Below, one piece after another: positions 1-64,000 of a stretch of DNA of 64,000 bases (position 1 is the first letter of the stretch; every line of letters begins with the position of its first letter). Source of the stretch: Halobellus rarus (lineage in GTDB: Archaea > Halobacteriota > Halobacteria > Halobacteriales > Haloferacaceae); contig NZ_JANHDI010000007.1 of assembly GCF_024494595.1 (NCBI RefSeq), forward strand, positions 124,001 to 188,000, given 5' to 3'. Made by a program: the position numbers and the translations under genes. Below the pieces are notes generated by a model. It was not told the origin of the DNA. It saw only the letters and a list, made by a program, of their open reading frames with translations, and did no database searches.

Positions 1-992
1 CCGGCCGCGTCTCGGAGCGGCGAGGAGTGCACGGCGAACTCGCGCCGTGATTCTCCACCCGCGACGGTCAGATAGCTCGTTTCTTCGCCTCGAAGCTTTG
101 TGGCGTCGAACGCGAACACCTCGGAGACGTGCGTTCCCGCCGCTTCCGGGGTGACGTCTTCGAAGACGACTTCGGCCTCCGTATTGAAATCGACCAGCCG
201 TTCGGAGTCATCGATGACGACGACGGGATGCGGCAACGCGTCGATCGCCTGCTCGTCCGCGACGCGTCGGGTCGCCGGACTCGTCTCGAACATCCGCTTG
301 CCCACGAACGCGTACGCGTCCAGCGCGGCGTGCGGCAGCGATAGCACCGTTCCCCACTGGATCACCGACGCGCTCCCGAGCCCGGCGAGCCAGACGACGA
401 TGCCGACCGCCGGTGGGAGCGTGCTGACGGCGACCGCGGCCGCTTCGCTCCGGTACAGCGGCCCGTAACTGAGGATCGTCTCGGCCAGGAGGAAGACGCC
501 AACACCGGCGTAGAGCAGACCGGTCACGAGGACCGCGTAGCCGCCGAACTCGAAGGAGTATTCGAGCACCACGGACCCGTACGCTCGGGTGAGTCGAGCG
601 TTCTCCCAGAAGAGCGTGTGCCAGGGGTTCGTGAGCAGGAGGGCGGTCCCGACGAGCGGAACGCCCCCGAGGAGCGCGTAGAACCGCGACTGCCGGATCG
701 CCCCGTGACCGGTGTACTCCAGCGCGAAGCCGAGGAAGAGATACCCCACCCAGGAGATGGCGAGGACGCTCGCGACTTCGAGTGCGAAGCGTACCTGCGG
801 GTCGACGACGAACAGCGCGACGCCGTACGCGAGACACCACGCCGCCTGCGCAGACAGCGCGGCGATGAACCATCTCGCGCCCGGTTCCTCTCGGTACTGC
901 CAGAGGACGGAAACGAGCGCACACAGCGCGCCTCCGGCGGCGAGCGCGCCGATCGGGACCCAGGAAACCGCCCCGAACAACTGCGCGGTCAC
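1..992 (-). CDS. 7TM-PAS sensor histidine kinase, N-terminal part (cut by window edge)
   Basis: The reading frame starts at a GTG at 992 and runs off the left edge after about 330 codons, so the kinase core is outside the window. Seen: seven hydrophobic helices within residues 8-225, including NPWHTLFW near residue 122, which fits the extracellular N-terminal 7TM region of haloarchaeal kinases. A PAS-like segment follows from about residue 248 (DALPHPVVVIDD). Known: this 7TM-PAS-HisKA-HATPase order is common in haloarchaeal sensor kinases. Inferred: a membrane sensor that passes an unknown signal to a response regulator. The 7TM and PAS assignment is fairly sure. The missing kinase domain is presumed, and no partner regulator lies on this side. 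Confidence 0.8.
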   Translation of the reverse strand, partial: MTAQLFGAVSWVPIGALAAGGALCALVSVLWQYREEPGARWFIAALSAQAAWCLAYGVALFVVDPQVRFALEVASVLAISWVGYLFLGFALEYTGHGAIRQSRFYALLGGVPLVGTALLLTNPWHTLFWENARLTRAYGSVVLEYSFEFGGYAVLVTGLLYAGVGVFLLAETILSYGPLYRSEAAAVAVSTLPPAVGIVVWLAGLGSASVIQWGTVLSLPHAALDAYAFVGKRMFETSPATRRVADEQAIDALPHPVVVIDDSERLVDFNTEAEVVFEDVTPEAAGTHVSEVFAFDATKLRGEETSYLTVAGGESRREFAVHSSPLRDAA

Positions 993-1430
993 TCCCGGCC
1001 CTCCCTCCGCGGGGGCCGACTCCGGTCGTCGGTGCTCCGCTCGGCGGGCGGCCGGAAAGCGTGCGGTTCTGGATCGAGACCGTCGATCGAACGGTTCGAT
1101 TCCCCGGTGGTTACGCGGTGGCTCTCTCGCTCGCCTGCCCCTCCCGTCGTCTGTCGTCTCACCTGAATGTCCCGGTTCGGTGTGATCTATCGTGTTGTTC
1201 GGCCGTCTGTGCGATCGTCAGCGGACCCGACGTCCGTCCCCGGACGAGGGCGGTGCCAGCACGGGCCCCGACGCTGTGTGATCCGCGACCTCTCGTGTCC
1301 GTCGATCGGAGGGGAGAATAAATACACTGTCGGCCGATCCCGCTCGTCGATTCGTGACCGTCCGCGCCGACGTCCGAGACAGATAGATTAAGGAGCCGGC
1401 CGACGGTTCTCCGAACGGTGACCGAAATCT
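993..1430. other. Intergenic region, 438 bases, no gene seen
   Basis: No convincing coding frame is present; the frames that stay open have the arginine/serine-rich composition of GC-rich shadow frames. An AT-rich stretch (gaataaataca, 1317-1327) stands out and could be a TATA element on either strand. On the minus strand it would give the kinase gene a leader of about 300 bases. Confidence 0.5.
1384..1391 (+). promoter_or_regulatory. TATA-like box before the phosphoribosyltransferase gene
   Basis: The sequence tagattaa lies 40 bases before the ATG at 1431 in a GC-rich context. This would place the transcription start about 15-20 bases before the start codon. Confidence 0.45.
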
Positions 1431-2144
1431 ATGGGCGACCTGCCCGATCAGTTCAACTGCACGATCACTAACTGGGAGTACATCTACGGGCTCTGTCGGG
1501 ACGTCAGCGATCAGGTGAAAGCCGCCGAGTTCGAACCGGACGTCGTCGTGGCGCTCGCCCGGGGCGGCTGGTTCGCGGGTCGGTGCATCTGCGACTTCCT
1601 CGGACTCGACGATCTCACGAGTCTGAAGATGGAGCACTACGTCGGCACCGCTCAGAAGGCCGGCGAACCGGAGGTCCGCTACCCGATGCCGGAGGGCAGC
1701 GTCGAGGGGAAAGACGTCCTCATCATCGACGACATCGCCGATACCGGCGGCTCGATCGAGCGCGCCTACGAGTACGTGACCGACCGCGACGCCGGCGAGG
1801 TGGAGACGGCGACGCTGCAACTGCTGCAGACCAGCGAGTTCGAACCGGATTTCGTCGGCGAACGGCTGGAGGAGTGGACCTGGATCGTCTACCCGTGGAA
1901 CTTCATCGAGGACATGATCGATCTCGTCTCCGGCGTGATGGAGAAGGCCGACGAGGAGACCTTCGAGGTCGAGGACGTTCGTCATTACCTCTCTGAGTTC
2001 CACTCGGTCGACCGGATCGAGATGGAGATCGCCCAGCCCGATCGGATGGCCGAGGTGATGAGCGAGATGGAGCGACGAGGGTATATCGAATCGGCCGACG
2101 GCGAGGCGTGGCGGCTGATCGACAACGAGGGTATCGGCGCGTAG
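1431..2144 (+). CDS. Phosphoribosyltransferase with C-terminal extension
   Basis: A 237-residue type I phosphoribosyltransferase. Seen: the PRPP-binding motif VLIIDDIADTGGS at residues 97-109, with the acidic pair and TGGS loop intact, and an ALARGGWFAGR substrate-side loop near residue 41. The C-terminal third is helical and charged (residues 160-237) and could be a winged-helix-like or dimerisation extension. Known: the family uses PRPP to salvage purines or pyrimidines in the cytoplasm. Inferred: probably purine salvage (a xanthine/guanine/hypoxanthine-type enzyme), since a methylthioadenosine phosphorylase lies two genes on, but the base cannot be read from the sequence. The ATG follows a TATA-like box and is the first in frame. 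Confidence 0.8.
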   Translation: MGDLPDQFNCTITNWEYIYGLCRDVSDQVKAAEFEPDVVVALARGGWFAGRCICDFLGLDDLTSLKMEHYVGTAQKAGEPEVRYPMPEGSVEGKDVLIIDDIADTGGSIERAYEYVTDRDAGEVETATLQLLQTSEFEPDFVGERLEEWTWIVYPWNFIEDMIDLVSGVMEKADEETFEVEDVRHYLSEFHSVDRIEMEIAQPDRMAEVMSEMERRGYIESADGEAWRLIDNEGIGA

Positions 2145-2278
2145 CGCCGACGGGCCGAACCGACTGCGACGCGTACGTCCGAATCGGGGTCGACATCCGC
2201 CGCGTCGCACGCGCCCGAGACTGACCGCTCCGTCCGGTGATCGAAGCGTTTGAGTAGCGACTTCGTGTCTCACTCGAC

Positions 2279-3235
2279 GTGGTCTCTCTGGTCTCCGTCT
2301 TCGCGACCGCGATCCTCCCGATCGTCGCCGTCGGCGGCGTCGGCTACCTGCTCGGGCGGTTCCGCGACGTCGAGACCGACGCGCTCAACACGGTCGTCGT
2401 CTACGTGCTCGCGCCCGCGCTGGTGTTTCACAGCCTCGCGACGACGACGCTGGCGCAGTCGACGCTCGTCCGGATCACGGTCGCGATCCTGCTCTTTCAC
2501 GTCCTCACGGTCCTCGTCGCGGAGGCGGCCGGACGGCTGTTCGGCGTCTCCGAGACGGCGCTCTCGGCCATCGTGCTCGTCGCGGCGTTTCCCAACACGG
2601 GCAACTACGGCGTGCCGGTCTCGAACTTCGCGTTCGGCGACACCGGCCGCGCGACCGCGGTCGTCTACCTCTCCGTGCAGGCGGTCCTCATCTGGACTGT
2701 CGGCGTGTACATCGCCTCCAGGGGAAGCACCGAGAACCGCCTGGAGGGCGTGCGTCGGGTGTTCAGCGTCCCGCTGGTCTACGCCGTCGCCGTCGCGCTC
2801 CTCGCCCGCGCGCTCGGTCTGATCCCGCCCGTCGACTCGACGGCGATGTCGACGGTGCAGCTCGTCGGCGACTCGGCGATTCCGGTGATGCTGCTGCTCC
2901 TCGGGATTCAGCTGGCCAGAACGAACGTCGGGACGACCCTGTCGGCGGTCGCAGGCGTCGTCGGCCTGAAGATGGTAGTCGTGCCGTTCATCGGGATCGG
3001 CGTCGCGCTCCTAGCCGGCTTCTCCGACCCCGCGGTCGCGCGGACCTTCGTCTTAGAGGGCGCGATGCCCTCCGCGGTGACGCCGCTCATCCTCGTCGGC
3101 GAGTTCTCGGAGGGAGAGGTCGCCGGCGTCCCCGTCACCGAGTTCGTCTCGACGGCGATCTTCGCGACGACGGTGGTATCGGTCGTCACGCTGACGGTGC
3201 TGATCGCGATCCTGCAGAGCGGCGTCGTGGTGTGA
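2279..3235 (+). CDS. AEC-family permease (auxin efflux carrier type)
   Basis: An integral membrane protein of 318 residues with about ten hydrophobic helices in two five-helix halves. Seen: the first half carries a broken helix with GNYGVP near residue 108, and the second half has the matching region LEGAMPSAVTPLIL near residue 260. These are the crossed-helix signatures of the AEC / bile-acid-transporter fold. The start is a GTG at 2279, whose product begins directly with the first helix. Known: AEC carriers move small organic anions or amino-acid-like compounds across the cytoplasmic membrane. The substrate cannot be inferred. It stands 134 bases after the phosphoribosyltransferase and may be transcribed separately. 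Confidence 0.85.
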   Translation: MVSLVSVFATAILPIVAVGGVGYLLGRFRDVETDALNTVVVYVLAPALVFHSLATTTLAQSTLVRITVAILLFHVLTVLVAEAAGRLFGVSETALSAIVLVAAFPNTGNYGVPVSNFAFGDTGRATAVVYLSVQAVLIWTVGVYIASRGSTENRLEGVRRVFSVPLVYAVAVALLARALGLIPPVDSTAMSTVQLVGDSAIPVMLLLLGIQLARTNVGTTLSAVAGVVGLKMVVVPFIGIGVALLAGFSDPAVARTFVLEGAMPSAVTPLILVGEFSEGEVAGVPVTEFVSTAIFATTVVSVVTLTVLIAILQSGVVV

Positions 3236-3446
3236 TACCGTCGGCCGCAAGTCGGTGAACGCCCGCTGCTCCGCTCATTGGCCTTGCGCCCTTCGCGATG
3301 GTGGCGAACAGCCGGCACCCGCTCGGGTCGACCGCCAGTCCCGCGCCCGACTGGCGGCCGATTCCGCTCCCCGCGCCGACGTGCCGGACAACCGCGACCC
3401 GACGCGGGGCTGCTCTCAGCGCACGGCCCCGTTGGCCCCGGCTTCG

Positions 3447-3454
3447 TATATAAA
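3447..3454 (+). promoter_or_regulatory. Strong TATA box (tatataaa) upstream of mtnP
   Basis: This is a near-consensus TATA box in an otherwise GC-rich gap of 285 bases (3236-3520), in which I see no gene. It lies 67 bases before the ATG at 3521. A second AT-rich spot, attttagc at 3491-3498, sits 23-30 bases before the ATG and could serve a nearly leaderless transcript. Confidence 0.6.
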
Positions 3455-3520
3455 TCTCCCCGGACTCCCCTGCACGCCCGAGACCCACGGATTTTAGCGC
3501 CCGCACCCGAACTGTCGGTT

Positions 3521-4381
3521 ATGACTATCGGATTCATCGGCGGGAGCGGAATCTACGACGCCCTGCCGCTGGAGGACACGCGAAACGTCGACGTCGAGAC
3601 GCCGTTCGGGAAGCCCTCCGCGCCGCTCACGGTCGGCGAGTTCGGCGACACGGGTCGGGAGGTCGTCTTCGTCCCGCGGCACGGCCCCGATCACGCGCGC
3701 TCGCCGACCACGCTGCCGTACCGCGCGAACGTCTTCGCGCTCAAACAGATGGGCGTCACGCACGTCCTCGCCTCGAACGCCGTCGGAAGCCTCCGAGAGG
3801 ATCTGCCGCCCCAAACGCTCGTGATCCCCGATCAGATCTACGACCGCACGAAGCACCGCGACCTGACGTTCTTCGACGAGGACGTCGTCGTCCACCAGCC
3901 GTTCGCCGACCCCTACTGCGCGGAACTCAACGAGGTCCTCGCCGACGCGGCGGAGTCGGCCACCGACGCCGACGTCGTCCGCGGCGGCACCTACGTCTGC
4001 ATCGAGGGGCCGCAGTACTCCACCCGCGCCGAGAGCGAGTTCTACCGCGAGCAGGGCTGGGACGTCATCGGGATGACGACGATTCCGGAGGCCAAACTCG
4101 CCCGCGAGGCGGAGATGGCCTACGCGACGGTCACCGGCGTCACCGACTACGACGTCTGGAAGGCGGACAGCGAGGTGACGCTCGACGAGGTGCTCGCGAA
4201 CGCCGCGGAGAACGAGACGGCGATCAAAGAGACCGTCGAGGCGGCGATCCGCGCGCTCCCCGAGGATCACGAGTGCGCCTGCCACACCTCGCTCGCGGGG
4301 ACGATCAACACGCCCGACGAGGCGATCCCGGACTCGACGAAGACGGATCTGGAGCCGCTGATCGGCGAGTACGTGGAGTAG
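3521..4381 (+). CDS. mtnP: S-methyl-5'-thioadenosine phosphorylase
   Basis: A 286-residue nucleoside phosphorylase of the PNP/MTAP trimeric family. It splits methylthioadenosine with phosphate into adenine and methylthioribose-1-phosphate in the methionine/polyamine salvage route. Seen: GGSGIYD at residues 7-13, the phosphate-binding PRHG near residue 52, SNAVGSL near residue 85, the IEGPQYSTRAE stretch, and MTTIPEAKLAREAE followed by VTDYDVW. In the second place MTAP enzymes usually have an Asp where guanosine/inosine phosphorylases have Asn. The frame stays open upstream to 3278, but that part is low-complexity, and the ATG at 3521 begins exactly with the family's N-terminal strand. Paralogues of this fold can act on other purine nucleosides, so the substrate is likely but not proven. 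Confidence 0.88.
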   Translation: MTIGFIGGSGIYDALPLEDTRNVDVETPFGKPSAPLTVGEFGDTGREVVFVPRHGPDHARSPTTLPYRANVFALKQMGVTHVLASNAVGSLREDLPPQTLVIPDQIYDRTKHRDLTFFDEDVVVHQPFADPYCAELNEVLADAAESATDADVVRGGTYVCIEGPQYSTRAESEFYREQGWDVIGMTTIPEAKLAREAEMAYATVTGVTDYDVWKADSEVTLDEVLANAAENETAIKETVEAAIRALPEDHECACHTSLAGTINTPDEAIPDSTKTDLEPLIGEYVE

Positions 4382-4396
4382 CGGTCCGCGGCGGTT

Positions 4397-5437
4397 TCAG
4401 TCGTCGTCGGCGGCGGGTATCACCGCTTCCTCGGCGTCGACAGCGTCGTCCTCGGCCTCCGCCTCCGCCTCAGCTCCGTCGTCCTCGAACGTCGCGTCGG
4501 GAGCGCGGATCCAGAGGTCGCCGAAGAGATCGTCCTGCTGGAGTCGCACCTCGCTCCGGTGAGAGAGAAACAGGAGTGCGAGGTACGACGTCACCGGCGT
4601 CTCGGCTGCGTCAGCCACTTCAGCGAACAGCACCTCGTCGCGGCCGTTGTCGTAGTGGACCCCGACCGCGTCGCGGACGGCCGAGATCGAGGTCTCGATG
4701 TCTTCGGAATGCGCCGTGCCGGTGACGTCCGCCGCGGTCGGTTCGTCCGCCTCGCGGAACTCGTCGGCGGAGCGGTAATCGAGCGTCTGCGTCCCGCGAC
4801 TGTGTCCGTGCGGCGAGTCGGAGGTGTCGTACTCGCGGCGGCGCTTCCACCACGACTGCCGCTCGGCCTCCCGGAGTTCCCGGACGAGCTCGTCGAGCGT
4901 CTCCGGCGACCCGCGGGCGTCCTTACGTTCGAGTCGGCGGTCCATCTCGGCTTCGAGCGTGTCGATCGGATCGAAGCCGGGGCCGGCGTCTCCCCCGTCG
5001 GCCCCGCCCTCGGCGATCGGCCCGCCGCCTTCGAGGGCGGCCTCCCACGGTTCGAGTTCCTCCTCTTCCTCCTCGTCGGGTTCGAGCAGCGCGTCGCTCT
5101 TCATCCGCAGGAGGACGGCCGCGTAGAACAGCGCCCGCCCCGACGTCCGGAGGTCCGTCTCGTCGAGCGCGTCGAGGAAGGCGTCCGTCGCCTCGACGAG
5201 GTCGACGTCCCAGGGGTCGATCTCCCCCTCCTCGGCCAACTGGACGAGGAGTTCGACGGGCTCGACCTCGCCCTCGTCGACGTCCGTTCCGTCGGCCGTC
5301 GGGGGACCGCCGCCGGATCCGCCGGGATCGCTGGATCCACCCGGTCCGCCGGAACCGCCGGATTCGTCGCTCCCACCGACCGCGACGCCGTCGGGGAACA
5401 CCTCGCTCCGCGGCGGCGATCCGGCGGAGTCAGTCAT
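4397..5437 (-). CDS. scpA: Segregation and condensation protein ScpA (kleisin)
   Basis: A kleisin-type partner of SMC, 346 residues. Seen: an N-terminal disordered segment rich in Gly/Ser/Pro/Asp (residues 18-50), then the conserved kleisin start PVELLVQLAEEGEIDPWDVD near residue 60. Next come GRALFYAAVLLRMKSDALL near residue 100, a charged linker, and a C-terminal winged-helix-like region (PVTSYLALLFLSHRSEV) that binds the SMC head. It ends with an acidic tail. It overlaps the SMC gene by 8 bases, so the two are probably translationally coupled. Known: ScpA bridges the two SMC heads to form a ring that organises the chromosome. No ScpB gene is nearby. The glycine-rich N-terminus is unusual for the family. 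Confidence 0.92.
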   Translation of the reverse strand: MTDSAGSPPRSEVFPDGVAVGGSDESGGSGGPGGSSDPGGSGGGPPTADGTDVDEGEVEPVELLVQLAEEGEIDPWDVDLVEATDAFLDALDETDLRTSGRALFYAAVLLRMKSDALLEPDEEEEEELEPWEAALEGGGPIAEGGADGGDAGPGFDPIDTLEAEMDRRLERKDARGSPETLDELVRELREAERQSWWKRRREYDTSDSPHGHSRGTQTLDYRSADEFREADEPTAADVTGTAHSEDIETSISAVRDAVGVHYDNGRDEVLFAEVADAAETPVTSYLALLFLSHRSEVRLQQDDLFGDLWIRAPDATFEDDGAEAEAEAEDDAVDAEEAVIPAADDD

Positions 5438-8400
5438 CCGCGGGCACCTCCGGCTCCTCGCTCTCGTCGTCGCTCAACTGGATCCCGGTGACGGCGCTGA
5501 CGTTGTCGCCCTGCATCGTCACGCCGATGGCGCGCTCGGAGCGCTCCAGGAGCGCGGAGCGGTGCGAGACGACGACGAACTGGGCGTCTCCCGAGAGGTC
5601 GTCGACCATCTCGCCGACGCGCTCGGCGTTGGCGGCGTCGAGGAACGCGTCGATCTCGTCGAGCGCGTAGAACGGCGCGGGGTTGTGCCGCTGGATGGCG
5701 AAGATGAACGCCAAAGCTGTAAGAGACTTCTCCCCGCCGGACATCGCGTTCAGCCGCTGGATCGGCTTGTCGCCGGGCTGGGCCTTCATCGTCAGCCCGT
5801 CTTCGAACGGGTCCTCGGGGTTTTCGAGGTGGAGTTCGCCCGTTCCGTCCGAGAGGCGCTCGAAGATGTCGGTGAAGTTCTCGTTGATCGCGTCGAAGGC
5901 GTCCATGAACGTCTCCTTCTTCTGGGACTCGAAGCGGTCGATCCGCTCCTCGATGGCGTCGCGCTCGGAAACGAGGACGTCGCGGCGCTCCCGGAGGTCC
6001 TCCAGGTCCGCGTTCACCTCGTCGTACTCGTCGATCGCGAGCATGTTCACCGGTTCGAGCGCCTCCATCTCCTCGGTGAGCCGATCGATTTCGGCCTCGA
6101 CCTCGTCGTGATCGGGGATCTCCTCGGGGTCGTACTCGCCGACCGCGGATTCGAGTTCGTCGATCTCCCAAGAGAGCCGCTCGACGCTGTCGCGCAGCGA
6201 CTCCAGTTTCGACTCGATCTTGTCCACTTCGTCGCGCTTCTCGTCGCGCTCGCTCTTTGCCTCCCGCAGCGTCGCCTGCAGGTCCGACCGCTCGGCTTTG
6301 AGCTCTTTGAGCTCCGCTTCGAGTTCCTCGACGGCCTCGCGCTTGGCTTCGAGTTCCTCCTCGCGGTCTTCGATCTCTGCCTCTTTCTCCCTGATGACGT
6401 CGCGGGCGTCGGCCTTCTTCTCCTGGGCGGTCTCGACGCTCTCCTCGAGGTCCTCGATCGTCTCCTCGGCGTACTGCCGCTGCAGTTGAAGCTCGTTGAG
6501 CCGACCGTCGAGGTCGTCCATCTGCTCTTCCTTCTCGTCGATCTCCGCCTCGATCTCCTCGGCTTCGGCCGTTAGCTCGGGGATCTTCGAGTCCGCGAGT
6601 TCGGCCTCCAGCTCGTCGATTTCCGCTTGAACCGCCGAAATCTCGGCGTCGACCTCGTCGATCTCGGCGTCGATCTCCCGCATCTCCTCGTCGACCTCCG
6701 CTCGCTCCTCGCGGAGCCGTTCGATATCGGCTTCGAGGTCGTCGATCTCGCTCTCAGCGTCCTCGACGTCCGCCTCCGCGTCCTCGACGTCGGATTCCAG
6801 CGAGCGAACGCGGTCGCGGGCGTCGGAGGCGCGGCTCCGGGCGTCCTCGATGTCCTCGTCTTTCTCTCTGATCTCCGCCTGGAGGTTCCGCCGGCGGTCT
6901 TCGAGGTCGGAAATCTCCTCGGCGAGCCGCTCGAGCCGACCGCCGCCGGACTTCGAGAAGGAGTACCGGGAGCCGCCGCCCGAGCCGCCGGTCATCGCGC
7001 CGGAGCGCTCGACCAGGTCGCCGTCGAGCGTCACCATCCGGTAGTCGCCCATCAGGTCGCGGGCGGTCTCCATGTCCTCGACGACCAGCGTCGACCCCAG
7101 CACGTACGAGAAGACGGACTCGTACTCGGCGTCGTAGTCGACGAGAGCGCGCGCGAAGTCGACGACGCCGGGGTGGTCCGGCAGTCGCGGGAGGCCGCGG
7201 TCCTCCATCTCCGTGATCGGGAGGAACGTCGCCCGACCCGCGTTCCGGGACTTCAGGTAGTCGATGCAGTCCGAGCCGACACCGTCGTCGTCGACGACGA
7301 CGTGGGCGAGCCGGCCGCCGGCGGCGGTCTCGCAGGCGCTGGCGTACTCGCCGTCGACCGCGCCGAGCTCGCCGACGGTGCCGTGGACGCCGGAGAGTCC
7401 GGCGTTCTGGATCGTCGTGACCGCCCGCGGCCAGGAGTTGTCGCCGTCGTCGCCCGCGCGGGCTTCGAGGGTGGCGTACTCGGACTGCTTCGACTGGATC
7501 TCCTCGACGACCTCGTCGAGTTCCTCCTTCAGTTCGGCCTTCTCCGCCCGCAACTCCTCGACGATCCCCTCGATCTTCGACTCGTTCTTCTCGGCCTTGT
7601 CGAGCTCCGAGTGGAGGTCCGAGACCTCGGCCTTCAGGTCGGGAATCGTCTCTCGCAGCTCATCGATCTCCGCTTCGGCTTCGGAGATCTCGCTCGCCCG
7701 CCGGCGCGTCTCGTCGAGCAGCCGGTCCTTCTCGCGCTGGCGCTCGTTCTTCTCGGTTTTCAGCTCTTCGAGGCGCTCCTTCCGCTCGCTCAGGTCGGCC
7801 TTCAGCTCGTCGTACTCGGTGTCGACGTCGTCGATCTCTGCCTGCACCTCGGCGAGGTCGGTCTCCAGCGAGCCGATATCGGACTTCACGGAGGCCTTCT
7901 CGACCTTGACCGAGCGGATCTCCTCGTCGAGATCGTCGATCTCCTCCTGCTTTCGATCCAACTGGACGAACGCGTTCCGCCGCTCGCTCTCGGCGTCCTC
8001 GATCCGCTCTTCGGCGGCCTCGATCGCGTTCTCCACTCTGTCGATCTCGCCTTTCACCTCCTCGATCTCGGATTTGATCCGAAGTTGCTCGTCCTCGCCC
8101 TTCCGCTCGATCTCCTTCGTCAGCTCGTCGAGCTCGTCTTCGAGCCGGGTGACGCGACCCTCGCGGCGGTCCAGTTCCTCTCTGCGCTCGGCGAGCGTCG
8201 ATTCCCGCTTTTCGACCCGGTTTTCCGTCGCTTCGAGGTCCTCCCGCTTGTCTTCGAGTTCCGCGGCCTTCTGGTAGCTCTCGTACTCCTCGCGCTCCTC
8301 GCGGAGCGACTGGTACTCCAGGGCGGTCTCGCGCTCGTCTTCGAGTTGCGCCAATCGATTCTCCTTCTCCTCGATCCGGAGGTCGGCCTCCTCGATGCGC

Positions 8401-9032
8401 GCCTCGACCGCGTCGAGTTCCTCGAAGGCGTCCTCCTTCTTCGCGTCGAACTCGGCGACGCCCGCGATCTCGTCGATGATGCCCCGCCGCTGGTAGGCGG
8501 TCATGTTGATGATCTCGGTGACGTCGCCCTGCATCACGACGTTGTAGCCCTCGGGGGTGATGCCCGCCTGTGCGAGGAGGTCCTGGATGTCCGAGAGGTT
8601 GCAAGCGCGACCGTTGAGGTAGTAGTAGGAGTAGTAGTTGTCCTCGGTCTCCTTGACCCGGCGCTTGACGCGGATCTCGTCGACGTCGCCGACGTTGTCG
8701 CTGCCGGCGGCGTTGACGACCTGCGCGCGGTCGAGCGTCCCGTCGCCGTTGTCCAGGACGACCGTGACGGTCGCCTCTTTGGGACCGCTCGTTCCGCTCT
8801 CGCCGTCGTCGCTCCCGTCGGCGTGACCGGGGTTGTAGATCAGATCCGTGAGTTTCTCGGCGCGGATGCCGCGCGTTCGGGCCAGCCCGAGCGCGAACAG
8901 CACGCCGTCGATGATGTTCGACTTCCCGGAGCCGTTCGGCCCCGTGACGACCGTGAAGTCCTCGTAGAACGGAATGCGCGTCGTCCGCCCGAAACTTTTG
9001 AAACCGTCGAGGACGAGCTCTTTGATGTGCAT
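5430..9032 (-). CDS. smc: Chromosome segregation protein SMC
   Basis: A full-length 1200-residue SMC ATPase. Seen: the Walker A motif GPNGSGKSN at residues 31-39, and a long acidic coiled coil (about residues 170-510 and 690-1030). A hinge domain lies near residues 520-660 (GVHGTVGELGAVDGEYASAC), and a glycine-rich turn GGSGGGSRYSFSKSGGG follows it. The C-terminal head has the ABC signature MSGGEKSLTALAF and the Walker B motif YALDEIDAFLD. Known: SMC dimers with kleisin compact and segregate chromosomes. It is the middle gene of a three-gene operon: the coiled-coil protein ends 29 bases upstream and scpA overlaps downstream. The domain order and length fit SMC rather than Rad50, as there is no zinc-hook CxxC at the hinge. 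Confidence 0.97.
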   Translation of the reverse strand: MHIKELVLDGFKSFGRTTRIPFYEDFTVVTGPNGSGKSNIIDGVLFALGLARTRGIRAEKLTDLIYNPGHADGSDDGESGTSGPKEATVTVVLDNGDGTLDRAQVVNAAGSDNVGDVDEIRVKRRVKETEDNYYSYYYLNGRACNLSDIQDLLAQAGITPEGYNVVMQGDVTEIINMTAYQRRGIIDEIAGVAEFDAKKEDAFEELDAVEARIEEADLRIEEKENRLAQLEDERETALEYQSLREEREEYESYQKAAELEDKREDLEATENRVEKRESTLAERREELDRREGRVTRLEDELDELTKEIERKGEDEQLRIKSEIEEVKGEIDRVENAIEAAEERIEDAESERRNAFVQLDRKQEEIDDLDEEIRSVKVEKASVKSDIGSLETDLAEVQAEIDDVDTEYDELKADLSERKERLEELKTEKNERQREKDRLLDETRRRASEISEAEAEIDELRETIPDLKAEVSDLHSELDKAEKNESKIEGIVEELRAEKAELKEELDEVVEEIQSKQSEYATLEARAGDDGDNSWPRAVTTIQNAGLSGVHGTVGELGAVDGEYASACETAAGGRLAHVVVDDDGVGSDCIDYLKSRNAGRATFLPITEMEDRGLPRLPDHPGVVDFARALVDYDAEYESVFSYVLGSTLVVEDMETARDLMGDYRMVTLDGDLVERSGAMTGGSGGGSRYSFSKSGGGRLERLAEEISDLEDRRRNLQAEIREKDEDIEDARSRASDARDRVRSLESDVEDAEADVEDAESEIDDLEADIERLREERAEVDEEMREIDAEIDEVDAEISAVQAEIDELEAELADSKIPELTAEAEEIEAEIDEKEEQMDDLDGRLNELQLQRQYAEETIEDLEESVETAQEKKADARDVIREKEAEIEDREEELEAKREAVEELEAELKELKAERSDLQATLREAKSERDEKRDEVDKIESKLESLRDSVERLSWEIDELESAVGEYDPEEIPDHDEVEAEIDRLTEEMEALEPVNMLAIDEYDEVNADLEDLRERRDVLVSERDAIEERIDRFESQKKETFMDAFDAINENFTDIFERLSDGTGELHLENPEDPFEDGLTMKAQPGDKPIQRLNAMSGGEKSLTALAFIFAIQRHNPAPFYALDEIDAFLDAANAERVGEMVDDLSGDAQFVVVSHRSALLERSERAIGVTMQGDNVSAVTGIQLSDDESEEPEVPADD

Positions 9033-9061
9033 GGGTTGCTCGTGGCGGGCGGAGCGCCCGA

Positions 9062-9547
9062 TTACGCGACGATGATGTCGTCGTCTTCGGTCGCCGCCTC
9101 GTCGTCTCCCTCACTCTCGTCCGCCTTAGTCTCGTCGCCCTGCGAGTCGACCTCGCTGGGGAGCTGTTCGTCCGCGTCGGCGTCGATGAAGTCCGCGTCG
9201 TCCGCGCCCTGTGCGGACGTCTCGCGCCGCGACTCCGCCTGTGCCGGCGACTCGCTGAGGGGATCGTTCGGGTCGACTTCGGACGCCGCCTCCGGTTCGG
9301 TCGCCTCTGACCCTTCCGCTGCTTCGGGCTCGTCTGCCGTCTTCGACCCGGCCTCCGACGGGGATTCGGACGTCGGTTCCGGCGTGTCGTACCCGACCGG
9401 ACGGCTTCCGGCCGCGAGGTCGACCTCGACTTCCTCTTCGAGGAGGCGGACCCGCTCTTTCGTCTCCACGAGCTCTTCTGTCAGGCCGTTGACGGCGGCC
9501 TGTAGCTCCGCGACCTTCGACTCGAGTTCCTCCACGCGGTTGCTCAT
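9062..9547 (-). CDS. Small coiled-coil acidic protein in the SMC operon (DUF7518-like)
   Basis: A 161-residue protein that opens the smc-scpA operon. Seen: a short coiled coil at residues 1-45 (NRVEELESKVAELQAAVNGL and onward, heptads of Leu/Val), then a disordered tail very rich in Glu, Asp, Ser and Ala, ending in hydrophobic DDDIIVA. An upstream in-frame start (9592) exists, but a TATA-like box at 9571-9578 lies only 24 bases before the ATG at 9547, which favours the shorter form. Known: I recall it as a haloarchaeal family of unknown function. Inferred: its place in the operon suggests a role with SMC/ScpA, for example as a dimerising accessory, but no activity can be read from it. Confidence 0.75.
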   Translation of the reverse strand: MSNRVEELESKVAELQAAVNGLTEELVETKERVRLLEEEVEVDLAAGSRPVGYDTPEPTSESPSEAGSKTADEPEAAEGSEATEPEAASEVDPNDPLSESPAQAESRRETSAQGADDADFIDADADEQLPSEVDSQGDETKADESEGDDEAATEDDDIIVA

Positions 9548-9570
9548 AGGGTAGATACCGCGTCTCCGGT

Positions 9571-9578
9571 CACATAAA
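9571..9578 (-). promoter_or_regulatory. TATA-like box for the smc operon
   Basis: On the minus strand the sequence gtttatgt lies 24 bases before the ATG at 9547, a spacing typical of a nearly leaderless haloarchaeal promoter. It is the only AT-rich element in this part of the gap. Confidence 0.55.
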
Positions 9579-9694
9579 CGTACGTCAGACACCTACCCAC
9601 AAAGTGATAGTTGAGAAAAACGTCTGCGATGCGACGGGGGCCCAACAGTCGGGCACGTCGCGTCGACGGGCGTGGGGAAGGCGTCTCGACGTCC

Positions 9695-10555
9695 TCACCG
9701 AAGATGCCGGTCGAGGAACCCCTCGGTCCAACGCAGCGTGAACGCCCGCTGGGTCTCGTGGACGTCGCGGCCGGCGTCCGCGGCGACGACGCACTCGGCG
9801 GGCACGTCGTGTTCCTCCAGTAGGTCGTAGAACAGTTCGGAGGCCATCGCCGGGACGACGGCGTCCTCCTCGCCGTGGAGAAGTAAGGTCGGCGGTCGGG
9901 AACCCGTACCGCCCTCTGCTTCCCCATCGAGGTATGTCGACGGCGACGCCCGAGTCCAGGCGCCGGGAGCCGACTCCCGATCCCCGCCGAGGAACGCGAC
10001 GAGGTCCGCCGTCTCGGGCTGGTGTTCGAACACGTACGTTCCCGCCACGCCGACCACGGCCGAGAGCGCGTCGTTCGCGGCGGCGACGCCCCGGCCGACT
10101 GTCTCGGGGTCGGGCGAAAAGTACTCACTGTCGGCCGTCAGCGCCGCCAGGACAGCTAACTGTGCGCCGGCGCCGTGACCGAACGCACCGATTCGAGAGG
10201 GGTCGACGCCGATCTCGGCGCTCGCCGCTCGGATCCACCGGACCGCGGCCTTCAGATCGCGCACCGCCGCCGGGAACGGGGCGACGTCGCTGCCGCGATA
10301 GTCGGGAATAACGCAGACGAACCCCCGTTCCGCGAGGTCGAGCGCGTAGCGCGCCATCGAATCCCGCTCGACGCCCCGCCACCCGTTACCGGGTACGAGG
10401 GCGACGGCGGCGCGACGAGGGCCGCTTCCGGCCTCCCTGTCGACGCTCGTCGCCGGGCGATAGAGGTCGAGACGGAGGGGGCCACTCGCGGGCGTCGCGA
10501 ACTGCACCCCCCGGCGGACGTCGATCCCGGCGGCGTCGGCGAGCGCGTTGCTCAT
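9695..10555 (-). CDS. Alpha/beta-hydrolase fold protein lacking the nucleophile serine
   Basis: A 286-residue protein of the alpha/beta-hydrolase superfamily, closest in pattern to the BD-FAE/esterase group. Seen: ALVPGNGW at residues 52-59 where active esterases have HGGGW, a GHGAG nucleophile elbow at residues 126-130, a candidate acid Asp231 (HGEEDAVVP) and His266 (RDVHETQ). Position 128 should be Ser but is Gly (codon GGC, one base from AGC). Known: Ser in GxSxG is essential in this family. Inferred: either a non-enzymatic or binding protein, a decaying gene, or a sequencing error. The rest of the frame is intact and acidic like its neighbours. It lies 33 bases downstream of the MFS gene and is probably co-transcribed. 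Confidence 0.75.
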   Translation of the reverse strand: MSNALADAAGIDVRRGVQFATPASGPLRLDLYRPATSVDREAGSGPRRAAVALVPGNGWRGVERDSMARYALDLAERGFVCVIPDYRGSDVAPFPAAVRDLKAAVRWIRAASAEIGVDPSRIGAFGHGAGAQLAVLAALTADSEYFSPDPETVGRGVAAANDALSAVVGVAGTYVFEHQPETADLVAFLGGDRESAPGAWTRASPSTYLDGEAEGGTGSRPPTLLLHGEEDAVVPAMASELFYDLLEEHDVPAECVVAADAGRDVHETQRAFTLRWTEGFLDRHLR

Positions 10556-10588
10556 CGGACGTTGAGTCGACGAGGGCGATGGAATAGG

Positions 10589-11875
10589 TTACGATGCCAC
10601 TCGCGGAGCGAGGACGAACAGCCCAGCCGAGAGAACGCTGATCAGCGCCATCCCGAGGAAGACGGGGACGTATGTCCCGAACGCGTCGAACCAGAGGTTC
10701 GCGACGTACGGCCCGAGAGCGCCCGCGAAGGCACTCGAAATAGAGACGACGCCGAACAGCCCGTTCAGATTCCGCGCTCCGAAGAGCTCTGCCATCATCG
10801 GCGTCGTCAGTGCACCGAGCCCCGCGTAGCCGAACCCGAACAGCGCGGACGCGGCGAGCACGACTCCCGCGTCGTGGATCAGCGCGATCGGCAGCGTCAG
10901 CACCCCGATAGCGACCGCGTTGCCCGCCAGAACGAGTGTCGTCTCCAGCCGGTCGGCGAGATAGCCGGTGACGAACTTCCCGAGTGTGTTCGTCGCGCCG
11001 ATGACGCTGATGGCGAACACGCCGACCTGGGGGCTGATCCCCACCGACCGGGCAAACTCGACGAAGTTGACCGTCAGCGACAGGGGGACGAGATACACGC
11101 CGAGCATCGCCACGAAGAACGCGACGAAGGCCCAGGAGGCGACCGTCGATCGGATCCCGCGCAACTGCTCTCGGGTCGAGGGAGACGTGTAGCCCGCGTT
11201 GGACGTTCGGAACTCCGCAGACCTGTCGATATCCAACCGCTCGGGCCGTCCCGCGATCACGGCCGTCGCGGCGAGGAGTGCGACGCCCACCAGCGCCGCG
11301 AGCGCGGTGTACGCCAGCTCCCAGCCCAGCGACGCGATCAAGACGCGGGCGAACGGCGGCATCGCCATCATCCCGATGCCCGAACCGGCGGTCGCGATGC
11401 CCGTCGCGAGACCGCGTCGGCGCTCGAACCAGAGCACAGGCGTCACGTACGAAATGACCAGTACGATACCGAATCCGGCTCCAACGGCGAGCCCGTAGCA
11501 CACGAGTACGCCCAGGTAACTGGAGAAGACGCTCGTTCCGAACAGTCCGCCGACGATCAGCACGGACGCCAACGCGAACAGGCGTCGGACGTCGTATCGG
11601 TCGAGCGTGAACCCGAACACCGCTGCGCCGACGTACATCGTCACCGACTGGAGGGAGAAAATCAGCGAGGTGTTGGCGTGGGACATCCCGAACGCGTCGA
11701 CCAGATGACCGAAGAAGACGCTGAAGGTGTACAGGAGTCCGTAGATCAGCAGTCCGCCCAGAAAGCACGAAGCGACGACAAACCACCCGTAGTAGAGGTC
11801 CAGTCCGACCAATCGCCGCCGGACGTCGAGAGATTGCTCGAGTCGCGTCGGTCGGGGTCGCGGTTTCGAGTCCAC
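10589..11875 (-). CDS. MFS transporter, OFA/monocarboxylate type
   Basis: A 428-residue major facilitator superfamily carrier with 12 predicted membrane helices. Seen: a basic N-terminus, then YYGWFVVASCFLGGLLIYGL as helix 1, a DRYDVRRLFA loop between helices 2 and 3 (the MFS loop motif), ERRRGLATGIATAGSGIG before helix 5, and a second half beginning near residue 235. Known: this pattern resembles the oxalate:formate antiporter/monocarboxylate branch. Inferred: import or exchange of a small carboxylate; the substrate is unknown. An AT-rich box (minus strand ttttttacg, about 11905-11913) lies 30-40 bases before the ATG. The hydrolase-fold gene follows it on the same strand. Confidence 0.85.
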   Translation of the reverse strand: MDSKPRPRPTRLEQSLDVRRRLVGLDLYYGWFVVASCFLGGLLIYGLLYTFSVFFGHLVDAFGMSHANTSLIFSLQSVTMYVGAAVFGFTLDRYDVRRLFALASVLIVGGLFGTSVFSSYLGVLVCYGLAVGAGFGIVLVISYVTPVLWFERRRGLATGIATAGSGIGMMAMPPFARVLIASLGWELAYTALAALVGVALLAATAVIAGRPERLDIDRSAEFRTSNAGYTSPSTREQLRGIRSTVASWAFVAFFVAMLGVYLVPLSLTVNFVEFARSVGISPQVGVFAISVIGATNTLGKFVTGYLADRLETTLVLAGNAVAIGVLTLPIALIHDAGVVLAASALFGFGYAGLGALTTPMMAELFGARNLNGLFGVVSISSAFAGALGPYVANLWFDAFGTYVPVFLGMALISVLSAGLFVLAPRVAS

Positions 11876-11987
11876 AGTTCCTACGCGAGCGAAAACTCAA
11901 CTACGTAAAAAATCCCCGGTCCGCGCATCGACCGGGACCAACCGCCCGGGAACGCCGATCGCGTCGCCCGGGTCGTCGTCCCGTTAG

Positions 11988-11996
11988 CCTTTAGCC
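11988..11996 (+). promoter_or_regulatory. TATA-like box for gatB
   Basis: The sequence cctttagcc lies 24-32 bases before the gatB ATG at 12020, which fits a nearly leaderless transcript. The same gap (11876-12019) also holds the divergent MFS promoter. Confidence 0.5.
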
Positions 11997-12019
11997 GCGC
12001 TACGTCGAACCACGCGGTA

Positions 12020-13510
12020 ATGACCGCGCAAGCGCTCTCCCAGCGCGATCTCGCCACCGTCATCGGGCTGGAGGTCCACGTCCAACTCGAGACGGACACG
12101 AAGATCTTCTGTGGGTGTTCGACCGAACCGGCCGACGACGAGGAGCCGAACAGCCGGACCTGTCCGGTCTGTCTCGGCCTGCCGGGAGCACTCCCCGTCC
12201 TGAACGAGGGGGCCGTCGAGGCGGCCGTGAAAGTGGGGAAAGCGCTCGACGCCGACGTCGCAGAGCACACCCGGTTCCACCGGAAGAACTACTACTACCC
12301 CGACCTGCCGAAGAACTTCCAGATCACGCAGTACGACGCGCCGATCTGTGCCGACGGCTCGCTGGAGCTCTCCGTCGAGGGCGAACGCCGCGAGATCGAC
12401 ATCGAGCGCGCGCACCTCGAGGAGGACCCCGGGAGCCTCCAGCACGCCGGCGGCGGCATCGACACCGCCGACTACACGCTCGTCGACTACAACCGAGCCG
12501 GCACGCCGCTGATGGAGATCGTCACCGAACCGGACTTCAGAAGCCCCCAGGAGACCCGCGCGTTCCTCGCGAAACTCGAGGAGGTGCTGGAGTACCTCGG
12601 CGTCTTCGATTCCACCCGCGACGGCTCGCTCCGCGTCGACGCCAACATCTCGCTCGTCCCGGCCGACGAGGTCGGCGAGGACGGCTCGATCGGTCTCGAC
12701 GCGCTCGAAGCGGCCAACCGGACGGAAGTGAAGAACATCTCCAGTCACAAGGGCGCAGAGCAGGCGCTGGCGTACGAGGTGACGCGGCAGAAGAACGCCG
12801 TCCAGCGGGGTCGCGCGGTCGAACAGGAGACGCGCCACTGGGACGAGTCGCGGGGGATCACCGTCTCGATGCGCTCGAAGGAGGAGGAGAAGGACTATCG
12901 CTACTTCCGCGAGGCGGATCTGCCGCCGCTGGAGGTCGCCGACTGGAAGGAGCGCATCGCCATTCCGGAACTCCCCGATGCCCGACGGGAGCGCTTCCGC
13001 GAGGAGTACGGCCTCGACGCCGAGTCGGCGTCGAAGCTCACCTCGACGAAGGAGGTCGCGGACTTCTTCGAGGACGTCGCCGAGGCGTTCGACCCCGATC
13101 TGGCGGCGACCTGGGTCGCGGACAACCTGCTCGGCGAACTCAACTACCGCGATATGGCCGTCACGGACGTCGACGACCGCCTCGACGAGTTCACGCGCCT
13201 GATCGAACTCGTCGCGGAAGGCGAAATCACCACGAAGAACGCCGAGGAGGTCGTTCTCAGGCAGATGCTCGACGAGGGCGACGATCCCGACTCGATCATC
13301 GAGGCGGCGGGCCTCGGCACGGCCGACGACGACGAGGTCGCCGTCGCCGTCGAGGAGGCCATCGGGGAGAATCCCGACGCCGTCGAGGACTACCACGCCG
13401 GCGAGGGCGGCGCGATCAACTTCCTGGTCGGACAGGTGATGCAGAAGACCGGGGGCAGCGCCGACCCCGGCGACGTGAACGGGATGCTCCGCGAGCGACT
13501 CGACGAGTAG
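12020..13510 (+). CDS. gatB: Aspartyl/glutamyl-tRNA(Asn/Gln) amidotransferase subunit B
   Basis: A 496-residue GatB. It is the kinase/transamidase subunit of GatCAB, which converts misacylated Glu-tRNA-Gln or Asp-tRNA-Asn to the amide in the cytoplasm. Seen: VIGLEVHVQLETDTKIFCGC at residues 14-33 with a second Cys pair CPVC near residue 53 (zinc site), KNYYYPDLPKNFQITQYD near residue 95, the GTPLMEIVTEPD motif near residue 165, and VDANISLVP. A C-terminal YqeY-like helical domain that contacts tRNA follows (about residues 350-496). gatA and gatC are not adjacent. It stands alone with its own promoter. Confidence 0.96.
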   Translation: MTAQALSQRDLATVIGLEVHVQLETDTKIFCGCSTEPADDEEPNSRTCPVCLGLPGALPVLNEGAVEAAVKVGKALDADVAEHTRFHRKNYYYPDLPKNFQITQYDAPICADGSLELSVEGERREIDIERAHLEEDPGSLQHAGGGIDTADYTLVDYNRAGTPLMEIVTEPDFRSPQETRAFLAKLEEVLEYLGVFDSTRDGSLRVDANISLVPADEVGEDGSIGLDALEAANRTEVKNISSHKGAEQALAYEVTRQKNAVQRGRAVEQETRHWDESRGITVSMRSKEEEKDYRYFREADLPPLEVADWKERIAIPELPDARRERFREEYGLDAESASKLTSTKEVADFFEDVAEAFDPDLAATWVADNLLGELNYRDMAVTDVDDRLDEFTRLIELVAEGEITTKNAEEVVLRQMLDEGDDPDSIIEAAGLGTADDDEVAVAVEEAIGENPDAVEDYHAGEGGAINFLVGQVMQKTGGSADPGDVNGMLRERLDE

Positions 13511-13591
13511 GCGGCGACCGCGAGCGGCGCTGCGGCGGCACCGGCGCTTCCAACCCCCTTCTGTCGGTTACCATAATTTTGGAATTACTGC

Positions 13592-13604
13592 ACAATACTA
13601 ATAG
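13592..13604 (+). promoter_or_regulatory. Promoter of the TusA/SQR/DUF1641 operon
   Basis: An AT-rich block (acaatactaatag) lies about 29-41 bases before the ATG at 13633, inside a wider AT-rich stretch from 13571. The remaining part of the gap after gatB contains no other feature. Confidence 0.55.
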
Positions 13605-13632
13605 GGAGGAGATCGGATATTCAGACACAGCT

Positions 13633-13875
13633 ATGAGCGAATCACAGATCGAAGCGGACGAGACCGTCGATGCCCGCGGCGCGGCCTGCCCCGGACCGCT
13701 GATGGACCTCATCGGTAAGATCCGCGACGTCGACGCCGGCACCGTGGTGCTGCTTCTGAGCGACAACGAGCAGTCGCGCACGGACGTCCCGGAGTGGGCC
13801 GAGGAGGCCGGCAACGAACTGCTGGCGGTCGAAGAGCGCGAGGACCACTACGAGTTCTACGTGGAGAAATCATGA
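13633..13875 (+). CDS. TusA-like sulfur carrier protein
   Basis: An 80-residue protein of the TusA/SirA fold (beta-alpha-beta). Seen: ARGAACPGPLMDL at residues 16-28 with the single conserved Cys in the CPxP motif, which carries the persulfide, followed by the helix and strand of the fold (GTVVLLLSDNEQSRTDVPEW). The ATG at 13633 follows a clear promoter, and the extended frame upstream overlaps gatB and is not used. Its stop overlaps the next start as ATGA. Known: TusA proteins pass sulfane sulfur between cysteine desulfurases, rhodaneses and acceptors. Inferred: here it probably receives or delivers sulfur for the adjacent flavoprotein, since the two are translationally coupled. Confidence 0.9.
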   Translation: MSESQIEADETVDARGAACPGPLMDLIGKIRDVDAGTVVLLLSDNEQSRTDVPEWAEEAGNELLAVEEREDHYEFYVEKS

Positions 13876-15017
13876 CCGAGGACATCGTCATCGTCGGCGG
13901 CGGCACGGGCGGGACGGTGCTCGCGAACGACCTGGCCGACAGGCTCGAACCGGAACTGGACGCCGGGGACGTCCGGATCACGCTCGTCAACGACGACCCG
14001 GACCACGTCTACAAGCCCGTCTGGCTGTACGTCCCGTTCGGCCAGCGCGAGCCCGAGGACGGCCGGCGTCGGCTCCAGAGCCTCGTCGACGACGCCGTCG
14101 ACGTGCGGATCGACCGCGTCACCGACATCGACACCGACGCCCAGCAACTCCGGTACCACGAGGCCGACGAACCGATCGACTACGACTACCTCGTGCTCGC
14201 GACGGGGTCGACGCTCGCGCCCGAAGAGATACCGGGACTTGCGGAGGCGGGGCACGACTACTACAGCGAGGAGGGATCGGAGGCCCTCCGCGAGGAACTC
14301 CTCTCGTTCACCGAGGGCGACCTCGTGTTGAGCGTCGTCGGGACGCCGCACATGTGCCCGGCGGCCCCGCTCGAATTCGTCTTTATGGCCGACGACTGGT
14401 TCCGCGAGCGCGGCCTCCGCGAGGACGTGGACATCACCTACACCTACCCGATTCAGCGCGTCCACGGCAACCCCCACATCGCCGAGTGGGCCCGGCCGAT
14501 TATGGAGGAGCGCGACATCGAGATCGAGACGTTCTTCAACGCCGAATCGGTCGATCCCGCCTCGGAGACGATCACGTCGATGGAGGGGACCGACCTCGAC
14601 TACGACCTCCTCGTGACGATCCCGCCGCACCGCGGCATCGACCTGATCGCGGAGGCCGGCCTCGGCGACAAGGGATGGGTCGAGGTCGACAAACACACCC
14701 TGGAGGCCGAGGCCGCCGAGAACGTCTACGCGCTCGGCGACACGGCGGACACCGGCGTCCCGAACGCCGGCAGCGTCGCCCACTACCAGGCCGGCGTCGT
14801 CGGACAGCGCCTCGCGAGCGAGATCCGCGGCCGCCCCGCGACGGCGACGTACGACGGGAAGACGCTCTGCTTCATCGAGACCGGGATGGACGCGGCATCG
14901 TTCGTCGAGTTCGACTACGAGAACCCGCCGTCGCCGGCGCCGCCGTCCCAGAAGCTCCACTGGTCGAAACTGGCGTACAACGAGTCCTACTGGCTCACCG
15001 CACGGGGGTTGCTCTGA
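13872..15017 (+). CDS. FAD-dependent oxidoreductase, sulfide:quinone reductase-like
   Basis: A 381-residue two-dinucleotide-binding-domain flavoprotein. Seen: FAD motif IVIVGGGTGGTVLAND at residues 5-20, LVLATGSTLAP near residue 112, a cysteine in PHMCPAAPLEF near residue 160 at the position of a redox Cys in SQR enzymes, VYALGDTADTGVPNAGS near residue 290, and a late Cys in TLCFIETG. A hydrophobic/aromatic C-terminus (KLAYNESYWLTARGLL) could sit on the membrane. Known: SQR enzymes oxidise sulfide to sulfane sulfur and reduce quinone. Inferred: a membrane-peripheral sulfide- or persulfide-oxidising enzyme working with the TusA-like protein. One of the three canonical SQR cysteines appears missing, so the reaction is uncertain. 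Confidence 0.88.
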   Translation: MTEDIVIVGGGTGGTVLANDLADRLEPELDAGDVRITLVNDDPDHVYKPVWLYVPFGQREPEDGRRRLQSLVDDAVDVRIDRVTDIDTDAQQLRYHEADEPIDYDYLVLATGSTLAPEEIPGLAEAGHDYYSEEGSEALREELLSFTEGDLVLSVVGTPHMCPAAPLEFVFMADDWFRERGLREDVDITYTYPIQRVHGNPHIAEWARPIMEERDIEIETFFNAESVDPASETITSMEGTDLDYDLLVTIPPHRGIDLIAEAGLGDKGWVEVDKHTLEAEAAENVYALGDTADTGVPNAGSVAHYQAGVVGQRLASEIRGRPATATYDGKTLCFIETGMDAASFVEFDYENPPSPAPPSQKLHWSKLAYNESYWLTARGLL

Positions 15018-15019
15018 CG

Positions 15020-15763
15020 ATGTCCGAGGAAGAGCACGCCGACGAGTCGCCGGCGGGAGACGAGACCGGGCACGACCGGTCCGACGGGGCTGACGATGGA
15101 GACCCCCCGGCCGACGGCGGCGACGCCCCAGTCGACGGCGGCGACGGCCCGACCGAACTCGCCGGCGACGACCTCGAAGCGGCCATCGCCGAGAACCCCG
15201 AGGCCGTCGCGTCGTTCGTCCGCCGCCTCGACGCGGTCAACGAACTCCTCGACGTTCTCGCGCTCGGCGAGAGCGCGCTGGACGACGAGATGGTCCGCTC
15301 GCTCGCCGGGACGGGGTCGACGCTCGTGGAGTCCGCAGACGGACTCGCCACCGAGGAGACCGTCGAACTGGCCGCGGCGGTCGGCGACAACGGCGAGGAA
15401 CTCCAGGGAGCGCTCGAATCCCTGCTCGTCCTCCAGCGGACGGGGACGCTCAAAGAACTGGTCGAGGTCGCCGACGTCCTCTCGCTGCTCACGAGCGCGC
15501 TGGACGACGAGATGGTCCGCTCGCTCGCGGGCACGGGATCGGCGCTCGGCGAGGTCGCCCAGACCGCCGGCGACGACGACGTCCGCGACGGGCTCGAAAC
15601 GCTGCTCTCGGGCGTCGGCGAGGCGGCGAACGAGGAGCCCGAGCGCGTCGGCGCGGTCGGACTGCTCAAGCGGTCGCGGGATCCCGACGTCCAGTACGGG
15701 CTCGGGTTCCTGCTCGCGCTGGCGGGCGCGATCGGACAGTCCAGCGCGGACGATCGCTCCTGA
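15020..15763 (+). CDS. DUF1641 protein with an internal duplication
   Basis: A 247-residue protein, third in the sulfur operon and starting 2 bases after the flavoprotein stop. Seen: an acidic disordered head (residues 1-50), then two helical repeats. The stretch SALDDEMVRSLAGTGS occurs twice, 74 residues apart (about residues 85-100 and 159-174), and a basic ending follows. Known: DUF1641 proteins often neighbour SQR-like flavoproteins and formate dehydrogenases, with no established activity. Inferred: a scaffold or redox partner of the flavoprotein; it has no transmembrane helix beyond a weak hydrophobic segment near the end (LGFLLALAGAIG). Confidence 0.8.
   Translation: MSEEEHADESPAGDETGHDRSDGADDGDPPADGGDAPVDGGDGPTELAGDDLEAAIAENPEAVASFVRRLDAVNELLDVLALGESALDDEMVRSLAGTGSTLVESADGLATEETVELAAAVGDNGEELQGALESLLVLQRTGTLKELVEVADVLSLLTSALDDEMVRSLAGTGSALGEVAQTAGDDDVRDGLETLLSGVGEAANEEPERVGAVGLLKRSRDPDVQYGLGFLLALAGAIGQSSADDRS
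15271..15528 (+). repeat. Two identical 36-base direct repeats inside the DUF1641 gene
   Basis: The copies lie at 15271-15306 and 15493-15528, 222 bases apart, and are identical at every base, including third codon positions. They lie in the same reading frame and encode the repeated protein segment. The flanking codons have already diverged. Confidence 0.9.
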
Positions 15764-15769
15764 CCGCCG

Positions 15770-15922
15770 TCATCCGTAGACCGCCGCTTCGAGATCGAAT
15801 TTCGTCTCACATTCGCCGCAGTATTTCTCGATGTCGCCCGCTATCACGTCCAAGTCGTTCGAGTAGCAGTAGATGTCCGTGTTCCCGCAGTTCGGACACT
15901 CTTCGAGTTCTGGCACCACCAT
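15770..15922 (-). CDS. Small zinc-ribbon protein
   Basis: A 50-residue protein. Seen: CPNCGNTD at residues 9-16 and CGEC near residue 36 form a four-cysteine zinc ribbon; the surrounding residues are acidic. A longer frame upstream is open, but the ATG at 15922 has a TATA-like box 26-36 bases before it, and the upstream extension is basic and unlike the family. Known: haloarchaeal genomes hold many such 'HVO_ zinc finger' micro-proteins, some linked to motility or biofilm traits. No specific function can be read here. It converges with the DUF1641 gene, its stop lying 6 bases away. Confidence 0.8.
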   Translation of the reverse strand: MVVPELEECPNCGNTDIYCYSNDLDVIAGDIEKYCGECETKFDLEAAVYG

Positions 15923-15947
15923 TCGGACCGACACAGACGGTGGTCCG

Positions 15948-15958
15948 CTATTAGTAAT
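15948..15958 (-). promoter_or_regulatory. TATA-like box for the zinc-ribbon gene
   Basis: On the minus strand an attactaatag block centres about 30 bases before the ATG at 15922, in an otherwise GC-rich gap. Confidence 0.55.
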
Positions 15959-16053
15959 TACGCTCGTCCCGATTGAACGCGTCCCCATCGTAGCATACGA
16001 GTTCCGCGCGCACGGGCGCGCTGTCCATCGATTTGTCGGGATCCAGCGCGAAA

Positions 16054-16061
16054 GGTTTAGG
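16054..16061 (+). promoter_or_regulatory. TATA-like box for topA
   Basis: The sequence ggtttagg lies 25-32 bases before the ATG at 16087, which supports this start over the upstream in-frame codon at 16033. Confidence 0.5.
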
Positions 16062-16086
16062 CCCGCCCCCGGCGTATCGCCGCCCA

Positions 16087-18627
16087 ATGAGCCAGGGCCC
16101 CGAACTCATCATCACCGAGAAGGACAACGCCGCTCGGCGGATCGCCGACATCCTGAGCGGCGGGTCCGCCGAGGCCGACCGAAAGAACGGCGTGAACGTC
16201 TACAAGTGGGGCGGCAAGCGCTGCATCGGCCTCTCCGGGCACGTCGTCGGCGTCGACTTCCCGCCGGAGTACAACGACTGGCGCGACGTCGAACCGGTCG
16301 AACTCATCGACGCGCCGATCGACAAGCACCCGACGCAGGAGAACATCGTCTCGGCGCTCCGCCTGCTCGCCCGCCGCGCCGGTCGGGTCGTGATCGCGAC
16401 CGACTACGACCGCGAGGGCGAACTCATCGGCAAGGAGGCGTACGAACTCGTCCGCGAGGTCAACGAGGACGTCCCGGTCGACCGCGTGCGGTTCTCCTCG
16501 ATCACCGAAAACGAGGTGACCGAGGCGTTCGCGAACCCCGACGAACTCGACTTCAATCTCGCCGCGGCCGGGGAGACCAGACAGATCATCGACCTCGTGT
16601 GGGGCGCGGCGCTGACGCGGTACCTCTCGCTTTCGGCCCGACAGCTCGGCGACGATTTCATCTCCGTGGGACGGGTCCAGGGACCGACGCTGAAACTGAT
16701 CGTCGACCGCGAGCGCGAGATCGAGGCGTTCGACCCCGAGGACTACTGGGAGCTGTTCGCGGACCTCGAAAAAGCCGCTTCCGAGGACGCGGACGCCGCC
16801 TCCTTCGAGGCGCAGTACTTCTACCTCGACGAGGACGGCAACGAGGCCGAGCGCGTCTGGGACGAGGACGACGCCGAACGCGCCTACGAGACGCTCGAAT
16901 CGTCGTCGACGGCAGATGTCGAATCCGTCCGCCGGCGGACCCGGACGGACGACCCGCCCGCGCCGTTCAACACGACGCAGTTCATCCGCGCCGCGGGATC
17001 GCTCGGCTACTCCGCCCAGCGGGCGATGAGCATCGCCGAGGACCTCTACACCGCCGGGTACGTCACCTACCCGCGGACGGACAACACCGTTTACCCCGAC
17101 GATCTGGAGCCCCGTGACCTGCTGGACGCCTTTTCGGGCACGCGGACGTTCGGCGACGACGCCGACTCGCTGCTCGACCAGGAGGACATCGAGCCGACCG
17201 CGGGCGACGAGGAGACGACCGATCACCCGCCGATCCACCCGACGGGGGAACTCCCGAGCCACTCGGACCTCTCCGAGGACGAGTGGGAGGTGTACGAACT
17301 CGTCGTCCGGCGGTTCTTCGCGACCGTCGCCGAATCGGCCACCTGGGAACACCTCCGCGTGGTCGCGAGCGTCGCCGGCGACGACGAGGACCTTTCCCTG
17401 AAGGCGAACGGCAAACGGCTCGTCGAACCGGGATACCACGCGGTGTACCCCTACTCCAACGCCAGTGAGTCGTTCGTCCCCGACGTCACCGAGGGCGAGG
17501 AACTGGCCGTCACCGACACCAGCCTGGACGCCAAGCAGACCCAGCCCCCGCGACGTTACGGACAGTCGCGGCTCATCGAGACGATGGAGTCGATGGGTAT
17601 CGGCACGAAGGCCACCCGCCACGACGTCATCCAGAAGCTCTACGACCGCGGGTACATCGAGAGCGACCCGCCGCGACCGACCCGCCTCGCCCGCGCGGTC
17701 GTCGAGGCCTCCGAGGAGTTCGCCGAGCGCATCGTGAGCGAGGAGATGACGGCGCAGTTAGAACAGGACATGCAGGCGATCACTCGCGGAGACGCCACCC
17801 TGGAGGAGGTGACAGACGAGTCCCGGGAGATCCTCGAGGAGGTCTTCGAGGGGCTGATGGAATCGGGAGAAGACGTGGGTGAACACCTCCAGAAGTCGCT
17901 GAAGGCCGACAAGACCGTGGGCGAGTGCCCCGAGTGCGGGGGCGATCTCGTGATCAGGAAGAGCCGTCGCGGCTCGTACTTCATCGGCTGTGACGCCTAT
18001 CCGGACTGCACGTACACGCTGCCGCTGCCGTCGACCGGCAAGCCGCTCCTCTTAGAGGAGACCTGCGAGGAGCACGGCCTCGCGCACGTCAAGATGCTCG
18101 CGGGCCGGAAGACGTTCGTCCACGGTTGCCCGCTCTGCAAGGCCGAGGAGGCCGACGAGCAGGAGGACCTCGTGATCGGGCCGTGTCCCGACTGTCACGA
18201 GGAACACGGCGGGGAACTCGCCATCAAGCGCCTCCGGTCCGGCTCGCGGCTCGTCGGCTGTACCCGCTACCCCGACTGCGAGTACTCGCTGCCGCTGCCG
18301 CGCCGCGGCGACATCGAGGTGACAGAGGAGACCTGCGAGGAACACGACCTCCCGGAGCTGCGGATCGTCTACGACGACGAGGATCGCGAGCCGTGGGACC
18401 TGGGCTGCCCGATCTGCAACTACCGCGAGTACCAGGCCGAGCAGAGCGAGAGCGGCTCTGATTTAGAGAGCGTCAGCGGCATCGGCGAGAAGACCGCGGA
18501 GAAACTGAAGGACGCCGGCGTCGAGAACGTCGAGTCACTGAAGGAGGCCGAGCCCGACGCCGTCGCCGATCAGGTCGACGGCGTCGGTCCCGACACCGTC
18601 CGCGAGTGGCAGGCGAAGGCCGACTGA
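16087..18627 (+). CDS. topA: DNA topoisomerase I (type IA)
   Basis: An 846-residue type IA topoisomerase that relaxes negative supercoils by single-strand passage. Seen: a Toprim domain (ELIITEKDNAARRIAD at residues 5-20, ATDYDREGELIGK near residue 105), and the catalytic tyrosine in GYVTYPRTDN near residue 325. Further on are MGIGTKATRHDVI and two C-terminal four-cysteine zinc ribbons (CPECGG...GCDAYPDC and CPDC...GCTRYPDC). A helix-hairpin-helix tail completes the protein (SGIGEKTAEKLKDAG, then VDGVGPDTV). The tail resembles the HhH units used by many archaeal DNA enzymes. The gene stands alone, divergent from the zinc-ribbon gene. Confidence 0.97.
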   Translation: MSQGPELIITEKDNAARRIADILSGGSAEADRKNGVNVYKWGGKRCIGLSGHVVGVDFPPEYNDWRDVEPVELIDAPIDKHPTQENIVSALRLLARRAGRVVIATDYDREGELIGKEAYELVREVNEDVPVDRVRFSSITENEVTEAFANPDELDFNLAAAGETRQIIDLVWGAALTRYLSLSARQLGDDFISVGRVQGPTLKLIVDREREIEAFDPEDYWELFADLEKAASEDADAASFEAQYFYLDEDGNEAERVWDEDDAERAYETLESSSTADVESVRRRTRTDDPPAPFNTTQFIRAAGSLGYSAQRAMSIAEDLYTAGYVTYPRTDNTVYPDDLEPRDLLDAFSGTRTFGDDADSLLDQEDIEPTAGDEETTDHPPIHPTGELPSHSDLSEDEWEVYELVVRRFFATVAESATWEHLRVVASVAGDDEDLSLKANGKRLVEPGYHAVYPYSNASESFVPDVTEGEELAVTDTSLDAKQTQPPRRYGQSRLIETMESMGIGTKATRHDVIQKLYDRGYIESDPPRPTRLARAVVEASEEFAERIVSEEMTAQLEQDMQAITRGDATLEEVTDESREILEEVFEGLMESGEDVGEHLQKSLKADKTVGECPECGGDLVIRKSRRGSYFIGCDAYPDCTYTLPLPSTGKPLLLEETCEEHGLAHVKMLAGRKTFVHGCPLCKAEEADEQEDLVIGPCPDCHEEHGGELAIKRLRSGSRLVGCTRYPDCEYSLPLPRRGDIEVTEETCEEHDLPELRIVYDDEDREPWDLGCPICNYREYQAEQSESGSDLESVSGIGEKTAEKLKDAGVENVESLKEAEPDAVADQVDGVGPDTVREWQAKAD

Positions 18628-18647
18628 CGTCGACCCCGTCTTCGGGC

Positions 18648-19199
18648 TCAGTTACAGGTGACCGAACGCTCGAAAGTCACGGCCACGCCGTCGCCGGACG
18701 CTTCGATCCTGATCGAGGCTCCGCAGGGGGCGGACGAAAACGTGTGTGTCGCGCGCTCGCCGGGAGCCAGCGGCGCGAGATCGGCCGACGCGGTGCCGAC
18801 GGTGATCTCGACCGTCGCGAGTTCTGTCCCCGCCGGGAACTGATTGACCACCGTCACGTCCACGGACGCCGTCTCGTCTCCGTCGTCCCCCTGCGTCTCG
18901 TTCGCCGTCGCGTTTCCGTTATTCTCCGGGGTCTCGTTCGCCGTCGCGTTTCCGTCGTCCCCCTGCGTCTCGTTCACGGTCTCGTTTCCGCCGTCGCGCC
19001 GTGTCACGCTCACGTTCACCGTCGCGTTTCCGTCGCTCTGCACCGTCTTCTCGAAGCCGACGTACGCGTCGCGGTCGTCGGCGACTCCGATGTCGACGCC
19101 TCGTTCGGCCGCCGTCGCACTGAACGCGCCGCTGCTCGTCACGAGCGCTGTCGCGGTGAGGAGGGCGACGACGAGCAATACGTGTCGTCGCCGAATCAT
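18648..19199 (-). CDS. Exported DUF1102-like protein with N-glycosylation sequon repeats
   Basis: A 183-residue secreted protein. Seen: a signal-like N-terminus (RRRHVLLVVALLTATALV), then the sequence GVADDRDAYVGFE near residue 37, which resembles VVGDESAYLGLE in the 20272-20856 protein. A 12-residue-period repeat at residues 75-103 (NATANET, GDDG units) follows, and a cysteine pair lies near the C-terminus. At least eight Asn-X-Thr/Ser sequons occur in residues 55-105. Known: AglB glycosylates such sequons on haloarchaeal surface proteins. Inferred: a heavily glycosylated surface or matrix protein. Its start overlaps the regulator's stop (TGATG), so the two are an operon. The upstream-extended frame runs into the regulator gene and was discarded. 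Confidence 0.75.
   Translation of the reverse strand: MIRRRHVLLVVALLTATALVTSSGAFSATAAERGVDIGVADDRDAYVGFEKTVQSDGNATVNVSVTRRDGGNETVNETQGDDGNATANETPENNGNATANETQGDDGDETASVDVTVVNQFPAGTELATVEITVGTASADLAPLAPGERATHTFSSAPCGASIRIEASGDGVAVTFERSVTCN
18879..18974 (-). repeat. 36-base tandem repeats encoding sequons
   Basis: A 25-base unit is perfectly repeated at 18895-18919 and 18931-18955 (36-base period). A second unit around tcgtccccctgcgtctcgtt recurs at 18882-18901 and 18954-18973. Together they encode the NATANET / GDDG repeats of the exported protein. Confidence 0.85.
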
Positions 19200-19810
19200 C
19201 ACTCCTCGACCTCCGGCGGCCGGTTTCTCGCGCCGAGTCGCATCCGGCAGTAGTTGTCGTAGACGTGCCCCGCCGAAGACACCGACAGCGCCGTCACGAC
19301 GAAGACGCCGTAGTGCAGCGGCGACACCAGCGAAAAGGGGTACAGGCCGGCCCAGATCCCGAGCAGGCAGACGACGCTCACCGCGGAGAGCCCGAGGTAG
19401 TAGACGCCCCACGGGATGTCCCGGCCGGTGAGCGAGTCGACGTAGAAGTTGGCGTCCGAGGCCGCCTCCGTGAGTTCGATGACGCCGCGCTGGGAGTCGT
19501 ACTCGACGAACCCGTACTCGTCCATCTTCGGCAGGTGGAACTGCCGGAGGGCGTTCCGCACCCGCTTTCGCTCCCGGTGGGTGAGCGCGTCGATCTCCTT
19601 TCCGTTCTCCCAACTCGCGACCCAGTCGCTGAGTTCTGAGACCGCGACGGGCTCCCCGTTCCGTCGCTTGAGGTAGTGAATCGCGTAGCGACGACGCTGA
19701 TTGCTGAGCACCTCTAGGACGTCGTCTCTGGTGAAGTTCGGTTCCCGTTTCGACGACAGCTCGGCGTCGCTGTCGACTGTGTTACTGATCTCCGTCTGTG
19801 CCTCAGCCAT
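19199..19810 (-). CDS. Winged-helix membrane-anchored regulator (DUF7344-like)
   Basis: A 203-residue protein. Seen: a winged-helix region at residues 28-115 (VLEVLSNQRRRYAIHYLKRR, then LTHRERKRVRNALRQFHLPK and MDEYGFVEYD), the pattern of haloarchaeal DUF7344 transcription regulators. Two membrane helices follow at about residues 133-178, with a short basic tail. Known: DUF7344 winged helices are abundant in haloarchaea and mostly uncharacterised. Inferred: a membrane-tethered regulator of the exported protein it is coupled to, and possibly of the DUF1102-like gene across the AT-rich island. A TATA-like stretch (gatatacaa, minus strand) lies about 40 bases before the ATG. Confidence 0.8.
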   Translation of the reverse strand: MAEAQTEISNTVDSDAELSSKREPNFTRDDVLEVLSNQRRRYAIHYLKRRNGEPVAVSELSDWVASWENGKEIDALTHRERKRVRNALRQFHLPKMDEYGFVEYDSQRGVIELTEAASDANFYVDSLTGRDIPWGVYYLGLSAVSVVCLLGIWAGLYPFSLVSPLHYGVFVVTALSVSSAGHVYDNYCRMRLGARNRPPEVEE

Positions 19811-20271
19811 ACACCGTCACCCCCACACACATTCCGTCAGTAGAGTCAATTGTATATCACTTTAGTATGGAGACTAGAAACCACGGCAAAGGGACTCTAC
19901 CACCGGTCGATAGATCAGTAACTCATCTGACTTATTATTCGAATGTTTCCGCGGCCATCGTCGAAAAGCGGCCTCTCCCCCGGATTAATTGTGTAGTAAA
20001 TACTGTATTCTGCATTTCACTAACCCGCGCGTTCGGTACACGAGCGTTAAGCCGACGAAAAGTGACTCGGATCTTCGATAAAGGTCCTTTTCTCGTATCC
20101 CATAGAGCCTATTCCGACTCTACAGACACTCTCTCCCGGTTTCGCTGGCGGTATATTCCAAAGAGGGTCCCGCCTTTCTAGTGGAATACGCGCCGCGGAC
20201 GGCGACGACGGATCGGTGCCGGAAGTCGTCGACGCCCGTGAACGGGCGCGTGACAACGAGGTAGCAAACCA
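19811..20271. other. AT-rich non-coding island between divergent surface-protein genes
   Basis: About 460 bases with clearly lower GC than the neighbourhood and no convincing frame; the one open frame (19798-20181) lacks haloarchaeal codon bias. It contains the promoter of the winged-helix gene near 19848-19858, several TTA/TAAT-rich spots, and the inverted repeat at 20154-20188. The next gene starts with a Shine-Dalgarno-like gaggt 10 bases before its ATG. Confidence 0.6.
20154..20188. promoter_or_regulatory. Inverted repeat tattcca...tggaata upstream of the DUF1102-like gene
   Basis: Seven-base arms (20154-20160 and 20182-20188) flank a 21-base spacer, about 85 bases before the ATG at 20272. 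The left arm joins a TATA-like gtatattcc. It could be an operator, or a leader-RNA hairpin. Confidence 0.45.
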
Positions 20272-20856
20272 ATGCAACGACGCAAACTCTTGGTCGGAAT
20301 GGGATCGCTCGTCGCCGGTGGGGCGGCTGCAATGGGTACTGGTGCGTTTGCGAGTGTTGAGGCAACCCGATCTGTTAATGTTAGTGTGGTTGGCGACGAG
20401 AGCGCGTATCTGGGCTTAGAGGATACGTCACCGTACGCGAAATTAAGTGGTAAGCAACTAGTGTTGGACTTCGGTGAGAACAACGATGGCGGTGATGGTA
20501 TTAATGCAGATTCCGTGACGACGTTCGACGGTGTGTTCCGAATGGAAAATAATGGCCCCAATGACTTGGATATAACTATCGACAAATCAGGGTTAGACAA
20601 CCCGGACAGGTGGCATTTTGTTCCCAAAGAAGTCTACGAGGAGTACAGCGGGAGCTACCCCGAGGACAGCTTCTATCCTAGTTGGGATGACTTCGGAGGA
20701 TATGACACTACCAACGCAAGTGGAGGGGGTCTTGATTCGGGAGACTCCACACTAGTTGGTGTGGCCATTGATGCACGAGACAGGACTAATTTGCCGGGTG
20801 GGGAAATCAGGTTTGCCGTCACTGACGAGGATGGCCCCTACGGGAGCCAATCTTAA
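20272..20856 (+). CDS. Exported DUF1102-like surface protein
   Basis: A 194-residue protein. Seen: a Tat-like or SipW-like signal (MQRRKLLVGMGSLVAGGAAA, then GTGAFA), followed by ATRSVNVSVVGDESAYLGLE near residue 35, the shared DUF1102-type start of the mature part, and an acidic remainder rich in Asn, Gly and Asp. Known: DUF1102 proteins resemble TasA/CalY-type secreted matrix proteins in domain start and export signal. Inferred: a surface or fibre protein. Codon use differs from its neighbours (many TTA, AGT, AAT and AAA codons) and the GC is low, which suggests transfer from a lower-GC source. No protease or partner is adjacent. Confidence 0.75.
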   Translation: MQRRKLLVGMGSLVAGGAAAMGTGAFASVEATRSVNVSVVGDESAYLGLEDTSPYAKLSGKQLVLDFGENNDGGDGINADSVTTFDGVFRMENNGPNDLDITIDKSGLDNPDRWHFVPKEVYEEYSGSYPEDSFYPSWDDFGGYDTTNASGGGLDSGDSTLVGVAIDARDRTNLPGGEIRFAVTDEDGPYGSQS

Positions 20857-21138
20857 ACTAGAAAATTAATTAGATATCCTGAGACACGTCCCGATTCGAC
20901 GTGACGGAACTACTGATCTACCGGCGGAAGTTCTCACACCACCGCCGCTCTTTACCCATTTTCGTTTGAGAACCTGGCCACCCCCCAACGTGGAGAGGGA
21001 CGAGATTAACGTGAACCGGGATTGACTGGGAAGGCCAGACAGGTGGTCTCGGGACTGATCTCATAACAAAACTGCATACAATCGGATGCTACGCGTCCTC
21101 GTGTACTGACTGTCGCAATCGTGAACTACTCCATCGAT
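20857..21138. other. Low-GC gap downstream of the DUF1102-like gene
   Basis: No gene is seen. The first 20 bases after the stop (aaactagaaaattaattaga) are AT-rich and contain no obvious hairpin; the remainder is mixed. With 19811-20271 it forms the flanks of the AT-rich island. Confidence 0.5.
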
Positions 21139-22101
21139 TTAGATGGCAATCTCCGTCTCGTGCGCCGCCGTGGCCAGCGCCTCCCTCACCCGCTCGACAC
21201 CCGACAGTTCCGCGGACTCCGCAATATTCTCCATCAGCACCGTCTCCGAGGGGAAGAGGTGATCTCCGAGGATCAGGCCGTGCTCGCGCGCGGTCGACCC
21301 CGTCATCGTCAGATAGACGCCGAGGCCGACGTCGGCGATGGCGGCCTCCTCCTCGCGGTCGTCGTCGGGGTAGGCGAAGGTGACGCCCTCCAGCGGCCGC
21401 GTGCCGAGGACGGCCTCGACGAGGCGCTCGTACCGCGGCGAGATGCACAGTTCGCCCTCGTAGCCGGCAACGAACTCCCGATCGAGGTCCGTGCCGGGCG
21501 GCAGGATCTCCGGTCGGGCCATCAGCGTGTGATACACCGTATCGCCGAGGCCGGAGACGACGCGGACGTCGGTGTTCATCGGATCGATCCGCGCGTTGAC
21601 GTCCGCGAGGGATCCGACGCCCTCCGGTTCGAGTTCGACGACCTCCTCTAAGACGAGGTCCGCGCTGTCGAAGCCAAGAGCGAACTCGTGGGTGCGGAGC
21701 GCGCGGAAGGGCTCCTCGCGGCCGACGAACTGCACCGGCACGCCGTCGATGTCGACCGTGAGGCTGTCGAAGACGATCCGGCGGGGCATCCCCTGTCGGT
21801 CGTCGCGCAGCAGGGTGTACTCCGGTTCGTAGTCGTCGTCGAGGTCCGAATAGGTCGCGAGCCGCTGGTAGACGTCCGCCGCGGGGTCGATCTTCCCCTT
21901 CGTGATCGCCTTCTCGTGGCGGAGCGTCGAGATGACCTCGTCGGCGACGGCTGCGATATCGTCGGCTTCGTCCGCTTCGTCGGCGTGCGGCCGGGAGCCT
22001 GCCGGATGCGAATCGGCGACGTCGGCGACGCGTTCGAGAACGGCTTCGAGCGGTCGGCCCTTGCGCGGGACGGCGACGCGAATCGCCTCCGTCTCAGTCA
22101 T
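21139..22101 (-). CDS. HisG-like (ATP-phosphoribosyltransferase catalytic fold) protein
   Basis: A 320-residue protein. Seen: an N-terminus IRVAVPRKGRPLEAVLE at residues 8-24 like the first strand and loop of HisG (VAVPNKGRL). Near residue 270 is DVGLGVYLTMTGSTAREHGL, matching HisG's T/S-GSTLRxxGL phosphate loop, followed by an ETVLMEN stretch. The middle is not HisG-like: it has KGKIDPAADVYQRLA, an ARIDPMNTDVRVV segment and a low-complexity acidic stretch near residue 40. Known: HisG starts histidine synthesis. Inferred: a divergent paralogue using a ribosyl-phosphate or nucleotide ligand. No his genes are nearby. The ATG at 22101 has a TATA-like ctaaac 24-29 bases upstream, so I prefer it to the GTG at 22113. 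Confidence 0.6.
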   Translation of the reverse strand: MTETEAIRVAVPRKGRPLEAVLERVADVADSHPAGSRPHADEADEADDIAAVADEVISTLRHEKAITKGKIDPAADVYQRLATYSDLDDDYEPEYTLLRDDRQGMPRRIVFDSLTVDIDGVPVQFVGREEPFRALRTHEFALGFDSADLVLEEVVELEPEGVGSLADVNARIDPMNTDVRVVSGLGDTVYHTLMARPEILPPGTDLDREFVAGYEGELCISPRYERLVEAVLGTRPLEGVTFAYPDDDREEEAAIADVGLGVYLTMTGSTAREHGLILGDHLFPSETVLMENIAESAELSGVERVREALATAAHETEIAI

Positions 22102-22230
22102 TGTCGAATCCACGCGGCGGCAGGCTAAACCGGTTCCGCTTCGGTACCGACTCCGGTTCCGAGCGGCCCGGGGGTGGTCGATCGATTCTCGCTGCCGGAC
22201 CGGGGCGGTTTCACCTGCAACGACGGGTTC

Positions 22231-24147
22231 CTACTCGCCCGGACCGAACGCGCTGTTGAGGCGGTCGCGGAACTGCTGGAGTTCCTCGATCTCGCGCTCG
22301 ATCGAACCGATCCGATCGAGTTCGCTCGACAGCGCCGACACCTCCGCGCGGAGGTCGTCGAGTTCGGCTTCGAGCGACTCGCGGGTCTCGACGACGTCGC
22401 CGTCGATCGCCGCGATGTCCTCGCGGACGTCGCCCATCTCCTCGTCGAGTCGGGAGACGTGCGCGCCCGTCTCGTCGATGTCGGAGGCGACGTTCTCGAC
22501 CTCCCCGGCCACGTCGTCGACGTCGGCCGCGACGTCGTCCACGTCGGCGGAGACGTCCCGGACCGCGGAGTCGACACCGTCGACGCGGTCGGTCGTCCGA
22601 TCGAGCCGCTCTTCGATCCCGTCGGCCCGGTCGTGAAGTTCGTCGACGCCGGCCGCGGCGTCCTCGGCGTCCTCGGCGACGTCCGCCAGCTGCCCGGCGA
22701 CCTCGCCGAGGCGCTCGTCGAGGGCGTCGACGTCCGCGTCGACCCCCTCGACCGACCCGCGGATCGCCGCGCGCTCGTCGTCGGCCGCGGCGACCGACGC
22801 CCGCAGGTCGTCGAGTTCCTCGTTGATCTCGGTCAGTTCGGCGTCGAGCCGTTCGACGAGTTCCGCGCCGGTCCCCTCCTCGTCGATGAACTCCGCGATG
22901 GCATCGGCGTAGGCATTGAGATCCTCCATCTGCGCCTGTACGCGCCGGATCCGGACGTCCGCGCTCCGGGGGAGCCCCGCGTCGAGTTCCCCACGGAGGG
23001 TTTCGAGGTCGGATTCGGAGACCTCACCGGCGCGAATCTCCGACGCGAGCGTCGCCGCGAGTCCGCCCTCGGCGGGGGTTGTCGTCCCGTGGGCGGTTTC
23101 GGTCTCCTCCTCAGCGGGCTCGGCTTCCCCTTGGACGGCCTCGGTCACCTCCTCAGCGGCCTGATCGGCAGATGCTCCGGGCGCGTCGACGTGCTCTTCG
23201 ACCGCTCCGTCGTCGACGGCTTCCCCTTCCTCCGCTGCGTCCTCCTCGGCCGCTTCGGCCTCCACTGCGTCTGTCTCCGGCTCCGTGTCGTCGTCGCTCA
23301 CCTCCCCAGCGGAAGGGCCCTCTTCGACGCCGCCTTCGGTTGTGGGGTCGTCTTCGGGACTCACGGCCGTGATTCTGTCGTCGTCGCGCTTCCGCGCCGC
23401 GGGTGGCAGGTCCGTGCCGACTGCTCGCGGACCGGAATCGGCGCTGGCGACGGATGCTTCCGGGTCGTCGGCGACGGGCGTCGGTTCGTCTGCGGATTCG
23501 TCTTCGTCAGTCGGCGGCTCGTCCTCGACGGGTACCGTCCCGTCGGCCGGCGGCTCGTCTTCGACGTGCCCTCCCTCGCTCCCCGGCGATTCGCTCTCTA
23601 CGACGCCCGGTCCGTCGTCCGAAACCGGTGGTTCCGGTTCCGGTTCCGGTTCCGGTTCGACCTCGGACTCGACCGCGAGGCGGCCGTTCCCCTGGAGCGC
23701 GTCTCGGACGAGTTGGCTTCGGTCCGTGCCCAGGATGTCTTCGACGTCCCGAGGCGGCTCCTCGCTCTGTCTCTCTTCGGGCGCGGGCGGTCGTTCGAGG
23801 ATCGGTTCGCCGAGGAACCCTTCCACGTCGGACGCCTGTTCGAGCCGGATCCCGTACACCGTCGTCGTCTCCTCGCCGGGGTCGAGCGTCCGCTCGTACT
23901 CGACGCGGTGGTCCTTGTACGCCGTCCAGTTGTCGCTCTCGTAGTCCGGGTGGAACCCGACGCCCTCCATCGGGAAGTCCTCGGGGATCTGATCCACGAG
24001 GCGGATGTGCACCGGGTCGTCGCTCTCGGCGGAGAGCCGGAACTTGATCGCGGGGACGGGAAACTCGTCCTCGGCGAACGACTTCTCGACGCTCACCTCG
24101 TCGTCTGATACGGATGTCGTCCGGTCGGCGTCGGATTCGTGGCTCAT
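22231..24147 (-). CDS. Acidic protein with beta-domain, linker and long coiled coil
   Basis: A 638-residue protein without a membrane segment. Seen: an N-terminal folded region (residues 28-110: FPVPAIKFRLSAES, VHIRLVDQIPEDFPMEG, then WTAYKDHRVEYERTLDPGEE) that looks like a beta-sandwich. An acidic disordered linker with a Glu-Pro run follows near residue 165, and a C-terminal coiled coil of more than 200 residues (about 420-630) is full of D-V-D-D-V heptads. Known: no function. Inferred: a structural or scaffolding protein, perhaps cytoplasmic. It is divergent from the pilus operon, separated from it by a 52-residue membrane protein, and may belong to that system. Its acidity matches its neighbours. 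Confidence 0.7.
   Translation of the reverse strand: MSHESDADRTTSVSDDEVSVEKSFAEDEFPVPAIKFRLSAESDDPVHIRLVDQIPEDFPMEGVGFHPDYESDNWTAYKDHRVEYERTLDPGEETTTVYGIRLEQASDVEGFLGEPILERPPAPEERQSEEPPRDVEDILGTDRSQLVRDALQGNGRLAVESEVEPEPEPEPEPPVSDDGPGVVESESPGSEGGHVEDEPPADGTVPVEDEPPTDEDESADEPTPVADDPEASVASADSGPRAVGTDLPPAARKRDDDRITAVSPEDDPTTEGGVEEGPSAGEVSDDDTEPETDAVEAEAAEEDAAEEGEAVDDGAVEEHVDAPGASADQAAEEVTEAVQGEAEPAEEETETAHGTTTPAEGGLAATLASEIRAGEVSESDLETLRGELDAGLPRSADVRIRRVQAQMEDLNAYADAIAEFIDEEGTGAELVERLDAELTEINEELDDLRASVAAADDERAAIRGSVEGVDADVDALDERLGEVAGQLADVAEDAEDAAAGVDELHDRADGIEERLDRTTDRVDGVDSAVRDVSADVDDVAADVDDVAGEVENVASDIDETGAHVSRLDEEMGDVREDIAAIDGDVVETRESLEAELDDLRAEVSALSSELDRIGSIEREIEELQQFRDRLNSAFGPGE
23630..23659 (-). 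repeat. Hexanucleotide repeat coding for Glu-Pro
   Basis: The plus-strand unit ggttcc is repeated about five times (23630-23659), giving the Glu-Pro run of the coiled-coil protein. Such runs can change copy number by slippage, always in frame here. Confidence 0.8.
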
Positions 24148-24278
24148 AGACCACCTTACCGAAACTGTTCACATAAATCACCCGGGCAAAATACCGCTCC
24201 TGATAGCGATGTCGACGCGTCGGTTCGGATCTCCGGCGGCGAAAGGTTGAATCGGTTGACAAACGAACCGCCGTGACG

Positions 24279-24437
24279 ATGCCCCGAGACGACGAGCGAC
24301 CCAACAATCCGCTCTCTCCGTACTATCCGTCGGAGGTCCCCGACGTCCCGGGGAACGGTCGAACCTGGTTCGCCGTCTTCCTCGCCGCGATGCTCCTCCT
24401 CGGAGCGGTATACGGGTTCGTCGCGACGGTACTCTGA
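24279..24437 (+). CDS. Small single-helix membrane protein (52 residues)
   Basis: A short but clean frame. Seen: MPRDDERPNNPLSPYYPSE, then a proline-rich joint and one hydrophobic helix (TWFAVFLAAMLLLGAVYGF) at residues 30-48. A GTG at 24273, in frame, is an alternative start. The protein begins cytoplasmic-like and acidic with Pro/Tyr, then crosses the membrane. Codon use is typical of the chromosome. It lies between the coiled-coil gene and the pilus ATPase operon, followed by a T-run. Inferred: an accessory membrane peptide, possibly of the pilus system; no family is recognised with certainty. Confidence 0.6.
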   Translation: MPRDDERPNNPLSPYYPSEVPDVPGNGRTWFAVFLAAMLLLGAVYGFVATVL

Positions 24438-24502
24438 GGCGGACCGTTCTACCCCCGTCGCGACCCGGTCTCACCGGGAGCGAAAGTCACAGTCAGAACA
24501 CA

Positions 24503-24508
24503 TTTTTT
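24503..24508 (+). terminator. T-run after the 52-residue gene
   Basis: Six consecutive T residues lie 65 bases downstream of the small gene's stop. Haloarchaeal terminators are often simple T-runs, but this is a weak candidate. Confidence 0.3.
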
Positions 24509-24512
24509 CAGG

Positions 24513-24527
24513 TTATTCCCGGAATAA
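24513..24527. promoter_or_regulatory. Perfect palindrome ttattcc-c-ggaataa before the pilus operon
   Basis: Two seven-base arms flank a single C, 56-70 bases before the ATG at 24583. AT-rich ataat (24536-24540) follows and could be part of the TATA region. The palindrome is a plausible dimeric regulator site controlling the ATPase-platform-pilin operon. Confidence 0.5.
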
Positions 24528-24582
24528 TTTCTCTGATAATCGGGGAGAAGTCTTTTTCCGTGAGGCCACCGACCCGACAACG

Positions 24583-27500
24583 ATGGCAACCGACGACGAC
24601 GCGTCGGACGCCGACCCCGACCGGGGCGGCGACGACGCGTTGGAGGGCGAGGGGGAGGGATCCTCGTCGACTCCCGAGGGGGACACCGTCGATCGGGCCA
24701 CCGGAGATTCGGGCGAGACGTCGGACGACGGGGCTGGGGGGCTCCGCCCGACCGACGACGCGGATCGACCGGCGGCGGGATCGACCGAACTGTCCGTAGT
24801 CGAGGACGGAGCCGACGCTCCGGGGAGTCCCGACGGAGCGACTCCAGACGGCACCGACGAGGCCGATTCGCCGAGTCCCGACGGGACCGCTTCGACGGAT
24901 GCCGACGAGGCCGGGAGCGCAGCGGCCGACGGGCCGCGCGCCGCCGTCGGCGAGTACACCTGGGCCGACTTCTTGGACGAATACGGCGACGACGGCGACG
25001 TCGAGACGCTCTACGGCGGTCTGGATCCCCGTGAATACGACGCGGACGAGGAGAACGAACGCTGGGACGACGGCGTCGAGATCCCGACGCCCACTCGCGA
25101 CGACTGGGACGCGGTGAGTATCGACCCCGAGGAGTACCTCGGCTTTCACCCGGTCGACGTCGACGACGAAGTGCAGGATGCCGCCGCGGAGGCCGTCCGG
25201 ATCTCGGCGGCGTTCGAGGCGTTCTGCGACCCCGAGACCACGCCTGTCGTCAAGGACGTCTGGCTCTGGGAGCACTACAAGCGGGAGTACTACTACGAGG
25301 AGGACGGGTCGCGACCGCGCGGCGAGGAGGGTGAGATCGACCGCTTCGACCCCACGGAGGCGCTGGGATTCGACCCCGACGTCGTCGAGAACGCGTTGGC
25401 ACGCGGCGGTCAGCGGGCCGGGGAACTCGACGAGATCGTCGACGAGCGAACGGTCGACGTCGACCCCGAGTTCGACGAGGACGCCTTCTTCAGCGACGAG
25501 CGCGGGGCGACGACGGTCGTCAACCGCTACGACCTCGAGAAGGCGGTCCCGATGGAGAAGAAGACCCACTTCCGGGAGGTCGAGCGCTACTGGGTCAACG
25601 AACCCCACTCGTTCGTGATAATCTTCCACTCCACGAAGGAGAACGAGAAGAAGTACTACGTGATCGAACCGCACCAGAATCGGATCGAAGCGGATCTCGC
25701 GGAGTTCCTGACCGGGAAGCTCCGGACGGCGATCAAGTACGACGACGAGACCATCGTCGGCGACGCCCCGGACACGCGCCGACGGGTGATCGAGGGGCAG
25801 TCGCTGGAGCTGCTCGAACGGTACAACCTCTATCGAGCGCCGGAGCATCCGCGAGAAGCCGGGCTCTCGATCCTCGCCACGCAGAACGGCCACGCCGACG
25901 AGGAGGGGGGCCTCCTCTCGCAGTTCGATCTGGATCTGGACTTCGATTTCGGTGGCGACAGCGACGACGGAGACGCCGCAGGCGCATCCCGCGATCCCAC
26001 GTCCGCGTCCTCGAAGCGCTCGCTGGCCTCTCTGGCCCGCTCGCTGGGGCTGAAAGAGGGTTCGCTCGGCGGCCGCCTCGACGGGCTCTTCGAACCGCCG
26101 ACGGTCACGGAGGCGGACCCCTCCCTCGACGGCATCGCCGCGCGACCGGAGTCGGCGGTGCTGGCGGAGGACCCGACGGAACTGAACGACTACCAGGTGG
26201 AGAAACTGCTGTACGTCCTCCGCCGGGACTTCATCGGCTACGAGCGGATCGACGGGATCAAACACGACGTCAACGTCGAGGACATCTCCTGCGACGGCTA
26301 CAACTCGCCGGTGTTCGTCTACCACTCCGACTACGAGCAGATCATCTCCAACGTCTACCACGGCGAGGAGGAACTCGACGACTTCGTCGTCAAACTCGCC
26401 CAGCGGTCGGGGAAGGGCATCTCCAAGCGTCGGCCGCAGGTCGACGCCACCCTCCCGGACGGGTCGCGGGCGCAGTTGACGCTCGGTCGGGAGGTCTCCG
26501 ATCACGGGACGAACTACACGATCCGACAGTTCAAGGACGTTCCGTTTACCCCGATCGACCTCGTGAACTGGAAGACCTTCTCCCTCGAAGAGATGGCCTT
26601 TCTCTGGCTCTGCATCGAGAACGACAAGAGCCTCATCTTCGCCGGCGGGACCGCCTCGGGGAAGACGACCTCGCTGAACGCGGTGTCGCTCTTCATCCCC
26701 TCGAACTCGAAGATCGTCTCGATCGAGGACACCCGCGAGGTCGAACTCCCCCAGCGCAACTGGGTCGCCTCGGTCACCCGGCCGTCGTTCAGCGACGACG
26801 ACCGCGGCGACGTCGACGAGTTCGACCTGCTGGAGGCCGCGCTGCGGCAACGGCCGGACTACATCGTGATGGGCGAGATCCGCGGCGAGGAGGGGCGGAC
26901 GCTCTTTCAGGTGATGTCGACGGGACACACCACGTACACGACCTTCCACGCCGACAGCGTCGGCGAGGTGCTCAAGCGGTTCACAACCGACCCGATAAAC
27001 GTCTCGAAGACGATGTTCACCGCCTTGGATCTCGTCTCGGTGCAGACCTCAACGCGGGTGCAGGGCGACAAGGTCCGGCGGAACAAGTCGTTGACAGAGA
27101 TCAACCACTACGACGCCGAGAACGACGAGATCAACGTCCAGGACGTCTACCAGTGGCAGGCCGAGGGCGACGAGTTCCTCAAGATGGGCTCGTCGAACAC
27201 GCTCGAAGACGTCCGGTTCGACCGCGGGTGGTCCAGAGAGCAACTCGACGAGGAGCTGTTCAAGCGGCGCGTCGTGCTCGCGTACCTGATCGACCGCGGG
27301 CTCAACACGTACTCGCAGGTCGCGGCGACGCTACAGGCGTTCATCAACGACCAGGAGACGATCCTCGCGCTGATGGCCCGAGACGACCTCGAACGCAGCC
27401 TCGAGGACCTCCGGGAGATGGAGTCCGTCCAGATCAACGTCGACCCCGAGAAGGAGGAGATGGTCCCGCGTCCCAGCGCCGGCGAGGAAGTCAGAGACCT

Positions 27501-28452
27501 CTGCGCGGAGATCCTCGGCCGCGCCGAGGAGGAACTGTGGCCCGACTACCGCGACCTCGACGACGTCGACGTCGCGGACGCGCTGATCGACGTCGATACC
27601 GCCCCCGACGTCACCGCCGCCGGCGGCGATCACCCCGAACTCGACGCCCTCGAGGAGCGGGCGGGGGACCCGGAACTCGAAGCGGAGTCGGAGACGCCGG
27701 CGCTCGGCGACGATGCCGATATGCCTGCGTTCGACGACGACACCGACACGCCGGCGCTCGGCGACGGATCGGAGCCCGCGGACGCGGCTCCCGACGGCGA
27801 TACCGACGTCTCTCTCGGCGACCCTACGGATTCCGGTGACGGGGGTGACCTCGGAATCGAGGACTTACTGGAGGGTCCGGCTGACGACGGTGAACCGATC
27901 GCAGACGAGAGCGAACCCCCCGGCGACGACACCGCCGTCGAGAACGGCGGGGAACCGGACAGTTCCGACAGCGAGGGGCACGCCGGGGACGGAGCGGACG
28001 TGTTCGACGGCGATGCGGGCGCTTCGGTCGAGGGCCGTGCCGGTGATTCCCCCGCCGACGGCACGGGAGACCGCTCTGGCGGTGACGGGGACGATCCGTC
28101 GGAAGAGGCCGTCGACGACGCGGATGGTTCGACCGGCACGGACACCGAGGTGGCCGGCGAGGAGATCGAAACGCACGGCGAAGACACGGAACTGTCCGAC
28201 AGCGAAGACACGGAAGCGCCCGACGGCGACGAGCGATCGGGCGACTCGGATGCCGGTGCGGACACCGACACCGGAACAGACGCCGAAGCAACCGACGAGG
28301 CCTGGGACTTCGGGGCCGTCGAGGAGAGCGACACCGAGGACGGTGACGATGGGGATGACACAGCGGACGACGGGAGCGCCGCCGAGGACGGTGACGATGG
28401 GGCCGACACCGAGGACGGCGACGCCGACGAACCGACGGGGACCGAGCGATGA
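24583..28452 (+). CDS. Type II/IV secretion system ATPase (PilB/TadA-like), long form
   Basis: A 1289-residue pilus-type ATPase, about twice the usual length. Seen: an acidic disordered head (residues 1-125), a charged N-domain, and an N-terminal ATPase-associated region with SCDGYNSPVFVYHSDYE near residue 570. The ATPase core follows (Walker A GGTASGKTTS near residue 686, Asp box IEDTREVELPQRNW, Walker B IVMGEIRGEEG near residue 760, the STGHTTYTTFHAD stretch). The last 250 residues are an Asp/Glu/Gly-rich tail. Known: such hexameric ATPases drive pilin assembly or secretion from the cytoplasmic side. It overlaps the platform gene (ATGA). Inferred: the motor of this locus. The tail is far longer than in the second ATPase of the window. 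Confidence 0.92.
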   Translation: MATDDDASDADPDRGGDDALEGEGEGSSSTPEGDTVDRATGDSGETSDDGAGGLRPTDDADRPAAGSTELSVVEDGADAPGSPDGATPDGTDEADSPSPDGTASTDADEAGSAAADGPRAAVGEYTWADFLDEYGDDGDVETLYGGLDPREYDADEENERWDDGVEIPTPTRDDWDAVSIDPEEYLGFHPVDVDDEVQDAAAEAVRISAAFEAFCDPETTPVVKDVWLWEHYKREYYYEEDGSRPRGEEGEIDRFDPTEALGFDPDVVENALARGGQRAGELDEIVDERTVDVDPEFDEDAFFSDERGATTVVNRYDLEKAVPMEKKTHFREVERYWVNEPHSFVIIFHSTKENEKKYYVIEPHQNRIEADLAEFLTGKLRTAIKYDDETIVGDAPDTRRRVIEGQSLELLERYNLYRAPEHPREAGLSILATQNGHADEEGGLLSQFDLDLDFDFGGDSDDGDAAGASRDPTSASSKRSLASLARSLGLKEGSLGGRLDGLFEPPTVTEADPSLDGIAARPESAVLAEDPTELNDYQVEKLLYVLRRDFIGYERIDGIKHDVNVEDISCDGYNSPVFVYHSDYEQIISNVYHGEEELDDFVVKLAQRSGKGISKRRPQVDATLPDGSRAQLTLGREVSDHGTNYTIRQFKDVPFTPIDLVNWKTFSLEEMAFLWLCIENDKSLIFAGGTASGKTTSLNAVSLFIPSNSKIVSIEDTREVELPQRNWVASVTRPSFSDDDRGDVDEFDLLEAALRQRPDYIVMGEIRGEEGRTLFQVMSTGHTTYTTFHADSVGEVLKRFTTDPINVSKTMFTALDLVSVQTSTRVQGDKVRRNKSLTEINHYDAENDEINVQDVYQWQAEGDEFLKMGSSNTLEDVRFDRGWSREQLDEELFKRRVVLAYLIDRGLNTYSQVAATLQAFINDQETILALMARDDLERSLEDLREMESVQINVDPEKEEMVPRPSAGEEVRDLCAEILGRAEEELWPDYRDLDDVDVADALIDVDTAPDVTAAGGDHPELDALEERAGDPELEAESETPALGDDADMPAFDDDTDTPALGDGSEPADAAPDGDTDVSLGDPTDSGDGGDLGIEDLLEGPADDGEPIADESEPPGDDTAVENGGEPDSSDSEGHAGDGADVFDGDAGASVEGRAGDSPADGTGDRSGGDGDDPSEEAVDDADGSTGTDTEVAGEEIETHGEDTELSDSEDTEAPDGDERSGDSDAGADTDTGTDAEATDEAWDFGAVEESDTEDGDDGDDTADDGSAAEDGDDGADTEDGDADEPTGTER
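28334..28402 (+). repeat. 21-base direct repeat in the acidic tail of the ATPase
   Basis: The 21-base unit starting ccgaggacggtgacgat occurs at 28334-28354 and 28382-28402, in frame, 48 bases apart, and encodes the EDGDDG blocks. Confidence 0.8.
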
Positions 28453-30500
28453 GTCTGGACGTCGGTGAGGCCGACGGCGAGGGCCTCGACCGGAGCACGG
28501 ACGCCCTCGGCGACGCGTTCTACCCCGTCTTTCAGTTCCTCTTCGACGAGGACGGCGACTTCGTCGCCGACGTCGGGACGAAACTCGAACAGGCGCGGAT
28601 GCCGGCGACGGTGGAACTGTACCTCTCTCGGGCGATCGCGATCGGCGTCATCGCCGGCGGCGTCCTCTGGCTCCTGGGCACCCTTCTCGCCTGGGGGATC
28701 TTCGAACTCGGCCTCGTCTCGCCCGACGCGGTCAGCATCGGGCTGCCGGCCCCGGACGCCGCGACGGCCGCGGCGCTGAAGTCACTCACTGTCCCGGCGG
28801 TCACGCTCGTTTCCGGCGTCGTTTTCGGCGCGATCGGGTTCGGCATCGGGTTCGGCAGCCTCGTCGCCGTCCCGTACTCGAAGGCCTCGGGCCGGAAGCG
28901 CGAGATCAACATGCTGCTGCCCGACGCCATCTCGTTCATGTACGCGCTCTCGGTGGGGGGGCTGAACCAACTCGAAATTTTAGAGGCGATGGGGCGGGCC
29001 GACGACACCTACGGCGAGGTGGCCAAGGAGTTCCAGAGCATCGTCCGCGAGACGGAGTACTTCGGGATCGACTACCGGAACGCGATCCGGAATCAGGCGA
29101 TGGCGACGCCCTCGGACGAGCTCTCGCAGTTCCTGACGGATATGCTTTCGATCGTCAACTCCGGTGGCGATATGGAGCAGTTCCTCGACGACAAGAAGGA
29201 GAAACACCTCCGGACGGCGAAACAGGAGCAGGAGACCGTCCTCGAGACGCTCGAACTGTTCGGCGAGATGTATATGACGCTCTCGCTGTTTCCGCTGCTT
29301 CTCATCATCATCCTCGTCATCATGAGTATGCTCGGGCAGGCCCAGCAGGAACTCCTTTACGGGACGGTCTACGGGCTGGTGCCGCTGACCGGCGTGGCCT
29401 TCCTCGTCCTCGTCTCGACGGTCAAGCAGGACGAACCCGGCGACGGGTACCTTCAACCCTCGAACAGCTCCGATCGGCTCCAGCAGGTCAACCGAGAGGG
29501 GCTGATCCACATGGGCCTGATCGAGAGCTTCGTCGGCGAGTTCCGCATCTTCGAGCGGATCCGCTCGCGGGAGGGGACCTACAAGACGGGGCAACTGCTC
29601 CGAAACCCACACCACTTCTTCCGAGACCACCCGCTGTACTCGCTCCTGCTGACGGTGCCGGCTGCGGGCGCGCTGCTCGCCGTCGCCGTCGCCAACGGCG
29701 CTGCCCCGCTGGAGTGGCAGGGGATGCTCGACAACCCCGTCTGGGGGACCTTCGTCTGGTGGTACGTTCCCGTGTACGTCATCGGCGTCCCGCTCGCGGC
29801 GTTTCACACCTGGAACGTCCGCTCGCGGAACGCGGTGGTCGGGAAGCTCTCCGACAACCTCCGGAAGCTCTCCAGCGCGAACGACACGGGGCAGACGCTG
29901 CTGGAATCGGTCGAGACCGTGGCGTCGACGTCCTCGGGCAAACTCTCCGAGGAGTTCGAGGTGATGCACGCGAAGGTGAACTACGGGATGAGCCTCCGCA
30001 GCGCGCTCGTGGAGTTCAACAACAAGTACCACATCCCACGACTCGCGCGGACGGTGAAGCTCATCTCGAAGGCGCAGGAGGCCTCCAGCCAGATCACGGA
30101 GGTGCTGACGACCGCGGCGCAGGCCTCCGAGAACCAGGACGACATCGAGCGCGAGCGCAAGTCCCGAACGCGGATGCAGGTGGCGATCATCCTGATGACG
30201 TACCTGACGCTTCTGGGCGTGATGGCGATCCTCAAGACCCAGTTCCTCGACGTGATGTCCGGGCTGTCGGCGCAGGCCGGATCGTCCGGCGGCAGCGAAC
30301 TCTCCGGGCAGGGGCTCAGCTTCGGCGGCGGCGTCGACACCGACGTGCTGTCGGTGCTGTTCTTCCACGCCGTCACGCTGCAGGCGGCGCTGTCGGGCTT
30401 CATCAGCGGGTACATCCGCGACGCCGACATCGTCTCGGGGGTCAAGTTCGTCGTCGTCCTGCAGACGATCGCGCTGTTCGTCTGGATGGTGGTGGGATGA
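28449..30500 (+). CDS. Type II secretion system F / TadC-like membrane platform protein
   Basis: A 683-residue inner-membrane platform with a repeated GspF domain. Seen: an acidic start, one helix pair at residues 60-80 and 110-145, then the first GspF helical domain (LLPDAISFMYALSVGGLNQLEILEAM, residues 157-300) with two helices after it. A second GspF domain follows (KLSSANDTGQTLLESVETVAST, residues 475-600) and then the last helices. Known: PilC/TadC-type proteins sit under the pilus and contact the ATPase. The gene overlaps the ATPase gene by four bases and the next gene by four, so all are translationally coupled. The double-domain design matches archaeal rather than bacterial TadC. Confidence 0.92.
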   Translation: MSLDVGEADGEGLDRSTDALGDAFYPVFQFLFDEDGDFVADVGTKLEQARMPATVELYLSRAIAIGVIAGGVLWLLGTLLAWGIFELGLVSPDAVSIGLPAPDAATAAALKSLTVPAVTLVSGVVFGAIGFGIGFGSLVAVPYSKASGRKREINMLLPDAISFMYALSVGGLNQLEILEAMGRADDTYGEVAKEFQSIVRETEYFGIDYRNAIRNQAMATPSDELSQFLTDMLSIVNSGGDMEQFLDDKKEKHLRTAKQEQETVLETLELFGEMYMTLSLFPLLLIIILVIMSMLGQAQQELLYGTVYGLVPLTGVAFLVLVSTVKQDEPGDGYLQPSNSSDRLQQVNREGLIHMGLIESFVGEFRIFERIRSREGTYKTGQLLRNPHHFFRDHPLYSLLLTVPAAGALLAVAVANGAAPLEWQGMLDNPVWGTFVWWYVPVYVIGVPLAAFHTWNVRSRNAVVGKLSDNLRKLSSANDTGQTLLESVETVASTSSGKLSEEFEVMHAKVNYGMSLRSALVEFNNKYHIPRLARTVKLISKAQEASSQITEVLTTAAQASENQDDIERERKSRTRMQVAIILMTYLTLLGVMAILKTQFLDVMSGLSAQAGSSGGSELSGQGLSFGGGVDTDVLSVLFFHAVTLQAALSGFISGYIRDADIVSGVKFVVVLQTIALFVWMVVG

Positions 30501-31126
30501 CCCGGGCGACGCCGGTGGACCCGTCGTCGTCCGTCGCAGACGTCTCGTCGCTCGAAGCGGACGTATCGCCGCCCGCCGCGGACGCGTCACCGTCCGGAGC
30601 GCCGCTCGACAACGGTCGGCACGCCGACCGCGACGGCGACGATCGCGCGCAGACGACGATCGACTTCGCCATCGGGGTCGGACTGTTCCTGCTCGTCGTC
30701 GCGTTCGTCGTCGCGTTCGTTCCGACGGTGTTCGCGCCGTTCGAGAGCGCGGAGGGGCCGCAGACGGCCGATCGGATCGGAACGTCGCTGGCGGCGGACC
30801 GCCTCGGCGACCCCGCGGACCCGTACGTCCTGAACCGGACGTGTACGACCGAGTTCTTCGCGCAACTGGACGGCGACGGTCCCGCGCCGTCGGGCTGTCA
30901 GTTCAACACGAGCGCGGAGACGACCAGAGAGATGTTCACGCTCGACGGCACGCGAAACGCCAACGTCTCCATCTGGACGCTCGGCGCCGGCGGTGACGTT
31001 CAAACGATCGACGGGACGCGACTCACGGCGGGACCGTCGCTGCCGGAGACGCGCTCTGTCACCTCGGCGCGCCGGATCGTCTCGATCGACGGCGAGACGT
31101 ATCGCCTGCTCGTGAGGGTGTGGTGA
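30497..31126 (+). CDS. Pilin-like protein A (long N-terminal extension)
   Basis: A 209-residue protein. Seen: an acidic, low-complexity head of about 50 residues (residues 1-50), then DDRAQTTIDFAIGVGLFLL, a Arg-Ala-Gln junction with a hydrophobic helix to residue 77 (VVAFVVAFVPTVF), and a globular part with a Cys pair (TCTTEFFAQL, PSGCQF). Asp at +5 after the Ala fits the archaeal prepilin rule of an acidic residue near +5. Known: PibD cleaves prepilins before such helices. Inferred: a minor pilin or pseudopilin. The long extension before the cleavage site is unusual and may need cutting. It overlaps both neighbours. Confidence 0.75.
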   Translation: MTRATPVDPSSSVADVSSLEADVSPPAADASPSGAPLDNGRHADRDGDDRAQTTIDFAIGVGLFLLVVAFVVAFVPTVFAPFESAEGPQTADRIGTSLAADRLGDPADPYVLNRTCTTEFFAQLDGDGPAPSGCQFNTSAETTREMFTLDGTRNANVSIWTLGAGGDVQTIDGTRLTAGPSLPETRSVTSARRIVSIDGETYRLLVRVW

Positions 31127-31710
31127 TGGACCGCGGCCAAGCCCACACGCTGGAGGCGATCACCGCCGCGATGATCCTCGTCTCCAGTCTCGTCTTCGCG
31201 CTGCAGGTGACGGCCGTGACGCCGCTGACCGGCAGCACGTCCAGCCAGCACATCGAGAACCAGCAGGGAGCCGTCGCCGAGGGCGTCCTCGCGACCGCCG
31301 AGGAGAACGGGACGCTCGTACCGACGCTGTTGTACTGGAACGACTCTGCGGGCAACTGGCACGGCGCTACCAACGACGGCTACGTCCGCGGGCCGCCACC
31401 GACGAGGTTCGGGAACGTCCTCGAGCAGGCGTTCCTCGAGCGCGGGATCGCCTTCGACCTCACGCTGTACTACGTCGACGACGACGGCGACCGCCAGCGG
31501 GAACCGATCGTCGACCTCGGCGAGCCCAGCGACCACGCGTCGACGGCACGGCGTCTCGTCACGCTCTCCGAGGGCGACCAACTGCGCGAGCCGGACGAGT
31601 CGCGGTCGGGGACGACACTGGAAAACGCGTCCTACGTCGTCGACGACAGCGATCCCGAACAGTCGCTGTACTCGGTCGTGGAGGTGGAGCTCGTCGTATG
31701 GCGGATGTGA
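31126..31710 (+). CDS. Pilin-like protein B
   Basis: A 194-residue protein beginning almost directly with the membrane segment. Seen: MDRGQAHTLEAITAAMILVS, i.e. Arg-Gly-Gln followed by a hydrophobic helix (residues 8-33), then an acidic globular part with WHGATNDGYVRGPPPTR near residue 85. Acidic Glu at +6 after Gly fits an archaeal class III signal. The ATG at 31126 shares its A with the previous stop (TGATG); an upstream in-frame GTG at 31120 is an alternative. Inferred: minor pilin-like component. I recall a haloarchaeal DUF72xx family for this type, but did not check it. Confidence 0.75.
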   Translation: MDRGQAHTLEAITAAMILVSSLVFALQVTAVTPLTGSTSSQHIENQQGAVAEGVLATAEENGTLVPTLLYWNDSAGNWHGATNDGYVRGPPPTRFGNVLEQAFLERGIAFDLTLYYVDDDGDRQREPIVDLGEPSDHASTARRLVTLSEGDQLREPDESRSGTTLENASYVVDDSDPEQSLYSVVEVELVVWRM

Positions 31711-32675
31711 GTCGACATCCGGATTCGGACACTCGGCGCGAACACCGTGAGAGCGGCAGCGGGGGCGGAGACCGCGGCCAACTCCTCCTGGTCGGCGCGC
31801 TCGCGCTCGCGGTGCTGTTCGTCGCCCTGGCGCTGCTCCTGAACACCGCCATCTACACCGGGAACCTGGCGACCCGAGACGCCGGCGTCGACGCCGCGCC
31901 GGCGATCGAGTACGCCGCCGACTCCCGTACAGCCGGCGTCGACGCGATCCGGTCGGTGAACTACCGCAACGACACCACCGAGACGGACCTGAACGCGGCG
32001 TTCCGGGACACTGTCGACCGCTGGGACGACCTCGCGACCCACCACAGGGCCGTCGCCGGCGACGTCGCGGCCGTGGAGGTGGCGGATACCACGAACGGGA
32101 CGCGGATCGGACAGAACAGCGCCTCACGGAATTTCACGAACGAGAGCGGAGTCGCAAACTGGACCGTCGCCTCCGGGTCGGACCTCTCGGGCGTTCGCTC
32201 GATGCGCTTTACGGTCGACGAGTCCGAACTCGCTGACAGCCCGTCCGACGCCTTCCGTATGAACGTCACCTCCGGGGGAGTGACTCGGAGCCTCCACGTC
32301 TACGAGAACGGCGGGGACGTGGCGGTTCGCGTCGACGACGACGGCACCGAACTCTCGTCTCGGTCGTTCGACCCCGCCGACGGCACGCTCGTGATCGACG
32401 TGTCGAACGGTTCCGTCGAGGGGACGGCGTATCCGGAACTCCGAACGGTGATCGACGCCGAGGACGGCACCGAGATCGAGTACCGGTACGGGGATATGGC
32501 CGGCGGCACGTACACGATGGTGATCGACGACGACGCCGCGAACGACGCGTCGCTCTCGACGCCGGGGTCGGGCGAACCGTACGCGACGCCGGCGATCTAC
32601 GGCGCGACGTTCGACGTCACCTACCGGACCTCGGATCTCGACTACGCGGCGCAAATCGAGGTGAAGCCCGAATGA
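31698..32675 (+). CDS. Pilin-like protein C (325 residues)
   Basis: A 325-residue protein overlapping the previous gene by 13 bases. Seen: a basic and Ser/Gly-rich head (about 25 residues), then GDRGQLLLVGALALAVLFVA, an Arg-Gly-Gln junction leading into a helix (residues 28-50). A long exterior part with N-X-S/T sequons follows (NDTTETD, NGTRIGQN, NFTNESG) and a beta-rich region (residues 150-300). Inferred: a large exported, probably glycosylated, pilin-like subunit anchored by its helix; it might form the tip or a spacer. No enzyme motif is seen. Confidence 0.75.
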   Translation: MADVSRHPDSDTRREHRESGSGGGDRGQLLLVGALALAVLFVALALLLNTAIYTGNLATRDAGVDAAPAIEYAADSRTAGVDAIRSVNYRNDTTETDLNAAFRDTVDRWDDLATHHRAVAGDVAAVEVADTTNGTRIGQNSASRNFTNESGVANWTVASGSDLSGVRSMRFTVDESELADSPSDAFRMNVTSGGVTRSLHVYENGGDVAVRVDDDGTELSSRSFDPADGTLVIDVSNGSVEGTAYPELRTVIDAEDGTEIEYRYGDMAGGTYTMVIDDDAANDASLSTPGSGEPYATPAIYGATFDVTYRTSDLDYAAQIEVKPE

Positions 32676-33235
32676 GCCGGCGTCGGGGGTTCGGGGCGAT
32701 CGAACGGGTCGATCCCGGTGGATCCGACCGCGCCGTCTCGATCACCGTCAACTACGTCATCGCGTTGAGCATCACGGCCGTCCTGATCTCCGGGCTCCTC
32801 ATCGGTGCGGGGACGTACGTCGAGAACGAGCGCGACCAGGTGGTTCGCGAGGAACTGACCGTCGTCGCCGAACAGCTCGCCGCCGGCATCGACGACGCCG
32901 ACCGCCTCGCCCGGACGGCCGAGGATCCGACCGTCCGCGTCGGCGTCGACCTCCCGCGGCGGGTCGCCGGCGAGTCCTACCGAATCGAAATCGCCAATCT
33001 GTCCGCACCCGAACCGCAACCGGAGCGCTACGAACTCACGCTCCGATCCTCGGGGTCCGGCGTGAGCGTCACACTTACCGTCTCGACGCTCGAAGCGATG
33101 AGCGAAACGTCCGTGAACGGCGGCTGGGTCGTCGTCGAACTCGATACGGGGGGGACGGATACGCTCGTGGTTTCCGACGGCGACCCCTCGGCGACGCTGT
33201 CGCTGTCGCGGCCGAGTGGGGGGATACGAGAATGA
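32672..33235 (+). CDS. Pilin-like protein D
   Basis: A 187-residue protein. Seen: a basic head with ERVDPGGSDRAVSITVNYV, i.e. Arg-Ala-Val at residues 20-22 before a helix (residues 23-50, YVIALSITAVLISGLLIGAG), a polar helical neck (ENERDQVVREELTVVAEQLA) and a beta-rich C-terminal part from residue 90. This is the layout of a type IV pilin: helix, then globular head. The neck is highly charged, as in pilins whose helix extends into the core. It overlaps its neighbours by four bases on each side. Known: comparable haloarchaeal proteins are carried as uncharacterised families. Confidence 0.75.
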   Translation: MSRRRGFGAIERVDPGGSDRAVSITVNYVIALSITAVLISGLLIGAGTYVENERDQVVREELTVVAEQLAAGIDDADRLARTAEDPTVRVGVDLPRRVAGESYRIEIANLSAPEPQPERYELTLRSSGSGVSVTLTVSTLEAMSETSVNGGWVVVELDTGGTDTLVVSDGDPSATLSLSRPSGGIRE

Positions 33236-34728
33236 CGCACCGCGCGCAGTCGTCGAACATCGGGCTGGTATTACTCCTGGCGCTGACGATCACCGGCGCG
33301 GGCGTCGTCGTCGCCTTCGGGTCGTCCGCGCTGGCCGACGTCCAGGACCAGACGTCGATCGACCGTGCGGAGCACGCGATGACGATGCTCGACGCCCGAA
33401 CCGCCGTCGTGGGACTGGGCGAGGGCTCGGTCCAGACTGTCCGACTCGGTCGGGGCGGCGACTACGCCGTCGAGTCCGAGAGCGGGTGGCTCCGGATCGA
33501 CCACGCGAACTACACCGACGGCGAGACCCAGACGATCTACAACGCGTCGCTCGGCTCTGTCTCCTACCGCAGCAGCGGGACGACCGTCGCCTACCAGGGC
33601 GGCGGCGTCTGGCGGCAGCAGGCCGGCGGGACGACGATGGTGTCGCCGCCGGAGTTCCACTACCGCGGGACGACACTCACGCTTCCCGTTCTCCGCGTCC
33701 GATCGACTGACGCCGCGAGCGGCGACACGACGGCGACGATCCGCCAGTCCGACGAGTTGGTTCGAGTGTTCCCGAACGAATCCGACACGTACGACGCGAC
33801 GTCGGAACCGTACGAGAATCCCGTCCGGAACGGAACCGCCTCCGTCACGGTCCACAGTCGGTACTACGAGGGCTGGGCCGACTACTTCCGAACCCGGACG
33901 ACCGGCAACGTCTCGGTCGACGACGACAACCGGACTGCGACGGTCGTCCTCGAGACGACGAGCCTGGTCGGCTCGTTCCCGTATCCCGAGAAGGACGGGA
34001 GCGTCCCCGTCCGCGGCATCGCCGAGGGTCACTCGGTGACCGACTTCGAGACGTCGATTCGCGTCGGGAGCGGAAACGGGAACGGGAACGGGGGCGGCAC
34101 GGCCAACAACCTCTACGTTTCGTTCTACATCGACGAGGGGCCGAGAGCGTACGAGGCGGCCGTCGCGCTTCCGACCGGAATCGGGAACTACTGCAAGAAC
34201 GGCCCCGACGACGAGGACCTGCGGCTGGACGTCTACTACCACGACGAATCGACGACGGAGGGTGTCCACCGGTGGACGAACGACGACATCTCCTCGATTT
34301 CCGGGCCGGTCCAACTCGCTTGTGAGGACGGTGATCCGGTGGTTCAAATCGAGTTCACCAGTTCCGCACAGAACCTCACCTACGGGTCCAGCAGCGTCGA
34401 CGAGGAGACGGCGATCGACTGGGAGTCGCTGGACGACGGCGCACCGGATCCGGACCCGACCACATTCGCTCACGACGGGGACGACGGCGAAAACACCACG
34501 TACCACTACGGCGACGAACAGACCCTCCAGATCCTCACGCGGCACTACTTCGCGATGTTCGGTACCGAGTTCAAGCTCCGCGTTCACCACGGCCCCGGCG
34601 ATAGCGGGACCGCCCGAATCGACGTGTCCGACTCCGGCGGCGTGCTCCGCTACGACACGATCGATGACGGTTCGTACATCACCTACCTGCACGTCACCGA
34701 GAACAACGTGACCGTCGAACTCGATTGA
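33232..34728 (+). CDS. Pilin-like protein E (large, 498 residues)
   Basis: A 498-residue protein, last of the operon. Seen: MTHRAQSSNIGLVLLLALTI, i.e. Arg-Ala-Gln followed by a hydrophobic helix (residues 10-35), and a charged segment DVQDQTSIDRAEHAMTMLD. After that comes a very long beta-rich exterior part with N-X-S/T sequons (NYTDGETQ, NASLGSVS, NVSVDDDN, NNVTVEL) and a Gly/Asn repeat SGNGNGNGGG near residue 282. No adhesin domain can be named. Inferred: the largest subunit, possibly a tip adhesin or a surface-exposed cap of the pilus-like structure. The gene has no downstream same-strand partner. Confidence 0.75.
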   Translation: MTHRAQSSNIGLVLLLALTITGAGVVVAFGSSALADVQDQTSIDRAEHAMTMLDARTAVVGLGEGSVQTVRLGRGGDYAVESESGWLRIDHANYTDGETQTIYNASLGSVSYRSSGTTVAYQGGGVWRQQAGGTTMVSPPEFHYRGTTLTLPVLRVRSTDAASGDTTATIRQSDELVRVFPNESDTYDATSEPYENPVRNGTASVTVHSRYYEGWADYFRTRTTGNVSVDDDNRTATVVLETTSLVGSFPYPEKDGSVPVRGIAEGHSVTDFETSIRVGSGNGNGNGGGTANNLYVSFYIDEGPRAYEAAVALPTGIGNYCKNGPDDEDLRLDVYYHDESTTEGVHRWTNDDISSISGPVQLACEDGDPVVQIEFTSSAQNLTYGSSSVDEETAIDWESLDDGAPDPDPTTFAHDGDDGENTTYHYGDEQTLQILTRHYFAMFGTEFKLRVHHGPGDSGTARIDVSDSGGVLRYDTIDDGSYITYLHVTENNVTVELD

Positions 34729-34749
34729 CGCAAACCGGAGTCGGGCTCA

Positions 34750-35124
34750 TCAAGCCCGAAGTCCCTCGGTGAGGCTGAGGATGCCGTTGCCGACCTCGAC
34801 GACGACCGTCTCCTCGGGGTCCGAACCGATCCGACAGCGGCGGTCCGTCTCTCGATCGCCGTCCAGGACCGCGCGGACCTCGTACTCGCCGTCCGGGACA
34901 GCGTCCACCTCGCCTTCGGTCTCTCCCGGCTGGAGGTAATACCGATCTCGGAACGCAACCGAGCCGTCGGAATCGACGAGTTCGATCTCCAGATCGTACC
35001 CCATCTGGTGGGCGTAGCTTCGGACGTGGACGTCTTCGCTGCGGGCCGACGCCTCGCTGTCGCGGGTGGCTGTGGGATCGTTCGCGCGTGGAGGACGCGC
35101 TCGGGCCGCTCGTTCGGAGACCAT
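34750..35124 (-). CDS. Small acidic beta-rich protein, no signal peptide
   Basis: A 124-residue protein, convergent with the pilin-like operon. Seen: a charged start with Arg/Ala, then a beta-rich part (DLEIELVDSDGSVAFRDRYY, then GEYEVRAVLDGD) and one Cys (RRCRIG). The pattern suggests an Ig-like or immunoglobulin-related fold, but no family is recognised. The ATG at 35124 has a TATA-like ggtatatct 24-32 bases upstream (35148-35156); an upstream GTG at 35133 is possible. No export signal is visible, so it is probably cytoplasmic. Its closeness to the pilus locus is suggestive only. Confidence 0.65.
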   Translation of the reverse strand: MVSERAARARPPRANDPTATRDSEASARSEDVHVRSYAHQMGYDLEIELVDSDGSVAFRDRYYLQPGETEGEVDAVPDGEYEVRAVLDGDRETDRRCRIGSDPEETVVVEVGNGILSLTEGLRA

Positions 35125-35226
35125 ACCGGACACGTGATCCTGAGGCGAGATATACCCACGTAAGGCTCAAATCGGCGTTTGAGCGTGATCCGGGTGACAT
35201 CCGGAGTCGATACGTGTCGACGCCGC

Positions 35227-36018
35227 TCACTCGAAGGACGTCGTCACGCGGATCCAGACCACCGTCACTCGATCGACGTCGGAGACGGTGCAGGATATCT
35301 GTCCGGGAGCGCCCGGACTCGGATCGGTGACCGTGGTACACTCGTCGAACCCGGCGGATTCGTACTGTCGGGCCCACGCGTCGGTGTAGGGGGTCGTGAC
35401 GTTCACGCTGACGTCGTGGGCGACGCCGTCGTCGTCGTAGAAGCGCCGCGCCCTGCTTCCGGCGGTCCGGATGCGGACGGTCTGTGAGCCGCCGACCGCC
35501 GCAGTCCCCACGTGTTCCTGTCTGATCAGCGTGAGGTGCACGCGGTCGTCGTCGACGACGAGCGGCGGCCCGCGGACGACCGACGCGCCGCCTCGGTCGC
35601 TGTCGCGGAGCACCGCGCCGTGGCTGAGTCGGATCTCCCCGCCGGTGGCGGCTTCGTAGACGAGCGGCGACGAGGAGAACTCCCAGAACTGCGGCGGGCC
35701 GTCGACCGGGTCGACCGTCACGTTCATCGCGGCGTCGTCGGCCGACCGGACCGTCGCGTCGGCGAGTTTCACTTCGGTACCCCGGCTGGGCGCGCCCTCG
35801 ATCACGTCCCGGAGGTTGTCGGCGAGGACGTCGAAGGCGCGCTGGGCGTTCTCGACGCGCTCCGCGTCGCGCGTCTCCTCCAACTCCGCGACGCCGACCG
35901 CGTAGACCGTCCCGACGGAGGCGACAACGAGCGAGAAGACGAGGACGAAACTGATCGTCTCGCTCACCCCGCGGTCGCGATTCCGTCGCGACCCGCTCTG
36001 CTCCCCCCCGATTCGCAT
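35227..36018 (-). CDS. Pilin-like protein F (divergent single gene)
   Basis: A 263-residue protein on the opposite strand from the pilus operon. Seen: a basic head, then NRDRGVSETISFVLVFSLVV, an Arg-Gly-Val junction with acidic Glu at +3 and a helix (residues 18-42). A polar helical neck (LEETRDAERVENAQRAFDVL) and a globular part with two cysteines near the end follow (ECTTVTD, QISCTVSD). The ATG at 36018 has a TATA-like cttaac 25-30 bases upstream, which favours it over the upstream codon at 36033. Inferred: a pilin-like subunit that may join the apparatus at 24.6-34.7 kb but is regulated on its own. Confidence 0.75.
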   Translation of the reverse strand: MRIGGEQSGSRRNRDRGVSETISFVLVFSLVVASVGTVYAVGVAELEETRDAERVENAQRAFDVLADNLRDVIEGAPSRGTEVKLADATVRSADDAAMNVTVDPVDGPPQFWEFSSSPLVYEAATGGEIRLSHGAVLRDSDRGGASVVRGPPLVVDDDRVHLTLIRQEHVGTAAVGGSQTVRIRTAGSRARRFYDDDGVAHDVSVNVTTPYTDAWARQYESAGFDECTTVTDPSPGAPGQISCTVSDVDRVTVVWIRVTTSFE

Positions 36019-36258
36019 ATCCGGGGCTTTCACGCTCGCGGAGTTAAGTGTGCTGTCGTGCGCCCCGGTCAGACGCGCCGCCGGCGCGAGGGTTCATAAG
36101 TGATGACGGGCCCACACCCGCCGTGACGTAACGACGGCCTCGCGTCGAACTGCGGGTGTTCGGCACGCCGGCGCGAGAGGTGGCGCGAGCGTGCCGACTG
36201 TCCGCCACGTTGGATCCGTTCGCCGCGGAACCGCGACGACGGTACCCGGAAAAGCGCG

Positions 36259-39200
36259 TCAGTCGTCGCTGGTCTGTGCGACCGCGTCGCTGTCGCCGGC
36301 AGCCGTCGCCGCCGCCGCCGGCGGCAGTTCCTTGCGGACGTCGTCGCGGGCGCGCTCCTCGATGACTTCGGCGTAGGCGTCGGGCATCACTTTCACGAAG
36401 TCCGCGAGGACCTCGCCCCAGTCGTCGAGCATCCGCGCCGCGCGGTCGCTGTCGGTGTACGCCGCGTGATTCTCGACGAGTCGACGGAGCATCTGCCGGT
36501 CGGAATCGTCGAGCGTGTCTTCCAGCGACACCATTCCCTTGTTGGTCTTCGCGGCGATCTCGTCGTCGGGGTCGTAGACGTACGCGACCCCTCCGGACAT
36601 CCCCGCGGCGAAGTTGCGACCGGTGTCACCCAGCACCGCGACGACGCCGCCGGTCATGTACTCGCAGCCGTGGTCGCCGACGCCCTCGACGACGGCCTTC
36701 ACGCCGGAGTTTCGGACGGCGAAGCGCTCGCCGGCGACCCCGTTGACGTACAGTTCGCCCTGCGTCGCGCCGTAGAGGGCGACGTTGCCGATGAGGACGT
36801 TCTCGTCGGGCTCGTAGGCGGCGTTCTCGGGCGTCTCGACGATCACCTTCCCGCCGGAGAGGCCCTTGCCGACGTAGTCGTTCGCCGCGCCGGTGAGCTC
36901 CATCGTCACGCCGTTCGCGAGGAACGCGCCGAAGGACTGCCCGGCGACGCCGTCGAAGTCACAGCGGATCGTGTCGTCCGGGAGCCCCTCGCCGCCGTGA
37001 GCGCTCGAAATGCGGTTCGACAGCATCGCGCCGACCGCGCGGTCGACGTTCGAGATGGGCGAGTCGATAGCGACGGGTTCGCCGCCTTCGAGCGCCGGCG
37101 CTGCACGCTCGATCAGCTGGTGATCGAGCTGTGCGTCCACGCCCGCGTGGGTCTGCGATTCGGTATTGTAGCGAGCGCCGCCGGCAGGCTCGGCGATGAC
37201 GTCCGAGAGGTCCAAGTGCCTGGCCTTCTCGTGGTCGGTCTCGCGCTGCGCGAGCAGCGACGGGCGTCCGATCATCTCGTCCAGCGAGGTGAAACCGAGG
37301 TCCGCCATAATCTCGCGGAGCTCCTGGGCGATGAACGTCATGTAGTTGATGACGTGCTCCGGCTGGCCGGGGAAGCGGTTCCGGAGCTTCTCGCGCTGGG
37401 TGGCGACGCCGACCGGACAGGTGTTCTCGTGGCACTGCCGCGCCATCACGCAGCCGGAGGTGACGAGCGACGCCGTGCCGAAGACGTACTCTTCGCCGCC
37501 GAGCAGCGCCGCGACGGCGACGTCGCGGCCGGTCTTCATCCCGCCGTCGACGGTGACGCGGATCCGCGAGCGCAGGTCCGTCGCCCGGAGCATCTGGTTC
37601 GCCTCCGCGAGTCCGAGTTCCCACGGGAGTCCGGCGTTCTTGATCGACGTCTTCGGCGACGCCCCGGTCCCGCCGTCGTGTCCGGAGATGTGGACCACGT
37701 CGGCGTTGGCCTTCGCGACGCCGGCGGCGATCGTCCCGATACCGGCCTCGGAGACGAGCTTCACGTTGATGTCCGCCTCCGGATTGGCCGCTTTCAGGTC
37801 GTGGATGAGCTGCTTCAGGTCCTCGATGGAGTAGATGTCGTGCAGCGGCGGCGGCGAGATGAGACCGACGCCCGGCGTCGCGAAGCGGACGTGCGCGATC
37901 ATCTCGTTGACCTTCTTGCCGGGGAGGTGACCGCCCTCGCCGGGCTTCGAGCCCTGCGCCATCTTGATCTGGAGCTCGTCGGCGTTCGTGAGGTACTCGG
38001 AGGTGACGCCGAAGCGGCCGGAGGCGACCTGCTTGACGTTGCACTCCTTCTCGGTACCGAACCGCTCGGGCGGTTCGCCGCCCTCGCCGGTGTTGGACTT
38101 CGCGCCGAGGCGGTTCATCGCGATCGAGTTGTTCTCGTGGGCCTCCGGCGAGAGGCTCCCGAGCGACATCGCCGCCGTCGAGAACCGCTCGACGATCTCC
38201 TCGACGGGTTCGACCTCCTCGATCGACACCGGATCCCGGCCGGAATCGAACTCGAGCAGCCCGCGGAGCGTCTGGAGCTCCTCGGCCTGATCGTTGATGA
38301 GGTCGGCGAACTCCTGATACTTCTCGTAGTCGCCCGAGCGGACCGCCTGCTGGAGCGTGCCGACCGTCTGGGGGTTCCACTGGTGGTGAATCCCGTCGGA
38401 GCGGTGTTCGTACTCGCCCTGGCGGTCGAGTTGGGGATCGTCGCCGAAGGCGACGGTGTGTCGCGTCCGGACGTCTTCTTCGATCACGTCGATGCCGATT
38501 CCCTCCGTGCGGATCTCCGTGCCCTCGAAGTACTCGGCGACGAAGGCGGAGTCGAGGCCGACCGCCTCGAAGATCTGCGCGCCCTGGTAGGACTCGACCG
38601 TCGAGATGCCCATCTTGGCCATCGTCTTCAACAGGCCGTCTTCGAGCGCCTTCTTGTAGGCCGCGATCGACTCGCTCTCGTCTGCGCCGTCGGGGCCGGC
38701 GACGACGTCCGAAATCGTCTGGTAGGCGAGGTAGGGGTTCACCGCGTCCGCGCCGTAGCCGACGAGGGTCGCGAGGTGATGGACCTCGCGGGGGTCGCCA
38801 GACTCGACGACGAGGCCCGCGTGGTTCCGGAGGCCGTTCCGGACGAGGCTGTGGTGGACCGCGCCGGTGACGAGCAGGCTCGGGATGGCGATCCGATCGG
38901 GGTTCAGGTTCCGATCGGAGAGGACGACGACGTCCGACCCCGACTCGATGGCTGCTGCGGCGTCCTCGCGGACGCGCTCGACGGCGTCCTTCAGCGATCG
39001 CTCTCGCTCGTACGTGATATCGACGATCGTCGACTCCATCGCGTCCCCTGCGTCTGCTCCGAGCGACTTGATGCCCGCCGTCTGGGCGTCGGTCAGGACG
39101 GGCGAGTCGAGGACGAGCTGTCTGGCGTGCTCGGGCGTCTCGTCGAGCAGGTTGCGCTGCGCGCCGAGCCGGGACTCGAGCGAGGTGACCAGTTCCTCGC

Positions 39201-40803
39201 GGATGTAGTCCAGCGGCGGGTTCGTGACCTGGGCGAACAGCTGTTTGAAGTAGGTGAAGAGCGGCCGGTTGAAATCGGAGAGCACCGACAGCGGCGTGTC
39301 GTCGCCCATCGAACCGACGGGGTCCTTGCCGTCCTTGGCCATCGGTTCGATGAGGTGGCTCAGTTGGTCGTGGGTGTAGCCGAACGCCGCCTGCGAGGCG
39401 CGGAGGTGGTCGACGTCGCCTCGCGGCTCGTAGTCGTCGGTGTCGGCGAGCTCGTCGAGTTGGCGCTGCTCCTCGTCGACCCACTCGCCGTATTTCTCCT
39501 CAGTGAGCGACCCGAAGACCTCCTCGTCGGGGATGACGCGGCCCTCCTCGGGGTCAGCGACGAACAGCTGTCCGGGCTGAAGACGACCGCGCTCTTTGAT
39601 CTCGCTGGGGTCGGTGTCGAGCGCGCCGACCTCGCTGGCCATCACGAGCGTGTCGTCGGTGGTGACGTCGTAGCGGCAGGGCCGCAGCCCGTTCCGGTCG
39701 AGGACGGCCGCGACGCGGTCGCCGTCGGTCGCGGCGACGAGCGCGGGGCCGTCCCACGGCTCGATCAGCGAGGCGTGGTAGTCGTACCACTCGCGCCGTC
39801 CCTCGCTCATCCGGTCGTCCCCGCGGTAGGCCTCGGGGATCAGCATCCGGAGGACGTGCGGGAGGTCGCGACCGCCCTGCAGGAGGAGTTCGACCGCGTT
39901 GTCGACGGAGGCCGTATCGGACTGATCGGGGTCGTTGATGACGGGCTTCAGCGTCTCGAGGTCGTCGCCGAACCCGGGGTGTTCGAGGTCCGTCTCCCGA
40001 CTCCGCATCCAGTTGATGTTGCCCTGGATCGTGTTGATCTCGCCGTTGTGGACGATGTGTCGGTACGGGTGCGCGAGGTGCCACGCGCCCAGCGTGTTCG
40101 TCGAGAACCGCGCGTGCACCAGCGTCAGCGTCGTCTCTAGCCGCTCGTCGTCGAGATCCAGGTAGTAATCGGCGAGCTGTTCGCCCTTCAGCAGGCCCTT
40201 GTAGACGAGCGTCCGCCGAGAGAGCGAGCAGATGTAGAAGCGCGCTGCGCCCTCGGAATCGAGCTTCTCGACCTCGTTTTCGACGGCGCGGCGGGCGACG
40301 TAGAGCGCCCGGTCGAAGGCGTCTACGTCGCGGTCGTCCTCCGGAACGACGAACGCCTGCCAGACGTCGGGTTCGGATTCGAGCGCGGTCGCGCCCAGGT
40401 CGGCGTTGTCGGTCGGGACGTCGCGCCAGTGAACGACGTCGAGGTCGTACTCGGCGAGCACGCGCTCGAAGATGGCGATGAGACCCTCGCGCGCGGCGTC
40501 GTCCTGCGGCATAAAGATCGAACCGACCGCGTACTCCGCCGGGAGATCGACGTCGACGACGGCGTCGAAGAACTCGTCCGGCCGCTGGATCATAATCCCC
40601 GCCCCGTCGCCGGTGTTCTCCTCGGCGCCGGTGGTGCCACGATGTTCGAGGTTCTCCAGTAACTCGATCCCGTCGGCGACGGTTTCGTGCGATCGGCCGC
40701 CGTCGAGGTCGATGACGGCACCGACGCCGCAGTTCGACCGCTCGTCCGTCGGATCCGCGAGTCCGACGGACTCGCCAGTCGTGTGTTCGTGTGGCTTGGT
40801 CAT
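36259..40803 (-). CDS. gltB: Glutamate synthase large subunit
   Basis: A 1514-residue enzyme that makes two glutamates from glutamine and 2-oxoglutarate. Seen: a short propeptide, then the catalytic Cys25 in RSNCGVG (Ntn amidotransferase), the central domain, and the FMN/2-oxoglutarate domain (AQGSKPGEGGHLPGKKVNE, SGHDGGTGASP). A 3Fe-4S cysteine cluster (CVMARQCHENTCPVG) and the C-terminal GXGXG beta-helix follow (GGKVIVETPENA, GMSGGVAYVYDP). All domains of the large subunit are present. No gltD (NADPH subunit) lies nearby, so ferredoxin is the likely electron donor. A TATA-like box (minus-strand ctttagg, 40824-40830) lies about 20-27 bases before the ATG. Confidence 0.97.
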   Translation of the reverse strand: MTKPHEHTTGESVGLADPTDERSNCGVGAVIDLDGGRSHETVADGIELLENLEHRGTTGAEENTGDGAGIMIQRPDEFFDAVVDVDLPAEYAVGSIFMPQDDAAREGLIAIFERVLAEYDLDVVHWRDVPTDNADLGATALESEPDVWQAFVVPEDDRDVDAFDRALYVARRAVENEVEKLDSEGAARFYICSLSRRTLVYKGLLKGEQLADYYLDLDDERLETTLTLVHARFSTNTLGAWHLAHPYRHIVHNGEINTIQGNINWMRSRETDLEHPGFGDDLETLKPVINDPDQSDTASVDNAVELLLQGGRDLPHVLRMLIPEAYRGDDRMSEGRREWYDYHASLIEPWDGPALVAATDGDRVAAVLDRNGLRPCRYDVTTDDTLVMASEVGALDTDPSEIKERGRLQPGQLFVADPEEGRVIPDEEVFGSLTEEKYGEWVDEEQRQLDELADTDDYEPRGDVDHLRASQAAFGYTHDQLSHLIEPMAKDGKDPVGSMGDDTPLSVLSDFNRPLFTYFKQLFAQVTNPPLDYIREELVTSLESRLGAQRNLLDETPEHARQLVLDSPVLTDAQTAGIKSLGADAGDAMESTIVDITYERERSLKDAVERVREDAAAAIESGSDVVVLSDRNLNPDRIAIPSLLVTGAVHHSLVRNGLRNHAGLVVESGDPREVHHLATLVGYGADAVNPYLAYQTISDVVAGPDGADESESIAAYKKALEDGLLKTMAKMGISTVESYQGAQIFEAVGLDSAFVAEYFEGTEIRTEGIGIDVIEEDVRTRHTVAFGDDPQLDRQGEYEHRSDGIHHQWNPQTVGTLQQAVRSGDYEKYQEFADLINDQAEELQTLRGLLEFDSGRDPVSIEEVEPVEEIVERFSTAAMSLGSLSPEAHENNSIAMNRLGAKSNTGEGGEPPERFGTEKECNVKQVASGRFGVTSEYLTNADELQIKMAQGSKPGEGGHLPGKKVNEMIAHVRFATPGVGLISPPPLHDIYSIEDLKQLIHDLKAANPEADINVKLVSEAGIGTIAAGVAKANADVVHISGHDGGTGASPKTSIKNAGLPWELGLAEANQMLRATDLRSRIRVTVDGGMKTGRDVAVAALLGGEEYVFGTASLVTSGCVMARQCHENTCPVGVATQREKLRNRFPGQPEHVINYMTFIAQELREIMADLGFTSLDEMIGRPSLLAQRETDHEKARHLDLSDVIAEPAGGARYNTESQTHAGVDAQLDHQLIERAAPALEGGEPVAIDSPISNVDRAVGAMLSNRISSAHGGEGLPDDTIRCDFDGVAGQSFGAFLANGVTMELTGAANDYVGKGLSGGKVIVETPENAAYEPDENVLIGNVALYGATQGELYVNGVAGERFAVRNSGVKAVVEGVGDHGCEYMTGGVVAVLGDTGRNFAAGMSGGVAYVYDPDDEIAAKTNKGMVSLEDTLDDSDRQMLRRLVENHAAYTDSDRAARMLDDWGEVLADFVKVMPDAYAEVIEERARDDVRKELPPAAAATAAGDSDAVAQTSDD

Positions 40804-40864
40804 ACGTCCCCCTAGACCTACCCCCTAAAGGACTTTCTCCTGTAAGAATAAGGGTTCACTAACC

Positions 40865-40882
40865 ACATATAAGGTAATATGT
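40865..40882. promoter_or_regulatory. Inverted repeat acatat-N6-atatgt upstream of gltB
   Basis: Perfect six-base arms with a six-base spacer, about 60-80 bases before the gltB start, in an AT-rich island (40850-40910). It could bind a nitrogen or leucine-responsive type dimeric regulator. Confidence 0.45.
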
Positions 40883-40906
40883 ATTATACAAATTCGAGTG
40901 AATACT

Positions 40907-40926
40907 CATTCGACGTTCGACGAATG
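40907..40926. promoter_or_regulatory. Second inverted repeat cattcg-N8-cgaatg upstream of gltB
   Basis: Six-base arms at 40907-40912 and 40921-40926, about 105-125 bases upstream of gltB. It may be a second operator or belong to an unknown transcript. No gene is seen in 40927-41068. Confidence 0.35.
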
Positions 40927-41068
40927 AAAAGAACGACGATGATGGACCGAAGCAGCCGGGGGACCGGCCGTCGTGGGTCGTGCCGACCCTGTTGATCCGG
41001 TAGCCGTTTGCTCCTCGATTCAATTCCAATCGTAGCGATTTCCCTGCTCACTTCGCTCGCAGAAGAAA

Positions 41069-41139
41069 TGCGCCGGCCGGGATTTGAACCCGGGCCATGA
41101 GCTTGGAAGGCTCAGGTCCTACCACTAGACCACCGGCGC
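41069..41139 (-). tRNA. tRNA-Gly (anticodon UCC)
   Basis: A 71-base cloverleaf on the minus strand. The acceptor stem GCGCCGG (41133-41139) pairs with CCGGCGC, with an A discriminator at 41069. The T arm is CCGGG-TTCAAAT-CCCGG, the D loop contains AGTGGTAG, and the anticodon loop is CTTCCAA with anticodon TCC, flanked by TGAGC/GCTCA. No CCA is encoded and no intron is present. Confidence 0.95.
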
Positions 41140-41304
41140 TCGTTCGTCTCGGTCGCCACCGCAGTCACGCGGCACCGACCTCACTCGCCTGTTCCCGGTC
41201 CCCGAATAAGGGTGTTACCCTTTCGACTCGGGAGCACGCTCTCCTTCGTGTCCCATCGGGAAACGCGACGTCGCTGCCGTGGCACCTGTGGGCGCGGATC
41301 GTGC

Positions 41305-42369
41305 TCAGTCGTCGCTCGCAGTTTCCGCTTGGGACGCGTCGAGCGGCGGCGCGCGCGCCTCCTCGAACTCCGCGGCGGCGGCGCGGACGCGCTCGCCCAT
41401 TCCCGGTAGTTCGTCGGGAGAGACGGGGCCGTTCTCGCGAATCGATTCGAGGTCACGCGGGAACTCTCGGAGGTCGTAGTGGATGTCGAGGCCGGCCTGC
41501 GCGCCCTTCCCCATCGCGACCGGAATCTGGTTGTGTCCCGGCGTGATGTCACCGACCGCGTAGACGCCATCCACGGTCGTCTCCATGCTCTCGTCGACGA
41601 CGACCGTGTCGTCGTCGTTCAACTCACAGCCCAACTGCTCGGCGAGCGCGGTGTTGTAGTTCGAGCCGTACATCGGGAACCCGCCGCGGTACTGCCGGAC
41701 GGTCCCGTCGTCGAACTCGAACGCCTCCAGCCACCCGTCCTCGCCCTTCTGCATCCCGGTGATCTCCGCCTCGACGATATCGATGGGATGGCCGCGGAGC
41801 TGTTCGTCCGTCTCGTCGCTCCACTCGGGCGTCTCACCGCGGAGCAGCAGATCCACGTCGTCGGTGAAGTTGAGCATGATCATCGCGACGTGAGCGGCGG
41901 CCTCGCCGGTCCCCATCACGTACACCGGTCGGTCGACGAACATGTAGGCGTCGCAGTGCAGACAGTAGTGCAGTCCCCGCCCCGTCCGCGGGACGGGCGG
42001 ATCCGGTCGTTCGTCGTTGAAACCGACGCCGAGGACGACCCGGTCCGCGCGGAACTCCCCGTCGTTGCCGACGAGCCGGAACCGGCCGTCGTCGGTCCGC
42101 TCGACTTCGACGATGAAGTCGCGGACGACGTCCGCGCCGTAGGCTTCGACCTGCCCCTGCGCGGTCTGCAGGAACTCGTTGCCCGAGGTGTCCTCCGGCA
42201 CGCCGATCACGTTGTGCGTCTCCAGCATCATCGCCGCGCGGCCGCCGCCGCGGTCGACGACGGCGGTGTCGTGCCCCAGTCGCGTCGTGTACAGCGCGGT
42301 CTGGAGCCCCGCCGGACCGCCGCCCACGACGACCACTTCGTAGTCGCGTACGTCCGCTGTTTCGCTCAT
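41305..42369 (-). CDS. Thioredoxin-reductase-like FAD/NAD(P) oxidoreductase
   Basis: A 354-residue flavoprotein. Seen: FAD motif VVVVGGGPAGLQTAL at residues 12-26, redox-active CLHC at residues 136-139, MGTGEAAAHVA as the NAD(P) motif near residue 152, and DGVYAVGDITPGHNQIPVAMG near residue 268. This is the order of low-Mr thioredoxin reductases. A roughly 50-residue C-terminal tail is acidic and may be a linker. Known: such enzymes pass electrons from NAD(P)H or F420-like donors to thioredoxin. The electron donor cannot be inferred; there is no adjacent thioredoxin gene. A related role such as ferredoxin:thioredoxin-type reduction cannot be ruled out. Confidence 0.88.
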   Translation of the reverse strand: MSETADVRDYEVVVVGGGPAGLQTALYTTRLGHDTAVVDRGGGRAAMMLETHNVIGVPEDTSGNEFLQTAQGQVEAYGADVVRDFIVEVERTDDGRFRLVGNDGEFRADRVVLGVGFNDERPDPPVPRTGRGLHYCLHCDAYMFVDRPVYVMGTGEAAAHVAMIMLNFTDDVDLLLRGETPEWSDETDEQLRGHPIDIVEAEITGMQKGEDGWLEAFEFDDGTVRQYRGGFPMYGSNYNTALAEQLGCELNDDDTVVVDESMETTVDGVYAVGDITPGHNQIPVAMGKGAQAGLDIHYDLREFPRDLESIRENGPVSPDELPGMGERVRAAAAEFEEARAPPLDASQAETASDD

Positions 42370-42476
42370 TCGCGTCAGTATACCAGTCCCGACGACTTAA
42401 ACGCAGAGTTCGCGTGCGTCGCGATCGATCACCCGCGAGAGGCTCGGGGCTGACCGGCCGGGACTCGGGCGTGCGG

Positions 42477-43853
42477 TTACCGTTCGGCATCGCTTCCACT
42501 CCGAAACCGGGTTGCTGCTCCGTATCCGGCCGCGCCGGCGACTGTCCCGAGCGCCCCCGCCCCAACGAGGTGGATCGGCCGGATGCCGGACCGGACGCGG
42601 TCGAGGGTGCCGTCACCGTCCTCGGGAACCCCCAGGACGTACTCGTGAACCTCGCCCGGGCGGATTGTGGCCGTGCGCGTCTCGTCGACGATCGCCCCCT
42701 CGACGTCGGTGACCCTCGCCGCCAGTTCGTAGTCGGTGCGTCCGGCGCCGAACACACTGACGCGATAGCTTCCGGGGTCGACGCCGTACCGACTGCACAC
42801 CTGCGGATACTCGCCGCGCGACTCGTCGGTATGCGTTCCGCGAAGCCGTCTCACCCGCTCGCCGCCGGGATCGACGACGGCGAGTTCGACGTCCTCGCTC
42901 GAGGCGGCGACCAGCGCGAGCGGGAACAGCGACTCTCTGATCCGATCTCCGTCGACGGTGACGTGGTCCAACGGGCCCGGTCGCGTTCGGTCCGTGGAGG
43001 CTTCGATTCGGTCGTATCTGCTGTACACCATCCCCGTGTACGCCCCGTACGGTCGCATCGAGAGGGTCTCGTCGTCCCGATCGAAGCGCAGCTCCGGTCT
43101 GTTACGTCGGTACGTCGCGGCCGGACGGTTGGGATCGTAGATCGGAACCGTCACCCCGCCGGCGCGTTCCTCGAAACCGTACGCGAGGACCTGATGAGAG
43201 AGCCGCGTCTCGTTGAAGAGGATGACCGCAGCGGTGCCGAACCTCTCGATGACGTCTCGAACGTCGCGCAGGACCGCCGCCGTATCCAGCCAGTGGCGAT
43301 ACAGGAACACACGCCGTCCGAGGAAGGCGCGAAACCTGAGGAACTGATCGGCCTGTCTGTCCACGATCTCCTCGTACACAGGGGCCTCGGGGCGCTCGGT
43401 CGGGACCGTCGGGGCCTCGATTTCGCTCGCGAGACGGCGGTCCACGGGAATCGTCTCAGGGTTCTCGAAGTACCGCTGGGCGGTCAGGACCATCCCGTAG
43501 CAGTGCCCGTTCGTCCCCGCCCGCTGGACGACCGCCAGCCGGAGCTGTGCGGCTATCGAATCCAGGACCGTGCGCGGGAGTTCCGCGACGTCGAGTCCGA
43601 GCGCCGTGCGGGCCCGGTCTTCCCACGTCGTCCGGATCCGCGTTCGGATCTCCGATCGCGAGGGGCTCGGCGGCGTCTCGAAGTACTGGTCCTCCGACGA
43701 CCAGTTCCGGAATCCGTAGGCGTGCGCTGTGGGGTCGAAACCGCGGGAATCGGGTGCGCGCTGTGCCCTCGCGACGCCGGCGGCGCTCCCGGAAACCCCG
43801 GCCGCGGCGGCGAACGTGGACAACAGCCGACGCCGGGAGATTCCGCGATCCAT
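42477..43853 (-). CDS. Tat-exported protein with papain-like Cys/His/Asp pattern
   Basis: A 458-residue exported protein. Seen: a twin-arginine signal (SRRRLLSTFAAAAGVSG, residues 6-22), then Cys118 in GTNGHCYGM followed by a helix, His220 in SHQVLAYGF and Asp240/Asn242 in PIYDPN. This is the Cys-His-Asp/Asn order and spacing of papain-like or C39-like cysteine peptidases. A beta-rich domain follows (residues 300-425), and one C-terminal hydrophobic helix (residues 428-450). Known: papain-fold enzymes include peptidases, amidases and transglutaminases. Inferred: an extracytoplasmic, membrane-anchored enzyme folded before export. The substrate is unknown and the assignment rests on the motif pattern only. 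Confidence 0.7.
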   Translation of the reverse strand: MDRGISRRRLLSTFAAAAGVSGSAAGVARAQRAPDSRGFDPTAHAYGFRNWSSEDQYFETPPSPSRSEIRTRIRTTWEDRARTALGLDVAELPRTVLDSIAAQLRLAVVQRAGTNGHCYGMVLTAQRYFENPETIPVDRRLASEIEAPTVPTERPEAPVYEEIVDRQADQFLRFRAFLGRRVFLYRHWLDTAAVLRDVRDVIERFGTAAVILFNETRLSHQVLAYGFEERAGGVTVPIYDPNRPAATYRRNRPELRFDRDDETLSMRPYGAYTGMVYSRYDRIEASTDRTRPGPLDHVTVDGDRIRESLFPLALVAASSEDVELAVVDPGGERVRRLRGTHTDESRGEYPQVCSRYGVDPGSYRVSVFGAGRTDYELAARVTDVEGAIVDETRTATIRPGEVHEYVLGVPEDGDGTLDRVRSGIRPIHLVGAGALGTVAGAAGYGAATRFRSGSDAER

Positions 43854-43981
43854 ATCCGGCCATCCATCGGAGCGAGTATCACTGTTACGCAGGACGGGAC
43901 CTCTCGGAGTGGCGGCTGTCGAGACGCCTCTCGGGACGACGGATCGGGCCGGGTCTCTCGTCTACCCGGCGGACACCTCGA

Positions 43982-44737
43982 TCAGTCGAGTCCCGACTCG
44001 ACGACGGCGTAGCAGTTGCCGCTGGAGACGGTGTTCGCCACCACGGTGAGGTCGCTCGCCGCCAGGTCGGATTCGAACTCTGCGGGGTCGTAGATGTGGT
44101 AGAACCGCGGCACGCGCTCGCCGCCCGGCAGCGTCCACGCGACGGTCGTATCGAACCCCGACGCCCGGTCGAAGCGGTCGTGGGCGGTCGACCAGGCGCT
44201 CACGAGCGCGCGACCGCCGGGGGCGAGCACGCGAGCCAGCTCGGAGAGGCTGGCGATCCGCTGTTCCCGCGAGCGGAGGTGATGCAGCGTCGCGACGTAG
44301 ACCGCGACGTCGACCGTGTCAGCCCGAAGCGGTAGCGACGCGGCGTCGCCCTGTACGAGTTCGAGCGAACCGGCGAAGTCCCGCTTTCTCGATCGCTCCT
44401 GTGCCGTTCGGAGGAGCCCGGCGCTGACGTCGACACCGACGACGCGACCGACGACCGCCGAGAGCGACTCGGCGTGGCGGCCGTTGCCGCACCCGAGGTC
44501 GAGGCCGACCCGTTCGGCCTCGCTGTCTGCGTTTTCTGGCGGACCGCCGAGTGCCGATTCCGCCCCACCGACGAGCGCCGAGGGGACGTCCGCGGCCGCG
44601 TCGCCGTCCGCATCGCTCGCTGCACCGCCGCCGAGAAACGCCGTCACTTCGGGCCACGGGTACTCCCGCGTCGTCGCGAAGTGCTCTGCGATCCGGTCGT
44701 ACGTCTCCCTGACCGGGCTCGCCCGCTCGTCGTCCAT
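43982..44737 (-). CDS. SAM-dependent methyltransferase, Trm9/ABH8-like
   Basis: A 251-residue class I methyltransferase. Seen: an N-terminal ETYDRIAEHFATTREYPWPE near residue 10, which matches the start of yeast Trm9 (YNEIA-HF-TR-PWP). Motif I is GLDLGCGNGRHAESL near residue 78, VVGVDVSAGLL follows, and LVQGDAASLPLRADTVD is the post-motif. An insertion of acidic low complexity lies between residues 38 and 72. Known: Trm9 methylates the carboxymethyl group on wobble uridine of tRNA and needs the small zinc protein Trm112. Inferred: a tRNA-modifying or related small-molecule enzyme; no trm112 gene is adjacent. The ATG at 44737 fits the family start; the open frame upstream was discarded. Confidence 0.78.
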   Translation of the reverse strand: MDDERASPVRETYDRIAEHFATTREYPWPEVTAFLGGGAASDADGDAAADVPSALVGGAESALGGPPENADSEAERVGLDLGCGNGRHAESLSAVVGRVVGVDVSAGLLRTAQERSRKRDFAGSLELVQGDAASLPLRADTVDVAVYVATLHHLRSREQRIASLSELARVLAPGGRALVSAWSTAHDRFDRASGFDTTVAWTLPGGERVPRFYHIYDPAEFESDLAASDLTVVANTVSSGNCYAVVESGLD

Positions 44738-44862
44738 AGTCTGGACTCGCGCTCGCGACACAAAGCCCCGGTGGTCCGGCCGGAAGCCGCCTCTGGAGGT
44801 TCGGGCCCGTCCGGAGGGCACCGGATCGCGTTTGGCGAGTCGCCCCCGTTCGAATCCCCAGT

Positions 44863-47064
44863 TCACAGCAGCGCGAAGACCACGTACGTCGCGACCAGCA
44901 GGACCGTCGCGTGCTTCAGTCCGTCCGCGACGCTTCCCTCTCCTAACTGCCCGGCGACGAGCCCCGAACAGACGCCCTGGATCGCGGCGGTGTGGAAGAA
45001 CAGCAGTTCGTAGGCGTCGGTGTTGACCGACTGCAGCCCCCCGAGCACGCCGGCGTCGACGCCGCCGACGTCGCCGACCGCGCCGCCGGTCGACTGCCCC
45101 GCCGCCTCGATCGCCGGGATGAACGACACCGTCAGCGCGACGATGATCCCGAGGAAGACGAAGAAGGAGACGTAGATGACGACGAGGTAGGTGAGCATCT
45201 CCTGTCGCCGCTCGCGCTGGAGCCGCCGGGTCTCCTGGGCCTCGTCGGCCGCGATGTGGAGCACCGGACTGATGTCGCCGCTGGCGGCCATCGCGTTCCG
45301 AATGAGCGTCACCGCTCGGGACACTGTCGGCGCGTTCGTCCGCCGCTCCATCCTCGTGAGCGCGTCGCCGACGCTCGCGCCCCACTGGATGTCCCGCCAC
45401 ACGCGGGCGATCTCGTCTCCGAGCCGTCCGAGCTCGGCGTCGGAGAGCCGACCCAGCGAGCCGACGACGGTGACGCCGGCTTCGTTGATGCTCGCCATCC
45501 GGCTGAGGAAGTCGGGCATGTCCGCCTCGATCGAGCGGATCCGCTTCTTTTGTACCTCGTGTGCGGCGGCGACGCCGGCGAGGGCGAGTACCGTCGCGAG
45601 CACGATCGGACCGTCGACGACCGCGACCACGTCCGCGACCGCGGTGGCGGTTTCGGTCGACCCCTCGGTCAGTCGTCCGACCGCGTCCCGAGCGGCCCCG
45701 TCGATCGACAGCCAGATCAGGAGTAGTCCGACCGGTCCGGTAAGGAACAGCGAGTACGCTGGCGTCCGCAGGACCGTTTCGATCGGGTGCGAAAGTATCT
45801 CACGGAACGTGCCGATCCGGTCGTAGACCGCGAGTCGGGCCCGGTTTTCCACGTGGCTGTCCCGCTCGGGAGCCGCGCCGTACACGACTCCGCCGTCAGT
45901 CATCCCCGCCGCCTCACCGCCGTTGACGACCGACTGTGCGCCGCTCGCGTCGCTCTCGCTCCCCCTGTCCGACGCCAACCGCGGCTGCTCGCCGCCGTCC
46001 TGATTCGGGAGGTTCAGGCTCTCGGTCATGCTGTCGACGTAGACCACGAACCCGAACGTCGCCAGCGGAATCGCGACGTAGCTCACGAGGCGGACCAGGG
46101 TGAGCGTGCTCTGGATCACGAGCCCGATCACGACGAGGACGGTGATGAAAAACAGCGGCCCGGCGACGAGGACGGTCACGTACACCTCCGCGAACGTCGA
46201 GAGCAGGTCCAGATACTGCCGCTGCTGTGCCTGTGCCTCCTCCTGGAACCGCTCGTACTGATCCCGCAGGAACGCCGAGACGTTCTGCCCGGAGGAGAGG
46301 ACGCTCGCGAGGTTCTCGGTGAACTCCTCGAGGTTCTCGCTCGGCGTGCTGCTCGCGGTCTCCTGAAGGGCGGTCAGGATGTCGGTGCCGAACGCGTCCA
46401 TGTCACGGACGGCGATGCCGAGTTCGCGCGCCGCCTCGCCGTAGACGCCCTGGTTGCGAGAGAGCGTCCGCAGCACCTCCTGAAACGGGATCCCCGAGCG
46501 CGAGAGCGCGTAGACGAACGCCACCGTCCGCGGCAGCGTCGTGTCGATTTCGATCCCGCGCGTTCGCGCGCGCTGATCGAGATACTTCCAGCGAGCCCAG
46601 TAGGTCCCGAGGGCGAGTCCCGTTCCGACCGTCGCGCTGGCGACGAGCAGCAGGCCGAACAGTTGCAGCAGAGAGAGGTCAGGGACGTGGACGATCGCGG
46701 CGAGGAACTCCAGCGGCGTCGGGAGGAACGCGCGGATCTCACCGACGTCGACGGCGAGCGAGCGGAGGATCACCGCTCCCGCGTAGACGCCGTAGACGCT
46801 CCCGGCGATCCCGGCAACGCCGGCGATGAAGAGCGTCTGGGAGGCGAACACCCGGTGGCTCTCGCCGACGAACGCCGCGCGCATCCGCTCGCGCTGTCGG
46901 CGGCGGGTCGGACTGACCTCGGCGACGTACCGCCCGAAGATCGGTAGCGCGAGTCGGGAGACGAGCAACCGCGCGCGGCCGCTGACGGGGACGAGCGCGA
47001 TCGGCAGTGCCAGGATCGTCACGAGTAGCAGCGGCACGTAGCCGAGCAGTTCAACGGCTGCCAT
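44863..47064 (-). CDS. Second type II secretion F / TadC-like platform protein
   Basis: A 733-residue platform protein. Seen: N-terminal helix (residues 5-25), a basic loop, a helix pair (residues 70-170), and the first GspF-type domain (DTTLPRTVAFVYALSRSG near residue 200) with two helices at residues 320-370. The acidic loop SESDASGAQ comes next, then a second domain (DMPDFLSRMASINEAG) and three or four last helices. The start at 47064 overlaps the ATPase gene by 14 bases; the ATG at 47118 begins inside the ATPase's basic region and looks too early. Inferred: a complete ATPase/platform pair, but with no pilins in the vicinity. The gene ends 126 bases from the methyltransferase gene. Confidence 0.9.
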   Translation of the reverse strand: MAAVELLGYVPLLLVTILALPIALVPVSGRARLLVSRLALPIFGRYVAEVSPTRRRQRERMRAAFVGESHRVFASQTLFIAGVAGIAGSVYGVYAGAVILRSLAVDVGEIRAFLPTPLEFLAAIVHVPDLSLLQLFGLLLVASATVGTGLALGTYWARWKYLDQRARTRGIEIDTTLPRTVAFVYALSRSGIPFQEVLRTLSRNQGVYGEAARELGIAVRDMDAFGTDILTALQETASSTPSENLEEFTENLASVLSSGQNVSAFLRDQYERFQEEAQAQQRQYLDLLSTFAEVYVTVLVAGPLFFITVLVVIGLVIQSTLTLVRLVSYVAIPLATFGFVVYVDSMTESLNLPNQDGGEQPRLASDRGSESDASGAQSVVNGGEAAGMTDGGVVYGAAPERDSHVENRARLAVYDRIGTFREILSHPIETVLRTPAYSLFLTGPVGLLLIWLSIDGAARDAVGRLTEGSTETATAVADVVAVVDGPIVLATVLALAGVAAAHEVQKKRIRSIEADMPDFLSRMASINEAGVTVVGSLGRLSDAELGRLGDEIARVWRDIQWGASVGDALTRMERRTNAPTVSRAVTLIRNAMAASGDISPVLHIAADEAQETRRLQRERRQEMLTYLVVIYVSFFVFLGIIVALTVSFIPAIEAAGQSTGGAVGDVGGVDAGVLGGLQSVNTDAYELLFFHTAAIQGVCSGLVAGQLGEGSVADGLKHATVLLVATYVVFALL

Positions 47065-49030
47065 CGCCTCTGTCCCCCTCGACGTCGTCGGTCTTCGCCC
47101 TCGGACGTTCCTCGCCACTGTGGGTCCGGTCGGGTCCGTCGCCGCTGCTGCTGTCGTCGCTGGCGACGCTCTCGTCGCCCGACGCCTCGTCCTGCGCGGC
47201 TTCGAGCCGCTTCATCACGCGCTCGGGGTCGGCGTAGTACTCGTTGACGAGCGCGGTGAACCGTCGATAGTCGGTCGTCCCGAGTTCCGAGAGCAGTTCC
47301 AGGAACCGCTCTCGACGCTCTATCTCGCGTTTCCGCTCCGTTCGGCTCCACCCGCGATCCCGCTGGATCTCCTCGAGGAGGTTCGAATCGCTCCCCTCGA
47401 AGGTATCCGTCTCGGCGTTCCACCTGAACGTCCGGGAGTAGTCGAGTTCGCCGGTCCGCTGATCGATATCGCCGATCTCGCCGATCGTCTTCGAACGGCG
47501 GACGCGCTCGCCCTCGACGCGCGTCAGCGTCTGCACGCACAGGAGGTCCAGCGACTGGACCATCGCCCGCGGCACGTTGATCGGCTCGTTCTCCAAGCGA
47601 TTGATCACCGTCTCGATGCTGTCGGCGTGCATCGTCGAGAACGTCGTGTGGCCCGTGTTCATCGCCTGGAACAGCGTGACGGCCTCGTTCCCGCGAACCT
47701 CGCCGACGATGATGAACTCGGGGCGGTGCCTGAGGGCGGACCTGAGGAGGGCGTACATATCGATGTCGCTCCCCTCGTGAAGGCGCTCACGCGTGACCGA
47801 CGAGAGCCAGTTGTCGTGATACAGCGACAGCTCGCGGGTGTCCTCGATGGTCAGGACCTTCGCGCGCGGCGGGATGAACATCGAGACGGCGTTCATCGAC
47901 GTCGTCTTTCCCGAGGCGGTCCCGCCGGCGAAGATGAGGCTCTTGTTGTTCTCGATGCAGAGCCACAGGTAGGCCATCTCCTCGATCGAGAACGTCCCGT
48001 AGTCGATGAGGTCGATGGGCGTGAACGGCTCGTCGGCGTACTTTCGGATGGTGAACGCCGATCCCCGCGGGGTCACTTCCTCGCCGAGTGCGAGCTCGAC
48101 GCGCGAGCCGTCGGGGAGCGTCGTCCCGACGACGGGGTCACCGACGCTCACGTGCCGGCCGGACTCCTGGGCGAGGCGGATGACGAAGTCGTCGAGGTCG
48201 TCGGCGGCGTAGGCGACGTTCGTCTCGATGTCGGTGTACTCGTCGTGGTAGACGAAAATCGGGAGGTCGTAGCCGTCACAGGAGATGTCCTCGATGTGCG
48301 GGTCGTGCATCAGCGGATCGATGCGGTCGAACCCGCGGAAGTCGCGGGCGAGGTAGTACAAGAGCGCGTGGAACGTCCGCATCGGGACGTCGACGCCGTA
48401 CTGCTCGAGCAGGCTCCGGAGCTCCCGTCTGAGCGTCTCTTCTGCGGTCGGTTCCGTGTTGGTCTGGTACAAGAGCGGGTCGCGGATGTCGACCCTGGCC
48501 CGCGAGAGGAGGTCGGCCTCGAACTCGTCGAGTTCGGGCTCGACCGCGTAGTAGTAGTGTTCGCTCTCCTCGTCGTCGTAGGTGATCACGACGTAGGCGT
48601 ACGGCGCGTTCACCCAGTAGCGATCGACGAGCTCCTCGCCGTCCGGCACCTCGAACTCGGCGAAGACGCCGTCGCCGGGTCGGTACGGCCGGACGTCGAT
48701 CGAGGAGCCTCGGAGGACCTCGATCGCGCGACGGATTCGCCGCCTGAGGCGATCGATCGTGTCTCCGTCGCCGTTCATCTCGTCCGTCCCGTCGCTTGCC
48801 CGGTCGTCGGAGGGATCGCCCGTCCCGTCGGGGGCGTCCCTCTCCCTGTCGGCACCCTCGCCTGTGTTCGCCGCGTCGGCGGCGACGCCGCCGTCGGCGG
48901 TCGCCGTCCCATCGGTCGACTCGGCGGCTGTCTCATCGGACGACTCGGCGGCCGTCTCGTCGGCCGACGCGGCCGCCGCTCCGTCTCCCGATGTCCCCCC
49001 CGTCTTCGGCTCGGAATTCGGCTCCCCCAT
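47051..49030 (-). CDS. Second type II/IV secretion ATPase (PilB/TadA-like)
   Basis: A 659-residue pilus-type ATPase. Seen: an acidic Ser/Ala/Asp-rich disordered head (residues 1-95), a YRPGDGVFAEFEVPDGEEL N-domain, SCDGYDLPIFVYHDEYTDIE near residue 248, Walker A GGTASGKTTSMNAVS near residue 366, Asp box IEDTRELSLYHDNW, Walker B FIIVGEVRGNE near residue 440 and MNTGHTTFSTMHADS. The fold matches the 1289-residue ATPase but lacks its acidic tail. Known: it drives pilin polymerisation or secretion from the cytoplasmic face. It is translationally coupled with the downstream platform gene. Its pilins must be elsewhere in the genome, perhaps including the PilA-type gene at the right edge. Confidence 0.92.
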   Translation of the reverse strand: MGEPNSEPKTGGTSGDGAAAASADETAAESSDETAAESTDGTATADGGVAADAANTGEGADRERDAPDGTGDPSDDRASDGTDEMNGDGDTIDRLRRRIRRAIEVLRGSSIDVRPYRPGDGVFAEFEVPDGEELVDRYWVNAPYAYVVITYDDEESEHYYYAVEPELDEFEADLLSRARVDIRDPLLYQTNTEPTAEETLRRELRSLLEQYGVDVPMRTFHALLYYLARDFRGFDRIDPLMHDPHIEDISCDGYDLPIFVYHDEYTDIETNVAYAADDLDDFVIRLAQESGRHVSVGDPVVGTTLPDGSRVELALGEEVTPRGSAFTIRKYADEPFTPIDLIDYGTFSIEEMAYLWLCIENNKSLIFAGGTASGKTTSMNAVSMFIPPRAKVLTIEDTRELSLYHDNWLSSVTRERLHEGSDIDMYALLRSALRHRPEFIIVGEVRGNEAVTLFQAMNTGHTTFSTMHADSIETVINRLENEPINVPRAMVQSLDLLCVQTLTRVEGERVRRSKTIGEIGDIDQRTGELDYSRTFRWNAETDTFEGSDSNLLEEIQRDRGWSRTERKREIERRERFLELLSELGTTDYRRFTALVNEYYADPERVMKRLEAAQDEASGDESVASDDSSSGDGPDRTHSGEERPRAKTDDVEGDRGDGSR

Positions 49031-49090
49031 AGCTACGTGGTCCGACGCGTTACCGGCCTTTCTGCTCGGAGTGACTTATACTGTCGGCCG

Positions 49091-50614
49091 TCAGTTCCTG
49101 ACGTGCTCGTCAGTCAGCCCGGCGAGCCGGTCGGCCAACCCCTCGGAGAACGCCTCGCTCGTACACCGCCACGACCAGTTGCCCGACGTCGTCCCGGGGC
49201 GGTTGAACCGGGCGTGCTCGTCGAGCCCGAGGACGTCCTGCATCGTCGCGAACGAGAGCACGGAATCGGCGCGCCAGACCGCCTCGATCATCGACCAGTT
49301 GATCCCCGAGCCGTCCGCGCCGATGTTGTACTCCAGACAGCTTCGCTGTCTTTCCGGCAGGGACTCGTAGTACCCGACCAGCGTGTTCGTGTCGTGGGTC
49401 GACGAGTACGCGACGCTGTTCTCGGGGTAGTGCATCGGCTGGTACATATCGCCCTCCTGGCACCAGTCGGCGTAGTGGGGCACTCGCATCGAGGGGAAGC
49501 CGAACCGCTCGCGGAGGTCGACGAGCGACTGGTCGAGGAAGCCCAGGTCCTCGACGACGAACGGGAGGTCCCCGAGCCGCTCTCCGACGGTCTCGAAGAA
49601 ATCCGCGCCCGGCGCGTCCCGCCACTCTCCGTCTGCGGGCGAGTCGGAGTCCGCGGGGATCGCCCAGAACTCGTCGAACCCCTTGAAGTGGTCGATCCGG
49701 GTGACGTCGACGAGGTCGAACAGCCGGTCGAGGCGGGCGAGCCACCAGCCGTAGTCATCCTCGCGAAGCGTCTCCCAGTCGTACACCGGGTTGCCCCACC
49801 GCTGGCCGTCGTCTTGGGGATTCGGCGGGACGCCGGCGACGGCGGCGGGTTCGCGGTCGTCCGTCAGATCGAACGCCTCGGGACTCGCCCAGACGTCGGC
49901 GCTGTCGAGGGCGACGTAGATCGGCAGGTCGCCGACGAGGTCGACCCCGCGCTGGTGCGCGTACTCGCGGAGCCCGCGCCACTGTCGGTCGAAGACGAAC
50001 TGGACGAACTCGCGGTAGTGCACCTCCGACGCCAACTCCTCGCGGTGCGTCGAGAGCGCGTCGGGGTCGCGGCCCCGGATCGCCTCCGGCCACGACGTCC
50101 ACGCGCCGTCGTACCGCGTCCGCAACGCCATAAACAGCGCGTAGTCGTCGAGCCACGCCGACTCGCGCTCGCGGAACGCCTCGAAGGCCTCGCGGTCCGC
50201 GTCGAGATCGACGCCCGGAGCACTCTCGGCGTCGCCCTCGCTCGCCGATCGGAACCGCTCCGCCGCCGTGCGGAGCCGGTCGGTCTTGTACTCGCGGACG
50301 CGGTCGTAGTCGACCGCGTGCTCCGAGAAGTCCGGAACCGGTTCGAGGTCGTCCTCCCGGAGGGAGCCCCTCTCGACGAGCCGATCGAGGCTCACGAGGA
50401 GCGGGTTGCCGGCGAACGCCGAGTACGCCTGATACGGCGAGTCGCCGTGGACCGGGGCCGTCGGCCCCAGGGGGCAGAACTGCCAGTAGGACTGCTCGGC
50501 CGCGTCGAGCCAGTCGACGAACGCCCGCGCGCCGTCGCCGAGGTCGCCGATCCCGTGCGGTCCGGGAAGCGACGTGAGGTGGAGGAAGACGCCTGACCGT
50601 CGGTCGAATCGCAT
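49091..50614 (-). CDS. malQ: 4-alpha-glucanotransferase (GH77, amylomaltase)
   Basis: A 507-residue glycoside hydrolase family 77 enzyme that moves alpha-1,4-glucan segments between chains in glycogen or maltodextrin metabolism. Seen: the conserved start FLHLTSLPGPHGIGDLG, the PLGPTAPVHGDSPYQAYS segment near residue 49, and DLPIYVALDSADVWASPEAF near residue 225. RIDHFKGFDEFW (catalytic acid region) lies near residue 295, VEDLGFL near residue 352 and STHDTNTLVGYY near residue 408. All key motifs are present. It stands between a pilus ATPase gene and an SDR gene and has no glycan-metabolism neighbours in the window. Confidence 0.96.
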   Translation of the reverse strand: MRFDRRSGVFLHLTSLPGPHGIGDLGDGARAFVDWLDAAEQSYWQFCPLGPTAPVHGDSPYQAYSAFAGNPLLVSLDRLVERGSLREDDLEPVPDFSEHAVDYDRVREYKTDRLRTAAERFRSASEGDAESAPGVDLDADREAFEAFRERESAWLDDYALFMALRTRYDGAWTSWPEAIRGRDPDALSTHREELASEVHYREFVQFVFDRQWRGLREYAHQRGVDLVGDLPIYVALDSADVWASPEAFDLTDDREPAAVAGVPPNPQDDGQRWGNPVYDWETLREDDYGWWLARLDRLFDLVDVTRIDHFKGFDEFWAIPADSDSPADGEWRDAPGADFFETVGERLGDLPFVVEDLGFLDQSLVDLRERFGFPSMRVPHYADWCQEGDMYQPMHYPENSVAYSSTHDTNTLVGYYESLPERQRSCLEYNIGADGSGINWSMIEAVWRADSVLSFATMQDVLGLDEHARFNRPGTTSGNWSWRCTSEAFSEGLADRLAGLTDEHVRN

Positions 50615-50744
50615 ACTCGAAACACCCGCGGACGGAAGTTAAGCGTGTGGTCCGCGGGGTGGGAGACATCTTCGCGTTGTCGGTGCGATTCCGCGCCCAC
50701 TGCGACGAACCGTCCAACGGCGTCCACTGCGGCGAATCGCCCAC

Positions 50745-50752
50745 AGTTAACA
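50745..50752 (+). promoter_or_regulatory. TATA-like box (agttaaca) for the SDR gene
   Basis: It lies 23-30 bases before the GTG at 50776 and favours that start over the in-frame start at 50647, whose product would have an unrelated 43-residue head. Confidence 0.5.
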
Positions 50753-50775
50753 CCGCGCGGGTCCATCCCATATCC

Positions 50776-51663
50776 GTGCATCCGAAGACGGTCCTCATCA
50801 CCGGCTGTTCGTCCGGCATCGGCCGCGCCACAGCGCTCGCCTTCCTCGAGGAGGACTGGAGCGTCTACGCGACGGCCCGAAACCCCGCGGACATCGAGAC
50901 GCTCGGCGAGAAGGGCTGCCGCATCGCGACGCTCGACGTCACCGATCAGGACGACGTCGACAGGGTCGTCGACCGCGTCATCGACGAGGAGGGTCACCTC
51001 TCCTGTCTCGTCAACAACGCCGGGTTCGGCCAGATGGGGCCGCTCGAAGACGTGCCGACCGAGCAGGTCCACCGGCAGTTCGACGTGAACGTCTACGGGC
51101 CGCACCGGCTGATCCGCGCCGTCCTGCCGCATATGCGCGAGCAGGAGGACGGCACCATCGTGAACCTCTCCAGCGCCGCCGGCCGGGTGTCGTTCCCCGG
51201 CGGCGGCGTCTACGCCGGATCGAAGTTCGCGATCGAGGCGATGAGCGACGCGCTCAGAAACGAGGTCGACGAGTACGGCGTCGACGTCGTCGTGATCGAA
51301 CCCGGCCCGGTCGAGACGAACTTCTCCGACCGCGTCGAGCGCGAAGTCCACGGGAACGACGGAAGCGCGGAGCGGGGCTCCGACGCGGGAGGTGGCGACG
51401 GCGGCGGCGACATCCCCGGCCTGGAGCGCTCGGGCGCCTACGAGTCGTTCTACGAACTCTTCTCGGAGACGCAACTGATCGGCGGCGGCGGGCTCGGAGC
51501 CATCTCGCCCGGGCGCGTCGCCGAGGACGTCGTCGACGCCGCCTCCTCCACGAAGCCCCGAGCGCGCTACCAGCCGGGGACCGCGGCGCGCGTCACCGTG
51601 CTGGCGCGGCATCTCCCCTCGCGCTGGCTCGACACGGCGTATCGGTACCTGCGAAAACTGTAA
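50776..51663 (+). CDS. Short-chain dehydrogenase/reductase
   Basis: A 295-residue SDR. Seen: the glycine-rich nucleotide loop TGCSSGIGRA near residue 8, NNAG near residue 81, catalytic Ser in VNLSSAAG near residue 130 and YAGSK near residue 147 with Tyr and Lys of the active site, then PGPVETNF. A Gly/Asp-rich insertion (residues 195-215) lies where the substrate loop is. The GTG start at 50776 fits the Rossmann strand and the promoter. Known: family enzymes reduce or oxidise alcohols, ketones or lipids with NAD(P). No substrate can be read. Its C-terminal half resembles 3-oxoacyl reductase/oxidoreductase-type SDRs only weakly. Confidence 0.88.
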   Translation: MHPKTVLITGCSSGIGRATALAFLEEDWSVYATARNPADIETLGEKGCRIATLDVTDQDDVDRVVDRVIDEEGHLSCLVNNAGFGQMGPLEDVPTEQVHRQFDVNVYGPHRLIRAVLPHMREQEDGTIVNLSSAAGRVSFPGGGVYAGSKFAIEAMSDALRNEVDEYGVDVVVIEPGPVETNFSDRVEREVHGNDGSAERGSDAGGGDGGGDIPGLERSGAYESFYELFSETQLIGGGGLGAISPGRVAEDVVDAASSTKPRARYQPGTAARVTVLARHLPSRWLDTAYRYLRKL

Positions 51664-51697
51664 TCGCCGGCTGCCGGCTGTGCCGGCTGGGTGAGGC

Positions 51698-52951
51698 CTA
51701 CTCCAGACACGCGGCCACGACGCGCAGCGCCTCCTCGCCGCGCACCTCCTCGGCCAAGAGCGGCACGCGCTTGACGTCCCGTCCCCTGAACAGTTCGGTC
51801 GCGCGGCCGATCGCGTCCTGCTGAACGCCCCAGCGTCGCTGGCAGAACTCGCAGTTGTCCAGGTCCGGCGAGACGACCCACCGGTCGTCGACCTCGGTCG
51901 CCGTCACGTCCGCGAGGTCCTCCATCACGCGGTTGACGACGAGCGTCTGGACGGGGATGCCGTAACCGTCGAGCCGTTCGACCAGCCGTTCGGTCTCGAC
52001 GACGCTCATCTCCTCGGGGATCATTACGACGCGGAAGTCCGTCTTCGTCGGGTCGCGCAGGACCGTCCGCAGTCGCTCGATCCGCTCGCGGAGCTCGTCG
52101 AGGTCCGGCGTCGCCGCCTCGTCGCTTCCCATCCCGAACATCCCCTTGACGCCCTCCATCATCCCCGAGAACTGCTGGCGCATCTTCGCGATCCGACCGA
52201 GCATCGAGTCCATCATCTCGGGCAGTTCGAGCAGTCTGAGCGTGTGCCCGGTCGGAGCGGTGTCGACGACGACGCGGTCGAACCGGGGGTCGTCGAGGTA
52301 TTCGAGCAACTGCTGCATCGCCGCCGCCTCGTCGGCACCGGGCATCGATCCGGGCCCCATCGCGCCGCCGAGGAGGTCTTCCATCCCGCCGAGGTCGCCG
52401 AACGGCGAGGCCCCTGCGGCGTCGCCGCCGGCTCCGGAACCGGCTCCGTCGCCCCCCGTGAAGGGGTTCTCGTCCACGTCGGCTCCGGGATCGAAGCCGC
52501 CTGCGCTGTCCTCGGTGACCGTAGATCCATCTCCTCGCCCGCCGGCGAACGGGCCCACCGCCGCGTCGGGGTCGATCTCCGCGGCGTACAGCGGCCAGTC
52601 TTCCCTGATTCGCGTCGGCTCCGCCGGCACGTCGACGCCGAGGGTGTCCGACAGCGAGTGCGCCGGGTCCGTGGAGACCACGAGCGTCGCCGTCCCCGCC
52701 GCGGCCGACGCCAGCGCTGTCGCGGCCGCCATCGTCGTCTTGCCGACGCCGCCCTTCCCGCCGTAGAGGACGTAGTCCGGGGCGTCGACGGACTCGGGGA
52801 GCCCGGCGGCGTCCACGTCCTCGATCGGTTCCCCCTCGGAATCGACGCTCTCGACCGGTTCGACGTCGACCGCGTGGTCGTCGGCGGCCGCGTCGGTCTC
52901 TCCCCCGCGCTCCCCGTCGTTCTCGGCGGCGTCGACGTCGGTACTCGACAT
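51698..52951 (-). CDS. ArsA/Get3-type ATPase with a Gly-rich insertion
   Basis: A 417-residue deviant-Walker ATPase. Seen: an acidic 60-residue head, the P-loop YGGKGGVGKTTMA near residue 64, switch I STDPAHSLSDTLG near residue 92, and a disordered Gly/Ala/Met-rich insertion (residues 150-210, SGAGGDAAGASPFG, MGPGSMPG). VVDTAPTGHTLRLLELPE is switch II, and a CEFCQRRW pair lies near residue 375, matching the Cys of Get3-like zinc sites. Known: Get3 inserts tail-anchored membrane proteins and ArsA drives arsenite efflux. Inferred: a Get3-like chaperone, as no arsenite-resistance genes are near. The hydrophobic, Met-rich insertion suits a substrate-binding groove. Confidence 0.85.
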   Translation of the reverse strand: MSSTDVDAAENDGERGGETDAAADDHAVDVEPVESVDSEGEPIEDVDAAGLPESVDAPDYVLYGGKGGVGKTTMAAATALASAAAGTATLVVSTDPAHSLSDTLGVDVPAEPTRIREDWPLYAAEIDPDAAVGPFAGGRGDGSTVTEDSAGGFDPGADVDENPFTGGDGAGSGAGGDAAGASPFGDLGGMEDLLGGAMGPGSMPGADEAAAMQQLLEYLDDPRFDRVVVDTAPTGHTLRLLELPEMMDSMLGRIAKMRQQFSGMMEGVKGMFGMGSDEAATPDLDELRERIERLRTVLRDPTKTDFRVVMIPEEMSVVETERLVERLDGYGIPVQTLVVNRVMEDLADVTATEVDDRWVVSPDLDNCEFCQRRWGVQQDAIGRATELFRGRDVKRVPLLAEEVRGEEALRVVAACLE

Positions 52952-53002
52952 ACGCGGGACGACGAGACGGGGACTTGTGTACTTCTCGGTCGGAACCGGA
53001 GC

Positions 53003-53009
53003 GCTATAC
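53003..53009 (+). promoter_or_regulatory. TATA-like box (gctatac) for the HD gene
   Basis: It lies 24-30 bases before the ATG at 53034, supporting this start. Confidence 0.45.
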
Positions 53010-53033
53010 TGTCGTCTCCCCCTCCGCACCCCT

Positions 53034-53591
53034 ATGGACGCCGAGGACATTCGAGCGACGTTCCCCGAGGTCGATGCCATAGCGGACGACGGCCTGCGCG
53101 CGGGCGTCGTCGACGCGTGGGCGACGGCCGCGGCCGAGAACGGGGTCGAGGACCTCACCGCTGTGCCGTGGCTGCCGCCGACACAGCGCGAACTGGGTCT
53201 CGACGACGAGGGGCTGGTCGACCACGTGCGGGACGTGACGGCCTGCGCCGTCGCGCTCGCGGAGACGCTGTGGGAGCGGCGATCCGACACGCTCGCCGTC
53301 GACGTCGACACCGTCGTCGCGGGGGCGCTCGTCCACGACGTGAGCAAACTCGCCGAGTTCTCCGGGATGGAGGAGACGGCCGTCTACGACCTGCTCGGAC
53401 ATCCCTACTACGGCGTCCACGTCGTCGCCCGTGCGGGCCTCCCGATCGAACTCGCACATATCGTCCTCTCGCACACCGACCGGACGGCGGTCGAACCGGC
53501 GACCATCGAGGCCGAGATTATCAGACGCGCCGACGAGGCCGCCTCGGCCGCGATCCGGTGGCGGGCGACCGACGACCTCCGGACGGTCTGA
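53034..53591 (+). CDS. HD-domain phosphohydrolase
   Basis: A 185-residue HD protein. Seen: H64 in LVDHVRDV, the HD pair His101-Asp102 in LVHDVSKLAEF, His123 and His129 in GHPYYGVHVV, and His147 in LSHTDR, which supply a metal site. The arrangement fits small HD-type hydrolases acting on phosphomonoesters or nucleotides. Known: HD proteins cover many substrates. Inferred: a cytoplasmic metal-dependent phosphohydrolase with an unknown substrate. An upstream in-frame start (52977) gives a basic head unlike the family. It is divergent from the ArsA-type gene. Confidence 0.85.
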   Translation: MDAEDIRATFPEVDAIADDGLRAGVVDAWATAAAENGVEDLTAVPWLPPTQRELGLDDEGLVDHVRDVTACAVALAETLWERRSDTLAVDVDTVVAGALVHDVSKLAEFSGMEETAVYDLLGHPYYGVHVVARAGLPIELAHIVLSHTDRTAVEPATIEAEIIRRADEAASAAIRWRATDDLRTV

Positions 53592-53630
53592 GAGTAGCTC
53601 TAACGGGGTCGGAGGCTGCGGACCGGCGGC

Positions 53631-54752
53631 TCACCGCTCCTCGAAGTACGCCGCGAGCCGATCGGCCGCCTCGTCGGCGCGGTCGGTACAGAGCGAGAAG
53701 CGGACCCACTCGTCGTAGGCGTCGCCGAAGGCCTCGCCGGGCATTCCCGCGACGCCCGCCTCGTCGATCAGGCGCTCGACGTTTCCCATCGTCCCGGGGA
53801 AGTCCTCGAAACGCGCGAGCACGTAGAACGCTCCTTCGGGGGTGGTATACGCCGCGTCGGCGTCGTCGAGCGCGTCGGTGAACGAACTGATGCGCTCCCG
53901 GAGGGTGTCGCGGACGGACTCGTAGTACGTCGGCGGCGTCTCTTTCAACGCGGTCGCGACCGCCGCCTGCGCGGGACGGCTGGTCGCGACGTTGACGAGC
54001 ATATGCCGCGTCAGCGCCTCCTCGACCAGATCTTCGGGGAAGACCGCGTAGCCGACGCGGAGGCCCGTGATCCCCATCGACTTCGAGAACGCCGTGGTGA
54101 CGACGACGTTCTCGCGGTCGAGCGTGAGCGCGCTCTCGAACCGGCCGGAAAAGTCGAAGTGGTCGTAGACTTCGTCGACGACGAGGAGCGCGTCGACCTC
54201 GCTCGCGGCGTCGGCCAGCGCCGCGACCGACTCGCGGTCGTAGACCGCGCCGGTCGGGTTGTTCGGCGTGTTGAGCACGAGGGCCGCGGTCTCTTCACTC
54301 GCGGCCGCGCGCATCGCCTCGACGTCGACGTGCCCGTCTTCGCGGACCGGAACGCGGGTGGCGTCCGCGCCGAGCAGGTCCGCCTTCCCGGGGTAGTACG
54401 GGTAGACGGGGTCGGTCAGCAGAAACTCCGATCCGGCGTCGCGTTCCATCGCCCCCGCCATCGCGAGGTAGTTCGCCTCGCCCGCGCCGTTGGTGACGAC
54501 GACCCGCGATTCGTCGACGTTACGCCGCGCCGCGATCTCCGCTCTGAGTTCGCGGAGCCCCTCGCTCGGGGGGTACTGGAAGTCCGGCGGGTCGCCGTCC
54601 GCGTAGGCGCGGAGTCCCTCCCGGAGCGCCGCGGGCGGTTCCCAGTCCGGGTGCCCCGACACCATGTCCACGACGTCGCGATCGGCGCCGACGGCGTACC
54701 CGATGACGCGCTGGAAGAGCGGTTCGTCGTACGCGTCGTCCGCGTCTGTCAT
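53631..54752 (-). CDS. PLP-dependent aminotransferase (class I/II)
   Basis: A 373-residue fold-type I aminotransferase. Seen: TNGAGEANYLAMAG near residue 88 (the phosphate region), NTPNNPTG near residue 161, VVDEVYDHF near residue 191, and the PLP lysine Lys224 in TTAFSKSMGITGLRVGY, with Arg232 for the phosphate. Known: the family transaminates amino acids, with aspartate, alanine or aromatic acids as typical partners. The substrate is not readable. The ATG at 54752 is the family start; the upstream in-frame extension to 54896 is basic. It shares a gap with the divergent CinA-like gene. Confidence 0.88.
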   Translation of the reverse strand: MTDADDAYDEPLFQRVIGYAVGADRDVVDMVSGHPDWEPPAALREGLRAYADGDPPDFQYPPSEGLRELRAEIAARRNVDESRVVVTNGAGEANYLAMAGAMERDAGSEFLLTDPVYPYYPGKADLLGADATRVPVREDGHVDVEAMRAAASEETAALVLNTPNNPTGAVYDRESVAALADAASEVDALLVVDEVYDHFDFSGRFESALTLDRENVVVTTAFSKSMGITGLRVGYAVFPEDLVEEALTRHMLVNVATSRPAQAAVATALKETPPTYYESVRDTLRERISSFTDALDDADAAYTTPEGAFYVLARFEDFPGTMGNVERLIDEAGVAGMPGEAFGDAYDEWVRFSLCTDRADEAADRLAAYFEER

Positions 54753-54861
54753 CTCGTCTGCGGCGTCGGCCGCCGGGGAGGTGTGTCTTTCGACGGGAGC
54801 CGTCGTCCAGAGCGACACCGAGGCGGGTCCCGTACGTCTCGACGGCCGTCGAGACCGTAGC

Positions 54862-54879
54862 GGCGACACTTTTGTCGCC
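54862..54879. promoter_or_regulatory. Perfect inverted repeat ggcgaca-N4-tgtcgcc before the CinA-like gene
   Basis: Seven-base arms flank cttt, ending 19 bases before the ATG at 54899. It overlaps the TTTTGT part that should act as the TATA element, so a protein bound here could block the promoter. Confidence 0.5.
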
Positions 54880-54898
54880 CCCGCTCCTCGTCGCACCT

Positions 54899-55411
54899 AT
54901 GCGAGAGTTCGCTTCCGACCCGCCGATCGAGGTCCGCGTCGGCGACGCGCTTCGGAACGCCGACGCGACCGTCGCGATCGCCGAGTCCTGCACCGGTGGG
55001 CTGATCGGCTCGCTCCTGACGGACGTGCCGGGATCGTCGGACTACTTCGACCGCTCGCTCGTCACCTACTCCTACGACGCGAAACTGACCGCGCTCGGCG
55101 TCGCACGCGAGTCGCTCGACGAGCACGGCGCGGTCTCGGAACCGGTCGCCCGCGAGATGGCCGCCGGCGTCCGCGACGTCGCCGGCACCGACTGGGGCGT
55201 CTCCACCACCGGGATCGCCGGTCCCGAGGGCGGGACGCCGGAGAAGCCGGTCGGGACCGTCTACGTCGGCCTCGCGTACCGCGGCGAGTGGGGATCCGGC
55301 GAGTCCTACACCCGGATCGAGCGCCACGAGTTCGACGGCGATCGGACCCAGATCAAAGAGCGGATCGCCCGGGAGGCGCTGTCGACGCTGCTGGACGCCG
55401 TCGAGTGGTGA
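54899..55411 (+). CDS. CinA C-terminal domain protein (nicotinamide-nucleotide amidase type)
   Basis: A 170-residue stand-alone CinA C-terminal domain. Seen: VAIAESCTGGLIGSLLTDVPG near residue 24 and GVSTTGIAGPEGG near residue 98, the two signature motifs of the PncC/CinA amidase. Known: the domain hydrolyses nicotinamide mononucleotide to nicotinate mononucleotide and ammonia, recycling the pyridine ring for NAD. The first ATG after the inverted-repeat promoter, at 54899, is the start; the frame stays open nine codons further up. No N-terminal molybdopterin-like domain is present. Confidence 0.9.
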   Translation: MREFASDPPIEVRVGDALRNADATVAIAESCTGGLIGSLLTDVPGSSDYFDRSLVTYSYDAKLTALGVARESLDEHGAVSEPVAREMAAGVRDVAGTDWGVSTTGIAGPEGGTPEKPVGTVYVGLAYRGEWGSGESYTRIERHEFDGDRTQIKERIAREALSTLLDAVEW

Positions 55412-55505
55412 CGGGTTCCACGCCGCCGACGCGGAACAGATCCCGCGACGGCGACGCCGTCCGCAGGCACAACGTTTGTAGGGCTGACCCCCACAGTCTC
55501 ACTCG

Positions 55506-56072
55506 ATGAACAAAGACGGGCACGTGTTGAACGGGGCGCTTCTGGCTATCGGACTGGGGGTCATCCTGTCGATCGATCCGACGGCAGGTCCGATTATCGG
55601 TGGGGAGAGCGGCGGGATCACGTTCGATGCCGTCTCGACGCTCGCGGGCGAGGTCGCCCGCTCGATCGCGGTGCTGTCGCTCCCGGTCATCCTGGGGGCG
55701 CTGTTTCCCGACGTCGACACCGCCTTCGGTCGGCACCGCAAGACGCTTCACAACCTCCCGGTGCTCGGGATCTTCCTCGCGTTCCCGTATCTCTTCGGGA
55801 ACCTCCAGTTCGTCTGGATCGGCGTCGGGACGCACTACCTCCTCGACGTCGTCGGTTCGAAGCGCGGGATCGCCCTCTGGTATCCGTTCTCCTCGACGGA
55901 GTACGGGTTCCCGACCGGCGTCGCGACGTCGAGTAACTGGGCGACGAGGGTGACCGTGGTCGTGACGGCGATGGAGCTTTTCGTCCTGTTTCTCGTCCAC
56001 AACTACCTGGTCGCGCTCAACACGCCGCTGCCGGACGCGGCGAATCTGATCGGGACGCTCGTCGGCATCTGA
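55506..56072 (+). CDS. Membrane metal-dependent hydrolase-like protein (DUF457/YdjM-like)
   Basis: A 188-residue membrane protein. Seen: His at HVLNGALLAIGLGVIL (N-terminal helix), the metal-binding-like FPDVDTAFGRHRKTLHN at residues 68-84, and THYLLDVVGSKRGIALWYPF near residue 117. Four to five helices are predicted. Known: this family, named from Escherichia coli YdjM, shares a conserved metal site with LexA-regulated membrane hydrolases. Its natural reaction is not known. Inferred: a membrane-bound hydrolase of a lipid-linked substrate. The gene stands alone, 94 bases after the CinA-like gene. Confidence 0.78.
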   Translation: MNKDGHVLNGALLAIGLGVILSIDPTAGPIIGGESGGITFDAVSTLAGEVARSIAVLSLPVILGALFPDVDTAFGRHRKTLHNLPVLGIFLAFPYLFGNLQFVWIGVGTHYLLDVVGSKRGIALWYPFSSTEYGFPTGVATSSNWATRVTVVVTAMELFVLFLVHNYLVALNTPLPDAANLIGTLVGI

Positions 56073-56118
56073 CCGGGTCCCCGTCGTTTCAGCCGGGATG
56101 AGGCGCTGAGGGTCCTCC

Positions 56119-56961
56119 TCAGTACACTTTGACGTCGTCGAACCGACCACGGTAGGCGACGTGGTCCGGATGCGTCGGCTCCATCCCCGAGAGGAACAGC
56201 CGATCGATCTTGCTCCAGGAGTTCTCGTATCCCAGGTGCGCGAACTCGGCGAGTTTCCGGGTCGTGTGCTGGGCCCCGTTTCGTCGCAGGACCCGACGCG
56301 AGGCACCCTCGCGCAGGGCCGCGACGAGGTCGGCCTCCGAATCGATTTCCCGGTCGAACGCCGTCCACACCTCCCCGACGCTGCCCCCGAGGTGCGCGTA
56401 GGAGGATCCGAAGCCCGGTCGGTCCACGTCGCGGGCGAGGCGGCGCGCCCGCCGGTTCTGGTACGGAAAGAGCTTCAGGTTGTGCGTCTCGACCGCGTGG
56501 ATCCGGTCGATGTGGGTCCGGACGTCGCCGTCGCCGAAGCTGACGTTGAGAAACTCGGGGTGGGGAACGAGCACGGCCGCGCCCTGTCGCTCGACGGCGT
56601 CGAGCGCCCCCGGAAGCGAGATGAAGTCGGGCACCGGCTCGGAGAGCCCGACGGCGAGGACGTGCCGTCGGTTCCGCCACGTCCCGGCGAACACCTCGCG
56701 TCCGGGGACGACGAGCAGGTCCTCGTCGGAGAACCGATCGGCGCGGGCGCGGATCTCCGGTAGTCGCGTGAAGTGCGGCGCATACACCAGCGCGTCGAGG
56801 CCGCAGGCTTTCGCGCGATCGACGACCCGGTCGTTCAGCACCTTCACGTGGAGGTCGACGTGGGTTCCGCTCGGCACGGTGTCGTCCGTGGGAGCCGAGA
56901 CCGCTTCGCTCGACTCGGCCTGGGCTTTTGCTCCCGGTCCGGACGCGGCCGTGTCGGTCAC
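56119..56961 (-). CDS. PHP-like metal-dependent hydrolase with altered first motif
   Basis: A 280-residue PHP-like protein. Seen: HVDLHVKV near residue 34 where most PHP proteins have DLHxHT (Lys40 replaces the second His), ALVYAPHFTRLPE, VPGREVFAG, VPHPEF near residue 133, HAVETHN near residue 155 and SYAHLGGSVGEVW near residue 187, which are later PHP-type metal ligands. A Ser/Ala-rich acidic head (residues 1-30) precedes the domain. Known: PHP domains are trinuclear-metal phosphoesterases. Inferred: a phosphoesterase with a modified metal centre or a non-enzymatic relative. The start is a GTG, divergent from the zinc-finger gene. Confidence 0.75.
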   Translation of the reverse strand: MTDTAASGPGAKAQAESSEAVSAPTDDTVPSGTHVDLHVKVLNDRVVDRAKACGLDALVYAPHFTRLPEIRARADRFSDEDLLVVPGREVFAGTWRNRRHVLAVGLSEPVPDFISLPGALDAVERQGAAVLVPHPEFLNVSFGDGDVRTHIDRIHAVETHNLKLFPYQNRRARRLARDVDRPGFGSSYAHLGGSVGEVWTAFDREIDSEADLVAALREGASRRVLRRNGAQHTTRKLAEFAHLGYENSWSKIDRLFLSGMEPTHPDHVAYRGRFDDVKVY

Positions 56962-57050
56962 GTCAGCCGGTTTGACCGACGTTCTGTTAGGGATTTCTAT
57001 TTTCCGTCGGCTGCGGAACGGTTTTGTCGCCGGTGACCGTGGCTTGCGGT

Positions 57051-57353
57051 ATGTCCCTGTGGAAGTGCGGCATCGACGGCTGCGCGGAGCGCTTCGAGGA
57101 CGTCGAGTCCGCGATCATCCACCAGACGGTCGACCACGACCGCCACGAGTGCACGGTCTGCGGCAGCATCGTCCCCGACGGCTACTTCGCGATCCGACAC
57201 GCCTTCGAGGAACACTCCCGCGCGGAGTACGTCCGCGCTTACGACGCGGACTCGACGGCCGTCCGCGTCCGTGAGGACATCAAGGCCGCCATCGAGGACG
57301 AGGCCGACCTCCGGGCGATCGTCGAGGAGCTCAAACGACGCGACGCGCTGTAG
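57051..57353 (+). CDS. Tandem C2H2 zinc-finger protein
   Basis: A 100-residue protein with two zinc fingers. Seen: Cys6-x4-Cys11-x12-His24-x4-His29 and Cys34-x2-Cys37-x12-His50-x4-His55, i.e. the same Cys-12-His-4-His spacing in both. An acidic helical C-terminus follows (VREDIKAAIEDEADLRAIVE). Known: this is the classic C2H2 spacing of eukaryotic DNA-binding fingers, and haloarchaeal families of this type exist (I recall DUF7565, unchecked). Inferred: DNA, RNA or protein binding. The ATG at 57051 lies 19 bases after TTTTGTCGCC, a promoter-like element shared with the CinA-like gene. Confidence 0.8.
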   Translation: MSLWKCGIDGCAERFEDVESAIIHQTVDHDRHECTVCGSIVPDGYFAIRHAFEEHSRAEYVRAYDADSTAVRVREDIKAAIEDEADLRAIVEELKRRDAL

Positions 57354-57538
57354 TCGCCGCCCGCGTGGCCGTCAGTTCGACCTCGCCGCCCGCTTCCCTC
57401 CTTTCCTTGCCGTCGAGCCCGCCACGACCCGTCGGTGCTCGCACCCGACGAAAAGCGAGCGCGCTCGCGGACAGTAACGCGGATCCAACACCGGCGAAAA
57501 AGCGGCGCCGTCCAGTGGCGGCGCGCTTCGGCCGCCCG

Positions 57539-57991
57539 TCAGCGCTCGTCGCTGTCGAGGACGCGGATCTGATCGCCGCGAACGGTGACCGGAATCGGGA
57601 CGGTCGCCTCGTACAGTTCGACCGTGACCTGGTCCTTCGTCTCGTCGATCCGCTGGACGCGGGCCTTCTCGCCCTTGAACGGCCCGGCGATCAGTTCGAC
57701 GATGTCGCCCTCGGCGATGCCCTCGACGTCGGGCGTCGGCGAGAGGAAGTGCTCGACCTCCGCCATCGACGAGCGGCCGGCCTCTCCGCCGCTCTTGACG
57801 AGACCGCGCGCGTGCGGGATCTCCTCGAGGACGCGCGTGATCACGGCGTCGTTGTCCGACTCCACCATCACGTAGCTCGTGAGCGAGTCCGGGGCTAACA
57901 CCGCGTGGATCTCCGGCTCCTCGCGGTTCGCGATCATGTCGGCGACGGTCCGTTCCTGGCTGGCTGTCGTCTTCACCGAGAATATCGGCAC
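57539..57991 (-). CDS. spt5: Transcription elongation factor Spt5 (NusG-type)
   Basis: A 150-residue archaeal Spt5. Seen: the NGN domain ([16 protein letters not shown] near residue 5, [17 protein letters not shown] near residue 38) and the KOW domain ([20 protein letters not shown] near residue 95). Known: Spt5/Spt4 keeps RNA polymerase processive and links to the ribosome. The start is GTG at 57991, matching the family start M-x-I-x-x-V-K-T; another GTG at 58000 overlaps the SecE stop and is an alternative. It is co-transcribed with secE. Confidence 0.96.
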
Positions 57992-57992
57992 G

Positions 57993-58166
57993 TCAGACAC
58001 CTCCCGGGAGGAAGCTCATCACCGCGTAGATGAGAAAGCCGAGGAACCCGACGAGAACGATGCCGGCACCGGCTATGAGACCGATCTGTGAGAACTCCTC
58101 CCACGAGGGCGTGCTGGCCAGCTTCAGCACCCGCACGTAGCTTGTCAGGTCGTACTTGACGTCCAT
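57993..58166 (-). CDS. secE: Preprotein translocase subunit SecE
   Basis: A 57-residue SecE (Sec61-gamma type), too short for most scans. Seen: an amphipathic N-terminal part ([18 protein letters not shown]), conserved [10 protein letters not shown], and one membrane helix ([19 protein letters not shown], residues 34-52). Known: it clamps the SecY channel. The ATG at 58166 follows a TATA-like box. It is immediately upstream of spt5, an order known across archaea. Confidence 0.93.
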
Positions 58167-58196
58167 CTTGGGTGTGGATAGTTCGTCGGGCTTTTT

Positions 58197-58207
58197 CTAT
58201 CTATTGA
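58197..58207 (-). promoter_or_regulatory. TATA-like box for secE-spt5
   Basis: On the minus strand caatagatagaa (about 58195-58206) lies 30-40 bases before the secE ATG, followed by a short A-run. It is the only AT-rich block in the gap. Confidence 0.5.
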
Positions 58208-58269
58208 TACCGCCCCCGACGTTCGGCACTGGCGACGAGGTTCACAGCCGAGGCTCTCCGGGTGCGATC

Positions 58270-58312
58270 GGCGCGGCGACGGGTGATCAAAAAGCAGGCG
58301 CGGCGACGGGTG
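58270..58312 (-). repeat. 16-base direct repeats and T-run between ftsZ1 and secE
   Basis: The 16-mer ggcgcggcgacgggtg occurs at 58270-58285 and 58297-58312 (27-base period). Between them, on the minus strand, a five-T run (58289-58293) lies 44 bases after the ftsZ1 stop and could be its terminator. Confidence 0.6.
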
Positions 58313-58336
58313 GTCGAAACCCAGCCGCGCGGTACG

Positions 58337-59503
58337 TTACTCGACGTAGTCGATCTCGGTGCCCTGTCCCTGGGGCGGCGCCTGCGGCTCCGGCTGGGGC
58401 TGCGGCTGGGCCTCGTCGTCGTCGCTGCGGCCGTAGATCTGCGGCGATTCGACGCCCGTGACGACGATCATCGTCCGCATCGTGCCGTCGATCTCCTCGT
58501 CGACGGAGGTCCCCCAGATGATTCGTGCGTCGGGGTCGATCCGGTCGTAAATCTCTTCGACGACGCCCTCGGCCTCCTCGATGCTCATGTCCGACCCGCC
58601 GGTGACGTTCACCAGCGCGGAGTTCGCGCCGGAGATGTCGACGTCGAGAAGCGGCGAGCGGAGCGCGCTCTTGACGGAGTCCTGCGCCTTCGACTCGGAG
58701 TCGGACTCGCCGAGGCCGATCATCGCGACGCCGCCGCGCTCCATCACGGTCTTCACGTCGGCGAAGTCGAGGTTGACCAGACCGGGCTTGGTGATCAGTT
58801 CGGTGATCCCCTTCACCGAGCGCATCAGCACCTCGTCGGAGACCTTGAACGCCTGTCGGACCGGGAGCTTTCCGACCGCGTCGAGCAGCCGGTCGTTCGG
58901 GACGACGATGACGGTGTCGGCGACGTCGCGAAGCCGCTCCAGCCCCGCCTCGGCGTTGGTCCGGCGGACTTCACCCTCCGCGGTGAACGGCGTCGTGACG
59001 ATCGCGATCGTGAGCGCGCCCGCCTCGCGGGCCGCCTTCGCGACGACCGGCGCGGAGCCGGTGCCGGTACCGCCGCCGAGCCCGGCCGTGACGAACACCA
59101 TGTCCGAGCCGTCGATCGAGTCGTAGATCTCCTCTTGGGACTCCAGCGCCGCCTCCTCGCCGACCTGCGGGAGGGACCCCGCGCCGCGGCCCTGCGTCTT
59201 CTGTTCGCCCATCAGGATCTTCGTGTCGGCCTCGATCTCGACGAGGTGCTGGACGTCGGTGTTGGCGGCGACGAGCGTCGCGCCCTCGATTCCCTCCTCG
59301 TACATTCTGTTCACCGTGTTGCCGCCGGCACCGCCGCAGCCGACGACGGTGATGTCGGTCTGTAAGTCGACGAGGACTTCCTCCAGTTCCTCGTCGGTCA
59401 TCGTTCCGGTGCGGGGCATCTCCCCGCCCGCGGTTCCGTCGACGGTGTTCCCATCCCCCGTCTCCTCGGCCTCGTCAATCGCATCGTCGACGATGGAGTC
59501 CAT
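58337..59503 (-). CDS. ftsZ1: Cell division protein FtsZ, FtsZ1 type
   Basis: A 388-residue tubulin-like GTPase. Seen: a haloarchaeal N-terminal extension ([16 protein letters not shown]), [15 protein letters not shown] near residue 53, the tubulin signature [12 protein letters not shown] near residue 121, the T7 loop [12 protein letters not shown], and a Gln/Pro-rich tail. Known: FtsZ1 in Haloferax organises the division site and shape. The gene order ftsZ1-secE-spt5 is conserved in haloarchaea. The ATG at 59503 has a TATA-like box 28-37 bases upstream; the extended frame to 59644 is not used. Confidence 0.96.
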
Positions 59504-59530
59504 AGTATGACCGTTCGTACCGAATACAGC

Positions 59531-59540
59531 CTCATTATCT
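59531..59540 (-). promoter_or_regulatory. TATA-like box for ftsZ1
   Basis: Minus-strand agataatgag lies 28-37 bases before the ATG at 59503, in an AT-richer stretch than the flanks. Confidence 0.5.
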
Positions 59541-59640
59541 TTCCCCCTTTCGTCCGACGCGCGTCTGACGCTGAGCGCGGCTGCGGCGGGGATTCGGTCC
59601 GATCGGCCGAACTCGACGGTCCGTTCGGAGACGCCCGCCT

Positions 59641-61050
59641 TCACACGGGGAACCGAACTGTCTCCTCGGCGGTGACGTCTTCGGGCGTCACCTCGCTGCC
59701 GTCGACCTCCACCGACTCGCCCGAGGCCAACCGGCCGAACGCCGGGCCCTCGGGGACGCCCGCCGCGGCGGCGGCGGCCGGATCGAAGGTATCCCGCGTC
59801 GCGACCACCTCGCCGTCGGTCCGCGTGACGTCGTCGTACTTCGCCTCGAGGACCGCGGCGACGGCGTCGACGAGCGCGTCCAGGGCGTCGACGTCGACTA
59901 TGGCGACCCGTCCCCGCGGCTTCGTTCCCCCCTCGACAGTCTCGAACGCGAGCGCGTGGGTCTCGACGGCCTCGAACGTCGCGTCCCGATCGATCCCCGA
60001 CGCCTCCGCGAGGAGGTCGTCCGGGAGGGAGACGACCTCGTAGGGCGCCCCCAGACCATCTGCGGCGTCGGCCGCTTCGACGGTCTCCGCGTCCGTCCCG
60101 AACCGGAGACCGCCGTCGACCCGCGAGAGCGCCCCTTCCAGCGACGCGACGAGGTCGAGGGGGACGCCGGAGGTCTCGCGGAGGTACGTCTCTCCCACGA
60201 CGCGGTAGCCGAGGTCCTCGACGACGGCTTCCAGTTCGGGGTCGTCACCGACGACGAGGGCCCGCTCGGCGGCCGACTGCTCGAACGCGCGGTCGAGGAC
60301 GTCCGCGTTCGCCGACGGGTCCCCCATCGAATTCAGCACCCAGTCGGCCCCGACGTGGCCGACGGCCCAGTCCGTCTCGCGGACGATCCGCTCGAACTGC
60401 GGCGCGTAGTGACCGCCGCCGAACCCGACGATCTGTCGACGTCGTCCGGTCGACCCGGCGGCGGGTGCGCCGTCGGCGACGCCGGAGACCGACTCGGACG
60501 CGTCGGCGGCGACGCCCGAGAGTTCCAGCACGGCGCGCGCGACCGCCCGCGCGCCCTCCGGGTCCTCCCACTCGGACTCGCTGCTGCCGAGTTCGACGAA
60601 CAGGGAGGGCGCGCCCACGTCGCTCGGGCCGTGGTGCGTGCACTCGATGCCGACCTCGTAGCCGTCGGGGGCGTGGCGGTCGAACGCCTCGACGACGGCG
60701 CGCTGGACGTTCGGACAGGCGCGCGCGAGTTCGCCCGGACTCCCGCCGTACTCGGCCGGCCCGAAGTTACCCGTGAAGTGCGCCGTCAGGAGCGGCCCGG
60801 TTTCGCCGGCGTGCCGGGAGAGGAAGGCGACGAATTCGGGAGATTCCGAAAACGCCTCGGCGACGCCGTCGAGTTCGAGGTGCCACTCGTCGAACTCGCG
60901 GAGTTCGAAGTCGTCGTGGCGGTAGTACCTCCCGCCGCCGTCGGCGTCGCTCGCAGGGTCCTCGCGGGACTCCCACTCCGCGAGCGACCGCAGCGCCTCG
61001 CCGATGGCGACCGATGCCGAGTCCGCGCGGCTGACGACCAGTCCGATCAC
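59641..61050 (-). CDS. dtdA: D-aminoacyl-tRNA deacylase (archaeal DtdA)
   Basis: A 469-residue archaeal DTD2-type enzyme that removes D-amino acids (and other wrong acyl groups) from tRNA. Seen: start [35 protein letters not shown] near residue 90, [13 protein letters not shown] near residue 133 with two histidines, and [15 protein letters not shown] near residue 208. The C-terminal 200 residues carry an additional acidic domain ([17 protein letters not shown] onward) not found in the core enzyme. The start is GTG at 61050. Known: the core family is archaeal and plant. The C-terminal domain is a haloarchaeal elaboration with no clear role. Confidence 0.92.
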
Positions 61051-61169
61051 GACCGGCAGTGGGCTCTTCTTCGTATAAAGAGTCTCGGAGCGCAGCGGGT
61101 CTCTGCGTCGGCGTCACGCGAGCGATGCGACCGAGTCGAACCGGCGTTCAATCGGCGTTCAATCGACCT

Positions 61170-62492
61170 TCAATCCGCTCTCTCGGGCTCCGGCAGCGGC
61201 GTTCCGCGGATGTTGGCGACGGTGACCGTCCAGAGGTGGCGGAGGTCGCCGCGGCGGCTGACGAGGAGACCGGTCCCGAGCACGATGTACACGGCCGTGT
61301 AAGCGAGCAGCAGGTAGATCGAGTACTGTTCGGCGAGCGCCTCCGGATACAGCCTGATGAACGCGAACTCGGCTATCACCTGCGAGAGGAAGAGGACGAG
61401 AAGCGTCACCGCCTCGCGGACGCTGATCCGGAAGTTCACGAGGATGGCAATCGCGAAGAAGCTCTGGGCGGCGGTGAGCCAGATCTCGGCGGCCTGCTTG
61501 AAGTCGAACGGCAGCACGCCGTAGGAGCCGAGCGAGATGCTGTAGACGACGGAGAGCGTCCCGATGAGGAGCGTCCACTGGTTCAGCTTCGAGGAGATGA
61601 GCGCGTTGAACGCGGCGGTCGAGCGCGCCTTGTTCACCAGGTAGGCCGTCACGATGAGTTCGGGGCTCTCGGAGGCCAGCGGCGCGATCCACTGGATCAT
61701 GAAGAACTCGGGGATGCCGAACCGAAGCCCGAGCGACTCCAGGCCGTGAGCGAACGGCTCGACCGCGGTGAAGATCAGGAACCCCGAGTAGGCGAACAGC
61801 GCGAGGACGATGGGGACGCGGACGCCCCGCGGTCTCGCCTGGAAGTACGCGGGGACGCCGATCTGCTCGTCGTGGTCCTCGACGTCGCCGCGGATGATGA
61901 TCGCGATGTAGGTGACGTACAGCCCCACGAGAACGATGGTGTCGATGGCGTCGATGCCGCCGTTGAGCGGGACGAAGAAGGCGAAGACCGTCGCGAGGAA
62001 GAGAAAGAGGATCTCCGTCGAGATGCTCGGATCGAGTTTGACCGCGTCGCGGAGGGCCCCTTCGCGGTTCACGACGCTCGTGTCCGCCCGCGATCCGGAC
62101 GTCGCCTTGTAGATCGAGAACAGCGCGATTCCCGACCAGCCCAAGCCGATGAGGATGCGGTTCGCGCCGGTCATGTTCGCGACCGCGAGGTTCGCCTTCG
62201 ACGGGTCGGTCGCCGCCTGCCACGCGTAGAGCGCGTCGACGGCGTACTCGGGCGCGACCGCGAGCACGGCGAGCACGGCGATGGCGAACGCCCGCGGGAC
62301 GTCCTTCTCCGCCGTTTCCGCCCCCCACGCGAGGAGGAACGACGCACCGAGGACGGCGAGTCCGGCGACACTCACGACCGTCAGCGGCGCGAACCCCTCG
62401 GACAGCCCCGTCGCCCACGAGACGACCCACGGGAGGGTCACGAGGAGCGCTCCCCCCGCGGCGGTGAGCGGGTGGCGCAAGCGAGAAGTCAT
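61170..62492 (-). CDS. Cation/calcium exchanger-family membrane protein
   Basis: A 440-residue membrane protein with about 11 helices in two inverted halves. Seen: alpha-1-like [18 protein letters not shown] near residue 78 and [15 protein letters not shown] near residue 105, and the alpha-2-like [18 protein letters not shown] near residue 270 with [17 protein letters not shown]. These are the paired ion-binding repeats of the CaCA superfamily. Known: members exchange Ca2+, Na+ or K+ across the membrane. The Asn in the first repeat and Glu in both repeats are present. The ion cannot be read. The gene is on its own, with the aroE gene divergent. Confidence 0.88.
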
Positions 62493-62619
62493 TACCCGAT
62501 GTGGCTCGGTGACCCGCCTATCTCTTGCGGTTCACGACGACGCGCGGAACGGCTCTGCGGTCACAGCGACGCGCGAAACGGCCCCACGAGTGACCCCGTG
62601 AGACTGGCCGCCGAACCAC

Positions 62620-62629
62620 CATTTAATTC
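62620..62629 (+). promoter_or_regulatory. TATA-like box for aroE
   Basis: The sequence catttaattc lies 23-32 bases before the ATG at 62652, which supports that start. Confidence 0.55.
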
Positions 62630-62651
62630 GGTCGCGGGGAGACGACTGAGT

Positions 62652-63458
62652 ATGCAGGTCTACGGACTCCTCGGGAACCCGGTCGAACACTCGCTGTCGC
62701 CGCCGATGCACGAGGCCGCCTACGGGGCGCTCGGCATCGACGCGCGCTACGTCACCTTCGAGCCCGATCGCGACGCCGCGGCCGACGCGGTCGACGCCGC
62801 CGAAACGCTCGGTATCGCGGGACTGAACGTCACGATCCCGTTCAAGCGAGACGTCCTCGACGCGGTCGAACCGGACGACGTCGCCCGGCGGGTCGGTGCC
62901 GTGAACACGATCGACTTCTCCGGCGAGGAGCCGAGCGGGCACAACACCGACGTCGCGGGCGTCGAGCGAGCGTTCACCCACCAGGACGTCGCGATCGACG
63001 GCCGCGACGCCGTCCTCGTCGGTGCCGGCGGAGCGGGCCGCGCGGCCGCGTTCGCCCTCGCGGACGCCGGCGCGTCGGTCCACATCGCCAACCGCACGGT
63101 CGACCGTGCGGAGTCGCTCGCCGCCGACGTCCCCGGCGCGACCGCCGGCGGTCTCGACACGCTCGATCGCGTCGCCGAGGCCGATCTGCTCGTCAACGCG
63201 ACGAGCGTCGGGATGGAACCGGACGTCGACGAGACGCCGGTTCCGGCAGAACACCTCCACGGCGACCTGGCCGTCCTCGACGCCGTCTACACGCCGATGG
63301 AGACGCGGCTCCTGCGGGACGCGGCGTCGGCCGGCGCGACGACGGTCGACGGCGCGTGGATGCTGCTGTTTCAGGGCGTCGAGGCGTTCGAGCTGTGGAC
63401 CGGACGCGACGCCCCCGTCGAGGCGATGAACGAGGCGCTGCGAGCGGAACTCGACTGA
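62652..63458 (+). CDS. aroE: Shikimate dehydrogenase
   Basis: A 268-residue enzyme that reduces 3-dehydroshikimate with NADPH in aromatic amino-acid synthesis. Seen: [20 protein letters not shown] at residues 5-24 with SLSPxx[10 protein letters not shown] near residue 59 with catalytic Lys, NTDVAG near residue 98, the nucleotide loop GAGGAGRAA near residue 120, NRT near residue 147, and [10 protein letters not shown] near residue 179. All catalytic residues are present. The frame upstream of 62652 runs against the exchanger gene and is not used. Confidence 0.97.
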
Positions 63459-63498
63459 GATCGGGGGCGGGCGGTCAGCCGTCGTTCTCGGAGATGCA

Positions 63499-63996
63499 TC
63501 AACATTTGTCCGCCGCCGGACCGACGGCCGGCCGGTCGATCTCGACCTCGATCAGGATCGAGCTCTGCCCGTCCTCGGGCCGGTGGACCATCCGGTAGGT
63601 CTCGCCCTCGCAGGCCGGGTTGAGAGCTCCATCGCTGCCGAACCCGTCGATGTGGGCGTAGTCGCCGGCGGTGAGGGGACCCGATGTCGTCCAGACCTCG
63701 TCCCACCGGACCGAGTTCCCGTCGCTGTCGACGACGTAGAAGTCCTCTCCGGGTTCGATCTGTCCGCCGGTGAGCGTGATGTTCACGTACGGACGCGAAT
63801 CGGTGTTGCCGGCTCCGTCGGCGACGTGTTCCGTCTGGTGGCGGTACTGCGGCGACGGCTCGCCGGGCAGTTCGATCCCGAGCAGCAGGCCGCCGAAGAC
63901 GGCGACGAGAGCGACGACGATCGCGAGCATCAGCGCCACGCCGACGACGGGCGAGACGCCGCGCCGAGACGAGCGGAGGTGGAGGCGGGGACCCAT
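63499..63996 (-). CDS. Type IV pilin (PilA-like)
   Basis: A 165-residue pilin. Seen: RSSRRGVSPVVGVALMLAIV, the haloarchaeal prepilin motif RRG|VSPVVG with the cleavage after Gly, then a hydrophobic helix (residues 13-38) and a beta-rich head with two cysteines (PACEGETY, ADKC). Known: PibD cleaves such signals and the helix packs into the pilus core. The gene has no ATPase next to it within the window; it could be assembled by either ATPase pair. The ATG at 63996 is the last codon start in the window. Confidence 0.9.
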   Translation of the reverse strand: MGPRLHLRSSRRGVSPVVGVALMLAIVVALVAVFGGLLLGIELPGEPSPQYRHQTEHVADGAGNTDSRPYVNITLTGGQIEPGEDFYVVDSDGNSVRWDEVWTTSGPLTAGDYAHIDGFGSDGALNPACEGETYRMVHRPEDGQSSILIEVEIDRPAVGPAADKC

Positions 63997-64000
63997 TGGG

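Follow-up and report, generated by a model that had tools for sequence, protein, structure and literature searches.

The window, which is the whole 64,000-nucleotide stretch of the Halobellus rarus genome that was analysed, carries on its reverse strand an uninterrupted open reading frame of 458 amino acids plus stop (42477..43853), predicted from its sequence to encode an exported papain-fold protein and flanked by Methyltransf_11 and Pyr_redox_2 genes. All features of this frame given below lie on the same, reverse strand. A putative Tat signal peptide (residues 1-31, 43761..43853) contains the twin arginine (residues 7-8, 43830..43835) in the context SRRRLL, reads ISRRRLLSTFAAAAG...VARA-Q, and has an AxA-like end, ARA-Q, at the putative cleavage site. 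The papain-fold core (residues 36-300, 42954..43748), supported by an AF2 model of the core, VIA-align rows and alignment A3, includes a GFGFxN-type motif at residues 45-50. The probable nucleophile, Cys118 (TGC, 43500..43502), opens helix 118-130, the probable general base, His220 (CAT, 43194..43196), lies on strand 218-224, and Asp240-Pro-Asn242 (43128..43136) follows strand 233-239, with Asp240 (GAT, 43134-43136) as the probable third catalytic residue and Asn242 encoded by AAC (43128-43130). Beyond the core are an Ig-like beta-sandwich domain assigned by the AF2 model and VIA-align (residues 303-424, 42582..42947) and an uncharged C-terminal stretch (residues 429-448, 42510..42569) followed by RFR, which probably anchors the protein in the membrane and leaves its tail on the inner side. 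The protein is encoded by a single frame with no ABC exporter fusion, and its only cysteines are 118 and 353. An earlier note on this DNA had assigned the frame and pointed to Cys118, His220 and Asp240/Asn242 as candidate active-site residues, and inspection of the sequence confirmed the frame, its length and strand, and the placement of these residues.

Relatives were collected by tblastn (E ≤ 0.01), which gave matches in 50 of the 391 sampled genomes of the class. The main alignment comprised 44 rows including the window protein, six matches having been left out, three of them distant lectin-fused forms (G071, G208 and G279) and the other three short or unusual (G114, G129 and G188). Identity to the window protein falls to about 27% within these rows, and residues R7, R8, F39, P41, G47, F48, N50, G116, C118, G120, Q126, Q170, R180, A208, H220, L223, Y239, P241 and N242 are invariant (44/44), while D240 is kept in 39 of 44. 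Since seven probable signal and active-site residues (R7, R8, C118, H220, Y239, P241 and N242) are conserved in 44/44 rows and D240 in 39/44 at identities down to about 27%, the pattern is beyond chance. In A2, a separate set of 21 rows in which some genomes overlap with the main alignment, C118, Q170, H220, Y239 and P241 were again invariant, and Q126, D240 and N242 each varied in one or two rows, including D240 to Asn in L079 and L082 and N242 to Thr in L088; R7/R8 were unaligned in L087, a fusion with a cut fragment. In papain and C39 enzymes, a glutamine upstream of the cysteine usually serves as the oxyanion residue. Neither the 44-row alignment nor A3 contained an invariant glutamine upstream of Cys118, and thus the usual papain/C39 oxyanion residue was not found in these alignments.

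Structure prediction, which the earlier note had proposed as a check, was carried out with AF2 for the full-length protein (with 21 aligned rows; mean pLDDT 80.5, pTM 0.78) and for the core alone (m37f9022c66d0; mean pLDDT 82.7, pTM 0.82), the two runs using overlapping alignments and therefore not being independent. In both models Cys118 opens a helix, His220 lies on a strand and Asp240 stands just past the next strand; in the core model the equivalent of Cys118 is residue 83, the first of helix 83-95. The predicted secondary structure thus sets Cys118, His220 and Asp240 at the positions that they occupy in papain-fold enzymes of the clan CA type. At E ≤ 0.001 there was no match, either in Foldseek searches of the PDB with the whole model and with the core or in a search of BFVD with the core.

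A second look at the Foldseek top 1000 for the core was taken with VIA-align, which aligned 998 of them. All 50 rows listed appear to be papain-fold proteins, by title or by known classification, with Z values of 5.7-8.1, where Z 6-8 is the range in which the tool warns of a merely common arrangement. The top row listed was a T6SS effector (Z 8.1), followed among others by staphopain (Z 7.4, 131 aligned residues, 3.5 A), the C39 domain of PCAT1 (7.2), IdeS/Mac-1 (6.8), cathepsin K (6.7), the C39-like peptidase 3erv (6.2), ComA (6.1) and CtaG (9qvj, 6.1), differences under 1 counting as ties and the absence of a fold family from such lists excluding nothing. A papain-like toxin, 9l5u, was also among the rows listed, and the T6SS effector, CtaG and the CDI toxins are classed as papain-like. 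The argument for the papain fold comes from the uniformity of the rows, because the single Z values are moderate. The invariant residues, the two AF2 models and the VIA-align rows together upheld the claim of a papain-like core, and the contrary outcome named in the earlier note, a fold without such a core, did not appear in the models.

No family model for the window protein was found in Pfam (up to E 10), NCBIfam, PHROGs or PADLOC, and neither PF13529 (Peptidase_C39_2) nor PF14399 (BtrH_N) matched the window protein or anything in the window genome. Assignment to C39_2 or BtrH_N by profile comparison was also rejected, with hhalign probabilities of 0.8% and 0.5% against sets of three and four proteins, which are small sets compared with no positive control between known papain families. 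Profile matches in the PDB to LINE-1 endonuclease and a Ufm1-specific protease (E 0.13-1) and a phmmer match in the PDB at E 0.092 were taken as chance. The window protein is therefore of papain-like kind but outside every family model tested, and the description "C39-like" in the earlier note stands for the type of fold but not for the family, for which there was neither a PF13529 match nor profile similarity. No publication on this family was found in the open-licence PMC literature.

The known systems nearest to the window protein each share part of its organisation. Peptidase_C39_2 proteins and the C39 domains of PCAT1 and ComA have in common with it the predicted fold, the Cys-His-Asp order and an Asp-Pro after the strand, but the C39 domains of ABC exporters are fused to the exporter, whereas the window protein has a Tat signal and a probable C-terminal anchor and no fusion. 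Staphopain and papain/cathepsins have the predicted core fold in common with it (VIA-align Z about 6-7.4) but gave no convincing PDB sequence match by phmmer or profile search, and, in contrast to papain/cathepsins, no propeptide was recognised in the window protein and there is no invariant upstream glutamine. The alignments to IdeS/Mac-1 over the core are long (168 residues at Z 6.8 in 2avw, and up to 173 in IdeC), but identity is 5%. IdeS/Mac-1 is secreted and unanchored. One paper describes the BtrH_N acyltransferase domain as a papain-like relative of C39 (PMC10318531); apart from the papain-like character, the window family had no profile similarity to four true BtrH_N members.

The twin-arginine signal claimed in the earlier note holds on the aligned sequences, in which RR is invariant in 44/44 haloarchaeal rows and forms part of a short signal with a hydrophobic region, a feature of Tat substrates. 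No lipobox cysteine is present in the signal, since the sole cysteines are 118 and 353, and a match to the NCBIfam model formate_TAT (E 0.037, far below cut-off) falls on the signal. PMC2910488 presents Tat as the predominant secretion route of halophilic archaea and says that proteins combining a class I signal with a transmembrane helix at the C-terminus are embedded at that end.

The 44 rows split into 29 long forms, among which L029, with a CYGL spelling, was counted, and 15 short forms. In 28 of the 29 long forms, the final 45 residues contain an uncharged run at least 16 residues long, compared with 125 of 5800 random internal 45-mers from the same proteins; the exception, L024, has an earlier stop. 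These runs are rich in Ala and Gly, and R or K occurs within 8 residues past the run in 27/29. Averaged over 19 residues, the hydropathy comes to 1.27 for the window protein, and of the 29 long forms only 4 reach at least 1.6 and 24 at least 1.0. The C-terminal anchor proposed earlier is likely in view of the near-universal uncharged run, but the hydropathy is low, and the C-terminal helix was poorly modelled by AF2, with low confidence, and did not by itself serve as evidence for the anchor; the stretch is probably a membrane anchor, and a weakly hydrophobic one here. The beta-sandwich that precedes it had as its best VIA-align rows the DUF4425 protein 4qey (Z 7.6) and the TerD-like protein 3ibz (Z 6.4). 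The 15 short forms, all of family f4, end after the core and have no C-terminal stretch; their signals are without an obvious AxA end and, as far as the printed sequences indicate, may stay uncleaved.

The gene is present in 3 of 13 sampled genomes of the same genus, the window genome being 3.66 Mb in size. In the three carriers it lies between the methyltransferase and the pyridine-nucleotide reductase, whereas among the ten non-carriers the methyltransferase is upstream of the reductase in 8/10, with a gap of 85-205 bp in the seven that were measured; no methyltransferase was found at the non-carrier loci L118 and L119. The gene is therefore accessory, having been gained or lost at the methyltransferase/reductase site. 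The clade containing the window protein draws its members from families f1, f3 and f4 and has starred support (100/100); the mixture is consistent with transfer between families but is no proof of it. When genome contigs were scanned with one peptide pattern, 45 stretches matched, 21 of which were confirmed, all with haloarchaeal titles save one named only Euryarchaeota; one of the 21 (L083) spans two reading frames and was not used, and such a single narrow pattern cannot establish absence elsewhere. Six plasmid records matched, all haloarchaeal and all annotated "hypothetical protein".

No operon partner conserved across genera was found in the neighbourhoods of 18 long-form/fusion loci. Eight of the ten short-form loci lie in a common region, away from the methyltransferase/reductase site, that includes a large protein of about 900-1000 aa, and most of these eight also share dehydrogenase-like and MBL-like proteins (named by eye), while L043 and L044 sit elsewhere; these neighbours were read as inherited position rather than as partners. 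An ABC exporter adjoins or lies near the gene in several Haloferacaceae, and one adjoins the lectin-fused genes of L046/L047 (L062:8366-10273, minus strand; L081:7403-9313, minus; L059:4422-6368, plus; L046:6831-8159, plus). The exporter was set aside as a partner because inherited synteny explains the proximity equally well.

Relatives with other architectures were found beyond the long and short forms. Comparison by hhalign of A3 with A4, a lectin-fused set of five rows, gave a probability of 98.6% (reversed control 0.8%), and that of A3 with A5, three rows from other classes of the phylum, gave 98.8% at E 7.3e-17 in a single comparison (reversed control 0.1%), while an unrelated control against A3 gave 0.1%. 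The A3 profile matched in 14 of 392 sampled genomes of the phylum (E ≤ 0.01), nine of the 14 being related only at phylum level. Among these wider kin, the proteins of L100, L104 and L105, about 275 aa long, are made up of an N-terminal hydrophobic signal, the core and a hydrophobic helix at the C-terminus, the stop-to-stop frame of L100 having RR well upstream of the likely start. The proteins of L098 and L099 are about 1000 aa long, that of L099 matching CARDB at a score below cut-off, and L107 has a PKD domain and dockerin repeats just below cut-off. L107 also scores above cut-off with PF13529 in the half that contains His and Asp (29.7 bits against a cut-off of 24), and hhalign of A3 against L107 alone gave 70.5% over 33 columns. 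No core could be read in the printed sequences of L102, L103 and L106. Letters corresponding to C, H and YDPN recur in L098, L099, L100, L104, L105 and L107 and in the five A4 rows. A distant relative in Microvirga (L091) departs from this, its annotated CDS starting past the Cys region and reading YDSN. On these sequence patterns, a putative unnamed superfamily with the signature [GF.F.N]-[G.C.GM]-[H]-[YDPN] is recognised in this analysis, in whose other members lectins, weak CARDB matches, PKD domains or non-Tat signals replace the Tat signal and beta-sandwich of the window protein.

Several of the fused relatives are large. Haloarchaeal proteins with H-type-lectin-like repeats and a C-terminal CGGM papain-like domain are encoded at L046:3902-6379 (minus strand), L047:1760-4237 (plus), L045:3863-6988 (minus) and L092:2736-5681 (plus); the H_lectin model matched above cut-off only in L092 and below it in L045 and L046. 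In Paraburkholderia caribensis, a protein of 1114 aa (L090:3450-6794, plus) has beta-propeller lectin repeats flanking the domain on both sides (beta_propeller_lectin NF052348, 386 bits), at a position where PLSDB lists no gene. In a MAG protein of 1020 aa (L087:4228-7287, plus), FG-GAP_2 repeats are fused to the core, to another region towards the C-terminus and to a hydrophobic segment at the C-terminus. Two IMG/VR contigs each encode a 444-aa protein with a papain-like domain of the distant CGGM type (L122:2386-3720 and L123:2377-3711, both plus); the two proteins closely resemble each other, their N-terminal part was not recognised and they had no Pfam match. Among viral contigs, 0 of 44 pattern matches were confirmed and no relative was confirmed with A1 or A5, and no relative was matched in phage records.

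Taken with the invariant residues, the fold makes papain-type chemistry at Cys118 the natural reading. We propose, with middling confidence, that the window protein is an extracytoplasmic and probably membrane-tethered papain-fold cysteine enzyme, most likely a surface peptidase; the data show its sequence, conservation, predicted fold, family and the pattern of the anchor, and from these we infer export, topology and catalysis, and peptidase rather than transferase chemistry. The protein would fold in the cytoplasm and then exit via the Tat pathway, and the C-terminal helix would hold it on the outer face of the membrane, with the beta-sandwich placed between this anchor and the catalytic core. 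His220, oriented by Asp240, would activate Cys118, which would attack the carbonyl carbon of a protein or peptide near the membrane, the most likely outcome being peptide bond hydrolysis. Papain folds also include transferases, and hydrolysis is only tentatively favoured over transfer, because most of the fold neighbours are peptidases. An envelope cysteine enzyme with an invariant site and no family model would offer a concrete target for asking whether enzymes of papain fold shape the surface of archaea.

The same Cys-His-Asp site might instead form an acyl-enzyme that passes its acyl group to an amine and so cross-links or modifies envelope glycoproteins or peptides, in the manner of a surface acyltransferase or transglutaminase, a reading that we consider possible but clearly less probable. 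CtaG, which forms amides, is among the VIA-align rows for the core, and the lectin-fused L045 matches BtrH_N weakly in the vicinity of its C-terminal His-Asp region (E 0.2, below cut-off), but the four true BtrH_N proteins had no profile similarity to the window family and no match to the BtrH_N model was found in the window genome. Factor XIII, which has a papain-fold core with beta-sandwich domains, appears among the VIA-align rows for the whole model. Its alignments fall largely on the beta-sandwich, however, and where transglutaminase 2 is aligned across the core the rmsd is about 13 A, so that neither carries much weight. Against the core, peptidases reach the higher Z values, though differences under 1 are ties.

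That the papain domain is an effector aimed at neighbouring cells, either displayed on the surface or released from it, as might hold for the lectin-fused kin, is improbable for the window protein, which is without a lectin or repeat and probably has its own anchor. An antagonistic or adhesin-type module of this kind would fit the fusion of relatives with H-type lectin repeats (P0005, a haloarchaeal lectin-fused relative with H_lectin at 29.3 bits), with a beta-propeller lectin (L090) and with FG-GAP repeats (P0002, in which these repeats are joined to the papain-type domain), as well as the patchy presence of the gene and the toxin 9l5u in the VIA-align list; PMC3482391 reports clades of papain-like toxins, and also rare polymorphic toxins in haloarchaea. 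However, no recurrent small partner gene was found at the 18 long-form/fusion and 10 short-form loci among ORFs of at least 90 aa, and PADLOC gave no match. Retention of the fold as a non-catalytic module that binds peptides or glycans is the least probable of these readings and very doubtful. It agrees with the absence of the invariant upstream glutamine but is opposed by the conservation of Cys and His in 44/44 rows and of Asp in 39/44, and by the corresponding letters kept in six wider relatives and the five A4 rows, L091 excepted. A part in halocin processing was set aside, the only paper found on the subject (PMC12893001) reportedly dealing with a serine protease.

Beyond the surface peptidase reading, it is conceivable, though rather unlikely, that the window protein represents one branch of an undescribed archaeal and bacterial superfamily of papain-fold surface enzymes that remodel or cross-link surface glycoproteins and are held outside the membrane by varied means. 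These means would be, just as tentatively, a Tat signal combined with a helix at the C-terminus, a Tat signal that may stay uncleaved, a non-Tat signal combined with such a helix, and lectin or repeat fusions. The family joins lectin-fused proteins that are unannotated to archaeal anchored ones. Processing at the haloarchaeal surface is mostly discussed in terms of archaeosortases, signal peptidases and serine proteases, and, if the superfamily reading is true, there would be a layer of cysteine enzymes in archaeal envelopes, none of which was found described in open-licence PMC literature.

In the window itself, genes for a PilB3-type ATPase and a T2SSF-type platform protein of an archaeal type IV pilus (44866-49030, minus strand) lie directly upstream of the methyltransferase and papain-like genes and on the same strand.
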